DNA of 64,000 nt from Allomyces arbusculus. Its lineage: Eukaryota; Blastocladiomycota; Blastocladiomycetes; Blastocladiales; Blastocladiaceae. Below the pieces are notes generated by a model that did not search any database, was not told the DNA's origin, and saw only the letters and a program-made list of their open reading frames with translations. The translations under genes and the position numbers were made by a program. The DNA is taken from contig JADHYV010000020.1 in the NCBI GenBank assembly GCA_027604705.1, forward strand, positions 186,001 through 250,000. Direction: 5' to 3'. Shown here piece by piece: positions 1 to 64,000 of this stretch (position 1 is the stretch's first letter; each line of letters begins with the position of its first letter).

Positions 1-2
1 CG

Positions 3-167
3 GCCCCTGCGGCCTCGTCGGGACGCGTTCTGGTGCCTCCGGCAGCCCCGGCATTGTCAACGCTCGCGTTTGGGCCGCGGCCGCGTCACGCGACGCCGCC
101 TCCACCGCCGGCCCCGAAACCGAATCCGCTCAAACAGTTTCTGATGAGCGGGAAGATGCGCAAGTAG
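3..167 (+). CDS. C-terminal end of an unidentified protein (5' end outside window)
   Basis: The plus-strand frame is open from the window edge and stops at TAG 165-167, giving 54 codons. The visible part is Pro/Ala-rich with a run of five prolines and ends in a short basic segment (FLMSGKMRK). A Pro-rich linker followed by a compact basic end is typical of the tail of a disordered protein. I do not recognise the family. The reading could also be chance, because GC-rich sequence gives long open frames. What speaks for it is that the frame is open to the window edge and stops cleanly before lower-GC intergenic sequence. Confidence 0.4.
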   Translation, partial: APAASSGRVLVPPAAPALSTLAFGPRPRHATPPPPPAPKPNPLKQFLMSGKMRK

Positions 168-429
168 CTGTGCGTGCCGTGGGTAATCTTGCTTTTGCCT
201 TTTCGCCCCTTTTGTCTGTTTCTTGTCCTTGCAAGTCGTGGTATGGAGCGGAACATAGTGTCCCCGGTTCGGATTGCATCTTGAACCAACCTGCAGAGAA
301 TTGTCCCAGGTTGAGCTGCACGAGCAAATGTGAGCAAACCATGTGGGCATCCAGTATAATTGAGTCTATTCCAGGTGCCGGGGCCGGCACCAACTGCACC
401 TATGACAACTCATGGCCCACCCGTCAAGT

Positions 430-2142
430 TCACGGTCCAGTCAGCCGTGGGCGCTCCGACAGTAACATCTTGCGCTCCACCTCCTTGCAGTACTTTTCCG
501 GCACGCCGAGCGTCTTGAGTTCGGCCAGTTTCCGCGCGCGAATGCCGTCAATCTTGGCCTTCTTTTCGCGGCGCTCGGCCTCGAGATGAATCCCCTCCAT
601 AAAGAAATCGTCGCGCGCCTTTTTCAACAACGCCTCACGCTCGTTGATCTGGCGCTGGACGTCGCGCGAGTACTGGCGGTGCATGTCGGCGCGCGCGGCC
701 TCGGTGGCGCGAATCCGCTCGTTCTCCTCGCGCTGCCGCGTCAGGTTCTCGTCAAACTCGTGGCGCAAGTGATTGGCCTCGACGGCGATCGCAGCCTCGC
801 GCGCGGCCTGTTGCGCGGCCCGTTCCTCGCGCAGTGCACGTTCCTCGCGCACACGCTTCTCGGCGGCCTCGCGCTCCTTGCGGCGCCACTCGCGCTCGTA
901 GGCCTCGGTCGCGCGCTTGGCGCGCAAGGCGTCCTGCTCAGCCAACTTGTCGGTTGCGCGCTTCTGCGCGGCATGCAGTCGCGCCAGCTCCTTTTCGCGC
1001 TCAGCCTTGCGCGCCTGCAGCTCGCGGTCCTTTTCGATCTCCTTCTGCTCCTTTTCCACAAGGTACTCGAGCAATCGGCGGTCCTCGTCCTGGTCTGCGA
1101 ACTTCTGCGCCTTTTTCTTGGCAATTGCGTCCTCGTTGGCCTGCACGACTTGCCGCATCAGTTCACGCTGGCCCTGCAGCTTGGCACGCTTCTCCTGCTT
1201 TGCTTGTTCGGCGCGCCGCGCAATCGCTGCGAGCGTCGCCTTGGTCTCTTGGTCGCGCCGCTCCGACTCGAGCATGGCCGCCTCGCGCCGTTCCGTGATC
1301 TGCTGCTGAATGACCTGTGCGCCGCGGCGCAACTCCTGCTGCCGCTGCTGCTGCCGCTCCTCCATGCGCTGCAGGTCGCGCTGCCGCTCGTTTTCCATGA
1401 CGGCGTCGAGCCGCATGTCCTCGACCTTGCGCTCGTGTTGGATAAGTTTCTATTTCAAGACCCGGAGTTAGTCAGTCAGTTCACAGTGCGCGCGATTCCT
1501 TCATCACACTCTGTACCACAGTACCTTCTCCTGCACCTGCGCGTCGCGAATCGAGACGCACTTGGCGTACAAGATCAGTTCGTTCATGCGCTTGATATCG
1601 TCCTCTTCCTCGTCGAGCTGCATCTGCGCCTTCGCGAGCAGATAATTGGCCTTGTCTTTCGCCTCCTTTTCAATATCGCTCAGTTGCAAGTGCGCGGTCC
1701 GCCGCTTCTCGAGCGACTCGAGCCGCTCGCGACGGTCGCGCGCGGCCTCGGCGGCTGCCACGCGCTCGCGCGTCAGGTTCATGACGCGGCGCGCTTCTTC
1801 TTCTTTGGTGACAACGACAGCGGCATTCTAGCAAGAGAGGAAAGCGGGGTGAGGCATGGTGATGGATGAGATTGGGGGGGGGGGGGGGGTGGGGAGTGGA
1901 GGCGCGACGGGACCTTAATTCGCTCGACGTCCTTGGCCGAGAGAACGACGCTTGGGTTCGATCGCGTCTTGCCGTGCGCGTGCAGCACGCGGATGTTGTC
2001 GCGCGTGATCACGGTGATGTTATTCTGTCGAGGCAAGGCCGAGGGCCGCGTCAGGGCCGGCGAGTACGGATGGCAAGAATGCAGCGGATCGGCGGGCAAG
2101 AATGCAGTGGATCAGCGCTACCTTGTCGCCCGACATGGTCAT
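430..2142 (-). CDS. CFAP45: Cilia- and flagella-associated protein 45 (CFAP45/CCDC19)
   Basis: This is a microtubule inner protein of motile axonemes, expected in the flagellar doublet lumen of a zoospore. Predicted exons, 5' to 3' on the minus strand, are 2122-2142, 1914-2024, 1525-1827 and 430-1449 (484 aa; introns 97, 86 and 75 bp, all GT-AG and in phase). Family hallmarks appear in order: VITRDNIRVL near the N-terminus, DVERIK at the exon 2/3 junction, ILYAKCVSIRDAQ at the end of exon 3, then a continuous Arg/Glu/Gln-rich coiled coil. The C-terminus contains LGVPEKYCKEVERK, matching the conserved CFAP45 end. The first exon gives only MTMSGDK, and the animal N-terminal segment of about 80 residues is not visible. 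The start is therefore uncertain; an in-frame ATG also lies slightly upstream and a further 5' exon is possible. Spt6 lies divergently upstream. Confidence 0.9.
1874..1889. repeat. 16-base G homopolymer inside a CFAP45 intron
   Basis: There are sixteen consecutive G on the plus strand (C on the coding strand), followed by T and four more G, within the 1828-1913 intron. On the transcript it is a pyrimidine tract 46-61 nt upstream of the acceptor at 1829-1828. It may be unstable in length or prone to sequencing error. Confidence 0.95.
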
Positions 2143-3181
2143 AGCGTGGGAGCGCATGCAAGCGCGTCGACGATGGCAATGAGCGATAACACCGGGAGGA
2201 GCCGAGGGCCGAGAGTACGGGGCCGCAGTGGAGGGAGAGGAAGGGGGCGTCGTGCGGGTGCAAGGGACGGCAGGCAGTGTCTTGACAGATGTGCCGAGGC
2301 CGCTTGGTAGAAGGTGCGCGATGACGCCCAAGGCGTGAATGACGGCGTTGGGGCTGCCGGCGAAAGTCGAAGATGGCAGATCCGTGATGCCCAAGGTTGG
2401 GCGAGTCTATTGCAGCAAGTTGTCAAGGGTGGCCGAAAGCATTGGGAGCATGGGTAAAGGCGTCGGAGATGGTGGAGCCGAAGTGGGTTTGCAGAGTGAT
2501 CAAGAGCGATCAAGCGCAAGTCGTCGCGTCTCCCGTCAGCACGTGTGTGTAAAATGATAAAGCCAGCAAAAAGGCGAATGTGAGGGACATGGAGCCACGC
2601 CCGAGGTGAGGTGCGCCAGGCGCGTTCGCGACGTGGACTATGCTGCCATCGGTTAATCGTGCTTCCCCATCGTAACTCGGCGCGCGCGCGGACAGCTAAA
2701 GCCGACAACGTGCACACCAAGCAAAAACGGTGAGCCCGGCACCACGGAGCCCAGGGCGCCCGCAAGACGCAGGCAAGTCTGGGCGGCTACAGGTGGTAAG
2801 AATGCACAAAGTGTGCCCTGTCCGTGGCGGCGGGTGGAAGGTGTGTCGAGCGAAAACGTCGACGACGGCGAGCAAGATGGAGTGCGCCGCGCCGGCTGCA
2901 CGGTGCGTCCCGAATCACGCAGATGGTTGCTAGGCAACTCAGGCCTGCCACAGCTGTCGCCTCTTGTCCTTCACCTGGGCCAGCCGCTGTGATCCGCTGT
3001 GATCACGTCCAACTGGCCATGTCCGACGATTTGACCAACTCCACGGTCGACACCCGACCACGCCCGACTGCGAGCCCACCACCGCGCCCGACTTGGCGCA
3101 CTGCGACGCCCCGCTCGCGCTCTCACACGCGCGCCCAATCAATACCGCCCTGGCCCCGCGCAGCACTGCGCTCCCGAAATC
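2143..3181. other. Divergent intergenic spacer between CFAP45 and SPT6
   Basis: No convincing coding sequence is seen on either strand. The open frames here are arginine-, proline- and serine-rich and match nothing. It must carry both promoters. One strong feature is the palindrome at 2926-2938, described separately. An additional 5' exon of CFAP45 cannot be excluded. Confidence 0.55.
2926..2938. promoter_or_regulatory. Candidate RFX X-box (GTTGCTAGGCAAC)
   Basis: A 13-bp perfect inverted repeat has arms GTTGC and GCAAC and a 3-bp centre. It resembles the X-box bound by RFX winged-helix factors, with a one-base spacer between GTTGCT and GGCAAC half-sites. RFX factors drive ciliary genes in animals and cell-cycle or DNA-damage genes in fungi. 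It lies 244 bp upstream of the SPT6 start and 784 bp upstream of the predicted CFAP45 start, so its target is undecided. Confidence 0.4.
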
Positions 3182-6100
3182 ATGGCCGACCACGACGGCG
3201 CCGCTACACCCGCACACCGCGGCCGCGGCCCGCTGTCCGATTCGGAAGACGACATGGGCGAGCCGACCATGCGCGACGTCGACATGGAGGACTCGGAGGA
3301 GGAGCCCGAGGACATTGACGAGGAAACCGAGGCCGACCGCGGATTTATTGCCGACGACGACGAGGACGACGACGCGCCCGTGCGCATGCCCGCCGCCGAC
3401 GACGACCGCGACGTGCGCAAGCGCCGCAAGAAGCGGAAAAAGGTGGTCGAGGAAGAAGAGCTCGACGACGATGATTACGACCTGGTCGAAGAGAACACGG
3501 GTCTGAAGGTCAAGGAGTCGCGCAATTTCAAGCGGCTCAAGAAGCGCAAGGACCGTGAAGAGGAGGAGGACTACGGTTACCAGCTCCGCGCGCCCAACAA
3601 CGACGTGGCCAATATCTTTGACGACGTGCCCGAAGACTATGATTTGCCCGAGGACGATTTCATTGTTGACGACGAGGTGCCCGAGGAGGAGCAGGTCTAT
3701 CGCAAGGCACAGGAGCGCGAGCGCAACCGAAGCCGCTACTACCAAACCGACCAGGTCGTCTCGGAGCAGTTCGTATTCTGTTTCTTCACTTTTTGCTCAA
3801 TCCGCTCCTCTTCCGCTCGCCAATGAACGAACGAACCAACCAACCATGCCATGATGACCCCACCTCTACAGAGCACTTGACGATATGCACGCTATCTTTG
3901 GCGACGGCACCGAGTACGACTGGGCTATTGAGCTGCAGGACCGCGACCGCCGGCCCGTCGACGACGACTACATACGCGACCAGGAGCAGGACATCAAGCT
4001 CACCGACGTCTTTGAGCCATCGGAGGTGGTCGAGAAAATGCTCACCGACAAGGACGAGGAGGTGCGCGTGACCGACATTCCAGAACGCATGCAGGAGCTC
4101 GGCATTCGCCGCGCCGACCCGGCGCAGCTCGACGAGTCGGTCGACTGGTGCACGCAGGCCGTCTTGCGCAGTCGTCGCTTGGCCGATGACGATCCACATG
4201 GCGCCGTGGCGATTCGCGATGCTGTGCAGACGGTGCTCAACCTGTTGCGTCAAGAGTTTCTCGAAGTGCCGTTCATCCTCTACCACCGCCGCGACTACTT
4301 CCGCCCGGCACTCAACGATGAGGAGCTCTGGCTGATTGCCGACGCCGACGAGGAGCACCGGTCGTTTTTTCAAAAGCGGCGCGCGCTGTTCAGCAAGTAC
4401 GAGCGGCTGCAGTACGAGGACCCGGCGTTTCTCGATGCCTTCTACACGATTCGCACGCCCCGGCACATTGCCGATTTGAGCGACTACCTCAACTTCAAGC
4501 ACGCCAAGCGGCTAGCGCAGGTGCTGCAGAACGAGCAGGCGGTCGCGGGCCACAGGCAGCCCGTCAAGTCGGATCCAAACGATGTGTTCCGCACTGAATC
4601 CGTCGACTACCTGATTCACCTGTTTTGTTTACCGGAGCCGCTGCTCGTCGAGAACTTGCGTGCGCGCACGCAACTTCATATCGCGCCCAGCCCGTACACG
4701 ACGCTCTCTGAGGAAATGGCGCGCGCGACACCAAGAGGCGTCGACGTGAAACGGTTCCAGGCGGCGCTCATCAAGTACCTGGCGTCAACGCTCTTCCACA
4801 ACCCGGAGGTCCGGCTCTTCTACGCGACCGAATTCGAAGCCTCGGCGACCATTTCCGTGAGCCCGACTGACGTGGGCAAAAAGGAGATCGACTCGGCGCA
4901 CCCGTTCTACTACTTCAAGTACGTGACCAAGAAGCCGATTGCGACGCTGCAGAACGCACAGTTTCTCGACTACCTCGAGGCCGAGGCCAAGGGGCTCGTC
5001 ACGCTCGAAATCTCATTTGCGCAGCAGCACATTGTCTCGTCGCGCCTCAGCAACGCCTGGGTCACGAGCAGTTCCGACGAATGGAACGCGTGCCGGGTCC
5101 AGATTCTTAAGGCCACAGAGATGATGCTGTTTGAGCACGCGACGGCGACTTTGCGTGAGGAGTTGCTGCGCAGGGCGCAGTCGTATGTCGCGCGCGAATG
5201 CTCATCTAAGCTGCTCGAGGCCGTCATGGTCGCACCCGCCATGTCGACGCGGCCCGACGACCGCGACCGCGACAATTTCCTGCCCCAGTATGCGCGCGTC
5301 CTCGCGCTGTGTCTCGTACAACAGCACCGGTCCTACAAGGTGTTTGGCGCCGTTGTCGACTCGCGCGGCGAGATGCTCGACGTCTACACGGACGAGTTCA
5401 ATCTCCCGGAACTCGCCAAGATCATTGGCCGGTACGACCCGGAGCGCATCGTTGTGGGTCTGTGCACCAACTTTTACGCGTTCCGGCTCGTCCAGGCCGT
5501 CAAGGAGGTCGCGCAAGGGTACAACTTGCCCGTCGATGTCTTGTCAGACAACGTCGCGCTCGCCTTTCAAGAGTCGGCTGCAGCGATCAAGGAGTTCCCG
5601 GACCACTCGGTCCCGGTACGGCACTGCATTGGTCTGGCGCGGCAGCGGCAGGACCCGGCGCACGTGGCCGCGGCGCTGTTCCCCAAAGACGTGCTCAAGG
5701 TCCAGTTGCACAGGCAGCAGGCGCAAATCCCCGAAGACTTGCTCCTGCAGCACTTCGAGCGCACCATGGTCAAGTGCGTCATGGTCATGGGCGTCGACAT
5801 CAACGAGGCGTTTGACTGTCCGCAGTACTCGCACACGCTGCAGTTCGTCGCCGGTCTGGGTCCGCGCAAGGCCTCGGGGCTCTACAACAAAATGCTCTCG
5901 ATCGGACACTTGACGAGCCGCCAGAACCTGATCCTGTCCAAGTGCATGGGCCGGCGCGTGTTTATGAACTCGGCGTCGTTTATCCGCATCACGACCGGGT
6001 TCATGGACGAACGCTCGGGTGACCCGCTCGACGATACGCGCATTCACCCGGAGGACTATGCGCTCGGGCGGAAAATGGTGGCCGATGCGCTCGACGTTGA

Positions 6101-7343
6101 CGAGGTTGACGACCGCGACCCGAACGTGCTGTCGAAGCGCATTCGCGACATGTGGGCGCGCCGACGGCAACACGTGCTCGACGAGTTGCGGCTCGAAGCC
6201 TACGCCGATATGCTGCTGCAGGAAATGAACTTGAAGAAGTTTGAGACGCTGCACATCATCAAGGAGGAGCTGCAGTCGCCCTACAAGGAGCGGCGGCCGC
6301 CGTTGCACCACCCGGGCCCTGAGGAGTTGCTGGAAAAAGTGCTCGGTTCGCGACCGCAGGAGAACGTCCTCGTCAAGGCCACGGTCACGCAGGTGCGCGA
6401 CAAGATTGTGCGGCTTCGGCTGCCCAATGGCATGGACGCGATAATGTGGCCGCGGTGCGTCTCGCAGGACCGCGATTTTCGCGACGCCATCAAGCAAGGC
6501 CAGGAGATTGAGGGCGTCGTCATGCAGGTTGACATGGAGCGCGTGTGTCTGACGCTCTCGATGCTGCCGCAGGATATGCAGATTGCGCGCGAGCCGTCTC
6601 AGTACTCGACCACTCTCGACCAGTACTTTGACCGCGACCGCGCACGCAAAGACGAAGAGTTGCAGCGCGCGCGCGAACGCGCCGAACAGCTATTTGCGGC
6701 CACGACCAACCCGGCAGCGGCGACGGGGCCCGTCATGATCAAGCATCCGCTGTTCAAGCCATTCAACGCACAGCAGGCCACGGCGTACCTGGCCAAGCGC
6801 AACCCTGGCGAGGCCGTGATTAGGTTCTCGAGCAGGGGCGAAGGCCGGCTGACAATTTCGTGGCACGTCGTGCAGGGCATCGTGCAGCACCTCGAAGTCG
6901 TGCAGGACGCCTACTCGAAGCAGTACCGTATTGAGAACGCACGGCCGTCAAGTTCAGGCGGCGCACACGGCTACGGCCACCAGCACGTTGCAGACGTCTA
7001 CTACGACGACCTGGACGAGATTTTGTTCCGGTACGTCGAGGCGTGTTCCACGCAAGTCGCCAAGGTCACCAAGCACCGCAAGTATGTCGGTGGGCCGCGC
7101 GACGATCTCGAGCGCAAGCTTACGCGCGATATCAAAGCCGATCCGAATGTCGTCGCGTACGGGATTTGCCCGAACCCCGAGTTCCCGGGCTGGTTCTATC
7201 TGCTCTACCTGCACCAGCTCGGGCGACCATCTGAGCTCGGGTTCAAGGTCGTGCCGCGCGGGTTCGTGTTCCTGGGGCGCGAGTACCACGACGTTGAGGA
7301 CGTGATCAATGCATTCAAGAACTCGTTCCGGCAAATGCGCTGA
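3182..7343 (+). CDS. SPT6: Transcription elongation factor Spt6
   Basis: Histone H3-H4 chaperone and elongation factor that travels with RNA polymerase II. Exons are 3182-3768 and 3872-7343 with a 103-bp intron (phase 2). The junction reads VVSEQ-ALDDMHAIFGDGTEY, the conserved Spt6 motif; 1352 aa, slightly short for the family. The N-terminus (about 1-190) is acidic with a basic patch KRRKKRKK, as in the Spn1/Iws1-binding and nucleosome-binding region. The helical core contains the YqgF-like fold near 670, an HhH segment (GLGPRKASGLY) near 857 and an S1 domain near 1027-1095. The tandem SH2 module starts near 1153 with the phosphotyrosine-pocket motif AVIRFSSRGEG, and binds the phosphorylated Rpb1 linker. 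The start ATG has good context and the acidic N-terminus typical of the family. Confidence 0.95.
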
Positions 7344-7687
7344 TGAGCGAGCGAGGGTAAATGGGTGTTGCTGCCGTCATGCAGGAGGTCAGACCTGTCG
7401 GATGCATCTTTTTGACTCGTCCGTATCGTATATATTTTTATTCAATGTTATTCGCCTTTTTTCGCTGTTCGTGTGGGAGCGAAACAGGGCAGGACCGATA
7501 TCTGAGAGCCCCTGGCAGAAGCGACTCGTATTTGTAACGTGTGCTTTCATGTGATGTTCGCATGACTTGCGCCATGCTCAGCTCACTTGCAGCTCCACGG
7601 CTCACTCTCAAGCACGCTCCCTCACGACTCTCCTCTTCTCTCTCGACCCGTTCACCAAGCCGACGGAGAACACCTTCAACTTCAACA
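7344..7687. other. SPT6 3' region and upstream region of the next gene
   Basis: No supported gene. AT-richer sequence with TATATATTTTTATT near 7427-7440 probably belongs to the SPT6 3' UTR. The second half is pyrimidine-rich (repeated CTCTC, TTCTCTCTC) and could be the 5' leader of the downstream gene. Confidence 0.5.
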
Positions 7688-8395
7688 ATGCGCCACCTGC
7701 TCGGCCGGCTCCTTTCCGCTCGCTTCCCGCAAGGCGCGGCCCATGCACGCAACGGTTGGGCCCCAGCGTGGGCACCAGCGCACGCATGGGTACCGGACGT
7801 GCGTCCGGTGTACCCCGTTTCGGTGGCCATGCTTTCGTCTGCCTCGCGCGCGAACCGGCCTTTGACGATTGCAGAAACCGCGTCGAAAGTGCCCCCTGCA
7901 CCGTCCCGCCGCCAGGTCGGCACTGATGCTGCGCTGGTGGCCGATTCCAAAGATGCCAACGAAGCCGCTCGCTTTGCCCCGTCGAGTGGTCACGGGCGGC
8001 GCCGGTGGTACAACGGCACGACGGAACTTGCACCAATTGACAAGCGCCGCGCTGCCCTCGTTTTGGCGCGCCGTACCGGCACTTGTACGCTGGTCGTTGG
8101 TTTGCCCAGGTGCTGGTCCCACTAAGCTCACGTTTCCGACTCGGCCTAGGGGTTCTCAATCGCCTTGCTTCCGGGTGGCTCTTCATTATTTTGCTCGCCT
8201 ATCCGGTACGCTTCGCCGTTTGACGCTTGACAGTCGCACGTCACAAATGAGGAAGAGCTGACGCCGCCGCAGTACAAGGAGAGCCTCTACGATGATGCCA
8301 AGCAGGACATCTGCCGCGTGGCGGACTGGATCATGGGCCGGAAGCAAGAGTCCGGGGGCGACAACGACAAGGATAATGCGGCGCACTTGGAGTAA
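7688..8395 (+). CDS. Putative mitochondrial protein, gene model uncertain
   Basis: ATG 7688 opens a stretch with an Arg/Leu-rich, acid-free start (MRHLLGRLLSARF) that looks like a mitochondrial presequence. A splice-consistent model uses a donor after codon TASK near 7888, an acceptor before ATG 7953, a second donor near 8098, and the acceptor CTTGACAG at 8226-8233. The last exon, 8234-8395, encodes a hydrophilic end containing LTPPQYKESLYDDAKQ and DWIMGRKQ and stops at TAA 8393-8395. A second frame through 8120-8205 encodes a hydrophobic stretch (GWLFIILLAYP) that could be a membrane helix if splicing differs. The final exon looks genuine (biased amino acids, good acceptor). The upstream exons are tentative. 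I do not recognise the family. Confidence 0.35.
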
Positions 8396-8834
8396 GACGA
8401 TGCGGTCAGTTTCTGCTTTCTTTCCCTTCACAGCCTCTTTTTTGGCTCACACTCCACTTCTTTTTATAGTCGGCTGTCGTGGGTGTCAGCAGCAGAAAGC
8501 CGCCGTTCAACTAATCGTCACCAATGTTTTCCGCTCCATCAATCCCTTCCGCTCCATTCTCGTCCCTCTTCATCAAACCGTCGCAGGCATAATAAATCCG
8601 TCGGTGACCGCTTTATGCGGCGCTTCAATCGACAGGACCAAGAATGGATGAGCCGTCCTGTTGCTTTGATTCTTCGTTGTCGCTAAATACTTGCAAATAC
8701 TTGCGGAGCTCAATTGTGAAGACTCTCCACCGGGCAGATGGCCGCGATGCCCTCAGAAGCGCAACGACGCAGGCCCAAAAGAGACGGGTGAAAAACACGA
8801 TGAGCAAACATGTTTTCGTTGGGATTAATTGAAC
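8396..8834. other. Intergenic sequence
   Basis: T-rich in its first third, probably the 3' UTR of the preceding gene, then unstructured. No supported ORF, RNA or repeat. Confidence 0.5.
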
Positions 8835-10421
8835 GCTGTGCGCTCCTGACGCGCACCCCAAGAACTCGGGCTCAATCAACGACTTGATACGCTTTTTGAC
8901 GGCGCCAGGCTCTCCATGAACGGCGCGGCCAATTGCGTCTTGTTGACGAGCTCGTTATGCGCCATAGTGTTGGGTGCCTTTCGCAATGCACACGACCATC
9001 GCGGCTGTGCTGCGCCCGCTCCGCGTCCAGATCGGCGCGCCGCAATCGCGCTCTCCTTGATCTTGTACTTGGCGTCTTTGAAGTCACCGTTGCCGGAAAC
9101 TGGTGGCCCTCGGCGACGTCCTTGATGGGCGGGACTTGACCAGCACCTTGACCTTGCCGAGCGACAGCGAATGCGGCGTGTGCTTGAGCCCGGATCCCAG
9201 GATCTTGGTCTCGGCGCGAATGTCCTGCAGTTGCGATGCAACAGCGAGGTCAGGAACAAAAGCGTGTCGTTTTAAGCAACGTCGCCGACCGTACCTTGTA
9301 CCGTAGCGCGTTGAGGTCTTTGGAGAGCATCAGAACGACAATGGCAAACGTCGTGACCGACAGACAGATCCTTGGCGCGGGACGTTGGCCTTGAGTTCGG
9401 CGGTGCCCTACGCGCATGACAAAAGTGGGAATTAGCATCTGGCCAAACTCTTGTCCGCTCCCCAAACCAGACCAAAAACGACGCGTACCAAGTGCGGCAA
9501 CCACGTCAACACACGATTCGGGTCCCGGTTGGCATAGAACTGCTCAAATGCCGTGTGGACCGCCTGCGCATGTGCTGGGGAGACGCACGCGGCGTTCTCG
9601 CCCCCCTCGGTGGCCATGGGCCACAACGACGACGTCAGCGCATGCTCAAATCCGCGACTATCATTTCGGCGGCAACATCTTCTGAAACCGTCGTGAACTG
9701 GGACCCGCCGATTGCGAGCAAGTCGGCAATTACAGCCCTTCCAATTCCTCGGACGCCGACTGCTTGCACAACAGGCGCCGCGCGAGATGCAGGTTATAGA
9801 ACCACTCAAACGCGTTCTCGCCTCTCTTGATGGCGCCGCGGCGCAAGTGCGCGTCGAGAAACTGTGCCATCAGTTCGGCCGCCTTGGACCGTGCGTGCAC
9901 CACGACCGCGAGCGCCGTCTACACGAGTTTTTCAAACTCAGATTTCCAGGCAAAGCACGCCGTCAAGACACGCGACACGCGTCGGTCGAGCGCCAGCACC
10001 GCGTCCATCAATGGGACCGCCGGGACGCGCGCGTCGTCTGTGATGGCCGGGTGGATCGCTTGTCCGTGCAGCGAGAGTTCGGGATGATCGCATTGAGCAG
10101 CTTGCTGTGGCCGTCCAGGACCGGTTCCAGCAGTCGGAAGAGCCGGTTCAGGTTTAGGTCGTGCGCCTGAGTGAAGAGCAGGGTTGCGAGCCCCGTTTGC
10201 AGGAGTGTCGGCACGTCTACGGCGAGAAGTTGCTCGAGCGCGCGATGCAGCAGCGCCCGGGTGGTCAAAATGTGCGCGTATTCGTGCATGCGGCGCTCCT
10301 CTTGCGCCCGCATCTTGCATTGCGTCAGATCAGTGGCCACACCGAGGGACGGCACGAGCGGCTGTACCTCAGCCTTGTAGACATCGGTTGTCGTCGAAAG
10401 AAGAGCTGTTTTCAAAGTCAA
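8835..10421 (-). pseudogene. Decayed cullin (E3 ubiquitin ligase scaffold) gene
   Basis: Read 5' to 3' on the minus strand, a cullin is recognisable in the right order but in several frames. At 10421-10060 there is an N-terminal repeat segment (MRAQEERRMHEYAHILTTRA; LNRLFRLLEPVLDGH). At 10000-9919 there is PLMDAVLALDRRVSRVLTAC. At 9880-9740 comes the cullin-homology start FEWFYNLHLARRLLCKQSAS. At 9590-9500 there is FEQFYANRDPNRVLTWLPHL. At 9350-9120 there are LSVTTFAIVVLML, a retained GT-AG intron around 9233-9296, and HSLSLGKVKVLVK. At 9090-8840 there are DFKDAKYKIKESAI, a remnant of the neddylation region, and KRIKSLIEPEFL. Segments of the core are missing and no single frame spans it. The family is certain from these motifs; the subfamily is not. 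An ass­embly-error explanation needs many independent indels, so decay is preferred. Intact neighbours argue against general sequence error. Confidence 0.8.
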
Positions 10422-10816
10422 GCTGGTTGGCGGACCCGCGCGGGCCGTTCACCGAAAATGTGCGTCGAGTGCTTGACGCCTACACGCAGTTCGACAAGTG
10501 AGCGCACTGCGCACGGTGCAGGAGCGGCAGGGAATGGTGACGGGACCGACCTTGACCGGCAAGCAGCCCAGGACAAGGTGGCGGATAGAGCCTGTCGAGA
10601 GGACAGGAGGGAGCCGCAGTTGTAGAAGTGGCGCGTGCTAACAGGAAAGCTGTTATGGCCGCGAAGCTGACATATAATGAACGCCCAGATCGCGCACACA
10701 CTGCGACAGCCCCCTAATCGTGAAACCGGCCTACACTGGACATCGATCCGAGTAAGAAAAAACGATCCGAGTCAAAGTAGCAATCCGAAAGCGCAGGTCA
10801 GCCTCAAGCACGCACT
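10422..10816. other. Spacer between the cullin relic and the next minus-strand gene
   Basis: May hold further unrecognisable 5' parts of the cullin relic near 10430-10530. Otherwise no coding sequence, RNA or repeat can be supported. Confidence 0.45.
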
Positions 10817-11481
10817 CTACACCTTGATGTTGGCCATGGACGTTTCCTTGGCCTCCTGGTCGTTGGCGCGCATCGTTTTCTTGAGCTCAATCCAGTCGGC
10901 AAAGACCTTCATTTTGTGCTCGTGGTTGTCGGCGCGCACCTTGATGCGGTGCTCGTGTTCGAGCTTGCGGATCTATTCCGGTAATTTAAGGATTGGATCG
11001 CGAATGAAGAGCGAGGATGGAGCAGAGACACTTGAAGTACCATGTGGTGCATGACATAGACGGTCACAACATGGCGCAGAATGATATCGACCTCGAGTTT
11101 GGTGCCGTCGGTGCGAGTGCCGCCGTCGGTGCGAGTACCGCCGTCGGTGCGAGTACCGCCGTCGGTGCGAGTGCTGCCATCGCCATGAAGCCGGCCACGA
11201 CGGCCGCCACGACGGCCGCGGCTGGAGCGATGCAGCTGGTCATGGTCACCATGGGATTCGGTCGGGTCCGCCGGAAATTGGGTGTGAAGAGCCCGGGCGA
11301 CGCCGCGCGCTAGTTCGCGCGCCAGTTTCGGCCCGATCCCCTCAAAGATCTTGAGGACGTTCATCGCTTGGTTCGGAAAATCAGGTCGCGGAACACTTGC
11401 AACCGTGGTGGTGGGGAGAGAGCAATTCGAGCATGACGATCCTCTCTTCAACAACCTCCTGTCCGGGCTCTGAGATGACAA
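10817..11481 (-). CDS. Uncharacterised small protein, possibly degenerate
   Basis: A clear 3' exon lies at 10817-10972 (acceptor GGAATAG, stop at 10817-10819). It encodes a charged helical end with KVFADWIELKKTM and KETSMANIKV. It joins in phase to an upstream exon ending near 11041 (donor ATG|GTACTTC; intron about 68 bp) that encodes a hydrophobic stretch LEVDIILRHVVTVYVMHHM. Further upstream the same frame contains Gly-Thr-Arg-Thr-Asp repeats translated from an 18-bp minisatellite, then NVLKIFEGIGPKLAREL. No start can be fixed, and 11481 is only the limit of the open frame. I do not recognise a family. The hydrophobic segment and the coherent last exon suggest a real or recently real gene. 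Confidence 0.3.
11104..11178. repeat. 18-bp minisatellite, about 4 copies
   Basis: Tandem units close to GCCGTCGGTGCGAGTACC follow one another with one or two base differences. The unit length is divisible by three, so the array keeps the minus-strand frame open and adds Gly-Thr-Arg-Thr-Asp-Gly repeats to the predicted protein. Confidence 0.85.
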
Positions 11482-11982
11482 AAGGCCCCGTTAAGTAATT
11501 TGTAGTCTTTTCGAGTTTTGTGACAGATTTTTGCAAAACATGCTGGAAGTCACTGGCGGACGTCGAAAAAACGGTTCAATTCTCACGGGCAGGGCCGTTC
11601 CGCATGCTTATCGAGACTCCTTCGTTTTGCTGCAAGTTATGATGATGAGCTGTGGTGAGGAGCGATGGGATTCGACCAGGCGCGACTGGTGGTCAACATT
11701 GGAGACATAACGTCTCGCGTCAGTGATTGCTCTTCGGACACGTCTCATGTTCGCTGAGGCCAGGCTGCTTGAGCCTGCCTCATCGTGGCTGAAGATGCGG
11801 TTTGGGTCAGGGTCCAGGGTTCAACTTCAGGTCTCACAGTAGGTCCAGTGGCGAGACTAGAGCGCGCGAAGCCGCCAATACCTCGAAAAGAAAAATGAAC
11901 AACCAAACGCGCCCTCAAAACCGATCTGGCTCCACCGACCAAACCATCCCTCCCGTGTCCCCCATTTTTTCCATTCGCCGCA
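11482..11982. other. Intergenic region 3' of ATXN2
   Basis: Contains the upstream side of the small minus-strand gene and the 3' flank of the Ataxin-2 gene. No ORF, RNA or repeat is supported. Confidence 0.5.
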
Positions 11983-14900
11983 TCACTCGGTCGGCGCCGG
12001 CGCGGGCGCCCCCGGCGGGGGACCCTGCGGCGGCGGCCCCTGCTGCAATTGCGGCATCCCATGTGCGGGCGCTCCCTGCGGCGGGGGCGGTGCCGCTGCG
12101 ACCATAACCCCTGCGGGCACGGGCATTCCCGGTGCGGCCGCGAGAATCGGCACGACCGGCATCCCCGGCCCCGCGGCCATCGGGTACATGGCCATATGGT
12201 GCGGCGGGATCCCCGCGGGTGCCGCGTGCGGTGGAACCCCGGCCGAGTGCGGCGGCGGCTGCGCGGGGGCACCGGGCGCGCCCATCGGCGGGTGCGGACC
12301 CTGCGGGATCGGGGCGCCGGGGAACATCGGGCCCGGGAACATGGGCGCGCCAGGGAAGTAGGCCGGCGCGGCGGTGCCGGGAGCCGGTGCGCCGGGTTGC
12401 GGCTGTGCGCCTGACGAGACGGGCGGCGAGCCGCGGCGACCAACCTGTTGCGAGTTGTTCGGGCCGGGAACAGGGGGAGGCGCATTGGGAGCAGCGGCCG
12501 GGTTGTAGTGTCCCGGCGGGGGAGGGACGGGCATGCCCGGCATCGGCATGCCAAACGGCGCGGGCAATATGGCGCCGGGCGGCGCGCCGGGGTAGTGCAT
12601 GGGGATCGGCATGGGAATAAACTGCGCGCCCGGTGGGAGCTGCGCCGGGTAGCCCTGCGGCGTCGCAGGAATGAAGTACATGGGCTGCATCGCCGGGAAG
12701 GCCGGTATTTCGACGCCCTGCGCGATGTTGCGGAAGCTGCGGTTGTGCTGGTCGACAGGCCAGGTCGTGTCTGCGGGTCGCGATCGTTGTTGCTCATCAG
12801 TTGGGCTCAAAAGTGAAGCGGAAGAGATCACAAAAAGGAGGGTAGCAAATGTACCGTTCATGTTGGCCGACGCTGAGGGAGCAATAAACATGGCCTTGAC
12901 CGACATTGGGCCCACCTTGAGTTCTTTGCCCGCAAAGAACCCGGTCTGCACCTTGCGTGTGTCCGGCACCGCAGGCGTTGGACTCGGGGTCGTGCCCGTC
13001 GCAGACGACGCAGGGTGGACCTAAGCAACCGTGAACGTTAAAACGAGTAAATGAAAATGCGTACGCGGTTGAAAAAGGCAGCGTACCGGCACAAACGACT
13101 TGGCCGAGAGGTTAAACGAAAACGGCTTCGCGGTCACGTTCAGCGCCGACTTTTTGTCCTTAGTCTCGTCCTTGCCCGTCGCACCCTTGCCCGGGGACCC
13201 GGCGCGCTTCGCACCCTGTGCGGTCGCCGCCGCACCACGAGCCTTGCGCGCTGCGGCCAACTTGGCCTCATGTTCTTGAATCCGCTTGCGCGCGCGCTCC
13301 TTGTCGAGCAAATCGGCAATATCCTCGGGCGGTTCCGGTTTCGGCAACTTGAACGCAGCATGGAACTTGCGCAACTCGTCAAACGTCTTGGCGCGCAATT
13401 TCTGCCGCGACTCCCAAATCTTTTGCTTTTCCTTGGCCAGGTACGCGCCCATGCGCCGCTGCAGCGACGCGGCATTCTGCGCGGTCTTGTCCTGGCGTGC
13501 GGCAGCTGCAGCACTCGCGGCGGCCGCCTGCTCGGCCTTGACCTTGTTGTGCATCGCGAGCCGCGCCTGGAACTGCAGGAGCTGGTGGTGCGGGACAGCG
13601 GCCGACGAGGACGACGATGCGGTCGAGGACGAGGTCGACGACGAGGCAGCGGCGGCGGCGGCAGCAGCCGCGGCCGCGGCCGGATTGTGGTGCGCGTACT
13701 GCAGCGTGCGCATGGTCGGGACAAGGATCGGCATTTGCGCGACCTGCTGCGCAAACTCCTTGGCTGCCGACTTGGCCGCCTTGTCGGCGGGCGCGGCAGA
13801 CGCAGAATCGTCTGTGCGCTTGGCTAGGACGGCCTTGTACCGCGTGATTTCCCGCAGGACCGTGTCGCGCGAAATTTGCGGCAGGCCCGCGGCGGTGGCA
13901 GCAGCGGCAGCCGCGCCCGGTGCGGGGGAACGCTGCGAGAGTGGCGACCGGAAAAGGGTCGACGTGGCTGACGCGGGAACAGCGGTGCCAGAGAAAAGCT
14001 TGCTGGCTGAGTCGGACGGCTGCAGCGACGCGGGACGGTCGCCACCACGTCCGGTCTTGGTCGTGGTGGGCATGGGCGAGCCAGCAGAGTCGGTCGTGGC
14101 GGCCGACTGGTCGGTGGCGCCAGTACCACCACCAGCACCGAGCACAGGCCGCTCAGCGCTCCCGACAAACGACTTCGGCCGCGGGCGGCCGGACGCATAG
14201 GCTTCCTTGGCGTTGCGCGCGTGGGACGGGACCGCAGCCGCCGCCGCCGCCGCCGTGTCACGCACGACAGCGCCGTACCGGTCCTCCTCGTCAACATCAT
14301 TCGCCGCATGCCCACGCTCTTCGAGAACGTGGACGTTGGCCGACCCAGCAGCCTCGATTTCGCGCGCGATCCGCGCGGCCTCGCGCTCGTGCTGCTTGTA
14401 GAGCTCGCTCGACCGGTCGAGCGTGGTCGTGTAGATATCCTCTTGGTAATCGGTCGTGAGCCCAAACTTGGTTTCGTTCACTTCAAACTGGTTCCAGCCG
14501 CGTGCGCCGCGCGACGACGCGTCGAGGTGCAGCAAGTCCATGTCGGTGCCGCCCGTGCCGGACCCGTCGTCTTCGGGCACCCAACGCTCGAGTGCGCGCT
14601 CCTTGACGTCGGTCGCGCCGCTGATGGCAGTGTCGGTTTTGAACCCTGCTGCGGTAAAAAAGAAGAGGAAGGGGTTCGTCAATCCACGGCGCATGCTTCC
14701 CACCATGCCACGAGCAAACGACAGTACCCTTGCTGGCGCGCTTGGCGTCGTCGTTGACGGTCGCGACGTGCAGGACCGTGAACATGGCCACGTCCTTGAG
14801 CGGGACCACGAGCGTGTCCATGAGGCCGGGAGTGTCCGCGTCGGTACCGTTCTTCGTTTTCTTGCCGGCCGCATCAATCGAAGCGGCCTTCTCAAGGTGC

Positions 14901-15456
14901 CGAACGGCCTTGAGGACAAGCATGCGCTCGGCTTGAACAACGGCATGCACGACGCCTTCAAAAACGTCGCCAGCGGCCGTGGTCACGACGGCAACGTGGC
15001 CCTGGTCAAGAGGGAGAGATCGAACTGGCGTGGTGAGCAATGATGCCGTGTTGTTGTTGTTCTTGCTACCGCGTACGATCATGGCCTTGTACTAGCTGCT
15101 CGCTGGCGAGCATAGCACCAGCGTCAGGATGGGCACCACGCCGGCGTCACGGCTTCTATCACGAATGGGTGCAATCCTGGGGTCCAGGAGCCGCATGGCG
15201 GTGGTGCTTCCCATCCGGCAAGCCCGCTGAGTGCACAGACCAGCCCTTGTCGGCCGGTGCGCGGCCGATCGGCGGGCCAGACTCCATCTTCGAGCGACAG
15301 CAGCGTTCAGGAGACACGACCACTTACCAGAACGAGGGCAAAGGCATAATGCAGGCGCGCGTCGGCGGCTTGCGCGGCCTTGGCGGACGTGGCGGCGGCC
15401 GGGTCGGGCGGATTGGTCGCGGCCGCGGGGCCGCTGGCCAAGAGCTGTTGGAGCAT
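11983..15456 (-). CDS. PBP1: Ataxin-2 / Pbp1 (LSm, LsmAD, PAM2)
   Basis: RNA-binding regulator that partners poly(A)-binding protein in stress granules and mRNA 3'-end control. Exons, 5' to 3', are 15328-15456, 14728-15001, 13087-14648, 12855-13020 and 11983-12770 (972 aa). Introns are 326, 79, 66 and 84 bp, all in phase. The LSm fold spans about 35-130, and exon 1 ends LHYAFALVL and joins GHVAVVTTAAGDVFEG. Then follow FKTDTAISG and the LsmAD domain near 186-255 (WNQFEVNETKFGLTTDYQED). After a poly-Ala-containing disordered middle comes the PAM2 motif ending FNLSAKSFVP at about 646-655, which binds the MLLE domain. Beyond it are FFAGKELKVG and DTTWPVDQHNRSF, also seen in fungal Pbp1, and a Pro/Gly/Met-rich tail. 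The first intron is long for this window; the other boundaries are well supported by motif continuity. Confidence 0.92.
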
Positions 15457-15944
15457 GGTTGGCGGAGACGAATGCGCGCAGTCGTGATCTTGGCGATGCG
15501 GACGTCGACGTGCTGGCTTGATGTCGCTGCTGCTGGCGGACTCGAGCGGTAGCGGAGCTGCAGTGCCGAAGGGCCGAAAGCACCAGCAGAGGCCGAGGAT
15601 GTGCTGCGAGACGTGGGCATGATCGCCGCGATCACGATCACGTGCGGCTCGCCACCTCCACCGTACCGTGCCAGCGTTCTCAGGACGCTGACATCTGGAA
15701 TTGACGCCTCTGGCCCGACGTCGTCGTCGCGCTCATCTCCGCCTGAGAGATGGCCAGTACGCCGGGGCGCTGTTCCTAACTCCTGACGCGCAACGGCAGA
15801 CCCGAGGGCCGGAAAAGCACACCAAAGAGCAAAGCAACTTATTTGCACCCTCACCCGACCGCGTGCGCAGCGCATTCGTCATCGTCCATGGACAAGAAGA
15901 AACGCCCGCCTGCCCGCCTCGATTCACACGACGACGACGCGCAT
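15457..15944. other. Spacer between Ataxin-2 start and eL34 stop
   Basis: Both flanking genes are on the minus strand, so this holds the Ataxin-2 promoter and the eL34 3' UTR. No further gene supported. Confidence 0.55.
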
Positions 15945-16422
15945 TTATTGCTTCTTGGCCGGCTTGGCCGCCTTCTTGGCCGCCTTCTTCGGCTTGGCCT
16001 CGGCCGCCTTGGCCTGCGTCTGCGCGGCCTTCAGCACCTTCTTGACAATCTTCTGCTCCTCAACGAGGAACGCGCGCAGGATGCGCTCACGCACGCAGTG
16101 GCCGCAGCGCGAGCCGCCGTACGTGCGCGAGACGGTCTTCTGGCGCTTCGAGAGCGTCGCGTACTTGCGCGGGCGCAGGGCCGGGATCTAAATTTGCGCA
16201 ACGAAAAAACTGCGTCAGAAACGGCCAAAATTGCCCACTCAAGAATCTGCAAAAGTAACGTACGCCGGCAAGGGCAACACCGCAGTCACCGCACTTGGGC
16301 GACGCCGCCTTCTTCAGGGCGTACTGGTAGACGAGCTTGCCACCGGGCGTCTTGACCACGCGAACCTTGTTCGACTTGGTGTTGTACGACAGCCGGCGAC
16401 GGTAGGTGAGGCGCTGGACCAT
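15945..16422 (-). CDS. RPL34: 60S ribosomal protein eL34
   Basis: Structural protein of the cytosolic large ribosomal subunit. Exons are 16264-16422 and 15945-16187 with a 76-bp intron (133 aa; the family is usually about 115-120). The start [19 protein letters not shown] is the canonical eL34 N-terminus. Zinc-ribbon cysteines are present as CGDC in exon 1 and CGHC in exon 2. Exon 2 begins [17 protein letters not shown] and continues [19 protein letters not shown] and [12 protein letters not shown]. The extra length is a Lys/Ala-rich C-terminal tail. The intron joins GVALAG to IPALRP in phase, exactly where the family reads continuously. Confidence 0.97.
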
Positions 16423-17926
16423 TTTGAAGAATGATACTGGCAAAGAGACGGCCAAAACAGCACAGCGTCAGTCCTTCCGTTCGTTTGGCGAGATCGTTTG
16501 GCGCACAAGCAGAGCGACACGAAAATGGCGCAGAGCACCACCACGACCACCGCGTAAAATCGCCGCGTTGCGATCTCGCCACCTCCACCAGCGTCGCGAC
16601 GGAGTCAGCGCTTCAAACTACGCCGAGCATCGAAACGAGCACAAGCAGCGGTCCATTCAAATGATGTCGTCTGGTACGTCAACAGCGCCAATTTTGCAAT
16701 GAGCGCCGCTCAGAACGGTCGGAGTGGGATCATCCGCCCAGTAGCGTATCCTGCCGCACGGAGTCAAAACGACGTTGTGACGGCGATCTGACGCCCGCAA
16801 AAGGCAGCGAGGGTACAATGACGCAGTTTTCGGAGCGACATTGGCGAGAACGGCGACGGATGGACGAGCGTGGTTAACCCCGGAGTGGGAGGTCACGGCA
16901 GTCCATCCGTTGCGATGCGGGGTCCGTTTGGGTGCGCAGCGCCGCGAGGAGTCGCAGGCGGGGGGGGGGGGGGTCGACGAGCGGCTCGAGCGTTCATGGC
17001 GCTCGTGGTGGCGATTTCGCGCGGTGGTGGTGGTGCGTGGTGGTGCAGCGTCGTGCCGTCGATGTGCAAGCAGTCGTTCGCTACCTGAAAATGTCCACTA
17101 GGGCCGGAGGAGGAGGTTACCAAGTCGTTGAGGTTGCGCCCAAGCCCAGCAGTGCAGGGCCCAGTCAGTTTCCAGGCCAAGCTGAGTCCAAGTCAGAGCC
17201 ACGTGCTGCCGAGCGAAACTCCACAGGCGTAAAGCACATATCTTTTCGCTTCGATGCTTTCTCTTTGGCCCCTGCTCGCTCGCCATCTTCGCCGCGTGAT
17301 GAGCTCCACACGATCCTTGCCAGCATCGAAACGCGGCAGCCAGTGCCTGCTGGCGACCGCTAACATGGCGCATTCGCACTTTACGTGCCGTGATCTAATG
17401 TGCACGACGCTGCCAGGCGAGATGAAGAAGGTGGCCGAGGCCAACTGGCCGTGCGGCCTCGTCTGACCGTTGGCAGTGGCCGGTACGCTGGGTCGTCTGC
17501 AACAGCAGGCACGAACACGAAGAACGGTGGGAGTTGGCCGGCCCGGTTCTGGCCAAGAAGGCGCCGCAAAGAAGGTGCGTGGGCGTGGGGCGTGTGCCGT
17601 GCACGGTGCAGCTGGTGCAATGCTGTTGTGGGAACGGCACTCACTGGGGGAACCATCGACGCAGCCGGAGGTCAGCAGGCCCGGCAGCGCACGCGTGCAA
17701 AGGCAGCATTGCGTCGCCCTCCTCGTGTGTCCTCCCCTCTCCGTTCCTCGTGTCCCGGCCCCTCTCGCTGCCACCGCGCCGCGACAACCTCGCGCAAGCT
17801 GCACGTTGCAGATTGCACGCGCCCGCCCTCCCTGCACGCCCAGCTGCACGCCCGCCTGCTGCCGCGCGGCGCGCTTGATCCCCCATTGCCCGTTCCCCGT
17901 GCGCGCCTGCCCGGGCACCAAGTTGC
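16423..17926. other. 1.5-kb divergent spacer between RPL34 and the CTD-type phosphatase
   Basis: No gene is supported. It includes a 14-G run at 16960-16973 and GT-rich/GGTGGT stretches around 17000-17045. Frames across 17400-17900 are open but compositionally random. The last 200 bp are C-rich and probably the 5' leader of the downstream gene. Confidence 0.5.
16960..16973. repeat. 14-base G homopolymer
   Basis: Fourteen consecutive G on the plus strand in intergenic DNA, likely length-polymorphic. Confidence 0.95.
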
Positions 17927-20581
17927 ATGCCGCCCCACCAGCAGCACAACGAGCACGAGCACGAGCCGTACGAGTGCGACTACGACGACGAGCCTGTGCT
18001 GCGCGTGGACCTGGTTGCTTGCGCTGACGGCGAGTGGGCGACAGCAACGACGCGAGCCGACGACGACGAAGTCGGTTGTGCCCGCGACGCAGCAACGTCG
18101 CGTGAGCATCTTCTGCGCCTGCGCGCCCAAGCAGCGAACAAAGCGCCGCCTCGACAACTGCCAACAGCCCCAACTCTGCCCACGCTTGCTGGTCACCCGC
18201 CGCGTCCTCTCGTCCATCGCCCGTCGCCTCCCGTGCCTGCCGCTGCTGCCGCCGCCGTCGACGACGACGACCGCATGGACGTTGACGCGGCCATGGGCTG
18301 CCCCGTCGTACCCGCGCCGCCCGCTGCCGCATCTGTTGCTCCGGCCGCGTCCACGCCCGCCTTCATCACCTCGGTCCAGACCGCCGCGCTCGCCGACGCG
18401 GCCTTGGCACCGCCGCTGCCCGCCGCGCCCGACTCGCTCGATGCATTGCTCGACCTCGAGGACCCAGAGGCCGACACGGCCCTGCCCACGTTTGACCTCC
18501 CCGACGCCGACCATGTTGATGACGATGCCGTCGATTTCATCTGCACGGTCCCGCCATTGCCGCGGTCTGCGCGCGGTCGCGGCCCACTGCTCCCGCCGCG
18601 TCCTCCCGGCAAATCGCACACGCTCCTGCTCGACATTGACGAGACGCTGCTCATGTGCCGCGCCGGCGCGATGCCCGGCATGCACCTGGCTTTCTCAGTC
18701 GAGTACCTCGGCACGCGGCATGACATTGCCGGCAAGCTTCGTCCGGGCGTGCGCGCGTTCCTACGTCGCATGGCCCAGCACTTTGAGCTAGTGCTCTTCA
18801 CGGCGTCGCAGGCCGTGTATGCCGACCGCGTGCGCGCCGTGCTCGACCCGCACGGCGACTTGATTGACCATTTGTTGCATCGCGACCATTGCGTGCCCGT
18901 GAATGGCAACTACCTCAAGGATCTGGCTCCTCTCGGCCGCGACTTGGCCACGACGCTACTCGTCGACAATGCACCGCAGGCATTTGCGTATCACCCGCTC
19001 AATGGAATCCCGGTCCCGTCGTGGTACGGCGACCTCGATGACCGCGTCTTGCCGCGGCTCGCACGCCGGCTCGTGCATCTCGCGCAGCACCCGGACGTGC
19101 GCCCGCTCGTCTGCGCGCAGTCGCGACTCGTGCACCGGCTCGTCCATCACGCGCACCAGGCCGGTCGCGTGCCTGTCGGGCTCGCGATGGGGCTCGCCAA
19201 CATGTATCCGCACGCTGTGCAGCCCGTAAACCCGGCTGCGCTCAACGCCGATGCTCTGGCGCCGGCGCCATCGCTCGCAGCTTCGTCGTGGCCGGGCGTC
19301 TCGGGCATGTTGCCCTTTTTCAGCATGTCCAATGCGCGATACATGGAGACGTGGGACGAGCCGGAGGTGCGGCTGTTGCCGCTCGACACGGCCGCGTACG
19401 ATTGTCTCGCGTGGCCCGTGCCTAGTATCGACGAGCCCGTGCCGTGGAGCGCGTCCATGGAGGCGTCGCTCGATCCGTTCTTTGGGCTGCACGACCATGC
19501 AAGCGAGCATCATCACCATCACCACCACCTTGGCGACGACGGAGAAGAGCAGTATATGCATGATGACACGCACAGTGGCGACAGCGGCAAGCAAGACGAC
19601 ATGTCGCAGGACGTAGCCATGGTGCCCGTCGCGTTCGAGGACCAGGACATGCTCGACCTGCTCGACACCAACGACTCGGTCGTCGATCACAACGGTGTCC
19701 TGACCACAACGCTCGGCGGGCCGCTGACCCTAGATCCGGCCGTGCTCGACCTCAACTCGGCCAGCCCGCAGCCGACGCCGCCACTCGAGTACGACGATCA
19801 CCACCATCACCACCACGGGTTCCTCGGGCTCGCCGCGACCCAAGCGTCGTCGGAGCTCGACTTTACAGGCATCACCGTGTCGCGTCGGAGCACATGGGAC
19901 GCGGCGACTGCGGCCATGCACCTGCCCGGCCCGCCACCGCTCCTGCCGCTGCCCAACGTGCACCTCGAGCTGTCGCTGGCGCGCGCGATTGAGAAGATTG
20001 CCGATCGCAACGCGTCGGGCACGCTTGCGAGCACGGCCCCGTCGAGCGTTGCGAGCCCAGCATCGCTGTCGAATCCGTCGTCTGTCCCACCGTCCCCAAC
20101 ATCGTCGCGGCGTGCACCGCGGCCCAACCCGCTCAGTCCCGCTGCTGTTGCGGCACCGCCCACAGCCTCGCAGCTGACCCCCGTGACCCCGTCGTCGGCA
20201 CCCGTCGCGCCGTTCCCGACCCCAACCACGCCCGACTTTGACGAGGCCGCGTGGACTGTCACGCTCGAAGACGTGCTCGCCGACGCAGCGCGACTTGCAC
20301 CTCGTGCCTCGGTGTCCTCCTCTTCGTCGTCATTGGCTGCCGCGCTCGGCCCTGCACCGCGGCCTGCACCGCCACCTGTCCCGCCGGCACCGCATCGTCC
20401 CCCCATCGCGCGCACCAATGCCGCCCCGTCCCACCTCGGCCCGCCACCGAACCCGACGCGGCTCTCCCGGTCGCCGCCCGCGTCGTCGATCTGTGTCGCC
20501 GGCGCAGATCCCGTGCGCGGCGCCGCGACCGCTGCGGAGCCCACGGTCGTGCCGCTCGTGTCCGTGACGGCGGCCGAATAG
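17927..20581 (+). CDS. FCP/SCP-type (HAD) phosphatase with long disordered flanks
   Basis: Single exon, 884 aa. The FCPH domain spans about 230-390. It has the catalytic aspartate motif LLLDIDETLL (D236-x-D238-x-T), followed by LRPGVRAFLRRMAQHFELVLFTAS, DRDHCVP-type residues and the metal-binding VDNAP motif. These place it in the CTD small-phosphatase/Dullard/Fcp1 family that dephosphorylates serines, for example on the RNA polymerase II tail. No BRCT domain is visible, so it is SCP/Nem1-like rather than a full Fcp1. About 220 residues precede and 490 follow the domain. The tail is Pro/Ser/Ala-rich and carries two histidine runs (six or more His) near residues 525 and 625. I see no membrane segment, unlike Nem1/Dullard. 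Catalytic function is well supported; the substrate is not known. Confidence 0.85.
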   Translation: MPPHQQHNEHEHEPYECDYDDEPVLRVDLVACADGEWATATTRADDDEVGCARDAATSREHLLRLRAQAANKAPPRQLPTAPTLPTLAGHPPRPLVHRPSPPVPAAAAAAVDDDDRMDVDAAMGCPVVPAPPAAASVAPAASTPAFITSVQTAALADAALAPPLPAAPDSLDALLDLEDPEADTALPTFDLPDADHVDDDAVDFICTVPPLPRSARGRGPLLPPRPPGKSHTLLLDIDETLLMCRAGAMPGMHLAFSVEYLGTRHDIAGKLRPGVRAFLRRMAQHFELVLFTASQAVYADRVRAVLDPHGDLIDHLLHRDHCVPVNGNYLKDLAPLGRDLATTLLVDNAPQAFAYHPLNGIPVPSWYGDLDDRVLPRLARRLVHLAQHPDVRPLVCAQSRLVHRLVHHAHQAGRVPVGLAMGLANMYPHAVQPVNPAALNADALAPAPSLAASSWPGVSGMLPFFSMSNARYMETWDEPEVRLLPLDTAAYDCLAWPVPSIDEPVPWSASMEASLDPFFGLHDHASEHHHHHHHLGDDGEEQYMHDDTHSGDSGKQDDMSQDVAMVPVAFEDQDMLDLLDTNDSVVDHNGVLTTTLGGPLTLDPAVLDLNSASPQPTPPLEYDDHHHHHHGFLGLAATQASSELDFTGITVSRRSTWDAATAAMHLPGPPPLLPLPNVHLELSLARAIEKIADRNASGTLASTAPSSVASPASLSNPSSVPPSPTSSRRAPRPNPLSPAAVAAPPTASQLTPVTPSSAPVAPFPTPTTPDFDEAAWTVTLEDVLADAARLAPRASVSSSSSSLAAALGPAPRPAPPPVPPAPHRPPIARTNAAPSHLGPPPNPTRLSRSPPASSICVAGADPVRGAATAAEPTVVPLVSVTAAE

Positions 20582-21154
20582 AGCGTGCGCGCGCAACCTG
20601 TACATAGTTGTCCCTCGACGCGAATTCGCGCACGAGTGAGGCTTACGCGCGCGCACCTGCCGTGGGCCCAGTTTCGATTTGTATTTACCTCTCATCTTGA
20701 CCTGCGCGTGCGAGCATCGGATGCGCACGTCCCGCTGCGGATTGATTGCCGCGTCCGGTGCGTTTCTCAACGCATTCATCCCCCGCTCCTTCCTCATGGC
20801 CTAGACTTCTTTCCGCTTTCGTTTTCTTGTTTGGTTGGAGCTGGCCGGACCGGCTTTCGTTCGTTTCTCATTCCGCCATGTGTGCGCTGCGCACTCTCTT
20901 TCTGTTCATTTGCATTCCCCACACACCCAGCGCATCATCGGCCCGTCGCCCGCGCGCATCGACCGACATTTTTGTTCACATTTTCGTTCGTTCCCGTCTG
21001 TGCACGTCCGTTCCTTGCTCGTTTGCTTTCCCTGATGCTTCTTCTTGGCTTGGTGCATTTTGTGTTTTCTCCCCTTTTGTTTTCGCATTGGCGCTTTCAG
21101 GTCCAGCTACGCCCAGCAACTCGTCTCCAAAGTTCGATCCGTCACGGCTGGACA

Positions 21155-21164
21155 TATATATAAA
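21155..21164 (+). promoter_or_regulatory. TATA-box-like sequence in gene-free interval
   Basis: TATATATAAA stands out in GC-rich sequence with no annotated gene downstream on either strand. It could start an unannotated noncoding transcript or be chance. Confidence 0.2.
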
Positions 21165-22042
21165 TGGCTTCTTTTTGTATTTGCTCACCAGCGCTTCCTT
21201 CAGCACAGTTTCCGGATTGTGAGCACTGGCGAGATCAGCGAGCACGCCCCTGTCACAGCACGACAAGGCTGCTCTGAACGAGCTTGGTCGCGCGTTTTTC
21301 GCATCACATCCGACCTGTCGGGCGTTTGGCTGTGTGAATTGTCATAACGCACCCGTCAGTATATTCAACCTCCACTGGACTGGACCCCTTACCGAATTTT
21401 TCATGACAGCGCCATGGTCCCGCCTCCAAACTGCGGCATCCCCGCACGGTGGCGGCGCCCAGAGCGTGCGCGGACGCTGCAACTAGTGACACGGTGCCAG
21501 CGCGATGGTCCCAGACGGTTTATTGACACGGCGCGCGGTGGGGAAGGGTCAACAAGTTGCCTGGCCCAAGATGGTCATCATGCCGTGTGCTCAACTCCGA
21601 CTTCACCCCATCGGCCCAGTGCCTCGACAGCTGCTGGCCGCTGAGAGTGCGCGCGCTGTTCTGTGGTCACCGTTTGCGTGTCGGCACGGCGCTGGCGCGG
21701 TGAGCCGTGGGCGGAGACAGTACTGGTGGCCGTGGAACGAGTGAAGCTGAAGGGCCGCGACCCGCCGTTGGCCAACACAGAGGCATGCTAACGCGGTCAC
21801 GGGCCAGCGAACGTCCTGACCCTGTCTTTCTCAACCAGCGTCCACAGTTCCCAATCCCGGATTTCGTTCTCAGAGTGACCCAGCGCGCACGAAATGCCTA
21901 GCGTGTTCAGGTTTCCGCGTCGCACAGACTCCCGCTTCTGCTCCTGGCGCTCAAAAAGTCACTGCTGACGTTGAATCCTTGCAGTTACATTGACACGCTT
22001 TAGGCGCATGGTCCACAGCCAGAGCTCTCAGATGCCATTTAA

Positions 22043-22189
22043 CACCAGCATGCAGTGCATGCAAAGGAGGAGGAGGAACTCGTGGCCCTGTGCAAGTTGG
22101 CCAAGGAGAAGAAGGAGACATTCATGGCCTTGCACAAGTTGGTTCAGGAGTTGGAGCAACAGCTTGACCTTCAAGGCCAAGGGCGCTGA
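22043..22189 (+). pseudogene. Orphan coding fragment with internal repeat
   Basis: An in-frame piece bounded by TAA 22040-22042 and TGA 22187-22189 reads as a charged helix (KEEEELVALCKLAKEKK, then ETFMALHKLVQELEQQ). The two halves, ALCKLAKE and ALHKLVQE, repeat at both protein and DNA level about 45 bp apart. No start codon in good context and no neighbouring exon was found. It may be a relic of a host gene or of a transposon ORF; the family is not recognised. Confidence 0.3.
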
Positions 22190-22726
22190 TCTGGGGCTTA
22201 CAAAGCCTGTCCCCAAAGGTTCTCTTTTGCTGGCATGTAGCCTGCATATGCGGCTTTCTAATACAGTTTCTTCGCTTTTCAGGATAATTCAATGCCATTT
22301 CTTGGTACTGTGTTATGATTTGAGGTGAAAGGCCTTTGGGATGCAAATACTAGGGAATAATGTATTGACCCAGATGTGAGTTTCAAAACGGAGCTTCATT
22401 CGATACAAAAAGGCCCAAACTCGAACCTTGCCAGCCGTGCCTTGTGGGACGTCACGCGCACGGCCTCAGGCACGGCACAGCGCGCAAAGGAAACGTGTGA
22501 ACAGGGACACTCAACACCAGCAGCCATTACGCGTGGGCCCAGGAACCGACTTATTGGTCCGACCTGACGCCATGCCCTGCCACTCAGCAAGCGCCCACCA
22601 CTCCAACGCGGGAGAATAGCTAGTCGTCCAGCCGGATAGCATCGAGTGCCGGAATCATTGACTCCCATAACCGCAGCGACTAGAGAGCATCGCAAAAACA
22701 AGAATCTCCAGTCAGTCAACAAGCAA

Positions 22727-22739
22727 CCCCCCCCCCCCC
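22727..22739. repeat. 13-base C homopolymer
   Basis: Thirteen C on the plus strand lie seven bases beyond the stop codon of the SNX4 gene, on its 3' side. Confidence 0.95.
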
Positions 22740-22746
22740 GTGCGAC

Positions 22747-24770
22747 TCACGACCCACGCGTCGGCTCCATCCACCCATCGGTACGTACGCGCTCAAAGTA
22801 CTCAATCTGGCCGTCAGCATAATCCGAGAAAATCTCCTTGAAGTCGGCACTCCGCGCAGCCTGGAAATAATCCACTTCCTTGGCGACCGCGTCTGATGTG
22901 GCCACATGGTCGTCCCGCGCCGCATCGACCGCCGCGTGCGCGTCGCGTACCTTAGCCTCGAGCCGTGCGACTTTGTCGGCCTTGGGTGTCCCGCGCGCGC
23001 CCGCATCGGCACCGCTAATCTCCTCGTATTTTTCCTTGAAGAACGCGCCCGCCGAACTCGACGCGGCCACCGCCGCACTGAGCAGACCACCACCGGCAGC
23101 GGGCGCAGCGGGCGCTGATGGTGCGGATGCGCCGTTCCCACCGCGCGCCTTGTCGAGTTCCGCGACGGCTGCAGCGAGCGCAGCCTCGCAATTCTCAAAA
23201 TGCGCGTGCTTGGCGTCGCGTGCGCGCACGGCCTGTCGCACGGCCGCGCAGTATGCGAGGTAGTCGCGCACGTGCGACGTGAAATCAACGTCTTCACGGT
23301 GCGTGCATGCAGCCGTGGCCTGCGCGACCTCGTAGACAACGGCGCCGACGTGCGTGAGTGCTTCGGTGAGGTCGGGCTCGAGTACGCCGAGCGCCGTCAG
23401 TCCCGCAGCCACGTCGGCGAGTTCATGCTCGAGATCGAGATGCTTTTTGATGACGCGGTTCGTGAGCCGCTCGAGCGTGTGCAGGTGGTCGTCGAGCCGC
23501 GCCATGGTCTCGCGCGTGTGCGTGAACCGGTCATCTGGGCGCTTGTGCTTGGCGTGCGTTGAGGTGGAGGTGAAGGGAAGCAGCGTGCTCGACAGGTTCT
23601 CGAGCACGCCCGTGTCGTTGCTCTTCTTGGGCGGCTTGGACGCGTCGAGGATCTGGGATGATGCGATTGTGAGTGCGGGGAAGCGGAGCAAAAAGTTGAG
23701 AAGCGGAGAATACACGGACCCAGTCGGGCATGGTCAGGAACCGGCGCACGTCAACGCTGGTCTGGAGGACCGGGTGGCGAACAATGCGGTGGAGGAAGCG
23801 CTGCAGAGACAAGCGACGCTTCTCGACAAACTCGGCACTAAACCGGTCACCCGTAATGTACTCTACAGTTTGGGGCGCGTTAGATCCCAGTCGCGTTCCC
23901 CCATCAAAGAGCGGGCCCAAAAACGGACCCATGCGGTGCTTGTCGGGCAACGGGCACACGATCGCGGTCGGGTACTCATTGACGAGCAAGCCGTGCAGCC
24001 ACACGAAGTCCGTGAACCGGCGACGCACAGCGTGCGTGGATCCGCGTGCGAGGTCGCGTGTCGAGACAAGGTACGAGACGTAGGCATCCTTAAGCCCTTC
24101 GCCGTGTTTTTGCGGGTCGTCAATGGTGACCTCATAAGGGGACCGCGCGGCACTGAGCAGGTGGAACGACGTGAGCAAGTCGTTGTTGCCGATGCTGCTT
24201 GGGGGCGCTGGCAATGGCGGCGCTGGAGGGGCTGGCGGCGGCGCGATCGGGTCGCCTGCCAACAGCGACGTGGCACCAAGGCCAGTGGGCGCCGGTGGAG
24301 ACGGGATCGAGGGATGGTCGAGGAGTTGTGCAGACCGTTGGGGTGGCGACGCGAGCGAGGTGGTCGGCACGAATCCTGGCGCGCCGCGAGTTGCTGGCGC
24401 ATCTGTGTCGCCGCGTGCGGGTCCGGGCCCCATGTCGACAAACGACGAGGGTGCCTCCTGAAGAGTGACGCGGAGCAGGCGGAATATTTAGCGTGCATCG
24501 TGATGACGTTTTGGCGCGGACACATGGCTTGGCAGCGGCACGCACCTGGAGCGGCGACGGCGGGCCCGATGCAGACCAAGGGGACCGTAGCGACAAGGAC
24601 CCGGAGCGGGCCGTCGCGGCAGCGGCGGCAGTAGCGGTGGAGAGGGGCGGTGGGGGCGACGAGAGCGGGTCGCGTGGGACCGGGACCGGTGCGGGCGCAT
24701 GCGGGTCGGCGTTGGCGTGGTCGTGGTCGAGGTCCCAGACCACCTCAGAAAAGCCGTCGAGATCCTCCAT
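22747..24770 (-). CDS. SNX4: Sorting nexin Snx4/Atg24 (PX-BAR)
   Basis: Membrane-binding sorting nexin for endosome-to-Golgi recycling and selective autophagy. Exons, 5' to 3', are 24546-24770, 23929-24457, 23720-23862 and 22747-23652 (600 aa), with introns of 88, 66 and 67 bp. The PX domain is near 183-300 (YEVTIDDPQKHGEGLKDAY, RRRFTDFVWLHGLL, LPDKHRMEYITGDRF, LQRFLHRIVRHPVL). The junction HRM-EYITGDRF restores the Snx4 consensus. The BAR-type coiled coil runs from about 320 to the end. Its late segment ADFKEIFSDYADGQIEYFER matches the family. Two introns use GTCCGT donors. The 66-bp intron has no in-frame stop, so its retention would add 22 residues inside the PX domain. An upstream in-frame ATG at 24845 would add 25 residues. 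Confidence 0.92.
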
Positions 24771-25144
24771 CTTGGCGTGCGGGGCGAGCTGGCGGTGCGG
24801 GTGCGGGCAGTAGTGTGTTGTTCGCGTCGGAGATGGCGCGTGCAATGAGGTTGTCGACGGCGACGACGAGCTCGGCAGCGGCAGCAGGGGTAGCTTGACG
24901 TCTTGACGTCAAGGCACACCAGCAGCAAGAGCGCGCGTCGCGGTCACGCCGGGCCGGGGATGTCAAGCACATCAGGTTATTAGGGCTTCATATGAAGCCA
25001 GCGATACCACACGTGACGCACATTGGCCTGTTGCTCTTGCTCAACGTTGTGCACCACGGCCGCCGTGATCAAGCAAGGCCCACGCCGATCACGACGGCAC
25101 CCGCAATTTGGCCCAACCACCAACTCGCTGCAACGACTCGCACC
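24771..25144. promoter_or_regulatory. Shared divergent promoter region of SNX4 and uL2m
   Basis: A 374-bp interval between two divergent starts. It contains the direct repeat CTTGACGTCTTGACGTCAAGG (two TTGACGTC copies) at about 24896-24914; TGACGTCA is the CRE/ATF bZIP palindrome. No further sites can be supported. Confidence 0.4.
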
Positions 25145-26280
25145 ATGTGGCCGACCCTGGGGGCCGCCGTGCGCGCCACCGCCCGCCCGTCTCCCGCCAA
25201 TGTCGCGCTCGCTGCGGCTCTGCGCCCAGCAGTGACCCGCCCGCTCGCCGCGCCCTTGGCCGCCGCCACGCTCTCGGCATCGCGCACCCGTTCGACGCTC
25301 GCCCGTTCCGATGGTCGCTTCATCCGCTACAAGCCCGTCACCAACGGTCTGCGCCACAAGCGCGACGTTGACATGGACGCGCTCGGCGTTTGGCAGGGCG
25401 AGCCCGAGCCGTCGCTTGTCGTCATCAAGAAGCGCAGCGGCGGTCGTAACCACCACGGACGCATCACCGTCCGTGGTCGCGGTGGTGGCCCACTGCGTGT
25501 GATTCGCCAAGTTGATTTCTTGCGCCGCACGCCTGGGCCGCAAACGGTCCAGCGCATCGAGTTTGACCCTTTTCGGTCGGCCTTCCTCGCCCTTCTCAAG
25601 CACAACACGACGGGCAAGCTGTCCTACATTATTGCGCCACAGGGCGTCAAGGCTGGCGACGTGCTCTACTCGTACCGCACGGGCATCCCCGAGGAACTCG
25701 CCAACGCTGAGCCGGGCATGGCCTCGCCCGTGATCCAGGTCGGCAACTGCCTCCAGATCAAGGACATTCCCGTCGGCACCACCATCCACTGCATTGGGCT
25801 GCGCCGCTGGGGGCCCGCCATCATGTGCCGCTCGGCCGGGTCCTCGGGCCAGGTCATTTCCACGAGCAACGACGGCTACGCACAGATTCGTTTGCAGTCG
25901 GGCGAAGTGCGCCTGATCCACGTTCGCTGCGTCGCCACGGTTCGTCTCTCTCCTCTCCCACCACCACATCGAATTCGCGAACGTGTACACTCAAATTGAC
26001 TCTTTCTTGCACCTCATAGATCGGCTCGGCCTCCAACCCCGACTGGATGCACCGCGTCCTCGGGTCCGCCGGTGCCAGCCGCAACCGCGGCCGTCGCCCG
26101 AAAGTGCGTGGTGTCGCCAAGAACCCGTCGGACCATCCGCACGGTGGTGGTGAAGGTAAGACCAAGGGTAAGATCCCCGTCACGCCGTGGGGTGTGCCCA
26201 CCAAGGGTTACAAGACGCGTCGCAAGGCCAAGCCGACGTGGTGGATTGTCAAGGAGCGGCCGCGCGGCAAGAACAAGTAA
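25145..26280 (+). CDS. RML2: Mitochondrial ribosomal protein uL2m
   Basis: Large-subunit mitoribosomal protein of the bacterial L2 family, near the peptidyl-transferase centre. Exons are 25145-25939 and 26020-26280 with an 80-bp intron (351 aa). The N-terminus from ATG 25145 is Arg/Ala-rich and acid-free for over 50 residues, as expected of a mitochondrial presequence; this and the CACCATG context decided the start. Core motifs are [44 protein letters not shown], and after the intron [20 protein letters not shown]. The last contains the conserved functional histidine region. The junction reads [13 protein letters not shown], continuous with the family. Confidence 0.95.
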
Positions 26281-26968
26281 GGTCGCTTGCCAGTCGAGGT
26301 CGAGTTTTGGTTTGCGTTTTGTTTCTCTAGTGCCGAAATGAAATACTTACGTATGCTTGTCTACCATTTCTCGCCCCTCTCCGCCCTGTCGCATCGTGTG
26401 CTCGAGATTCATTCGATCGCTGGAGCGCGACGCGGAGGGCGAGATAGCCAACGCTTGAACCCAGCACCTTGGGAGCTTTTCGCGAACGGCCACTAACTGG
26501 CAGGACACTCTTTCTGATGGTGCGCACGCCGTGCCCCGGGAAGCGGAACCACTCCCCCACATTTGATCAAATGAAGTGGCACGCAAGGCGCCGGTGCCAC
26601 CCGACACGAGCGCAGCATCGTTAGTTGGTCCCAGTCACAGATAAAATCATGCCCCGTTGAGTCCGCCTTCCGAGCGCGTTGGGACATGAAGGTGCTCCGA
26701 TGGCGCCGCGCGCGTGCGCCCATTCACCAAAGTTTTGGCGACAAGTTGCGCAGGGGTGGATGAAACAGACTGGGTTGGCTGGGGTGCGCGTGCATGCAGG
26801 ATGGGGCCACCGCTGTTTGGGCACTTGGGATAAAACCCGACTCTTGCCTCTCGGCCACTCGCAATCCGATAACATCTCGCTCCACCGACACCGTCGACAA
26901 CAGCGACAATAGCGCTTTGCATCTCCGTTGCACCCGCTGCAACTGTCTTGGACCCGCTGCAACCCATC
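26281..26968. other. Intergenic region between uL2m and the 2OG oxygenase gene
   Basis: 3' UTR of uL2m followed by the upstream region of the next plus-strand gene. No ORF, tRNA or repeat is supported. Confidence 0.55.
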
Positions 26969-28318
26969 ATGACCGTCACTGCCCCTATCGAGCTGAACAA
27001 GGACAATGTCGTCGTTCTCGACTACAACCTCCTGACAGACCCGAGCACCAACTACGCCGACGCCATTGAGGTCGCGTACGGCTCGGGCCCGCAGTGCCTT
27101 GGTGCGTTGAGCGTCACCCGGCCACAGTAGCTGCCGCCTCTGTCGCTCTTGAGTCCGACACTCTGATCATTCACGTCGCTGTAACCAGGCGTGCTCGTCG
27201 TCAAGAACGTTCCCGACCTGGCTGACAAGCGTCTCAAGCTACTCGAGCTCGCGTCCAAGCTCGGCAACCTGCCCAAGTCAGTGCTCGCAAAGGCGCACGA
27301 CCCAGCGACCGAGTGGGTCGGGTGGGACCACGGCACTGAAATTTTCAACGGCAAGCCCGACTTGGCCAAGGGGTCGTTCTACGCGAACCCGCGGTACGAC
27401 GAGCCTGAGACCGATCCCGAAAAGCTGGCCATGTTCCCGGGCATGACGCGGCCGAACCGGTGGTACGTGCGAACACGCATGGTGGTGGAAGCACGGTTGC
27501 CGGCCGACTGCGCGCACGCATCGCACTGAGGAGCTGTGGCACAAACTGACCCATGTCGGCGTCGTGGTAGGCTCCCCGAAGACCTCCCCGAGCTCGAGCC
27601 GGCATTCAAGGCGCTCGCGCAGCTGATCATGTCGGTCGGCACGCACGTCGCGCGTCAAGTCGACAAGTACGCGACGTCGCGCGCGATCGTTGAGTACCCG
27701 GCGCCGCAGTACCTCGAGAAAGTTGTGGCCACATCACGCACGACCAAGGGGCGGCTCCTGCACTACTACCCCGTGTCGACTTTGCCCGAGGCCATGCAGG
27801 CCGCCGCCGACGGCGCCGTCGATAACCTGTGCGGGTGGCACTTTGACAACGGGTCGCTGACGGGCCTCACATCGGCGCTTTATGTCGAGGAACAGCTCGA
27901 TCCGACCACGGGCGAGCTGGTCGCGCTCACGCACGCGCCGGCGCCCACGGACGCGGGCTTATTCATTCGCACGCGCGGTGGCGAGACGGTGCGCGTCGGG
28001 ATCCCGACGGACTGTTTGGCGTTCCAGATTGGCGAGGCACTCGAGTTGTCGACGCAGGGCAAGTTGCGCGCAACCGAGCACTGCGTGTTTGGTGGGAAGC
28101 AGACGCACTTGGCGCGCAACACGCTGGCCGTGTTTTGCCAGGTACGTTGGTGGATGGTTGGAGGGTGAGGTCAGGGAAGATCGCGATTAACCGCTGCTGG
28201 CGGACGCGAACTTGTGTAGCCCGACCTCGACGCACCTGTCACGCCCTCGCTCACGTTTGCCGAGTTCAGCAACAAGGTCTACCTCCAGAACCACGCGCCG
28301 GAGACCAACGAAATGTAG
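26969..28318 (+). CDS. 2-oxoglutarate/Fe(II)-dependent dioxygenase family protein
   Basis: Isopenicillin-N-synthase-like double-stranded beta-helix oxygenase. Exons are 26969-27101, 27189-27462, 27571-28141 and 28220-28318 (358 aa), with introns of 87, 108 and 78 bp, all in phase. The iron ligands are visible as His-x-Asp in CGWHFDNGSLTGLTSALY and the distal His in LRATEHCVFGG. The 2OG-binding Arg is likely in LARNTLAVF. Flanking motifs are QCLGVLVVKNVPDL, KGSFYANPRYDEP, and NRW-LPEDLPELEPAFKAL across intron 2. These match a conserved, mostly uncharacterised group found in plants and lower eukaryotes with the same WHxDxGxLTGLT signature. The substrate is unknown. The next plus-strand gene is acyl-CoA oxidase, but no link is implied. 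Confidence 0.85.
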
Positions 28319-29192
28319 GTGCCGCGCACGAGCACACCTTGGACGAGACAGTGGTGGTTCCTGTCGAGAGAACCTGACTTCAATTATTAGAATGTTGGCC
28401 TCATGTATTGCGTGCCCAGTGCCGTGATGAACACAAATTTTGGCCCATTATTTTCCCCTTCAACGGCAAAGACGCATCCTTCCTGGAGTAACCAACCATC
28501 GCACGACCTGACGCAGTCGTACAGTGGCGGTCACGCAATTCGCACCCTCCCCTCGTTGAACACGTTCTTTGTGATAATTTCATATCGTCAAGTATCCTGA
28601 ACGTCTCCACCCATTTGTGCTCGCGTGGCGATCTCGCAGCTCATAGTGCTCACACTCGACTGCCAGTCATGTCCTCCCCAAGTCCGAGAGCGCGTTTGAC
28701 CTCTTTTCAGTGCCCTTCCACCGCGTTATTGGGAAACGTAACGGTGTGCTGGAGGCTAATGAGCGTGCCTTGTCTCTAGCGCGACGTTCAAGCAGGAAAT
28801 GTCACGAATTGATCACGGTTTGATCAAGCTTGGTCTTCGGTCGTATTTGGGTCAAACCCTAAACCTCAACCTCGGCAGGTTTCCTTAGCGCCTTGACAAC
28901 GCCTAGAACACTTGCGCCCTGCTTCTGCTCGCGCCGCTCCTGCCCGTGTGAAAACGGACAGTTCGGCTCTCTCGCTGCATTTTCCACGTGCTCGCGATTT
29001 GAAAAGTCGTCTGGGATGCGCCCCACGCTCGCATCACTATGGCCGGATCATGGGCAACCGCGACCCGGAAGGGACGCTGGGATCGCGGTTCATGGCGATC
29101 GCAACGACCCCTTCTGACCGCGAACGGCCTGTTCTCTCCGTGCACAAAAACGACCCACACCCTCGCGCAGCGACGACCACGACGCTGCAACC
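28319..29192. other. Intergenic region upstream of acyl-CoA oxidase
   Basis: 870 bp with lower GC in the first 500 bp. No coding sequence, RNA or repeat is supported. The C-rich last 200 bp may be a 5' leader. Confidence 0.5.
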
Positions 29193-31755
29193 ATGACGAA
29201 CACGACCACGACCATGATCGCCGCGCCGAACCGCGAAATGGCGGCGCTTGCCGAGGAGCGCGCCGCGCCGGCGTTCCCCATCCGCGACATGACCTACTTC
29301 CTCGACGGCGGCAAGGACACGACCGAGGTGCGCACGGCATGATCGGCAACGACGACAAGCAAGCGTGGAAGAGTCGCACTGACGACGTGGGCCGAATTCG
29401 TTCAGCTCAAGGAAAAGTTCATGCTCGAGCTCGAGCGCGACCCGGTCTGGCGCAAGGACGACTGGCCCAACCTGACGCTGCCGGAAATGCGCGAGCGGAC
29501 GATGCAAAAGACTCGGTTTATTGTCAACTTTTTGGCCAACGAACCGGTCCACATTTTCCGTGCGCGTATGGCTGTGATTTCAACCGTCGATCCCGGATTC
29601 TGGACGCGTCTTGGTGTTCATGTGCGTATCCGTCCGCGACTGCTTGTCTCTCCTGCGGCCTGGTCGTGCTCCAACGCCATGGGTGGATAGGCCGGTGAGC
29701 GCAGGAAGGGCAACTAATTCACGCGCGGTGATGGTCGCCGTGGCCGTGATTCGTGTAGTACGGCCTGTTTTTCGGCGCGCTGCAGTCGCAGGCAACCTCG
29801 AGCCAAATGGCCTACTGGGTCTCCAAGGGAGCGCTCGCGTTGAACGGCATGTTTGGGTGCTTCTGCATGACAGAGCAGGGCCACGGGAGTAATGTCCAGG
29901 CGCTGGAGACGACGGCGACGTTCGACGAGGCCTCGGACGAGTTTGTGATCCACACGCCGTCGTTGACGGCCACGAAATGGTGGATTGGCGGTGCTGCGCA
30001 CACCGCCACGCACGGTGCCGTCTACGCGCAGCTTATTGTGCGCGGGAAGCGCCATGGTGTCAAGGTGTTCGTCGTCCCGTTGCGCGATCCCAAGGCGGGG
30101 ACGTTGCTGCCGGGAATCGCCATCGGCGACTGTGGCAAGAAGTTTGGCCGTGACGGCATTGACAACGGGTACTTTTCGCGTCTTTTCATTTTTTCTGCGT
30201 CTTTTATGGATTTAGAATGCCTTTTTAGCGAAAGTGGAAACTGATTCCAAGGTGATGGTGACCTCGGCGTGTAGTTGGATCCAGTTCACCAACGTGCGCA
30301 TCCCGCGGTCCTACATGCTCATGAAGCACACGCAGGTGAAGCGCGACGGCACCGTCGTTGACCCGCCCCTCGCGCAGCTCTCGTACGGCGCGTTGATCCA
30401 GGGCCGTGTGGCCATGGTCGTCGACTCGGGCAACACGGCCAAGAAGGCGCTCACTATCGCCATCCGGTACGGCGCGATCCGGCGTCAATTCGCGTCGCCC
30501 GGTGCCGACCAGGAGACCAAGCTGCTCGACTACACGATTCACCAGCACCGCTTGCTGCCGCTGCTCGCGCAAACGTTTGCGATGCACTTTGCCGGCCGCG
30601 AGGTCGATGCCATGTACACGGCGCTCATGGAGCAGCTCGACTCGGTGCAGCCGGGCCAGGATATGACGACCGTGCTCGAGACGCTCAAGGAGACGCACGC
30701 GACCTCGGCCGGGCTCAAGGCCTACTGCACGTGGACGACGCTCAACTTGATTGAGCAGTGCCGCCAGACGCTCGGTGGCCATGGGTACTCGGAGTACACG
30801 GGTCTCGCGCCCATGCTCAAGGACTGGGCCGTGCAGTGCACGTGGGAGGGTGACAATACGGTGCGTTGCACAGCAAATTTGGGGTGGACTCAGGAGTACA
30901 CGACGCCAACTAACCTCAGATTGCTTTCTCTTCTCAATTCAGGTCCTCACGCTCCAGCTCGGTCGCTTCCTCGTCGGCTGCTGCCGCGAGGCCATCGCCG
31001 CCAAGACCAAGGGCACGCGCGCCAAGCTCGGCGCTGGTGTCGCCTACCTCGGGCAGATGCCCGAGATCTTGAAGCGCGTGTGCCCCGTGCCCGTCGACAC
31101 TTCGTCGGGCGAGGTCACGGACGCTATGGCCGTCCTCGACCCGTCCATCCTGCGCACGGCGTTCGAGGTGGCCGCCGCGTGCGCGGTCGCCAAGGCGACG
31201 CGCGAATTCGAGGCCGCGCTCAGCAAGCACATGCAGGGTGTTTCAGCGACCAACAAGAAGGCGCGTGCCGCGGCAACGGAGCGCGCGCACGAGGACTCGG
31301 CGCACGCGCGTTTCGTGGCCGCCAAGACGCACTCGATGGGTTACCTGTTTGGCAAGTTTGTCGACGGTGTCGCCAAGGCGCCTGCTGACTTGGCCGCGCC
31401 GTTGCACCGCCTCGTCCAGCTGTACGGTGCGCACGCCATCACCGAGCACGCTGGCGTCTTCCTGACGTCGGGCTACCTGACGGCAGCGCACGTGAGTGCC
31501 GTGCAGACGGCCATGAACGCGCTCTTGCGCGATGTCCGCAAGGACGCGGTCCCTCTCGTGGATGCGTTCAACTTGACGGACTTCGTAGTCGGGTCGCCGT
31601 TTGGCGCCAAGGACGGTAACATTTACGAACGTTACTTTGAGCGTGTCACCAAGCTCAACCCGCCGCTGCCCAAGGCTCCCTACTTTGAATCGACGATCAA
31701 GCCACTGCTCGAGCGCGGGATCTTGGACGAGGAGTACCCGGAGCTCGAAGACTAA
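29193..31755 (+). CDS. ACOX1: Acyl-CoA oxidase
   Basis: FAD enzyme of peroxisomal beta-oxidation that converts acyl-CoA to trans-2-enoyl-CoA and makes H2O2. Exons are 29193-29327, 29406-29621, 29759-30168, 30275-30860 and 30943-31755 (719 aa). Introns are 78, 137, 106 and 82 bp. Motifs in order: ELERDPVWRKDDW; RLGVH-YGLFFGALQSQAT across intron 2; MTEQGHGSNVQALETTATFD (FAD/acyl pocket); KWWIGGAAHTATHGAVYAQL; and GIDNG-WIQFTNVRIPRSYML across intron 3. They are followed by YGAIRRQF, a CRQTLGGHGYS motif close to the catalytic Glu region, and WEGDNT-VLTLQLGRFLVG across intron 4. The protein ends LED, with no PTS1 tripeptide. Import would need an internal signal, as in yeast Pox1. Confidence 0.95.
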
Positions 31756-32326
31756 GGGGCCGCTCGTTCTTGCGGCGTGATGCCGCAATTTTGATTAGTT
31801 TTCACGGTCGCAAAGAGGGAGGGGCCCTCGCGGCCGCCCGTAATGGCAGCGCGGCCGGTGGGGTGGGGGGAGGGCCAGTGCGTGTTTCGTCTTGTCATTC
31901 ATTCATTTTATACAAAGTGCGAAATATGCGTTTGGTTGCTGCCTCTGGTTTGATGCGTTTTGAAGCAACGTTGGTTTGCCGCCTCCATCATTATTCAACA
32001 TGTGACCGCGTGCGTCCACCTCAGCCGTGCTTCAATCAAGATCATGTTCCGCGCCGTTGACGACGTTGACAGTTCGTGCGCGGCCGACCTGCAATTCCAT
32101 GGGCCCGGCACGACCGACGCGCAACATCTTGCTGCAAAGCTCGGCCAAGATGCAGGTAAGCGCGCCGATTCTGTTCACGAACCCATTCGCGACAGTCACC
32201 CGCGATTCATTTACGAGGCGCACATGAATATGTATATGGTTTGCTAGCGTTATAATTGACACAGAGGGAGACACAACAGAGCAGCAAGATTCCATGTTGC
32301 GACGCGTATTCAACACAATGCGAAAA
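31756..32326. other. Convergent intergenic region
   Basis: Lies between the stops of acyl-CoA oxidase and the RBM42 gene. A 67-codon plus-strand frame from ATG 32044 exists, but it has no family signal and overlaps likely UTR. GA-rich and AT-richer than the genes; nothing else seen. Confidence 0.5.
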
Positions 32327-33390
32327 CTAGAATCCACGGCGCATCTTTTGCTTCTTGACCTCGATGTTGCGGTCTTGCCAGGTCGACTTGCGCAGCTTGA
32401 CGGGCCGGCTGCCAAGGTACTTGTCTATCAATTAATGAAATGTCGCGATCAGTCGTGGTCCGGAAAGGCATGGAGCGGTCACAAATAAAGAAAGAGCTGA
32501 CGCACTGTTGTAGTCGCGGAACGCACGCGTGTAGTCGTCGGCGTTCATGAAGCTCACAAACCCGTAGCCTTTCGACTTGCCGGCCTTGTCCTTGACGACA
32601 TAAGCACGTTGGAAGGACTCGTACTTGCCAAACGCTGTCTCGAGCATGGCGGTCGTGACTTCGGGGCCCAAGTCGCCGACAAACAGCCGGAAGTCGTCTG
32701 GAGGCGAGGGCAAGAGGGGATCAGGCTAACGTTGATGACTAATTGCGATCAAAAACGCAACATACTGTCTGGCCAATCCTCGAGCGACTTGTCCTCCCAT
32801 ACTTGGCCAGCAGCGTACCGCAGCACGCGCTTCTTCTTTGCAGGAGGCCCACTCGGCTCCGCATCGGCGGATGCGGCTGCTCCGCTCGCGCTCGCAGCAG
32901 GAGCACTTGAACTCGTCGCTGCTGCAACCGCTTTGGATGGCGCGGTTGGTGGTGGGAGAGGTGTTGCCGAGCCAGACTCCATTTCAGCGTGCTTGCGGAC
33001 CGTCCCCCGCTTCACATCATTCGATGCCGGCGCTGCAGATGTCGACTTCGCCGCCGTCGTGGTTGCAGTAACAGCGGCTGCGGTCGTCGACTTGGTGGTC
33101 TTGGGCTTGGAGCTGGACGCAGTCGACTTGCCCTTTTTACTCTCGGTCTTGACAATGACCGAATCGAGATCGACGGGCACCGAGGCTGTCGTGGCGGCGG
33201 TGGTGGTGGTGGCGGGCGTGGCAGAGCCATAATAGTATTGAGCATAATAGGCAGCGTAGGCCGGGTCGGCCATCATTTGCGCATAGTATGCTGCGTACGC
33301 GTCGTCGGTATGGGCGGGCGGGTAGGTCGTGGAAGGGGTACTGGCGCTCGCGCCAGCACCAGGCGGAAGGGGTGCGCCAGGATACGACAT
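32327..33390 (-). CDS. RBM42: RBM42-type RNA-binding protein (single RRM)
   Basis: Splicing-associated RRM protein. Exons, 5' to 3', are 32766-33390, 32506-32697 and 32327-32424 (304 aa), with introns of 68 and 81 bp. The first 180 residues are Ala/Ser/Thr-rich with Tyr-rich repeats (AYAAYYAQMM, AYAAYYAQYYYG). Then comes the conserved approach QVWEDKSLEDWPDN. The RRM starts DFRLFVGDLGPEV (RNP2-like) and contains KGYGFVSF (RNP1). The last exon carries KYLGSRPVKLRKSTWQDRN, the signature RBM42 ending. All three junctions restore the consensus. An upstream GTG-initiated extension is open, but the first ATG in frame is 33390. Confidence 0.92.
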
Positions 33391-34093
33391 GGGTGGTGGG
33401 TGTTGCGGGCTCGGCAGGCGGTGGGAAAGCGAGGCTACAGCAGGGCAATGGATTGCAGCAAGTTGGATCGTGTCGTCGTCGCTGGTCGCAGCGTCGTGCG
33501 GTTGGCTCACGGATGACGACGAAAGTTATGCGGCTGAATGAGTGGGAACGACTACTTTGCGGTAGGGGCGAGCAGGTGATCGACTGAGAGAGCCGTGATG
33601 GACCTGGCAGCGTGCGGTAACTCGGCAGATAGGCCTTTTCGTCCACCAGGCTCCGCCAGGTTACGCCGTTTCACGTTTGCCAACACGGCGCATTGCGTTT
33701 GCGTTTCGCTGCCTTTCGCTGATCATGCCTGGGTCTTTCGCGCCTTTCGCTGCATCGTCGCCACACGCCACGGCGCCACGCCACACCCCGCCGGCTGGCC
33801 TTGCAACTCCAACCAAACGTTCATCGCGCCCAGGCCGACAACCACCAACACGCCGACGACGACGACAACGACGGCGAAGGCAACCTCACGAGGCACCAAC
33901 ACATCGCGCTGCCGCACGAGCAAGATCTTATAGTCTACGCACGCGCGCACCTGCTGCGGTCTGGCGCCCGACAAGGACCCGCTGACGAACCCGCCGACCA
34001 TCGTCACGAACAACAGCCTCCTGGACGCAAGCATCCACCAAGCGTCGCCTGCACCCGAACCGAGCCCGACTGAGCAACAGCTAGAACCACGCC
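33391..34093. promoter_or_regulatory. Divergent spacer between RBM42 and the Bem1-like gene
   Basis: 703 bp carrying both promoters; C-rich near the plus-strand start. No motif can be named with confidence. Confidence 0.4.
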
Positions 34094-36106
34094 ATGTCGT
34101 CGACTATTGCGGCCGCGGCCAAGACGCCGCCCAAGTTCGTCATTCGCGCGCGCGCTGAGTTCAAGCCGTCCTCGCCCATTGAGCTCTCGTTCAAACGCGG
34201 CGATTTTTTCCTGGTCGTGAATCCGAACCCGCCCACGGCGCTCGCGCTCGGCCGCCCGCCAGACCCGCCCGACGGTGCTGATGCCGGCCTGATGCGCCGT
34301 CCCGCTGGCGTCGGGCCCTGGCTCGAAGTCATGGACCCGCTGCGCAACGTCAAGGGTCTGGTCCCGTCCGACTTCTTTGACGTGATTGAACGCACAGGAC
34401 ACGCACACCTCGCCGCGTCAAGTGGAGGTGGGTCGGTCGTGGGCATGGCGCCGTCGAGCCCCGTCCCGGCATCGGCCAGCGTCGTTGGCGGTAACGGCTA
34501 CGCGCCAGCAGCAGCTGCACCATCGCCGATGAGCCCCGCTGCGGTGGCCCCGGCTGCCGAGGGGGGCGCACGCCGCCCGTCGTCATCGTCGCCACCACTC
34601 GTCTACCCGGCCGTTGTCCAGTACGATTTCGAGCCAGAGAACCCGGATGAGCTGCACGCGCTCGCTGGCGATCATGTCCTGGTGCTCGCGCATTCGGGGT
34701 TCGAGTGGGTCGTCGCCAAGTTTATCGGCAAGCTTGGAAACCCGGGCTTGATCCCGATTTCGTACCTGCAAATCCGGGACCCGATCACGAACGCGCCCTA
34801 CTCGGATTTCGCGGCACAGGTCCTGCAGCAGGGCAGGCTGTTGTCGCTACGTGCGTGGAAGGCCCGGCAGCAAGCACTCGCCGAACACGCCGTGCAGATT
34901 GGTCCGGGATCACCAGCACCTGCGCCAGCGAGCATGAATGGTCACTATTCGTACTCGCACGCGTCGCACGCGCACGATTCGCTCGCCACCAAGGAGCGTG
35001 CCCCGACCCGCATCTCGTCGCGGTCGCAGTCGTACGCCGGGTCGGACCTGCCCGATGGATCTGCTGTCGGCACGAACCTACCTCCACCCCCGCTCCGGAC
35101 ACGCGGATCCCTCTCTGCCGGCGCTGCCTCGCGCGACGTCTCCCCATCACCCACCTCGGCAACCACCACCTCCACGACTCCCTCGGCCACGGGCTATCCG
35201 CGCGTCGCCGCCGCGACCGTCCCCTCCTTCGAGCCGCGCGGCACCGACTACGTCTACGCGATTCACGCGACGCGCATCGACCACGCTAAATTCATCCTCT
35301 ACCGATTTAGCGACGCGCTCTACGACATCCATCTGCAGCTGACCACGTGGGCCGCGCGCGATCCGGACATGGTCAATTCGGGCGTACCGCTCCCGTCGTG
35401 GCCTGATGACGTGCCCGTTGGTGTTCCCGCCGACTCAGATGCAGTCGCGACCGCGCGGCGGTACCGGCTCGACGCGTACCTGAGCGCCCTCCTTGCGCAC
35501 CCGTTGGCCGCGAGGATCGCGTCGCATCCAGCCGTTGCGCAGTTTTTCCGGCCACGTGCGGGGGATAAGATTCGTCGCCCGTCGACGCGCGCGGCGGCAG
35601 CGGCAGCGGCCTCGTCGTCATCGCCTGTACCGCCGCTCCCTAGCACCGGGCCACCGCAGCCGCAGCCGGCAGCGCTGATGCGCACGAGCCCGGCGTCGTC
35701 GGTACCCGCATCGCCCGTCTCGGCGAATACGCCCGGGGGGGCCGACCTGCTCCCGCCGCCGGGGATGCCCATGCCACCACCGCCGGCGATCCCCGAACAA
35801 CAGCCGCCGGCACACCACGTCGAGCTCGCGCGCGCGGCGGAACTGTCGCTGAAAATCAAGATCGTATTTGGGCACAAAGTGATCGCGATCCGGTGCAACC
35901 CGCACACCATCACGCATGCATCCCTCCTGGCCAAGATCGCTGAGAAGCTCTTTAATGGTGATATTGGGTCCATCAATCGGCTCGTATGGCGGCGGCCTGC
36001 GGGTGGGGACGCGTCTGCACCCGAGTTCGTGGATGTCGAGGATGAGGACGAGTTGGCACGGGCCGTCGCCGAGTCGGGCGAGAAGATGCTCCTGTATGTC
36101 CAGTGA
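34094..36106 (+). CDS. BEM1: Bem1/Scd2-like polarity scaffold (SH3-SH3-PX-PB1)
   Basis: Single exon, 670 aa, with the full fungal Bem1 domain order. SH3-1 is about 15-100 (KFVIRARAEFKPSSPIELSF, GPWLEVMDPLRNVKGLVPSD). SH3-2 is about 173-230 (VQYDFEPENPDELHALAGD, FIGKLGNPGLIPISYLQI). The PX domain is about 379-500 (DYVYAIHATRIDHAKFILYR). The C-terminal PB1 is about 586-670 (LKIKIVFGHKVIAIRCNP, VDVEDEDELARAVAES), with an acidic OPCA-like patch. Bem1 links Cdc42, its GEF Cdc24 (through PB1) and PAK kinases at sites of polarised growth. The linkers are long and Pro/Ser-rich. Absence of introns is notable beside its multi-exon neighbours. Confidence 0.92.
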   Translation: MSSTIAAAAKTPPKFVIRARAEFKPSSPIELSFKRGDFFLVVNPNPPTALALGRPPDPPDGADAGLMRRPAGVGPWLEVMDPLRNVKGLVPSDFFDVIERTGHAHLAASSGGGSVVGMAPSSPVPASASVVGGNGYAPAAAAPSPMSPAAVAPAAEGGARRPSSSSPPLVYPAVVQYDFEPENPDELHALAGDHVLVLAHSGFEWVVAKFIGKLGNPGLIPISYLQIRDPITNAPYSDFAAQVLQQGRLLSLRAWKARQQALAEHAVQIGPGSPAPAPASMNGHYSYSHASHAHDSLATKERAPTRISSRSQSYAGSDLPDGSAVGTNLPPPPLRTRGSLSAGAASRDVSPSPTSATTTSTTPSATGYPRVAAATVPSFEPRGTDYVYAIHATRIDHAKFILYRFSDALYDIHLQLTTWAARDPDMVNSGVPLPSWPDDVPVGVPADSDAVATARRYRLDAYLSALLAHPLAARIASHPAVAQFFRPRAGDKIRRPSTRAAAAAAASSSSPVPPLPSTGPPQPQPAALMRTSPASSVPASPVSANTPGGADLLPPPGMPMPPPPAIPEQQPPAHHVELARAAELSLKIKIVFGHKVIAIRCNPHTITHASLLAKIAEKLFNGDIGSINRLVWRRPAGGDASAPEFVDVEDEDELARAVAESGEKMLLYVQ

Positions 36107-37319
36107 GCAGACCTATTTTTTGTTTCGCGGCCGGAGGAGTCCAGTTTTGCGAGGGCTCTGGACAGCCCGTTTTGTGGACCCTCTCGGCGTCTCGTCCCCC
36201 TACTCGTCGACCGGTTGTAGAGAATAACGGGAAGTTGAAGCCTTGATAGTTGTGACAAATATACGAAAACATGTCATTGGACGATCGTGACCAAGTCCGC
36301 AGCGCCTTAGTAGCTCTTTTCCACCCCATCCTCTAGCCCGCTGTGGCATCACGTGCGTGGGCGTGCGCGGGGCAATCTCTTGAAGGATTGACCAGGCGAG
36401 GAAGGGCGACACGGGAATCATGTACACGGGAGACGGGAGGGACAACTGACTTGATGGTCGAAGGCCATGATTTGTGAGATTTTATCACCACAGCGTCACT
36501 TCTGCTGGTGAGGACGAGACCATCCACTCACCTGCAACGTCTATTCAAGATTCAGGTCGTCCCCGCGATGCGCCACCTTCTCAACCGTGCCCTGCCCCTC
36601 ATTGCACGCGGCACAACTGTCGTTGGTCGCGCAGGCGCCAGCGGAGCTGCCGCAATCCCCCATCACCGCGCCTTCACCACCACCCCGCCGGGGCAGCAAG
36701 CTCCCGTGGACCGCAGTCCATTGAAGCAGGAATTTTCTTTCCTGTACGCGTCGCCCACTGATTGTAGATTGATGATGGATTTTCCTGGCCGGAGGACGGA
36801 TGCAATTAACGGATATGGTATGACAAGGGTAATGGTCTCTAGGACGAGCTGCGAAGATCATTATGACAAATGCGTTTGATTGGGCGAGAAAACTTGAGCT
36901 CTTCTGAAGGGAATGGAAGAGAGTGGTGACCAAGGCGGTTAATTCATAGCGACCAGACCATGTGGTGGACGGTGTTGAACGTGCTTACCATTCTCATCGC
37001 GGCTCGTCGACGTGCTGGAAAGAATATTCAGAGAGCAGAGCTACGAGAAGGAAGCCGTTTTCATGTTTAACTGTGATGGATCAACCTCGGAGAAGAGTTG
37101 CTGGGTTCGAAAAATGGCGTTGCCTAGAGCAAACAAGATGCACTGAGCCCACAAGAAGCAGGAACAGAAGTTACGCAAGAAAAACGAAATCATATCATTG
37201 AAACGAACCACGACAACACCGCGTCATTTTGCAAGCTCTCTCCTGGCCTCATCCTTGAGCCCACACCCGCACACGGCTTTTCCACCCGGGCACGACATGA
37301 AGCGACTCCTGCCTCGCCT
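36107..37319. other. Intergenic region holding an orphan presequence-like ORF
   Basis: Lies between the convergent Bem1-like and V-ATPase B genes. Apart from the short ORF at 36568-36879 it is AT-richer than average, with no other coding sequence, RNA or repeat supported. Confidence 0.5.
36568..36879 (+). CDS. Short ORF or orphan first exon with mitochondrial presequence
   Basis: ATG 36568 follows CCCGCG and opens 103 codons. The first 45 residues lack acidic residues and are rich in Arg, Ala, Thr and Ser (MRHLLNRALPLIARG, HHRAFTTTPPG), a typical mitochondrial targeting and cleavage pattern. GC content and codon style fall sharply after about codon 60, near a possible donor GTACGCGTC at 36745. 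So only the first part is probably coding and the remaining exons are missing or unrecognised. It shares the start MRHLL with the gene at 7688, which may be coincidence of presequence composition. Confidence 0.35.
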   Translation: MRHLLNRALPLIARGTTVVGRAGASGAAAIPHHRAFTTTPPGQQAPVDRSPLKQEFSFLYASPTDCRLMMDFPGRRTDAINGYGMTRVMVSRTSCEDHYDKCV

Positions 37320-39188
37320 TTACGACGACGCCGGCACCGGCAACGGGCCGGCACTTCCGACGGTCGCGGCCCCCGCGGTCGCACCACGCGCGCGCTCGCG
37401 CGCGTAAAACTCCTGAATGTACTTTGGCGAGATGCGGTTGAGCAGTTCCTTGGGGAACACGCGCAGGAGCGACCAGGCCAAGTCAAGCGACTCGTAGATC
37501 GTGCGCGACTCGTAGTAACCCTGAGCAATAAACTGCTTTTCAAACTTGTCGAGGAACTCGAGCGACAGCTTATCCTCTTGGTTGAGCGCCTCTTCACCGA
37601 CGACCGCCTTCATCGCGGCCGCGTCACGGCCGATAGCGTACTTGGCATACAGCTGGTTCGACACATCGCCGTGGTCCTTCCGCGTCATGCCCTCGCCAAT
37701 GGCCGACTTCATGAGCCGCGACAGCGACGGCAAGACGTTGATCGGCGGGTAAATCTGGCGGTTATGCAGCTGCCGGTCGATAAAGATCTGGCCTTCGGTA
37801 ATGTACCCCGTCAAGTCCGGGATCGGGTGCGTGATATCGTCGTTGGGCATTGTCAGGATCGGAATCTGCGTGATCGACCCGTTGCGGCCCTCCACACGCC
37901 CGGCGCGCTCGTAAATGGTCGACAAGTCGGTGTACATGTAACCGGGGTACCCGCGACGGCCGGGCACTTCCTCGCGGGCGGCCGAGACTTCACGCAGCGC
38001 GTCAGCGTAGGACGACATGTCGGTGAGAATGACGAGCACGTGCTTCTCGAGCTGGTAGGCAAAGTACTCGGCAGTAGTCAGAGCGAGGCGAGGAGTGATG
38101 ATGCGCTCGATCGTCGGGTCGTTGCCGAGGTTCATGAACAGCGACACGGTCGACCCGGATTCCTCGAATTCTTGCTTGAAAAAGCGCGCTGTTTCCATGT
38201 TGACCTAATTATTGTCGAGGCAATGGTGAGACTCTTGGCCTCGGATCAAACATGAACGAAGAACAATTCCAGCGTACACCCATGGCGCCAAAGACAATAG
38301 CAAAGTTGTCCTCGTGGTCGTCGAGCACGCCCTTGGACAGCTCCTGCTTACGGACGAGACCGGCCTGGCGGCAAATCTGTGCGGCAATCTCGTTATGCGG
38401 CAGACCGGCGGCGGAAAAGATCGGGATCTTTTGGCCACGCGCAATCGAATTCATCGTGTCGATGGCCGAAATGCCCGTTTGGATCATTTCCTCGGGGTAG
38501 ACGCGCGACGACGGGTTGATGGGCTGGCCTAGAAAAGACGAAATTGCGTCGGATCAGGACAACGGTTGTGGCCAGCAGTGAGTGCACATGGGTAAAACGC
38601 ACCCATAATGTCGAGGTAGTCGTCGGCAAAGACCTTGGGACCCTTGTCGATGGGCTTGCCGGACCCGTTGAAGACACGGCCCAGCATGTCCTCGGACACG
38701 GGCATGCGCATCGTCTCGCCCGTAAACTCGGCGTGAGTCGCCTTGGCATCGACGCCCGACGTGCCCTCAAAGACTTGCACGACGGCCTTCTTGCCCGAGA
38801 CTTCGAGCACTTGGCCCGACCGCTTGGTGCCGTCAGGCAGCGTCAGCTCGACGATTTCGTTAAACTTGGGGAACTGGAGGGTAGGGAAACGTGGCCGTGA
38901 GTAAGCAAAATCGAGGCAGGTGAGGTGAGAATCACCCAACACGAGCATACCTTGACATTGTCGAGAATGACGAGCGGGCCGTTGACACCCGAGACGGTGC
39001 GGTAGTCTAATCGGGTGCGGCTGGTGATGAGAACCAACGGGCACGGCCACAGCGAGGATCAGGGGGGTGCTTGCACGCATACCGAGACGCGGCTTGAGGA
39101 TGTAGTCGCGCGTGACGGCGGCCTGGTGCAGCGCAAAGGCCTCGGAGGCCGACAGGCGCGGGTCTTGCGGTGCGCCCGTGTGCGGCAT
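37320..39188 (-). CDS. VMA2: V-type proton ATPase subunit B
   Basis: Non-catalytic nucleotide-binding subunit of the V1 ring that acidifies vacuoles and endosomes. Exons, 5' to 3', are 39083-39188, 38951-39006, 38603-38873, 38278-38528 and 37320-38204 (522 aa). Introns are 76, 77, 74 and 73 bp, all in phase. Junctions restore [58 protein letters not shown] and [14 protein letters not shown], all diagnostic of subunit B. Further conserved blocks are [59 protein letters not shown] and [20 protein letters not shown]. The C-terminus carries a Gly/Ala-rich extension after YIQEFYARE. The ATG in CCCACCATGCC fixes the start. Confidence 0.97.
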
Positions 39189-39637
39189 GGTGGGTTCGGC
39201 GTGCACTGGTCGGGGTCGGTCGAGTTGGATCAGGTCGCGACGGCCGGCGGCGCGATCGTGGGCGTGGGTGCGGGGTGCGACTGCAGCAGGTCGTTGGTGC
39301 GGTCGTTGTCGTCAGCGGTGCTGCTCACGGTGCGACGTCGCGGACTTCGGGTCGGCGGCCGGTGCAGTCGTGATCGCGTCGCTGCAGCTCTGGTGGAAGC
39401 ACAGAGCCGGAGAAGACGACGCGACGCGCACCACCGCTGCGTCACGTGCGAGCGCGATCCTGGCCGACCGACTTGCAAAAGTAAAAAGGCCCTGCCGGCC
39501 GACGGTCTCGCGCGCGACTCGACCACAAGCACGCCCGCGCACTTGCTGAACGACGCGGCTGGACGGCTTTCGGCAACGCCGTCGGGCTCAAAATCGTGCT
39601 TGGCCGCGGCGAGCACATTTCAACCATCGTGCCCGCC
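39189..39637. promoter_or_regulatory. Divergent spacer between V-ATPase B and a small coiled-coil gene
   Basis: 449 bp shared by two divergent starts. Strongly GC-rich with no recognisable element. Frames across it are open only by composition. Confidence 0.4.
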
Positions 39638-40192
39638 ATGAGCTCCACCGGCAGGGACACGACCAATCAGCACATTGATGAGCTTACCGACAGTGTTTCT
39701 CTGCTCGAAGTTGACGACGCGCAGGCTGACACAATTGACCGGGAGTCGGCCAAGGACGCACCGGCCCCGTGCTCCCCCGATGACTTCTACGCCGACCTGG
39801 ATGCCCTCGAACCGCCGCCCGTCCAGGCGCGCCTCGACCACGCCGAACAGCGCGCAAGAGCGCTCGAGGAAGTGCGCACGCTCTCCACCCGATTTTTTTT
39901 CCCGGCATGGATGGGTGCTCATCACCGTGAGGGGATCGGTACGATTAGGACAACGCCGACCTCCGCGCCGAGAACAAGAAGCTCCGAAAGGCAATTCAGA
40001 GCCTTCGCGCGCAGGTGCGCTCCAGTGGCCCGAATCTTGACTGTCGCACTGGCCAAGACTCTGACCGATTCCGCGGGTTGGACGCAGATGACGGACCTGC
40101 AAGAGCTTAACGCTGTGCTGGCCACCAACCTCTCTGCCCTTTACCAAACGGCGCGGATGGAAATACAACGGAAACACGCCGGTTCAGATTGA
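39638..40192 (+). CDS. Small acidic coiled-coil protein
   Basis: Exons are 39638-39871, 39949-40014 and 40088-40192 (134 aa), with introns of 77 and 73 bp that keep phase. The N-terminal half is acidic and polar. It then becomes coiled coil across the exon 2/3 junction (DNADLRAENKKLRKAIQ, SLRAQ, MTDLQELNAVLATN). The end LSALYQTARMEIQRK resembles a short motif (SLYxTAKxEIxRK) found after coiled coils in FLASH/CASP8AP2-type proteins, a tentative resemblance only. The coherent heptads across two predicted introns support the model. Function unknown. Confidence 0.6.
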   Translation: MSSTGRDTTNQHIDELTDSVSLLEVDDAQADTIDRESAKDAPAPCSPDDFYADLDALEPPPVQARLDHAEQRARALEEVRTLSTRFFFPAWMGAHHREGIGTIRTTPTSAPRTRSSERQFRAFARRCAPVARILTVALAKTLTDSAGWTQMTDLQELNAVLATNLSALYQTARMEIQRKHAGSD

Positions 40193-40380
40193 CGTTTGTT
40201 GTTGCTCTATTTCGCCCCGGTCATCGCGAGATTTGGTTAGGCACAAATGTCTCAGATTCGACGCGGCGGGTCCAGCTGGACCATTTCCTCCCTCCAGAGG
40301 CACGGGAATGGAAAGAAACGGTTCGTTCGACTCACTCTCCACCCTTCTCCACCCGCTCGATTTCCAGTGTCGCTGGTGGA

Positions 40381-41040
40381 TCAACACGTCGACTGCTTCA
40401 ACCTGACCGCCGCGTGCAACCGCCGTGCCTCCTCCTCCTCGTACTTGTCGCTGAGTTCGACCCGCATCTGCGCCAGGTCCCGGTCTTTGAAATTAACTCG
40501 TCGTTTCTCCTTGATGTGCAGTTCGGCAATCATCGCGTCCTTGTCCCTATCGCTTGCAGCGCTTGTCATCTTTTCCGATATGCCAAGCGAAAATCCGTGA
40601 GCTGCACAGTCGCTGCGGTTAGAGCAGACCGCCCATCAACAAGCGGAACATGCGTACTGGCCCAACCCCACGCCCTCAAAGTAGGTTCAAACACAAGCCG
40701 CTAGAAGACAAAATATTCTGAAACGGTGTTTCGGGGCGGGTCAGATACGCAGATGGCGCAGTCGAGGAGACAAGTCAGTTCATGATGAGGTGGGACGGTG
40801 CGGGAGAAGTACCAGCTCGCAACAGACACGATCAAGGTGAGTGAACGACAAGCTGCTTCGTTCGGGCGAGAAAATGATTTGAGAACATGAGGAACGCAAG
40901 GTATATTTCCCAAGTCACCTGCCGCCGCCACCACGCTGGGCTCGCGCATCAAATTCAGTCGTCTCCTCACCTTCCCATCCAATCACTTGATTAGGCCCAT
41001 CCATCTTCGAGCCAATCCAGTCATACCAATCCTTCTTAGC
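40381..41040 (-). CDS. Uncertain small gene with two candidate exons
   Basis: Two plausible coding pieces are seen. 41040 to about 40915 reads KKDWYDWIGSKMDGPNQVIG, WEGEETTEFDARAQ, RGGGGR, ending at TGA 40915-40917 or at an overlapping donor GTGACT. It begins directly after the TAG that ends the beta-tubulin tail. 40381-40569 encodes a charged helix (ELHIKEKRRVNFKDRDLAQM, YEEEEARRLHAAVRLKQ) with its own ATG and stop. They could be exons of one gene, parts of two genes, or an alternative 3' extension of the tubulin transcript. No family recognised. Confidence 0.3.
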
Positions 41041-43004
41041 CTAGAACCCGCCCGCCGGCGACCCCGGCATTGGCGCAGCCAGCGGGTTCCCAACGGCCGC
41101 AGTCACGGGCGCCGGCTGCTGCTGTTGCTGCACTGCCGCGGCCGTGGGGGCGACGGGCGATGAGAGCGGCAGCGGCGCGGCCGCGCCGAACCCGCCAGTA
41201 CCGATCGGCGAAGTCGCGGGCGGCGAGCTCGCGCCAAACCCGCCCTGCATGCGCATGGGCGAGATGGGCGCCGGCGCTGCACCGCCGAACCCGCCCATGG
41301 CCATGGGCGCGGCCGCCACCTTGATCGGCGCCGATGTCGGGGTCGCGGGGGACTTGGTGCGCGACGGCGACGGCATGCGGATGTCGTCGTCCTCGTGGTC
41401 AACGACTGCGTCCTGTGGTTGGAAGTGCAAGGTGGTGAGTCGATGTGGGTTTGATCACGAAGTGCATCACGGCAGCGAAAGAAACGCACTTGGTACTGCT
41501 GGTACTCGGACACGAGGTCGTTCACTACAAAGCGGCGCCGGATCCACAGTCAGCGCACGCGGCAAATACGTCGCCGAAGGACGCAGTAAAAACGTACTGT
41601 TCGACTCGGCCTCGGTAAACTCCATCTCGTCCATGCCTTCGCCCGTGTACCAGTGCAAGAAGGCCTTGCGGCGGAACATCGAGACAAACTGCGCATTGAT
41701 ACGCTTGAACAAGTCTTGAATCGACGTCGAGTTGCCAATAAACACCGACGACATCTTGAGCCCGCGCGGCGGAATGTCGCACACGGCCGTCTTGACATTG
41801 TAGGGGATCCACTCGACGAAGTGCGACGAGTTCTTGGCCTGCATGTTGCACATCTGATGGTCGACCTCCTTCATCGACACGCGGCCGCGGAAAATCGTGG
41901 CCACCGTCAGGTACCGGCCGTGGCGCGGGTCGCACGCCGTCATCATGTTCTTGGCGTCAAACATTTGCGTCGTGAGCTCCGGCACCGTCAGGGCGCGGTA
42001 CTGCTGTGACCCGCGCGACGTGAGCGGCGCAAACCCGCACATGAAGAAGTGCAGCCGCGGGAACGGGATCATGTTGACGGCCAACTTGCGCATGTCGGCG
42101 TTGAGCTGCCCGGGGAACCGCAGGCACGTGGTCACGCCCGACATGACCGCCGAGACAAGATGGTTCAAGTCGCCGTAACTCGGGTTGGCGAGCTTGAGCG
42201 TGCGGAAGCAAATGTCGTAGAGCGCCTCGTTGTCGATGCAGAAGGTCATATCGGCATTCTCGACGAGCTGGTGCACAGAGAGCGTCGCGTTGTAGGGCTC
42301 GACGACCGTGTCCGACACCTTGGGCGAGGGCGCGACCGAGAACGTGCACATCATGCGGTCCGGAAACTCTTCGCGCACCTTGGAAATGAGCAGCGTGCCG
42401 AGACCGGACCCGGTGCCACCGCCCAGCGAGTGCGTGATCTGGAAGCCCTGCAGGCAGTCACACGTCTCGACTTCCTTGCGCACTACGTCGAGCACCGACT
42501 CGACGAGCTCGGCGCCCTCGGTGTAATAGCCCTTGGCCCAGTTGTTGCCGGCACCCGACTGCCCGAAAATGAAGTTGTCGGGCCGGAAGAGCGCGCCGTA
42601 GGGGCCGGCACGGACCGAGTCCATGGTGCCGGGCTCAAGGTCGATGAGGATCGAGCTAATTCACGCGGGATATCGTGTCAGATCGGAATTGTCAAACCAA
42701 TTTGCTTGCCCAAGATGCCAAATAAACAAAAAGACGTACCGCGGCACGTATTTGCCACCCGAAGCCTCATTGTAGTAGACATTGACGCGCTCGAGCTGCA
42801 GCGGGTTGTCGCCCGAGTAGGCACCGGACGCGTCAATGCCGTGCTCGTCCGAGATCACCTCCCAGAACTTGGCGCCGATTTGGTTACCGCACTAAGTGGA
42901 ATACCGTCCGCTGAGGTCAGTGTATGCCCGGGAACGCGCCGACGTACGCGAGCCACAATAAAGCAGCGTACCTGGCCGACCGCGAGGCAGACAATTTCAC
43001 GCAT
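41041..43004 (-). CDS. TUB2: Beta-tubulin with a long low-complexity C-terminal extension
   Basis: GTP-binding subunit of microtubules. Exons, 5' to 3', are 42972-43004, 42740-42891, 41598-42655, 41490-41524 and 41041-41412 (549 aa; family about 445). Introns are 80, 84, 73 and 77 bp. The start is the MREI autoregulation tetrapeptide ([11 protein letters not shown], diverged from the usual HIQAGQ). Then come [40 protein letters not shown], the nucleotide loop [10 protein letters not shown] and [17 protein letters not shown]. The helix [12 protein letters not shown] is restored by a 35-nt exon. The last exon continues [10 protein letters not shown], the remnant of the acidic tail, then about 113 Ser/Thr/Pro/Ala-rich residues with GGFGG, GGFGA, GGFGAA and a Gln run before TAG. 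All junctions are in phase and the body has no breaks. Confidence 0.93.
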
Positions 43005-43840
43005 GGTTGGAAGGGGATATGAGAAGAGCGGTGGTCGGTGGAAGAGGGGAATTCGCAGCGAAGTCGGCGCAATCAAGGTCCACTAATGACGAAGCGGTAT
43101 CCGTCAGCGAAATCGTTGCTCAGAGTAGGGTTCGGTTGATCAGCCGGCCCCGATCCGCGTGTTCGAGCGTCGGGGCACCGCCATGGCGCCGTGGCGGTGG
43201 GGAGCGGTGGCAGCAAGCCGGCTCGCGGCGGCAACCGTACCCGAGCGTGGGCTTGGGTGAACGAGCGAGACGAGGCGCGTCAACTGCGGGGAGTCGCGAC
43301 AGTGTGGTTGGTTGCGTGTGGAAGGAGGAGGCGGTCGCGCGGATCCTTGATCAGTGGGAAGAGTGGAGTGGAGCGGTGGTGCGAGTGGGCCCGACGACTG
43401 CTGGAGCACGAGTACAGTCGAAGCAAAGCAAGGAGCGTGGACCGAGCGGGCACGACGCGGCTTTTGAGGCCACCTCGACATCCTATAATACTCGGCGTGC
43501 CCTTCCTTGTCACGGCGCCCTTGCGCGCACCACGGCCCGACCAGCGCCCGCGTAGTCGCGATTTTTACATGATTACTTGACAGCAGCTTGCTCGCGCCAG
43601 ATCGTGCCTTTTTTTTGCCTCGGGCAGCCCTTTGATGCACCCTCGTTGGCTTTACTTAGCTCCCCTGCTTTTGAATCGCAAACGACGGCCGCGGTGCGAG
43701 ACGCGGGAGAGGTCATGTGTAAATCATGTTTCGCGCGTGCTTTGCTCCCCACCTTCACGCCGACGTTGACGACGAGCAACCAGCGACCGCAAAGCATTAG
43801 AGCCCCCGGTCGACGACTTTCTGCACTTCCCGCACTTATC
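43005..43840. other. Divergent spacer upstream of beta-tubulin and an orphan gene
   Basis: 836 bp. The frame upstream of ATG 43841 is open back to 43577 but lacks protein-like bias. No regulatory element could be named. Confidence 0.45.
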
Positions 43841-46260
43841 ATGAACGCGTCGCCGCCGCGCTGGGAGCCCGAAGCCGCGTGGTCAACGTCGCGATGGCCA
43901 GCCTCCTCTCCCTCATCTGCACCAGCCTTGGGCCTCGCCGGAACTTATTCATGGACGCGCCAAGTCGACGAGTCTTGTGCGCCCTCTTCAAGCACCCATT
44001 TATTCGAATCTGGCGCGTTAGTGCGAACGGATCAAGTTGCGTCACGTTCCAAAAACGACGTCGCTTCCGAGCCTGCTCCGTTTGTAGCATCGTCGCGGTC
44101 GCGTTCTGTCACCCCCACCGACGCTTCACGCTGTCTATGCGACAACGGTATCGTCGACGACCTGAGAGGGCTGTTTGACGATGAGAGCACGGCGCCAGCA
44201 GTTTCTGTCCATGAACACGCCGAGCAGCCTCGCAGTGCCATGACCGCCGACGACTCGCGCCCTGTGCCAGCTTGGACGCCAGGTCCGCCGAGTGTCTCCG
44301 ACGACGGAGACTGGGTGTCCGTCGCCGAGGCGGCGGACGGCGCTGGCTCGACTGTGAAGCGCAAATCTTCAGCTTCCACACGCGCGACAACTGCCGACGC
44401 TTTCGATTTCGGGGCCGAGTTTGGCAATCCAGCTCCGCTCCCGGTCGTTCGCGCCGGCTTGAACGAGCAGCTCTCTCTCGGTGGTCGGTTCCGCTCTGGT
44501 GGACCGCGCCGGTCGCGTTCTCTCCCTGTCGGCGGCCCTGGTCGTGCCATTGACCGCGGTCGGCCTGTGGCGGTGCACCCGCTCACCAAGTTGACGCTCT
44601 TCCGCGACCCGCCTGCACGGCCCTACATCTTTTACCACCGGATCCCGGCCCGTCTCGCCACCATCTTGGGTCGGCACGAACGTGCCCTGTCGACACTCCA
44701 GGCCCAGCTCGTCGATGTAACGGCGCACAACGCTGACCCAGCCGATATTGTCGGGCTGACGGTGAGCGGTGTCGACGCTCAGATCACGATGCGCGCAATC
44801 CAAGATTTGCTCGGTTTCCTTGACGCTGTGCCGTACACCGACTTGATCATACTTTATGTGCAGTCGAAAGCGACCGAGAGCGAGGCGGGGAAGGTTCGGT
44901 GGGTGCAATGGCCGTTTCCGGTCGTCGACTTGGACGTGACGGCACCGCCATTCTATCATTTGGTCGCAGTCAAGCCTGAATCGGGTTCGTCGACATCTTT
45001 TCAGCGACTTTGTTTGTCCAAGTCTTCGCTCACTTGCCTCCGCTCGCAGCCTCGCCGCCCAGGGTCGACCAGCAGCACCTCCATCACGCGCAATCCAACG
45101 GCCCGCTGCAGCACTGTCAATCCGTCACGATCCTGTCCGAAAAGACGTGGTTCACGACCGCCAAGCTCATGCGGTCCTACGCGCGCTACTACCTCAACAT
45201 CCTCACCAACACGCCGCCGCGGTTCGGTTCGCTTCCATCACCCATTCCGCACGTTTTCGACGGAGGCCCGCGCATGGCCATCAAGTACACGGCGACGCTC
45301 GGCAAGCATCTCGTCGCGCACCGCAACGTGCGCAACCCGTACCTGCTCACGTCGCCCACAATCCCGCTCAGGTCGTTGCCCGGATTTTACAACGACGGCG
45401 ACCTCAAAGGCTCATTTGTGTTCTACCTCGCCCCGCCCGCCGTCGCGCGCATTGAAATGGCCCTCGCCGAGTTCCAGTTTGAGCGCGATCCGGACAGGCC
45501 CAATGTCGACGAATACGTGCTCGTGCGCGTCACGCTGCCGGTCGACCGCGACGCGGAACGACTGTTCCTGGTGCCGGATATGAAGTATCACGTCAAGATC
45601 CCGCTCGCGACGGTGCCGCGCCGCGCGTCAGGTGGATCAGGGGCGGCACCAGTCCCGCCACTCGCCGCCGACACGCATATGCGCATTGCCCGTGTCGCGC
45701 GTGTGCCTGTCAAGGCGACCCTCGCGACGGTTGTACCCAACATGCACGACGTGCGGCTGCGGCAGGAACTGCGCACTACGGCCACGACGCACGTTGTCGG
45801 CGCAAATGTGCGCACCCATGGGCTGCGGTCGACGAGTAAGCATCTTGCGCTCCTCGACGAGCAAGAAGTGAGCGCGTGCATTGATGCTGCGCGGAACGCG
45901 GTTGCTGGGTATGACTTCGATGCCAAGAACGGCACGTTTCGTGCGATTTCGCCGACGACCCGAGACCGGCAGCAACGCCAGCGTCGGCGCGAGGTGGAGA
46001 GTGGTGGGCGTGCAGCAGTCGTGCTCCGGCAAGTGCGCCGGTTCCGGCATGCGTCGCAGTCGACGCGTGTCCGTGCCAAAGTCGTGCGCGTGTTCCCATC
46101 GGCCACGGGTGGCGCTGCGCTCGCGACGCCGTCGTACGTGGTGTTAGAGATGACGCTGTGCGTCACGGACGAGGAACATGCCGACGCCGCCAAGTTTCGA
46201 GCAGTGTTGGACCAGTTCCGCGACCTGCTTGTGAAGGTGAGCGAGAACCTGTCGTTTTGA
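43841..46260 (+). CDS. Large protein of unknown family
   Basis: Two long frames in the same orientation. The first runs from ATG 43841 to about 44935, the second from about 45072 to TGA 46258-46260, with an intron of roughly 70-140 bp whose borders I cannot fix (donor candidates near 44936; acceptor candidates up to 45074). About 250 Ser/Pro-rich residues precede a folded-looking region (HPLTKLTLFRDPPARPYIFY, QLVDVTAHNADPADIVGLTV, VPYTDLIILYVQSK). After the intron come TILSEKTWFTTAKLMRSYAR, KYTATLGKHLVAHRNVRNPY, LPGFYNDGDLKGSFVFYLAP and a basic C-terminal third. No catalytic signature, membrane helix or known domain is visible. It looks like a lineage-restricted protein. The exact start is uncertain. 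Confidence 0.6.
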
Positions 46261-46610
46261 TTGTCTGGTCTCTTGTGATTCCCCTCTTTTGCGTCTGTTT
46301 CGTGTACGCATCCAAGGAAGATACCTTTTCCATTCTAAGTTTCTCGTTTTCTCTGGTGCGTGGGGTGCGATCTGGTTCACATCGCATGACACGCACGGCT
46401 TAAAGATGGGTGCTATTTGCTGCTGCCCGCAATCAAAGTACAGTGATGGAGAAGACTGGTTGAACCCAGTCCGAATCAGAACGGCTCAAGTACATGTACC
46501 TTTCCAATCGAGTACGTTTTTGTTTTACCATCCTGACGTCCGTTCGAATCGCACTTTTCACGAACTACGCATAAACACGTTTACACAACCAACCAGGCCA
46601 GACGAGCTTT
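46261..46610. other. Convergent 3' intergenic region
   Basis: 350 bp between the stops of the orphan gene and TAF4, AT-richer with several TTTTC tracts consistent with 3' UTRs. Nothing else seen. Confidence 0.55.
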
Positions 46611-49424
46611 TTACTTTTCACGCATCTTGACCCAAGCCTTCCCCGCGACTTTGCCCGTGCCCGAGGCGTTAAACTTGCCCGCACCCGTGTGCAGCTCGCA
46701 CTGCAGCGCCAGCAACACATCTCTCACATGCAAGCGCTTATGCCGTGCCTGCGCCGCCGCGGTCCCTGGAACCGGCACGCCCGCGCCCGCCGCTGCCGCT
46801 GCACCGGCTGACTGCCCCTTACCTGCACGCGGTCCGCCCAACAAATCTGCACGCCGCTTGGCCACAAGTGCAGCCGCGCGTTTCGCTGCCGCCGTTGCGA
46901 GGGAGACTCCCGCACCCGGCGCAGCCCCCGGGACAGCGGCTGCGATTGCGGCAGATGACGTGGGTGGTCCACCGGCCCCTGCACCGCCCATGGTCATCCA
47001 CGACCGCGCAGCACCGCCGGCAGCGAGGAACGCGGTCGTGTTGGCGTTCCGCTGCCGCGCCTCTTCGGCAATGTTGGCACGCTCCTTGCGCTCGCGTTTC
47101 TTGGAGAGTGCGGGCATCGATGCAGCCATGGACGCGGGCGCGGCGGGTGGTGGCGGTGGTGGCGGCGGTGGGGACGCGTGGTCGCCGTCGACGGCCATCG
47201 CGTCGCCATTCGCTACGGCGGCAGGGGTCGGGGACGGGGCTGCGGGAGCGGCACTGGGGATCAATCCACGCGCACGCATAGCGGCATGTTCCTCGGCCGC
47301 GACCTGCAACGCGGCGTCACGAATATGCAGGAGCGCGAGCGTCGACTCTGGGTGATCGGCGAGACTCAATTCGTACGCGACCATTTTGGGCGCCTCGTCG
47401 GCCACGGCCGCATTGGCATCCGCCTGCCGCGCGGCGGCGAGCTGCGGGATCCGGAACGGGGTCATGAGCACCGGCGCCTCGCCCGGCTGCGAGACACCCA
47501 TGGCCGCCAGATCGCGGTGCAGGGACGCGCCGGTGCGCTGGTTGGCCGCGTGGACCGCGTCCGTGACGACTGTACGCAGACGTTCTTGCAGAGCGAGCGC
47601 GAGGAACTGCAGAGCCGACTCGGACACGTGTGCAAGCCCTTCACGCCCGGCAATCTTTTCCATGCGCGCTCGGATGGCCGGCACGTTCACGTGCAATCGC
47701 TCGACGGCGGCCTGTGTTGCGGGCGCGCCGGTGCCGGCTGTGCGCGTGCGCAGCATTTCCTCCTCGTGTTCGAGGTTCACGCCGAGCGTCGCGAGCGCCT
47801 GGTCCTCATCGTCACCCGCGGATTTACGGCCGCCTTTAGTCGTGGCGGGCGCCGAAGATGATGCGATGGTTGATCCCGCCGCGGTAATACTGCTTGGGGT
47901 CAGCGACGCCGACGCCGGCTGCGTCGTGAGCGAGCCCGCGGTGCTCGGCGGAATTCCGGGAGGTGCCATGTACGAGAACCCAGCGAGCCCAGCATACATT
48001 TCCGGCGTCATGCCCGCGGTCGAGAACGACATGGGCATCGCGGCCATGGGCATAGTCGATGCGGCCGTGGTGCCCGGGATAACCATGGGCGACGCCCGCC
48101 CAACCGGGCCCGGGATCACGCCGGGCATCGGCGAGGTCGCGCTCGATCCGAGACTTTGCGGTGCCGTGAACGGTGTCGATGACGCGCTCGACGGGGTAGC
48201 CGTCGGTACCGCTGACGCGACGGCTGTGGCGGGCGCAGTTGCAACAGGCGGCTTGACGGTTGCACCCGGTGTCACGGCACGCGGTTTCTTGGCCGCAGTC
48301 CCACCCGCAGGACCCGCTTGCCCGGGCCGTTTCCGTGCCGCGGCCGTGGCTGGCTTACCTGCGACCGCCGTGTTGGGCCCCGAGCGCGCCAAGTGCTCCA
48401 TGGCTGCGAGCGACTTGAATTTCTCGGGCCCGAGCAATGCGTGCGCGCGGTCCAAGAACTCGTTTGCCGAAATGGCCTTGGTGCTAAAAGAGTTCCAGAG
48501 GACGGTGATTTTCTCGCGGATATCGGGTGCGACTTCATTGATGACAGACCCGAGCGTCGCGTTCGGGGCCGCGAGGCCCGGCATGGACGCCGGTGTGGAG
48601 GTCGGGACGACGGGCGGCGGGATCACTGGTGCGGCGGATGCGGGAGCAGTTGCTGGTGCCGGTGCTGGTGCCGGTACTGGTGCAATCGTCACGGGCATCG
48701 TGGGAGCGGGGGACGCGACGCGGGCTGCCACTGCCGCGGGCGTCCCGACGACAGCCGGCGACGTGCCGCGCGACGGTGGTGCCGGGGTCGCGGTCATGGC
48801 AGGAGACATGACGGGACTGCTGGCAACGCTTCCTGGGCGCGACCACGTCCCCAAACCCGACGGCGGGTGCGCGGTGGGCGTCGCAGCCGAGAGCGATGGC
48901 GACGCGGCAGCTGAGACAGACGCGCCTGCGGGAATGCCGTACATGGCCGAGCTCGCAAACTGCGGCGCGGTTGCGGCCAGGTGCATGGGCGGCGGCCGCA
49001 TCAGGAACGGTGCGTACATGCGATTGTACATGTGGTACATCCCAGCGGCGGCCGCGGCGGGGTAGGCGGCGGCCTGCGGGTGCGCGGCCATAATACCGGC
49101 GGGCATCATGCCGGCGGGCGCTGTCGGGACGTGTGGCGGCGGGACGGTGCCCGGTACGGAAGCGTAGGACGGGCGCGCGGCAGCAGCGGCAGCAGCAGCC
49201 GCGGCCATGGCGGCCGAGGACGCGGGGGCCGGGACAAGCGGCGACGCGGCGCGCGAGGCCGGATTGGCGGCAGTCATGGCGGCGACCTGCGGCTGGCTTG
49301 CGAGCGCGGTCGGGGTCGGGATACGCGCGTGCTCGAGCGGCTGGATCTGACTGAGCAGGGCCTCGACGTCGGCGGCAGCGAGCGGCACGCCTTGGGGCGG
49401 CGGGCCGCCGTTGGGAGTGCTCAT
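46611..49424 (-). CDS. TAF4: TFIID subunit TAF4
   Basis: Histone-fold scaffold subunit of the general transcription factor TFIID, partner of TAF12. Single exon, 937 aa. The first 290 residues are Ala/Pro/Met-rich and disordered. A compact helical segment near 295-340 (DIREKITVLWNSFSTKAISA, EFLDRAHALLG) resembles the RST domain. Another disordered stretch precedes the conserved C-terminal module: LATLGVNLEHEEEMLR, then histone-fold helices near 575-625 (VNVPAIRARMEKIAGREGL, VSESALQFLALALQERLRTV). After a charged linker (SKKRERKERANIAEEARQR) comes the family ending HKRLHVRDVLLALQ near 893. The start is the ATG at 49424, before MSTPNGG; the frame is open further upstream without an ATG in good context. 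Confidence 0.82.
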   Translation of the reverse strand: MSTPNGGPPPQGVPLAAADVEALLSQIQPLEHARIPTPTALASQPQVAAMTAANPASRAASPLVPAPASSAAMAAAAAAAAAARPSYASVPGTVPPPHVPTAPAGMMPAGIMAAHPQAAAYPAAAAAGMYHMYNRMYAPFLMRPPPMHLAATAPQFASSAMYGIPAGASVSAAASPSLSAATPTAHPPSGLGTWSRPGSVASSPVMSPAMTATPAPPSRGTSPAVVGTPAAVAARVASPAPTMPVTIAPVPAPAPAPATAPASAAPVIPPPVVPTSTPASMPGLAAPNATLGSVINEVAPDIREKITVLWNSFSTKAISANEFLDRAHALLGPEKFKSLAAMEHLARSGPNTAVAGKPATAAARKRPGQAGPAGGTAAKKPRAVTPGATVKPPVATAPATAVASAVPTATPSSASSTPFTAPQSLGSSATSPMPGVIPGPVGRASPMVIPGTTAASTMPMAAMPMSFSTAGMTPEMYAGLAGFSYMAPPGIPPSTAGSLTTQPASASLTPSSITAAGSTIASSSAPATTKGGRKSAGDDEDQALATLGVNLEHEEEMLRTRTAGTGAPATQAAVERLHVNVPAIRARMEKIAGREGLAHVSESALQFLALALQERLRTVVTDAVHAANQRTGASLHRDLAAMGVSQPGEAPVLMTPFRIPQLAAARQADANAAVADEAPKMVAYELSLADHPESTLALLHIRDAALQVAAEEHAAMRARGLIPSAAPAAPSPTPAAVANGDAMAVDGDHASPPPPPPPPPAAPASMAASMPALSKKRERKERANIAEEARQRNANTTAFLAAGGAARSWMTMGGAGAGGPPTSSAAIAAAVPGAAPGAGVSLATAAAKRAAALVAKRRADLLGGPRAGKGQSAGAAAAAGAGVPVPGTAAAQARHKRLHVRDVLLALQCELHTGAGKFNASGTGKVAGKAWVKMREK

Positions 49425-49790
49425 CGTCGCGGATTCGGGGTTGCGCGGCGATCGAGAAGTGAATGCGGGGAGTGGTGGGCCGTGGCAGCACGGAACGTCG
49501 CGAGAACGGCGTGGTTGCAGCAGCGCGGTGGTCGTGGCCGACGACTTGGCTGCAGGCCGCGAGGAGCGAGCAGGCGGTAGGCTTGGGCGCGACACGGCGA
49601 AATCCACGCGTCTTGGATGGAAGCGACAGGGCAATACGCGTGGATCTCACGTGTCGTGTCATGCCCGCTTTCTGTCTCGCAGGCAGTCGCGTCTCGTTGA
49701 CAGCGCCCGTTCCCGTTGCCGCCACGCACGGCAGCTTCTGCGAGGGCGAGAAACGAAGATAAAAACGAGCAAACTTTACGATGGGTTTTT
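49425..49790. other. Spacer between TAF4 start and FEN1-like gene stop
   Basis: 366 bp. TAF4 promoter and 3' UTR of the upstream minus-strand gene; nothing further. Confidence 0.5.
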
Positions 49791-51887
49791 TCAACTATTG
49801 GCCGGCGTCTCCACGGGCGGCCAACATTCCACAACCACTTCATTTGGCGCCAGCAGGTCCATGTCGACCCCCTCTGCCGCCTTCTTGCGGCTTACGCGCG
49901 GCTTCCTCTTGGGCTTCTCTGACGCGGGCGCGCGCAACTCCACCGGGAGCGGTACGAGCTCGTCAATGCCCGTGACTGCCGTACCGTACTGGGACACGGC
50001 CGCGTCTAGTGCGCTGGCGACCCCCTCATCAAACGCGATCACATCAAACGGCCGCACCTGGAACTGCTCCAGGATCTTGACTTCCTGCTCGGCATTGACC
50101 GACGCAGCGGCGCGCTCCTTGGCAAAGACGGCCACTTCGTTCACCTCGTCGAGGTCCATCAACGAGTGCTTGAACACGGCGCGCGCCTCCTCGGGCGCAA
50201 ATGACTCCTCACACTGCTTGCGCAATGCAGGGTTCGCCTCGAGTGCCTTCTCCAACGACCCAAACTGTTGCACGAGCGCAAGTCCCTTGACGGGCCCGAT
50301 ATTCCGGATCCCGCCGCTATAGTCGCACCCACATACAACGGCAAAATCAATCAGCGCGTCAAGATCGCGCAACTGGAGTGCCTCGAGCAAGAACGGATCC
50401 GGCGGGACGAGCGTCATAGGCGCCTTGTCAATGCGGTACAAGTTGTGCACGGTCGGCAACTTGGGCCAGAACACGTGCACGTCCGAGTCCTCGGTCGCGA
50501 CCCACTGCGCGTGCCCAAGATGCACGAGGGCGCCGCACACTTGCTCGGCCTCGGTGCGCGAGGGAGCGTAGACGACGGGGACACCGCGCGCGGTCAGGAG
50601 CGTTTCCAACGTATCGACGACCTCCATGTCGGGCCCCCGCGTAGATGCGTCGAGCCGCGTCCGCTCGCGCGCGAGGGACTTGACCCAGGCGTTGAGTTGC
50701 TCGGGGGTCGCCTCGGTTGTCGCGTCGAGTTCCTGCAGCGTCTTGGCTACGCGCGAGCGGAACGTGCCGAGGTTGGCCAAGGTCGACAACAGCGGCACCG
50801 GTGGGCTGAGAGGCACGCGAACCGGTTCAGGCGGTTGTGCAGCGGCGACAGGTGTTGCACCCGGCTACATTCGAGCATGTCCACAATTCACTCGGGGGCC
50901 AACAAGAGGAACACTGGACAAGCAATCTGGACGTACCACATCCAAGGCCATCCGTTCCAGCGCCGCGTTGAGCGCGTCCAGTGACATGGGCGCATCTGGA
51001 ACCGGTTCGCCGACCACTGATGCCTGCATGATCATCTCCGCATCCACCGACTGCACGGTCGGCTGCAACAATCCAGGTTCATCGATGACCAACACCGTGG
51101 GCTGGCTCGGTGGGAGCTCGGCCGATTCAGTCACCGTTGGCGTCAAGAGCGGCGACACTGCTGTTTCGCTCACCGACGGACGCAGATCAAACGGCGCGGG
51201 TGCCCCGTCCTCGACCACTACCGGCGTCACGGTCGCAGGGTGGCCCATACCCACTGGCTGCGGGGCAGACACGGTCGGTCGCGAATTAAGCCTCACATCG
51301 TTTGCTGCGACAGGTTCGACTGTGCTTGCGACCACCTCGTCGACGGTCAACGTGAAGTCGCCCTCGCCGTCTACGGCGGCCGTGACCGTCGCGGCGATCT
51401 CGACGCTCGGCTGCACCCCCTCCACCTGCTCCACCACCACCGTTTCCGCCGCGACCGCGACCTCCTGTGCAGGCGCCGGCACCACCCCCACCCCCGGCAT
51501 ATTCTCAACCCCATGCCGCAGCATTACGTCGCGAATAAACTCCTCGCCGATCTCCGCAGCATCGCGCAATTCCAGCGACCGTGCGCGCCTTGCCGCGCGT
51601 TCGCGATGCGCAACCTTCTCCTTGGCGACAGGCCGCATTGCGCCATCAAACACGACAATCGGCGTGATTTGGTGGTACGCGAGGTAGTCGAGCATGTTGT
51701 TCGTGTACTGCACGCACAGCCGCTGCGCCGAGTCGGCGCGCTGCGACTGCGCGGCAAACCAGAACCGGTTCAGGGTCAAAGTGCCGTCGATTGCGACAGT
51801 TTGCCCACGCAGCGCCGAGATGGCCAGCGGGCGGTAGCAGTACGGGTGCTTGTCGCGAATGAACTTGAGCAGGTTCTTGATACCCAT
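49791..51887 (-). CDS. FEN1/XPG-family structure-specific nuclease with large internal insert
   Basis: Exons are 50937-51887 and 49791-50864 with a 72-bp intron (674 aa; FEN1 is about 380). The XPG-N domain begins MGIKNLLKFIRDKHP, with metal ligand D34 in VAIDG and D81 in IVVFDG. The XPG-I part has EVVDTLETLLTARGVPVVYA, the acidic ligands in RTEAEQ and ATEDSD, and VVCGCDY with the D in GCDY. A helix-hairpin-helix follows (IRNIGPVKGLALVQQFG). All FEN1-type metal ligands appear present, so it is probably active. Between XPG-N and XPG-I lies about 230 residues of Val/Thr/Pro/Glu-rich sequence, where FEN1 has only the helical arch and XPG/Rad2 a long spacer. The C-terminus has a basic KPKRKPRVSRKK stretch but no clear PCNA box. 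It may be a flap or gap nuclease paralogue rather than canonical FEN1. Confidence 0.85.
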
Positions 51888-52602
51888 GATGCCGGTCGGT
51901 CGTTGCTTCCGTAAACGTGGCCCACAGCACGGCGCGTAAACTGGTTGTTGGCACGTGGGAGAGGGGTCGGTCGTAGTCGTGTTGGGCGCGTGCTTGCGCG
52001 TCGGTTCGTGCCGGTTTGGGCCCGTACTCGTCCAAGCGTGTCCTGTTCGCTTGTGATTGCTATGTTCACATGCAGAACGCAAAGACAGCACGCGCGTCGT
52101 CAGTTCATCGCAATCATCGCGGTGACAACAGCCGACAACGGTGGACGACGTTGAGCATACTGACCAAAATTAGTCGCGTCGGCAAGACCAATAGGCGTTC
52201 TATTCGCAGATTCCAGGGGATGTCGATGCAGCTGGTGCAAGTTGTCGTGCGCGTACTTGCGCGTCACCAGCTCAATTTACCAGGGCAAGTGTTGGCTCTG
52301 GTCCAAGGCAATTTGGAGCGTGCGTTGTCGAGATCCTCGCAGTCGCCACCTTGCCATTGCACCAAGTCGTCGAGATGGATGGGTTGGCAAGCGTTGCGCC
52401 GTCGACCAGCGTCTGCAACCTCTACCAGCCGGCCCGGTCGGGGTAGACAGGCTGGCTTTTGATTGGGTCTTTGATTCCGCTTTGATACTGGCGAAGAAAA
52501 CAGGGGCACGATTTACACTGATCACGGCCGCAATGCACAGATTGAGAAGGCCACGACAGCACCAGAATTTTGGGTGGACATGAATCGGCGCATTCAGGGC
52601 CA
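51888..52602. other. Spacer between FEN1-like start and capping enzyme stop
   Basis: 715 bp. An in-frame extension upstream of the nuclease ATG is open but protein-unlike. No other feature is supported. Confidence 0.5.
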
Positions 52603-54856
52603 TCAATATTCGCCATAATCCAGCTCCTCCACGTCCCCGTCTCGCGGTACCCGCTGCGCGCCATTCCCCACAGTGGTCTCGTCGTGCTCGTCGTCGCCGA
52701 GCGCGTCCTCGAGGTCCCGTGCCAGATCATCGTCGTCCTCATCCAGATCATCATGACCGCCGACCTCTCTACCGTTATGGTGTTGCGGTTGATCGTCGTG
52801 CTCAGACGTATCGGCATGCGGCGTGTCGTGATGATGCGCGTAGCCGTGGCTCGGCAGCGCGCCGTTATCGTACTGGTGCGCGTCGTCATAGCCGGACGAG
52901 CCGGCATCCGGCGCATCGTAATGTCGCGCGTCGGGGTAACTGGACGAGAAGGGGCCCGAACTGGACGAGAAGGGGCCCGGTGCGTCAGGGTACCGCGACG
53001 CTGATGACGGCGCAAACGACGAGTAAGCCGGGTCGCGCACGGGCGCTGGGGCGTGGCCGTTCGACCCGCCCGAGTAGGACGGCGCCGGGGTCACGGTACC
53101 GGTCGCCTCGCGCATTTTCCAGTTGGATTTGATGACGGGGGCGTGCGCTTCGAGCTATTGATACGATCAATTCATCAGTTATTCGCGCTCGGGGATGCAG
53201 CAAGCGAGAAAGAGAGCCGACGGACCTCCTCGCGCGTCACGCCGTCCTGGATACTGTGCATGATCTTGCGGTAGACGTCCGTATGGTTGCCCGTGTTCTT
53301 GTCCTCGCGGAACCGCATGTACTGCCACCGCTGGAGCTCCGGGTCCCAGTTGCACTCGATGATCTTGCCGCTGGATCGTGACAGCAGGCTAGGTGCAAGG
53401 GGACGGTCAGTGGAGAGAACGGCAGCATTTCAAAACGACATGGAAGACGCACTCGCGCAGCTGCTGGTTTTCGACTTCGAGATAGGCCTGGAACCGGTGC
53501 CGGTCCTGGCCCTCCCACAAGTGCAACTCAAACTGGTCGTTGCGGATGCGCAGCATAAAGTCGACCGAATTCTCGTCGGCCGGTTTCCACTTGAGGCTAC
53601 ATGCAATGGGAAGCGCGTCAGTTGGTGGAGAAGTTAGCGTGAAGGCGTGGTCAAACGGGCCGTACATATTTGGGTCGGTGCCGAGCGTGTACGGCTCCTC
53701 GGACGACGTGAAGATGAGTCCGTCGCTCTTGTGCTTGAGGAACGGAATCGAATCAAAGATTTCCTTGACGTGATAGGAGAGCTGCATTTCCTTGGCCTCG
53801 ATCCTAGCGGAAGCGACACCAGATGACGTGAGTCCACGCTCACAACATTGGTCGTGGGTTCGAAATGCGTACAGGAACGGAATCCGCGCTGCCAAGTCCT
53901 TGCGCTTCACGACCATTTCCTTGAGCGGCTCCAAGACAAACTTGTGGAAGTGCTAGGCGGCGAGAAACCACGACGTGAGCACAACCAAACGTAGCGTCTC
54001 TGGTCAAATCGAGCGGATAATGAAACGAACCCCAAGCCGAACACGGAATGGTCGGTCGATGACTGTCTTGCCAATGCATACGAGGCAGTCGAAGACCAGG
54101 TAGCGCAGGATTTTTTGCTTAGAAGAAGAAGAGGTGCGTCAGATTACCAAGTCAAACGTCGATCATTTCGTAAAGTGCAAAGCGCGCATGACGTACGCCA
54201 TTCGGCTCTGTGTCGAGAATCAGCTCGCCATCGAGCAGTGTGCAGCGATGGAACTCGGCAAACAGTTTCTTAGACTTGGTCGCCTCGAGCGGCAGCGGGA
54301 GGAGAATCTTGGTAAAGTAGAACTCGTTTTTGCGGTCTATCTGCACGCACCACCATGAACCGACGTGGTCAGTTCTGGGACGTTGGTAGGACAACCGGCA
54401 ACGTGCAGAGGAGCCACGATCGCACCAAAAACGTTTCGTACTTGCTCAAGCGCTCGTTGAACGTCGTGTAGAGAAGCATGCGCAGCCCGTCCGTCTAAAA
54501 GCGCCGAATGGTTACCAACCGTCCTCGTGTCCTCGCGAAATGAACAGTGGCTGGCGCACACCTTTTCACAGACGAAAAAGTTGCGGTTCTCGAGCGCGTC
54601 GAGGTGCTCTTTCGTAAACGAGACGGGTTGGGCGCCCGCAAATCTATGCGAGGCAAGACCAAGAGCGATGGTCAGCACCATTCGGTCCATGATGGCCGGC
54701 GACGATCGCCGCTTCCGGCCCGTTCGTTGGCAAGTAGGTTTGGTCGCTGATTTACCGTTTATGACGGACGTGCAGCAGTTCGGCGACTTGTTGCCGTAGA
54801 ATGTCCAGGTACGGGCCGAGCACGCGCTCGCCCGGCATCGTCAAGGCTGGATCCAT
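52603..54856 (-). CDS. CEG1: mRNA capping enzyme, guanylyltransferase subunit
   Basis: Transfers GMP from GTP to the diphosphate end of nascent mRNA through a covalent lysyl intermediate. Ten exons, 5' to 3': 54756-54856, 54562-54643, 54426-54494, 54197-54340, 54031-54117, 53873-53952, 53666-53803, 53453-53596, 53226-53388, 52603-53154 (519 aa; all phases close). The nucleotidyltransferase motif I is EK-TDGLR, split by an intron, with K61 the nucleophile. Others are IDRKNEFYF, TLLDGELILD (motif III), RYLVFDCLV, HKSDGLIFTS (motif IV), NILKWKPADENSVDFML (motif V) and RFREDKNTGNH (motif VI region). No triphosphatase domain is fused, the usual fungal arrangement. After NWKMREATG there is a His/Asp/Ser-rich tail of about 150 residues, with an acidic run DLDEDDDDLARDLEDAL. 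Confidence 0.93.
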
Positions 54857-55367
54857 GATGTTGGGCGTTGGTTTGCTGGTACAGGTTGGTCCAATTGAGG
54901 TTCATGCAATGGAGCGGGAGCCGCTGCTGCTGGTCGGGGCGGGCAGACGAGGCAGAGCGGGGAAAGAACAGAGCCGGACGCGGCGCCAGCGCCGTTTTGG
55001 CGGTGCTGGTGCGGCGCGGTGCCAGCTGCCAGAGAAACAGGTTGGTCCTCCCGGTTGGCGATGTGACGTGGTTGCGACTGACGCGGAATCCATTGTCTAT
55101 GTCCTCATGCGTTCCTTGCCTGCCCTTGCCTCTCTTGCCTCCCAAGCCAGGAGCCAGGCCACCAACGACCAGCGAGCAAAACGATGACGACGGCGACGAC
55201 AAAAACGCCTTTTTTTTGATAGTCATAAAGAGCCCGCGCCAACGGCCAAAACTGCGAGCTTTTTGATACTGCCAGGGGGATAGAGGGGAGCACGATGCAC
55301 AACAATAGATCTCACAACAACGGCAAAAAAGGACAACAAAAACGGACTAACGAGGCCAGCTGGCGGT
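54857..55367. other. Promoter side of the capping enzyme gene
   Basis: 511 bp between two minus-strand genes, with T-rich/A-rich tracts near 55200-55340 that may be the 3' UTR of the upstream gene. No gene supported. Confidence 0.5.
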
Positions 55368-56984
55368 CTAGACGCGCACGAGCACGCGCGCACGGATGCG
55401 CACTTTGGACTCTTCAAGATCAAACACGCCTGGCCAGACAAAGTCGGACACGATCGTCATCGGGTCGAGCGTGCTCATCCCCGCGCCAATGTCGTCGAGG
55501 GACGCAAACGAGCTGTCGATCCCGGCACTTCTCTGCAGGACGCGACCAGACAAGAACACGGCGCTCGCATTCAGGATATCCATCCACTTTTCGTCGGGTC
55601 GCCCACCCGTGCCCGTGACTTCCACGAGCGCCAACGACGGCCGGTACCGCTTGGCACGGATCATGAGCGCAGCAGCCGCCCACGGCAGTTCCGAGACGAG
55701 CGTATCCGCCGCTGCTGCTGCGGCAGCAGCCTCGACTTCGTCCTCCTCGTCCTCGGCATCCGCGGACCCCGTCTCGCCGCTCTTAGTCGACGCGGCGCGC
55801 GCAACGGTGCTCGCACGTGCGGCCGCGAGCGCGATCCGGACATCGGCCGAACATGCCGCGAGCATCGGCTCAATCGCGTCGCGCACGACATCGCCGGCGC
55901 GCAGGTCGTAGAGCAGTTCGTGAATTGCCAAAAACATTTCCGCGGGCCGCATGCGGTGGGCGCGCGACAGGTGCTTGTACTCGACGTGATGCTCATAAAT
56001 GATCGGGGTCCACACGCGCTCGGCGGCAGTGCGCGTCGTGAGCGTGCGCCACATGGACGCGACAGCGCGCGCGACCGAACCCGTCAGCTGCAGGGCGCGC
56101 ACCGCGTCCGGGTGCTCGGCCGAGGCCAGATCCTGTGCGGGCGAGTCGGCAGGAGCCACAGCTGCGCCACCCACCACGGTTCCGCACGCAGAGCGCACGG
56201 AACGGAACAGACCCTCCCAGTCGGCGAGAAGCTGCCGTGCGCCGTACGACACGAGCGGCGGGACTTCGCGCGTGTTGGGAATGCCTGGAACGTCGAAATT
56301 ACCGCGGATCAGCGCCGTCTTGTCGGGCAGAATCATCGAGAGCGAGGCAGCGGCCATGGGCGAGAGCGGAGGCGTGTTACGACGTGCAAGCGAGCTGGCA
56401 GACGGCGAGTTCAGCGGGCCGAGAGGCGACGCGGCAATGGCACCAGACTTGCCAATCAGAGACGATGCGGCCGGATCGGTGCTCGTGACCTCGGATGCCG
56501 AGGCAGATGCCGACACAGCGGATGCAGCAGCCGAGCCGGGGGCTTCAGACGAGAGGGGCGACGTGCCATAGTGCCGGTAATGAAGCGTCGAGTGCAGCAG
56601 TTGCGCGAGCAGCGCCGGGTCAATCGTTGGGTCCTCAACCTCGGTGTTGCGAGCAACGCCACGAGCCAGCGTCGTCGAGTTGGCGGGAGCGGGAGCAGCG
56701 ACATGACCATTGGCAAATGATGTTGGCAGCGGTGGCGGCGGTACATTGGCAAAGTCGGTGTTCTTTGCGTCGAAACTGCGTTTCTGGTCGACCGACGTGT
56801 CCTCCATAAGCGTTGACGTTGGGATCGACACTTGTAGCGTCAGCAGCTGCGCGGGTGCCTGCTGCTGCAGCTCGACGGCCGGTGCTGGCTGGCTACTCGA
56901 CGCTATGGCGCGCTCCTTGGCCTGCTTGGCCTCGGGAGACTTGGGTTGACGGCCAAACATGCACATGAAGACGCTGGCAGCCAT
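55368..56984 (-). CDS. Protein of unknown family, 538 aa
   Basis: Single long exon from ATG 56984 (MAASVFMCMFGRQPKSPEAK). The first 290 residues are Ser/Ala/Pro-rich with short motifs (PTIDPALLAQLLHSTLHYRH, SSLARRNTPPLSPMAAAS). From about 240 it looks folded and helical: VPPLVSYGARQLLADWEGLF, AERVWTPIIYEHHVEYKHLS, MRPAEMFLAIHELLYDLRAG, then an acidic EDEEDEVEAAAA linker. The end segment has RAKRYRPSLALVEVTG and DILNASAVFLSGRVLQRSAG. No recognised domain, signal peptide or membrane helix. Its long unbroken frame and clear amino-acid bias support a real gene. Further 5' exons cannot be excluded. Confidence 0.65.
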   Translation of the reverse strand: MAASVFMCMFGRQPKSPEAKQAKERAIASSSQPAPAVELQQQAPAQLLTLQVSIPTSTLMEDTSVDQKRSFDAKNTDFANVPPPPLPTSFANGHVAAPAPANSTTLARGVARNTEVEDPTIDPALLAQLLHSTLHYRHYGTSPLSSEAPGSAAASAVSASASASEVTSTDPAASSLIGKSGAIAASPLGPLNSPSASSLARRNTPPLSPMAAASLSMILPDKTALIRGNFDVPGIPNTREVPPLVSYGARQLLADWEGLFRSVRSACGTVVGGAAVAPADSPAQDLASAEHPDAVRALQLTGSVARAVASMWRTLTTRTAAERVWTPIIYEHHVEYKHLSRAHRMRPAEMFLAIHELLYDLRAGDVVRDAIEPMLAACSADVRIALAAARASTVARAASTKSGETGSADAEDEEDEVEAAAAAAAADTLVSELPWAAAALMIRAKRYRPSLALVEVTGTGGRPDEKWMDILNASAVFLSGRVLQRSAGIDSSFASLDDIGAGMSTLDPMTIVSDFVWPGVFDLEESKVRIRARVLVRV

Positions 56985-57828
56985 GACCTTGAGACGAAGG
57001 ACTCGATCGGGTCAGGAAGGGTGGGGAGTAGAGCCGAAAGCCGGGAACGGGAGGAAAAGCACTACCGACCATGGGGATGGCAATGGCGAGAGCGATCACG
57101 GACAGCTGGGCCGAAGGCACTCCGGTCGTACTGACGGTCTCAGCGACCGCGGCGCCATGGAGCGTCGCAACGCCACTGGGGGACGCAGCAGCTGCCGCGA
57201 CGTGCATTTCGGGAGTGGGTCGTCTCTCGTGCTCGTGCGTGATGTCGCGCTGTGGGGCCACGCGCTCGCGATCCCGTGTCAGCAAAATTTGCAACGACCG
57301 GCAGGCAGCCGGGCGTTGTTCGCAGCAAAACCGGAGTCTCGGGCGGCTTGAGTCGGCCCAGTCGAAACGTGCGCCAAACGATCGTGCTGCAGCCGTGAAG
57401 TTGACGACCAGGTGCTCGAGGCCAATCCGGCGATTTCCCACGCGACGACGGTTGGCCGGCGTCGGTTGCAGCCGTTGTAGCAGAATGCGGGTGCTTGCAG
57501 CGCCAATGCTCTCGTCTGGTCGGGCAGATCCAAGCAGATGGTCTGCACCGGATGAGCGCGCGTCGTGGGGTCGTTCGCAACGGTGGCGGTGGCGGGCCGG
57601 CGTCCAAGGCGGCGAGGCGAGCCTGGCAAGAAAACAAAGTGCATTGCGAGAGCACACGAACAAGACGAGCAGCAGAGGAAAAGCAAAAGAACAACAGCGA
57701 CCGCTGTGGTTGACTTGCACGTGTGCCTCGCGCCGCGTCTCGCGCTTCCACCATGCCAGTGACGGGGGTGGCCCGCGACGACGGCGCGAACGACAACGAC
57801 AACGGCGGCGACAGCAACGCGGACGCCC
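56985..57828. other. Divergent spacer upstream of two genes
   Basis: 844 bp. Several frames are open on both strands owing to GC content, none protein-like. It must carry both promoters. An alternative upstream start of the plus gene at 57753 is in another frame. Confidence 0.45.
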
Positions 57829-60177
57829 ATGCCACTGCAGCTCCTGCCGCTACCTGCAATTACCTCACAAGAGCGCACCGTGCTCACCATGAACGACGCC
57901 CGACCGCGCCGCTCACCCATTTCGCCCGACCTCCTGCTGCATGTCCATGTCCTCGCCACGTCCTCGCTCAACCCATCCTTGTCCGCTTCCTCGGTGTTCC
58001 CTTCCGACCACTGGTTTGCCATTCGCGGCCATCTGATCGAGCACACGACGCCGTCGACTCCACCCACGGGCACACCCCTGCCGCAGCCGCAACTCTCTCT
58101 TCCACGGCCCATTGACGCGAACGGCAGTCACCTCATTTTCGACGAGCACTGGTATTGGAACATCTTTCCCTCCCAGGCCACCCACAAGATGGCGCTGCTC
58201 GTCGAGATCCTGTCCATGGACCCCATGCACCGGTACGCTTTGTTGCGTTGGTGTATCGTTGCTATTATTCCTTCTTCTCCAACTGATAATGGATGGGGTC
58301 AGATCTTCAGTTCTGCCGGCTTGAAGCCTGTTGCCTTGGCATTCACTCTCGTCGACGACGATGTTTCGATCTTGGGGCAAGACTTGATAACGACCACCGA
58401 CCGAACGCTGCAACTCCTCCGTCCGCGCAAGTCGCTGCTCCCGTCGTGGCCATGGAACGATTTCGTAGGTCGCGACACATACTCTCCACCGTCTTTTGAC
58501 GCGGTGCGCAAAGCCCAGAAACTCGACGGCTTGTCTCTGTCTGTATCGCGTTCTCACTAATTTTTGGATCAATCGTCCCACACCCGCTCACCTCTCGTGC
58601 AAGGTCTTTCCCGCACCAATACAAGTAGAATTATCCGACTTCAGTGGGCACCCCGTCCGCTCGAATCCCGCGTGACACGCCGCCCCCGCACGGCGTTTGA
58701 AATCGAGGCGCCACGGTTCACTTACGACCAGCTCATTGCGACCGTCATGCCACGCCCAAAACTCTCCAAGCAGGACCGAGCGAGCAAGGCACAACTACTC
58801 GGCAGCGTCCTGAACCTCGCTGCGCAGGTCTGTCTCCCATACGTTGATCTCAGATCCGATTAACTAACAACACTCTTGCTGGACCAGACTTTGGCATCTC
58901 GTCGCAACCCCAACACGCCATGCCGCATCCCGACCCACCCGCGCGTCCATCTCGCTGCCGACCTTCAATGCACGTCGCTCGCCTTCTCGTCGAACGGTCT
59001 CTACCTCGCTGTTGCCGCGCGGCCCTTTGCGACGAGCGTCGGCGTCGGCGTGCTCACCGACCGGCCCATTGTCAAGATTTACGATTTGGTCGAGTCGGCC
59101 CTGACCGTCACGCTCACGGGGCCTGGCGACGCGGTCCGTGCGCTGACATGGAACCCGGCGTCAACCGACTTGTTTGGTGTGGCAGATCGGTCACTCGCGG
59201 TGTGGAATTTTCAAGGGCCCATGTCACGCTGCGAGCTATTCCTCCACCCCGTCGGCGTCAAAGCGTGTGCCGTGTGGCCCGGATCCGACGACGATCAGAC
59301 GTACGTTTGAACGGTCGCGGCCCTCCACCGGTCCCTTTTTGAGCCGGAGGTTGACATCTCGTGATTTAGGGTCGTCTTGACCGGGAGCGATGACGGCGTC
59401 ATTCGCAAGTGGTGCGTCCCCTCCAAGACGCGTCGGCCCGTAGAAGAATTGACGGCGCACACGGTGGCCGTCTCTTACCTCGCGTGGGACCGCGACGGCA
59501 AGCGGTTCTTCTCCTGCGACGTGGCCGGTAACGCTATGGTGTGTCTCTACACCTCGGGCAAAATGGAATGCATCAAGATCCTGGAAGGCGTCGCGGTGCG
59601 TGTGGCCCATTCCTCGCTTCATTCGTCCGCAAATAGGCTATTGATGTGTTGGTTTTTGGTATGCAGGACGGGCCGCTTTACTTTGTCACGCCGCTCGTCA
59701 AATCAAAACGCGTCGTTTACGTCTCCAATGACTGCGTCCAGTTCTTCGACTACATGTATCGCAAGACAGCCGACTTTACGTTGCCGCCCGGCGCACGCAT
59801 TTCGGGCACGCCGGCCGTCTCATCGTGCTCGTCGCATGTGTTTGTCCCGACGACGCTTGGCACGATGTGCGTTTCCCGGCCGTGCACGTTGTAAGCGATG
59901 TCGTGTAGCCCAATTCTGACCACCTGGCACTTCGCGCAGCATTACCTTCACCACGACAGGATCACGGGCAGCGACACGCACATCAACGAGTGGGAATGAG
60001 CGATCCTCTCCAGTCGTCGCCATGGCGTTCCACCCAGTCGATGAGAGCATGGCCGTCGCGGACCTAGGGGCCGTGACCATTTTGAACGCCGACCCAGCAC
60101 CCGCAGCTTCTGCAAATTCCTCGATGCCGCCATCACCTCGGTCTCGGAAAACCGGTGGAGAAGGGCTCAAAAATTGA
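57829..60177 (+). CDS. WD40 protein, jouberin (AHI1)-like
   Basis: Seven exons: 57829-58232, 58311-58464, 58645-58827, 58888-59300, 59370-59595, 59667-59866, 59940-60177 (605 aa; introns 78, 180, 60, 69, 71 and 73 bp, all in phase). The N-terminal 200 residues read as a beta-rich C2-like domain (LLLHVHVLATSSLNPSLSAS, DEHWYWNIFPSQATHKMALL, LKPVALAFTLVDDD). Then come a linker WAPRPLESR and HPRVHLAADLQ, followed by WD repeats: LQCTSLAFSSNGLYLAVAAR, DAVRALTWNPASTDLFGVA, VVLTGSDDGVIRKW, VSYLAWDRDGKRFFSCDVAG and SPVVAMAFHPVDESMAVAD. A C2-like domain plus WD40 is the layout of the ciliary transition-zone protein jouberin, also hinted at by HPRV. Another C2-WD40 family is possible. ATG 57889 is an alternative start with better context. 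Confidence 0.55.
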
Positions 60178-60205
60178 TTCATTTGCAATACAATGCCCCA
60201 TTCCA

Positions 60206-61716
60206 TCAATACCGCCGCCTGGACCGGTCGTCACGCCCATCGTCCCTCCGACTCCGGTGATCGCGCGAAGAGCGGTCCCCAGACGACCGCGGCCGGTCGC
60301 GCTCTCGATCGTAGGATCGGTGCCGGTCGTCACGATCCCGCTCATCCCTCCTGCGCGTGGGCGGCGGCGAGCGCGACCGCGACTTGCCCCAGCGACGCGG
60401 CGGCGGCGACCGCGACCGGCGTCTGCTCGACGCGGCACTCGGTTCCGCCGACACCGCCGGCGACGCGCGTTCACGCTCGTGCCGCGCACTCGCGAGCTCC
60501 CTGCCCCCACGCAAATCCGAATCGTGCTCAAACACCATGGTCGCATCCGGTGTACCCCTCGCCCCGACCGCATCCTCGTCGCGGTACTGCGTGCGCCGCT
60601 GCAAGTGCGCAAACCCGCCAAACCCTGCACCCGCACGGCGCCGCGCCGAAGTCCAATCCTTGTGCAATTTCGCGACTGACTGCGAAAAATCCACCTTGAT
60701 GCGGCGATCGTCGATGAGCACATTGTTCATCTTCAGGTACGCCGCCTCGGCCGCGGCACGGTCGTCGAACTCGATAAACGCGTAGCACAGCGACTCGCCC
60801 GTGACCTTGTCGCGAATCACTTCGCAGCTACCGAGCGTCCCGAACCGGCCGAAAATCAAGGCCAGGTCTTCGTCGCGCGTAACGGGGTTCAGCTTGCACA
60901 CAAAGAGCACGTTTTCGGGCGGCTTGATTTCAGCAAAGGGAAGGTCGCCCATCATTTCGAGCGCCAGAGCATGGGATGCGGCTTCGCGCGCGCGCCGCTC
61001 GCGCTCGGCGACTTCGGGATCGACTTCGTCGTCAATCACGTCGGTTTCGGTCAGACGAACCGAGTCGAGGACGTCTCGTGGCGGGTCGGGGGAGCGGTCG
61101 GGGACGACGAGGCGGGGTGGGTCCGGGAAGGGGTCATCGAGGATAATCGTGTGCTTGATTCTAAACGAGGAAAATTCATTCAGGTCACTTGAGCAGAGGG
61201 AATGCTAGTCGAGGAGCGAATACACACGCACCGAATGTCCTGAAACGGCCGGCCGTTCGCGTCCGCGTAGGCGTCATTGATCTTGTCAATGACGTCGATC
61301 CCTTCGGCCACTTCACCAAACACGACGCAGCGCGTATCAAGGTAATCAGCACGGTCGGTCGTGGCAATCAGCCACTGCGACCCGCACGCGCCAGTGCCTG
61401 TTACGTCGTCGACCCCCGCGAGCGCCATCGACACGAGCCCCTTGCGCGTGTGCTTACGGCGCGGCATCGGACCGTCGGCGGCAAAGTAAGGGCTGGCGTC
61501 GTCGCCCGTCAGGTGCCAAATGGACTCGCCGCCCTTGCCGTTGGCGAGCGGGTCACCCGTCTGGATCATGAGGTCGCGCTGGACATTGAAAAAGAGGTGG
61601 AAATTGAAGTACTTGACTTTGCAGAGCTTGAGGAAATTGGTGCAGAGCTTGGGCGCCTCGTCGACAAAGAGGTCGATGACAATGTCGCCGACCGTCGTTT
61701 CGATGAGCACGCTCAT
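60206..61716 (-). CDS. PPIL4: Cyclophilin-RRM protein PPIL4 (Cyp6-type)
   Basis: Spliceosome-associated peptidyl-prolyl isomerase-like protein. Exons are 61232-61716 and 60206-61160 with a 71-bp intron (479 aa). The cyclophilin domain is about 1-162 ([77 protein letters not shown]). The catalytic Arg/Phe of CypA (FHRIIPxFMxQGG) is altered to [13 protein letters not shown], as in PPIL4. The intron joins FQDIR to [14 protein letters not shown], the conserved linker. The RRM is near 245-320 ([29 protein letters not shown]). The tail contains [14 protein letters not shown] and then an Arg/Ser/Asp-rich region to the stop. It converges on the jouberin-like gene with only 28 bp between stops. Confidence 0.95.
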
Positions 61717-62278
61717 GGTTGGGCGGGTGCTTGGGTGGAGAAGCTGGCAACAATCTTGCACGATCAATGCACCCAGTTGCAAGGGCAAGTCGTCGTGCTG
61801 GGGGCTCGGCTGCACAAGTCGCGGGCTCGCACGACAGCGCAAGCATGCGACCTTGGCGGATCAGTGAGGTGGTCTGACAGCAATCCACGTGTCTGATCAA
61901 GGCGGGAGACACGCGTGGTGCGAGACGTTCCCATCCAGACCGCTCGCGCCGCGGCTGCCTGCCTGGTACGCTTCACGGTCGGAAATTATTGTCGACCACC
62001 CCGCCAACCAGAGGTCGACGACGCGCGCAGGACATAGCAGGTGCACCGAACCGTGCTCCCCTCGCGTCCGTGACTGCTGCCCCTCCGCCCCGCCCGCGAC
62101 CAGCAACTACAACGATCCCGACGCGGATCGCGCCTGCGAGTTGCAGTCCTTCGATTACTGCCGCTGGTCGTGCCTGACTTCGACGTCTGCTGCAGCCTTT
62201 GCTCGGTTCTTGCGCCCCCCGGTCGAGCGGAGAGCCCCCGACGCTGATCCGTACGCGCCGTCGCTCAAGCCCGAACCG
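61717..62278. promoter_or_regulatory. Divergent spacer between PPIL4 and the beta-lactamase-fold gene
   Basis: 562 bp. The frame of the downstream gene stays open well upstream of its first ATG and includes several cysteines, so an unrecognised upstream exon is conceivable. No motif is supported. Confidence 0.35.
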
Positions 62279-64000
62279 ATGCCTTTGTCCCCTTGCTCAC
62301 CCCGCATGATCCCGGTGCTTGCGCGCGCGCCGTGTAGGACCCGAGGATTCGACCAGATGCTTGCTCCCACACCAACCAGACCTCGGCCGCGCGACCACCT
62401 CGTGCGGTCGTGGCCGCTGCCGCTCGCCACGCTTCTCGTTGTTGCGGCCGCGCTCGTCTGCACGCTAGCGCCTGGCACCGTCCACGCCGGCGGGTCAACC
62501 GACCAGCTCGCGTCGGTCAGTTCAAAGTCGGTCGCGGCGTTTGTCGAAGACTTTGCGTCGCGGTACGTCGGGTCGACGATTCCGGGCCTCGCCGTGGCCG
62601 TGGTCAAAGACACCAAGACCGTCTACTCGGGCGGGTTTGGCGTGGCCAATGTGGGCACGCAGGAACCGATGCACGCCGACACGCTTGTGCGCGTAGGCGG
62701 CATCTCGCAGCTTGTCACGGCGACCGCCGTCCTGCACTTGCGCGACCATGACCGGCTCGCGTCGCTCGACGAACCCGTCGAGTCGCTCGCGCCCGGGATC
62801 GTGCCGCCGTCCGCCAAGAACACGGGGATCGACCAGCCGCTGACCGTGCGGCACTTGCTCGCGCACGTCTCGGGGCTCGAGGAGAAAGTATTGGGCGTGT
62901 ATGCGCCACGGCACCGTGCGGCGGGGAACACGTCGGCCATTCTCGGCGAGTTCCCAAAAGCCGTGCGCAATCCGGGCGTCGTGATTTCGCCCAACCACCA
63001 CGCGTATGCGTTGCTCGGCCAGGTGGTTGCGAATGCAGCCGAGCAGCCGTACGACGAGTACGCGGTTGACAATATTCTCAAGCCGCTGAAAATGGACTCG
63101 TCCACGTTCCGCCCGTTTGACGCGCAGGACCCGGTTATGAGCGCGATTTTCGAGGGCACCGGGTCCGGGAAAAAGGGTAAGAAAGGGTCGGGCAACGCCA
63201 ATGTTGCCCTGGGCCACACCAAGCTCGGATCGGCCGCGTTTGTCGTGGCGCCGGACCTCTACATGCCGTCCCCTGCGGCGGGCGGGCTCGCGACCACGGC
63301 CTCGGACATGGCCCAGCTACTCAAGATGGTCGTGAATGACGGGACCAATGGCGCCAAGATTCTGACCAAAGACTCGACCAAGGAGATGCGCTCGACGCAG
63401 GTGCGCAGTTACCCGGGCACGGCCGCGAGCCGTAAGCCGTCGAGCGAAGAAGACAGTGCCGCCCCACCGCCGGTCCCAGGCGCTGCGCTCGGCTGGTTTG
63501 AGCACGGTTACACGAACGGGGTGCGCGTCTTGATGCACCCTGGGGACGTGCCAGGATTTGCGTCGCTGGCCGTCGTGATCCCGTCGGACCGCCTCGGCGT
63601 GTTCTTGAGCATCAATGCCAATGACGGGCACCTGCGCGTGCGGTTTGTCAACGAGTTTGTGCGCAAGTTTGGGTCCAAGTCCACCGGAACCGGCAGCGGC
63701 AGTAGCAGCAAGGGCTCGACGCGTTTCTCGCGCCCGAACGCGATTTCCGTGCCCAACCTTGCCGATTTTGCCAAGCACTACAAACCCACGACGTCAGCCT
63801 ACTTTTCTTTTGAATATCTTCTGTCGGTGCCCAACCAGATTTCGCTCTCGGTGAGCCCGACGGGCCAGTCACTACTGCTGACGGCAACTCCCATGAAGGC
63901 GGGCGATATGGCCGAGTCGACGTATGAGCTTGTTCCGACGGCCACAGCCACGGCGCCCGGCATGGGTAACGCGCAAAAGTCTGGGACGGTGACGATCTTC
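62279..64000 (+). CDS. Beta-lactamase/transpeptidase-fold protein, catalytic motifs lost (3' end outside window)
   Basis: Serine beta-lactamase-like (class C/LACTB) fold, truncated at the window edge. ATG 62279 is the first in frame; 62357 is an alternative. A hydrophobic segment (PLPLATLLVVAAALVCTLAP) near residues 45-64 is a signal anchor or signal peptide. The fold is clear: FASRYVGSTIPGLAVAVVKD, TVYSGGFGVANVG, TLVRVGGISQLVTATAVLHL, LDEPVESLAPG, LTVRHLLAHVSGL, AYALLGQVVANAAEQPYDEY, ILKPLKMDSSTF and HPGDVPGFASLAVVIPSD. In the family the SxxK motif would sit where VGGISQ is, so Ser is Gly and Lys is Gln. The YxN motif aligns to ISPN, with Tyr replaced by Ser. Only the HxG-like HPG is kept. 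It is most likely a non-catalytic or repurposed member, placed in the secretory pathway or mitochondria by its N-terminus. Confidence 0.85.
   Translation, partial: MPLSPCSPRMIPVLARAPCRTRGFDQMLAPTPTRPRPRDHLVRSWPLPLATLLVVAAALVCTLAPGTVHAGGSTDQLASVSSKSVAAFVEDFASRYVGSTIPGLAVAVVKDTKTVYSGGFGVANVGTQEPMHADTLVRVGGISQLVTATAVLHLRDHDRLASLDEPVESLAPGIVPPSAKNTGIDQPLTVRHLLAHVSGLEEKVLGVYAPRHRAAGNTSAILGEFPKAVRNPGVVISPNHHAYALLGQVVANAAEQPYDEYAVDNILKPLKMDSSTFRPFDAQDPVMSAIFEGTGSGKKGKKGSGNANVALGHTKLGSAAFVVAPDLYMPSPAAGGLATTASDMAQLLKMVVNDGTNGAKILTKDSTKEMRSTQVRSYPGTAASRKPSSEEDSAAPPPVPGAALGWFEHGYTNGVRVLMHPGDVPGFASLAVVIPSDRLGVFLSINANDGHLRVRFVNEFVRKFGSKSTGTGSGSSSKGSTRFSRPNAISVPNLADFAKHYKPTTSAYFSFEYLLSVPNQISLSVSPTGQSLLLTATPMKAGDMAESTYELVPTATATAPGMGNAQKSGTVTIF

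What the first reader, a model, noticed from the sequence alone, without database searches (positions are those of the whole stretch)
41041..41412. Beta-tubulin whose acidic tail is extended by a ~110-residue FG/Pro/Ala low-complexity domain
The sequence shows an intact beta-tubulin whose last helix ([12 protein letters not shown]) is joined in phase to an exon starting [10 protein letters not shown]. That is where the usual glutamate-rich tail begins. Instead of ending within about 20 residues, it continues for about 113 residues with [11 protein letters not shown] (proline-directed phosphorylation-like), three GGFG motifs and a glutamine run. Known beta-tubulin tails are short, acidic and exposed on the microtubule surface, where they recruit motors and carry glutamylation. 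A nucleoporin-like FG tail there would be a new surface on microtubules or axonemes. The N-terminus is also diverged (CLAVGQ for HIQAGQ), suggesting a specialised isotype.
Basis: partly seen in the sequence, partly recalled or inferred. Interest (0 to 1): 0.8.

Follow-up and report, generated by a model that had tools for sequence, protein, structure and literature searches.

The report
Fungal beta-tubulin with a giant tail
A fungus related to Allomyces carries, beside two ordinary copies, a third beta-tubulin gene whose protein ends in a tail about six times as long as theirs, and relatives in the same fungal phylum carry it too, so it is probably a real, specialised microtubule building block rather than a reading error.

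Summary
Five exons on the minus strand (43004-41041) encode a 549-aa beta-tubulin; exon 5 (41412-41041) joins in phase after EYQQYQ and gives a 123-residue tail. Allomyces macrogynus has the same protein; Blastocladiella britannica (tail 117), Sorochytrium milnesiophthora (51) and a metagenome protein (54) share its C-[LI]-[AS]-VGQ N-terminus, its DAVVD tail start and a long tail. In an unrooted body-only tree these five split from 19 other beta-tubulins (97.6/99). The same genome has two beta-tubulins with 20-residue acidic tails. FG motifs are not what is conserved (3, 3, 1, 0, 0); a short acidic knob followed by an almost acid-free Ser/Thr/Ala(/Pro) stretch is. Best reading: a beta isotype known so far from Blastocladiomycota, probably non-axonemal, whose tail forms a long brush on microtubules, perhaps on the zoospore cell-body (nuclear cap) array. 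Gene, orthologues and charge pattern are shown; expression, localisation and function are inferred, and distribution outside the phylum was not properly tested. New variant of a known kind; ten searches of an open-access library listed no account of it.

The parts
42972..43004 (-). Exon 1, [11 protein letters not shown]; subfamily-type N-terminus
   Evidence: same in P0001 and P0062, one to two residues different in P0061 and P0057
42740..42891 (-). Exon 2 of beta-tubulin
   Evidence: GT-AG introns, frame kept
41598..42655 (-). Exon 3, most of the tubulin body
   Evidence: Pfam PF00091 and PF03953 in the joined protein
41490..41524 (-). Exon 4, end of the last helix ([12 protein letters not shown])
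41413..41489 (-). Intron 4 at YQ|DA; absent from the two conventional paralogues
   Evidence: GT-AG, single AG; paralogues read through YQDA without an intron
41041..41412 (-). Exon 5, whole extended tail, 123 aa plus stop
41383..41412 (-). Acidic knob [10 protein letters not shown] (net -6), remnant of the usual tail
   Evidence: DAVVD in 5 of 5 subfamily members
41338..41370 (-). [11 protein letters not shown], proline-directed-site-like; SPSRT also in Sorochytrium
41284..41295 (-). GGFG motif 1
   Evidence: sequence
41233..41244 (-). GGFG motif 2
   Evidence: sequence
41185..41196 (-). GGFG motif 3
   Evidence: sequence
41116..41130 (-). Run of five Q (four in A. macrogynus)

Best explanation
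This is a paralogous beta-tubulin isotype, found so far in three named Blastocladiomycota, in the window genome and in one metagenome protein. Its ancestral acidic tail became a two-part tail: a short acidic knob (DAVVD plus a few D/E) followed by a long, probably disordered, almost acid-free Ser/Thr/Ala-rich segment, rich in Pro too where it is longest. SHOWN: the gene, its in-frame tail, the orthologues, the two conventional paralogues, the charge pattern, the lack of an EGEF-type axoneme motif. INFERRED: it pairs with the conventional alpha-tubulin and enters microtubules, where the tail acts as a steric brush. A random-coil estimate of about 9 nm, against 3 nm for 20 residues, exceeds the 8 nm dimer repeat (recalled), so neighbouring tails would overlap. 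In Allomyces and Blastocladiella the whole tail has net charge -1 and carries S/T-P sites; such a brush would lower the negative surface charge, offer few glutamylation sites, restrict or select motors and MAPs, and set spacing between microtubules or to membranes, tunable by proline-directed kinases. Most likely site: non-axonemal arrays, above all the zoospore cell-body microtubules that run from the kinetosome around the nucleus and nuclear cap.
For: Gene model and tail. Orthologues P0001, P0057, P0062 from three named Blastocladiomycota plus metagenome P0061. C[LI][AS]VGQC occurs in these 4 of 211 fetched proteins (202 of the 211 hold a GQCG stretch), and the same 4 alone have QYQDAVVD (174 of 211 hold QYQ); their tails are 122, 117, 51 and 54 aa. 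Unrooted body-only split 97.6 SH-aLRT / 99 UFBoot. Six positions (C6, A/S8, A170, Y347, S373, V429) separate the 5 from 19 other beta-tubulins. After the knob (cut at the last acidic residue within the first 16): 113/112/105/42/37 residues with 0/0/0/1/0 acidic and 5/5/6/2/1 K+R in window/P0001/P0057/P0061/P0062; the paralogue tail has net -11. No EGE[FLYA] in 5 of 5 tails, EGEL in both paralogues; 3 of 5 lack the 55-57 motif. PMC3382179 (passages) counts lack of EGEF and of the 55-57 outer-arm dynein motif among three features that suggest non-axonemal function. PMC9616733 (passages) calls the cell-body array a Blastocladiomycota-defining trait.
Against: No transcript, protein or localisation data were available. 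The window protein and P0001 keep SGG at 55-57. Both axoneme criteria are weak here: 13 of 19 comparison beta-tubulins lack EGE[FLYA] and 7 of 19 lack (S/T)G(G/A). Whole-tail net charge is -5, not near zero, in P0061 and P0062, whose tails are half as long and poor in S/T-P (1 and 2) and Pro, so the brush picture fits the two longer-tailed genera best. The knob was cut by a rule that itself removes early acidic residues. The tail evolves fast: 11 of 122 residues differ from A. macrogynus against 3 of 426 in the body. The AlphaFold2 model is poor overall (mean pLDDT 49.8), so its low tail values say little. The link to the nuclear cap array rests on taxonomic coincidence in few species; no chytrid protein is named in the two lists seen, and PMC9616733 adds that small microtubule bundles are expected in chytrids from electron microscopy.
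Confidence: 0.48

Rival explanations
1. FG-type interaction tail: the GGFG repeats are cohesive stickers that bind nuclear transport factors or nucleoporins, tying microtubules to the nuclear envelope or making condensates.
For: Three GGFG plus a terminal GGF in the window; FG beyond composition, p = 0.0046, three GGFG never in 20,000 shuffles; A. macrogynus keeps three FG. Blastocladiella has GYG and GFFG, though its FG count is not above chance (p = 0.19).
Against: Sorochytrium and P0061 tails have no aromatic residue. FG density, 3 in 113 residues, is low for a nucleoporin domain (recalled). The tail search gave only A. macrogynus, a weak test because of its length limits.
Confidence: 0.12
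2. Flagellar isotype: it is used in the zoospore axoneme or kinetosome, and the tail works there.
For: Phylum with flagellated zoospores; window and P0001 keep SGG at 55-57; lack of EGEF is common in the comparison set (13 of 19), so it does not exclude this.
Against: No EGEF-like motif in 5 of 5 and the 55-57 motif lost in 3 of 5, while the two paralogues have both EGEL and TGG.
Confidence: 0.17
3. Neutral drift: an isotype freed from the need for an acidic tail gained a low-complexity extension that has no particular function.
For: Length (51 to 123) and sequence of the tail differ widely between genera; an Ala/Pro-rich frame elsewhere in this GC-rich window, 46611-49646; the tail changes far faster than the body.
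Against: DAVVD knob and near acid-free segment kept from Sorochytrium to Allomyces; S/T-P above shuffles in the window and Blastocladiella tails, p = 0.005 and 0.012 (the two shorter tails were not shuffled).
Confidence: 0.18
4. Annotation artefact: the true transcript has a short tail, and exon 5 or its long frame is not translated.
For: No RNA evidence here; all orthologue models are predictions; of 12 other fetched proteins with apparent tails over 50 residues, five carry a second tubulin stretch and four (P0078, P0084, P0087, P0095) list unrelated Pfam domains, so such models are often wrong. A 28-residue peptide at 40467 ties for acidity.
Against: Same tail, same frame and an in-frame one-codon length change in A. 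macrogynus; related tail starts in three more proteins; the 40467 peptide does not start like a tubulin tail.
Confidence: 0.05

Closest known systems
Conventional beta-tubulin (the C15 and C7 copies of the same genome)
   Same: Body 87.1% identical to C15; MREI start, tail begins QDA..D.
   Different: Paralogue tail is 20 residues, net -11, with EGEL and without intron 4; this one is 123 residues, net -1.
Toxoplasma alpha3-tubulin
   Same: Long, less acidic tail on a divergent isotype with a suggested special array (PMC10056924, figure legend, and PMC9294176, passages).
   Different: [quoted passage not shown] this is a beta with 123. Homology of the tails was not tested.
Tetrahymena noncanonical beta-like tubulins BLT1 and BLT4
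   Same: Beta isotypes with divergent C-termini, no EGEF, proposed non-axonemal (PMC3382179, passages).
   Different: 471 and 458 residues in all; ciliate; relation to this subfamily not tested.
Projection or proline-rich domains of MAPs such as tau (recalled)
   Same: Disordered, Pro/Ser-rich, weakly basic, S/T-P sites outside the microtubule wall.
   Different: Here the segment is part of tubulin itself; likeness of composition only, not tested.
FG nucleoporins (recalled)
   Same: GGFG in low-complexity sequence.
   Different: Few repeats, not conserved in the subfamily, no nucleoporin in the single-hit tail search.

Membership tests
Beta-tubulin | Pfam Tubulin and Tubulin_C domains over cut-off | tested here: met
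   PF00091 218.6 bits (cut-off 33), PF03953 144 bits (cut-off 26.6)
Beta-tubulin | Closest solved relatives are beta-tubulins over the whole body | tested here: met
   tested on the A. macrogynus orthologue P0001: best match over residues 1-434, E 2.9e-265; the 60 of 72 rows shown bear tubulin or tubulin beta names
Beta-tubulin | Short, strongly acidic C-terminal tail | tested here: not met
   123 aa, net -1, acid-free after residue 10; a usual feature, not a defining one
Blastocladiomycota CLAVGQ-type isotype (named here) | C6, [AS]8-V9, A170, Y347, S373, DAVVD tail start, tail over 50 aa | tested here: met
   5 of 5; the group was picked out by N-terminus and tail, so only the body tree is independent of them; V9 alone also occurs in P0198
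Axonemal beta-tubulin | EGEF-type axoneme motif in the tail | tested here: not met
   no EGE[FLYA] in 5 of 5; also none in 13 of 19 comparison proteins
Axonemal beta-tubulin | Outer-arm dynein motif (S/T)G(G/A) at 55-57 | tested here: inconclusive
   SGG in window and P0001; GSG, AGN, SNG in P0057, P0061, P0062; absent in 7 of 19 comparison proteins
FG-nucleoporin-like domain | FG repeats conserved among orthologues | tested here: not met
   3, 3, 1, 0, 0 FG in window, P0001, P0057, P0061, P0062
FG-nucleoporin-like domain | Binding to transport receptors or pores | not testable with these tools
   needs pull-down or localisation
Intrinsically disordered tail | No predicted fold | tested here: inconclusive
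   residues 435-548 of P0001 without helix or strand, pLDDT about 26-36, but the whole model is of low confidence

The most novel reading that the evidence does not exclude
Blastocladiomycota evolved a tubulin with a built-in MAP-like projection domain: microtubules or stretches made of this isotype carry their own dense, near-neutral brush instead of the acidic tails that read the tubulin code, and this isotype builds the phylum's hallmark microtubule cone around the nucleus and ribosome-filled nuclear cap of the zoospore.
Probability: 0.18. Interest if true: 0.82.

Novelty: new variant of a known kind. Interest (0 to 1): 0.57.

Why it matters
Tubulin tails are treated as short, acidic and modified by glutamylation, and their charge is thought to steer motors and MAPs (recalled). 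A natural isotype whose tail is about six times longer than that of its own paralogues and free of acid beyond its base is a ready-made test of what tail charge and length do. It may also give a molecular handle on a microtubule array that is described as diagnostic for a fungal phylum.

Tried and rejected
Wholesale exon replacement: rejected as the sole account, because the tail still begins QDA..D like a normal tail; extension plus an intron at YQ|D in this copy fits better. Alternative tail exon downstream: 249 phase-0 AG sites followed by at least five codons were ranked and the best 12 viewed; one 28-residue peptide at 40467 ties for acidity but does not start like a tubulin tail. Repeated origin of the exon: one match in the genome (simple repeats are skipped by that search). 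Structure of P0001 alone: useless (mean pLDDT 34.6); with a 24-row alignment still poor; no fold search was made.

Papers: ten searches; I saw titles and abstract starts, and some lists were capped (20 of 1,612, 10 of 34, 10 of 86). None listed a long-tailed beta-tubulin in this phylum; subscription papers and preprints are mostly outside that library. Passages only were seen of PMC13358043, PMC10056924, PMC9294176, PMC3382179, PMC9616733 and PMC12659703.

The protein searches list only the best 120 (of 7236, of 2606) and name no chytrid, so they do not test absence there. Of the 211 fetched proteins 144 begin M[RK]EI.....GQC. The tree set of 24 was the window protein, the two paralogues, the four orthologues, and all 17 further fetched proteins of 440-470 aa that start MREI and hold Y[QEN]QYQ; the rest were left out. 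Alignment A2 (30 rows) lost six rows (P0097, P0126, P0098, P0109, P0063, P0128), mostly with internal duplications, before A3 was folded.

Full report
WHAT IS THERE. The minus strand from 43004 to 41041 holds a five-exon beta-tubulin gene (exons of 33, 152, 1058, 35 and 372 nt; introns of 80, 84, 73 and 77 nt, all GT-AG) for a 549-residue protein. Pfam finds Tubulin and Tubulin_C over their cut-offs. It begins in phase after EYQQYQ with [10 protein letters not shown] and runs on for 113 residues to a TAG.

IS IT REAL. The exon has the GC3 of the body (0.87 and 0.88; other forward frames 0.71 and 0.67; one reverse frame also has 0.87 and a similar codon score, so this test alone does not settle the strand). 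Intron 4 has a single AG, its acceptor. Of 249 phase-0 acceptors in about 5.5 kb downstream, ranked by acidity of the first 15 residues, the used one is first, tied with a 28-residue peptide at 40467 that does not start like a tubulin tail. The strongest evidence is comparative. A search restricted to residues 424-549 returned one protein at E <= 1 among 6731 candidates: a 548-aa beta-tubulin of Allomyces macrogynus, E 4.7e-58. Its tail aligns over 122 residues with 11 substitutions and one Q fewer, against 3 differences in the 426-residue body. The window genome (25.9 Mb) is therefore probably that of an Allomyces relative; this is an inference.

THE SUBFAMILY. A whole-length search (best 120 of 7236 listed) and a search with the N-terminal 60 residues of the Sorochytrium protein (best 120 of 2606 listed) gave, 211 distinct proteins. 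C[LI][AS]VGQC occurs in four of them, and QYQDAVVD in the same four: A. macrogynus P0001, Blastocladiella britannica P0057, Sorochytrium milnesiophthora P0062 and metagenome protein P0061, with tails of 122, 117, 51 and 54 residues. NCBI taxonomy places the three named species in Blastocladiomycota. With N-terminus and tail excluded, an unrooted tree separates the five (window included) from 19 others at 97.6/99; the order of P0061 and P0062 is weak (51.1/63). Residues 6, 8, 170, 347, 373 and 429 distinguish them from the 19. Of the 12 other fetched proteins with apparent tails over 50 residues, five carry a second tubulin stretch, four list unrelated Pfam domains, and P0068, P0079 and P0082 stay unresolved; P0079 and P0082 have an ordinary acidic tail before the extra sequence. 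That is why the orthologues matter.

THE REST OF THE GENOME'S TUBULINS. The Pfam Tubulin search gave 11 matches at eight loci (counts are lower bounds). Two are further beta-tubulins on contigs C15 and C7, with candidate first exons MREIVHLQTGQ and the same tail, DATADDEGELDEEGDAEAEA, and no intron at YQ|D; their proteins are identical wherever both can be read. One, on C37, looks like a conventional alpha-tubulin ending in EEY (class recalled). So this genome keeps ordinary beta-tubulin beside the long-tailed one.

WHAT THE TAIL CONSERVES. Not FG. FG counts are 3, 3, 1, 0, 0 in window, P0001, P0057, P0061, P0062, and the last two tails have no aromatic residue. In the window tail the motif is nevertheless non-random; in Blastocladiella it is not above chance (p = 0.19). 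What all five share is an acidic knob of net -6 or -7 (cut at the last acidic residue within the first 16) followed by a segment with 0, 0, 0, 1, 0 acidic residues and one to six K/R, rich in Ser, Thr and Ala and, in the three longer tails, in Pro. Whole-tail net charge is -1 in the three long tails and -5 in the two short ones; the paralogue tail has -11 in 20 residues. S/T-P pairs exceed shuffles in the window (8, p = 0.005) and Blastocladiella (7, p = 0.012); the short tails have 1 and 2. SPSRT is found in both the window and Sorochytrium tails.

HOW IT MIGHT WORK. Inference: with an intact body it should pair with alpha-tubulin and polymerise. A chain of 123 residues has a random-coil end-to-end distance of about 9 nm by the 0.55 N^0.588 rule against 3.2 nm for 20 residues (rule recalled), so on a lattice with an 8 nm repeat the tails would overlap in a brush if most dimers carried them. 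Such a coat would mask the acidic surface, carry few glutamylation sites, and could be switched by proline-directed kinases. The tails lack an EGEF-like axoneme motif (5 of 5) and 3 of 5 members lack the 55-57 dynein motif, whereas the paralogues have EGEL and TGG; PMC3382179 used these two among three features to argue for non-axonemal roles of Tetrahymena BLTs. Against this, 13 of the 19 comparison beta-tubulins also lack EGE[FLYA], 7 of 19 lack the 55-57 motif, and the window protein keeps SGG, so the axoneme is not excluded. PMC9616733 describes the cell-body microtubules from kinetosome to nuclear cap as a Blastocladiomycota-defining trait and saw microtubules only in the flagellum of two chytrids, while noting that small bundles are expected there from electron microscopy. 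The matching distribution makes that array my first guess for the site, no more than that; chytrid tubulins were not tested.

STRUCTURE. AlphaFold2 on P0001 with 24 sequences gave a low-confidence model (mean pLDDT 49.8, pTM 0.52); residues 435-548 have no predicted helix or strand and pLDDT near 30. This agrees with disorder but proves little, since much of the body is poorly modelled too.

KNOWN OR NEW. The A. macrogynus sequence is in public databases, named simply tubulin beta chain. None of ten paper searches listed an account of the tail (titles and abstract starts, some lists capped). The longest tail I saw remarked on is the 48-residue tail of Toxoplasma alpha3 (PMC10056924, figure legend). 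I rate it a new variant of a known kind.

Noticed in passing
protein residue 198 (exon 3, 42655-41598, minus strand): The usual Glu198 is Met in four subfamily members and Ala in P0061; two of the 19 comparison proteins also lack Glu there. The residue lies in the site recalled for benzimidazole binding.
   Followed up: partly
own genome, contigs C15 and C7 (L003, L002): Two beta-tubulin loci encode the same protein wherever both can be read, but with very different introns at the same place (494 and 129 nt).
   Followed up: partly
own genome, L004, L006, L007, L008: Further tubulin-superfamily genes; by eye gamma-like (L004), epsilon-like (L006) and delta-like (L007), L008 unclear (classes recalled, not tested).
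   Followed up: no
window 3858-7343 (+): Single open frame of 1161 codons that looks like the transcription elongation factor Spt6 (by eye).
   Followed up: no
window 34085-36106 (+): Open frame that looks like a Bem1-type scaffold with SH3, PX and PB1 regions (by eye).
   Followed up: no
window 46611-49646 (-): 1011-codon frame rich in Ala and Pro with a TAF4-like look at its end; a second Ala/Pro-rich stretch in this window (by eye).
   Followed up: no
window 44980-46260 (+) and 40381-40635 (-): Open frames on either side of the tubulin gene without a Pfam match at E <= 0.01.
   Followed up: partly
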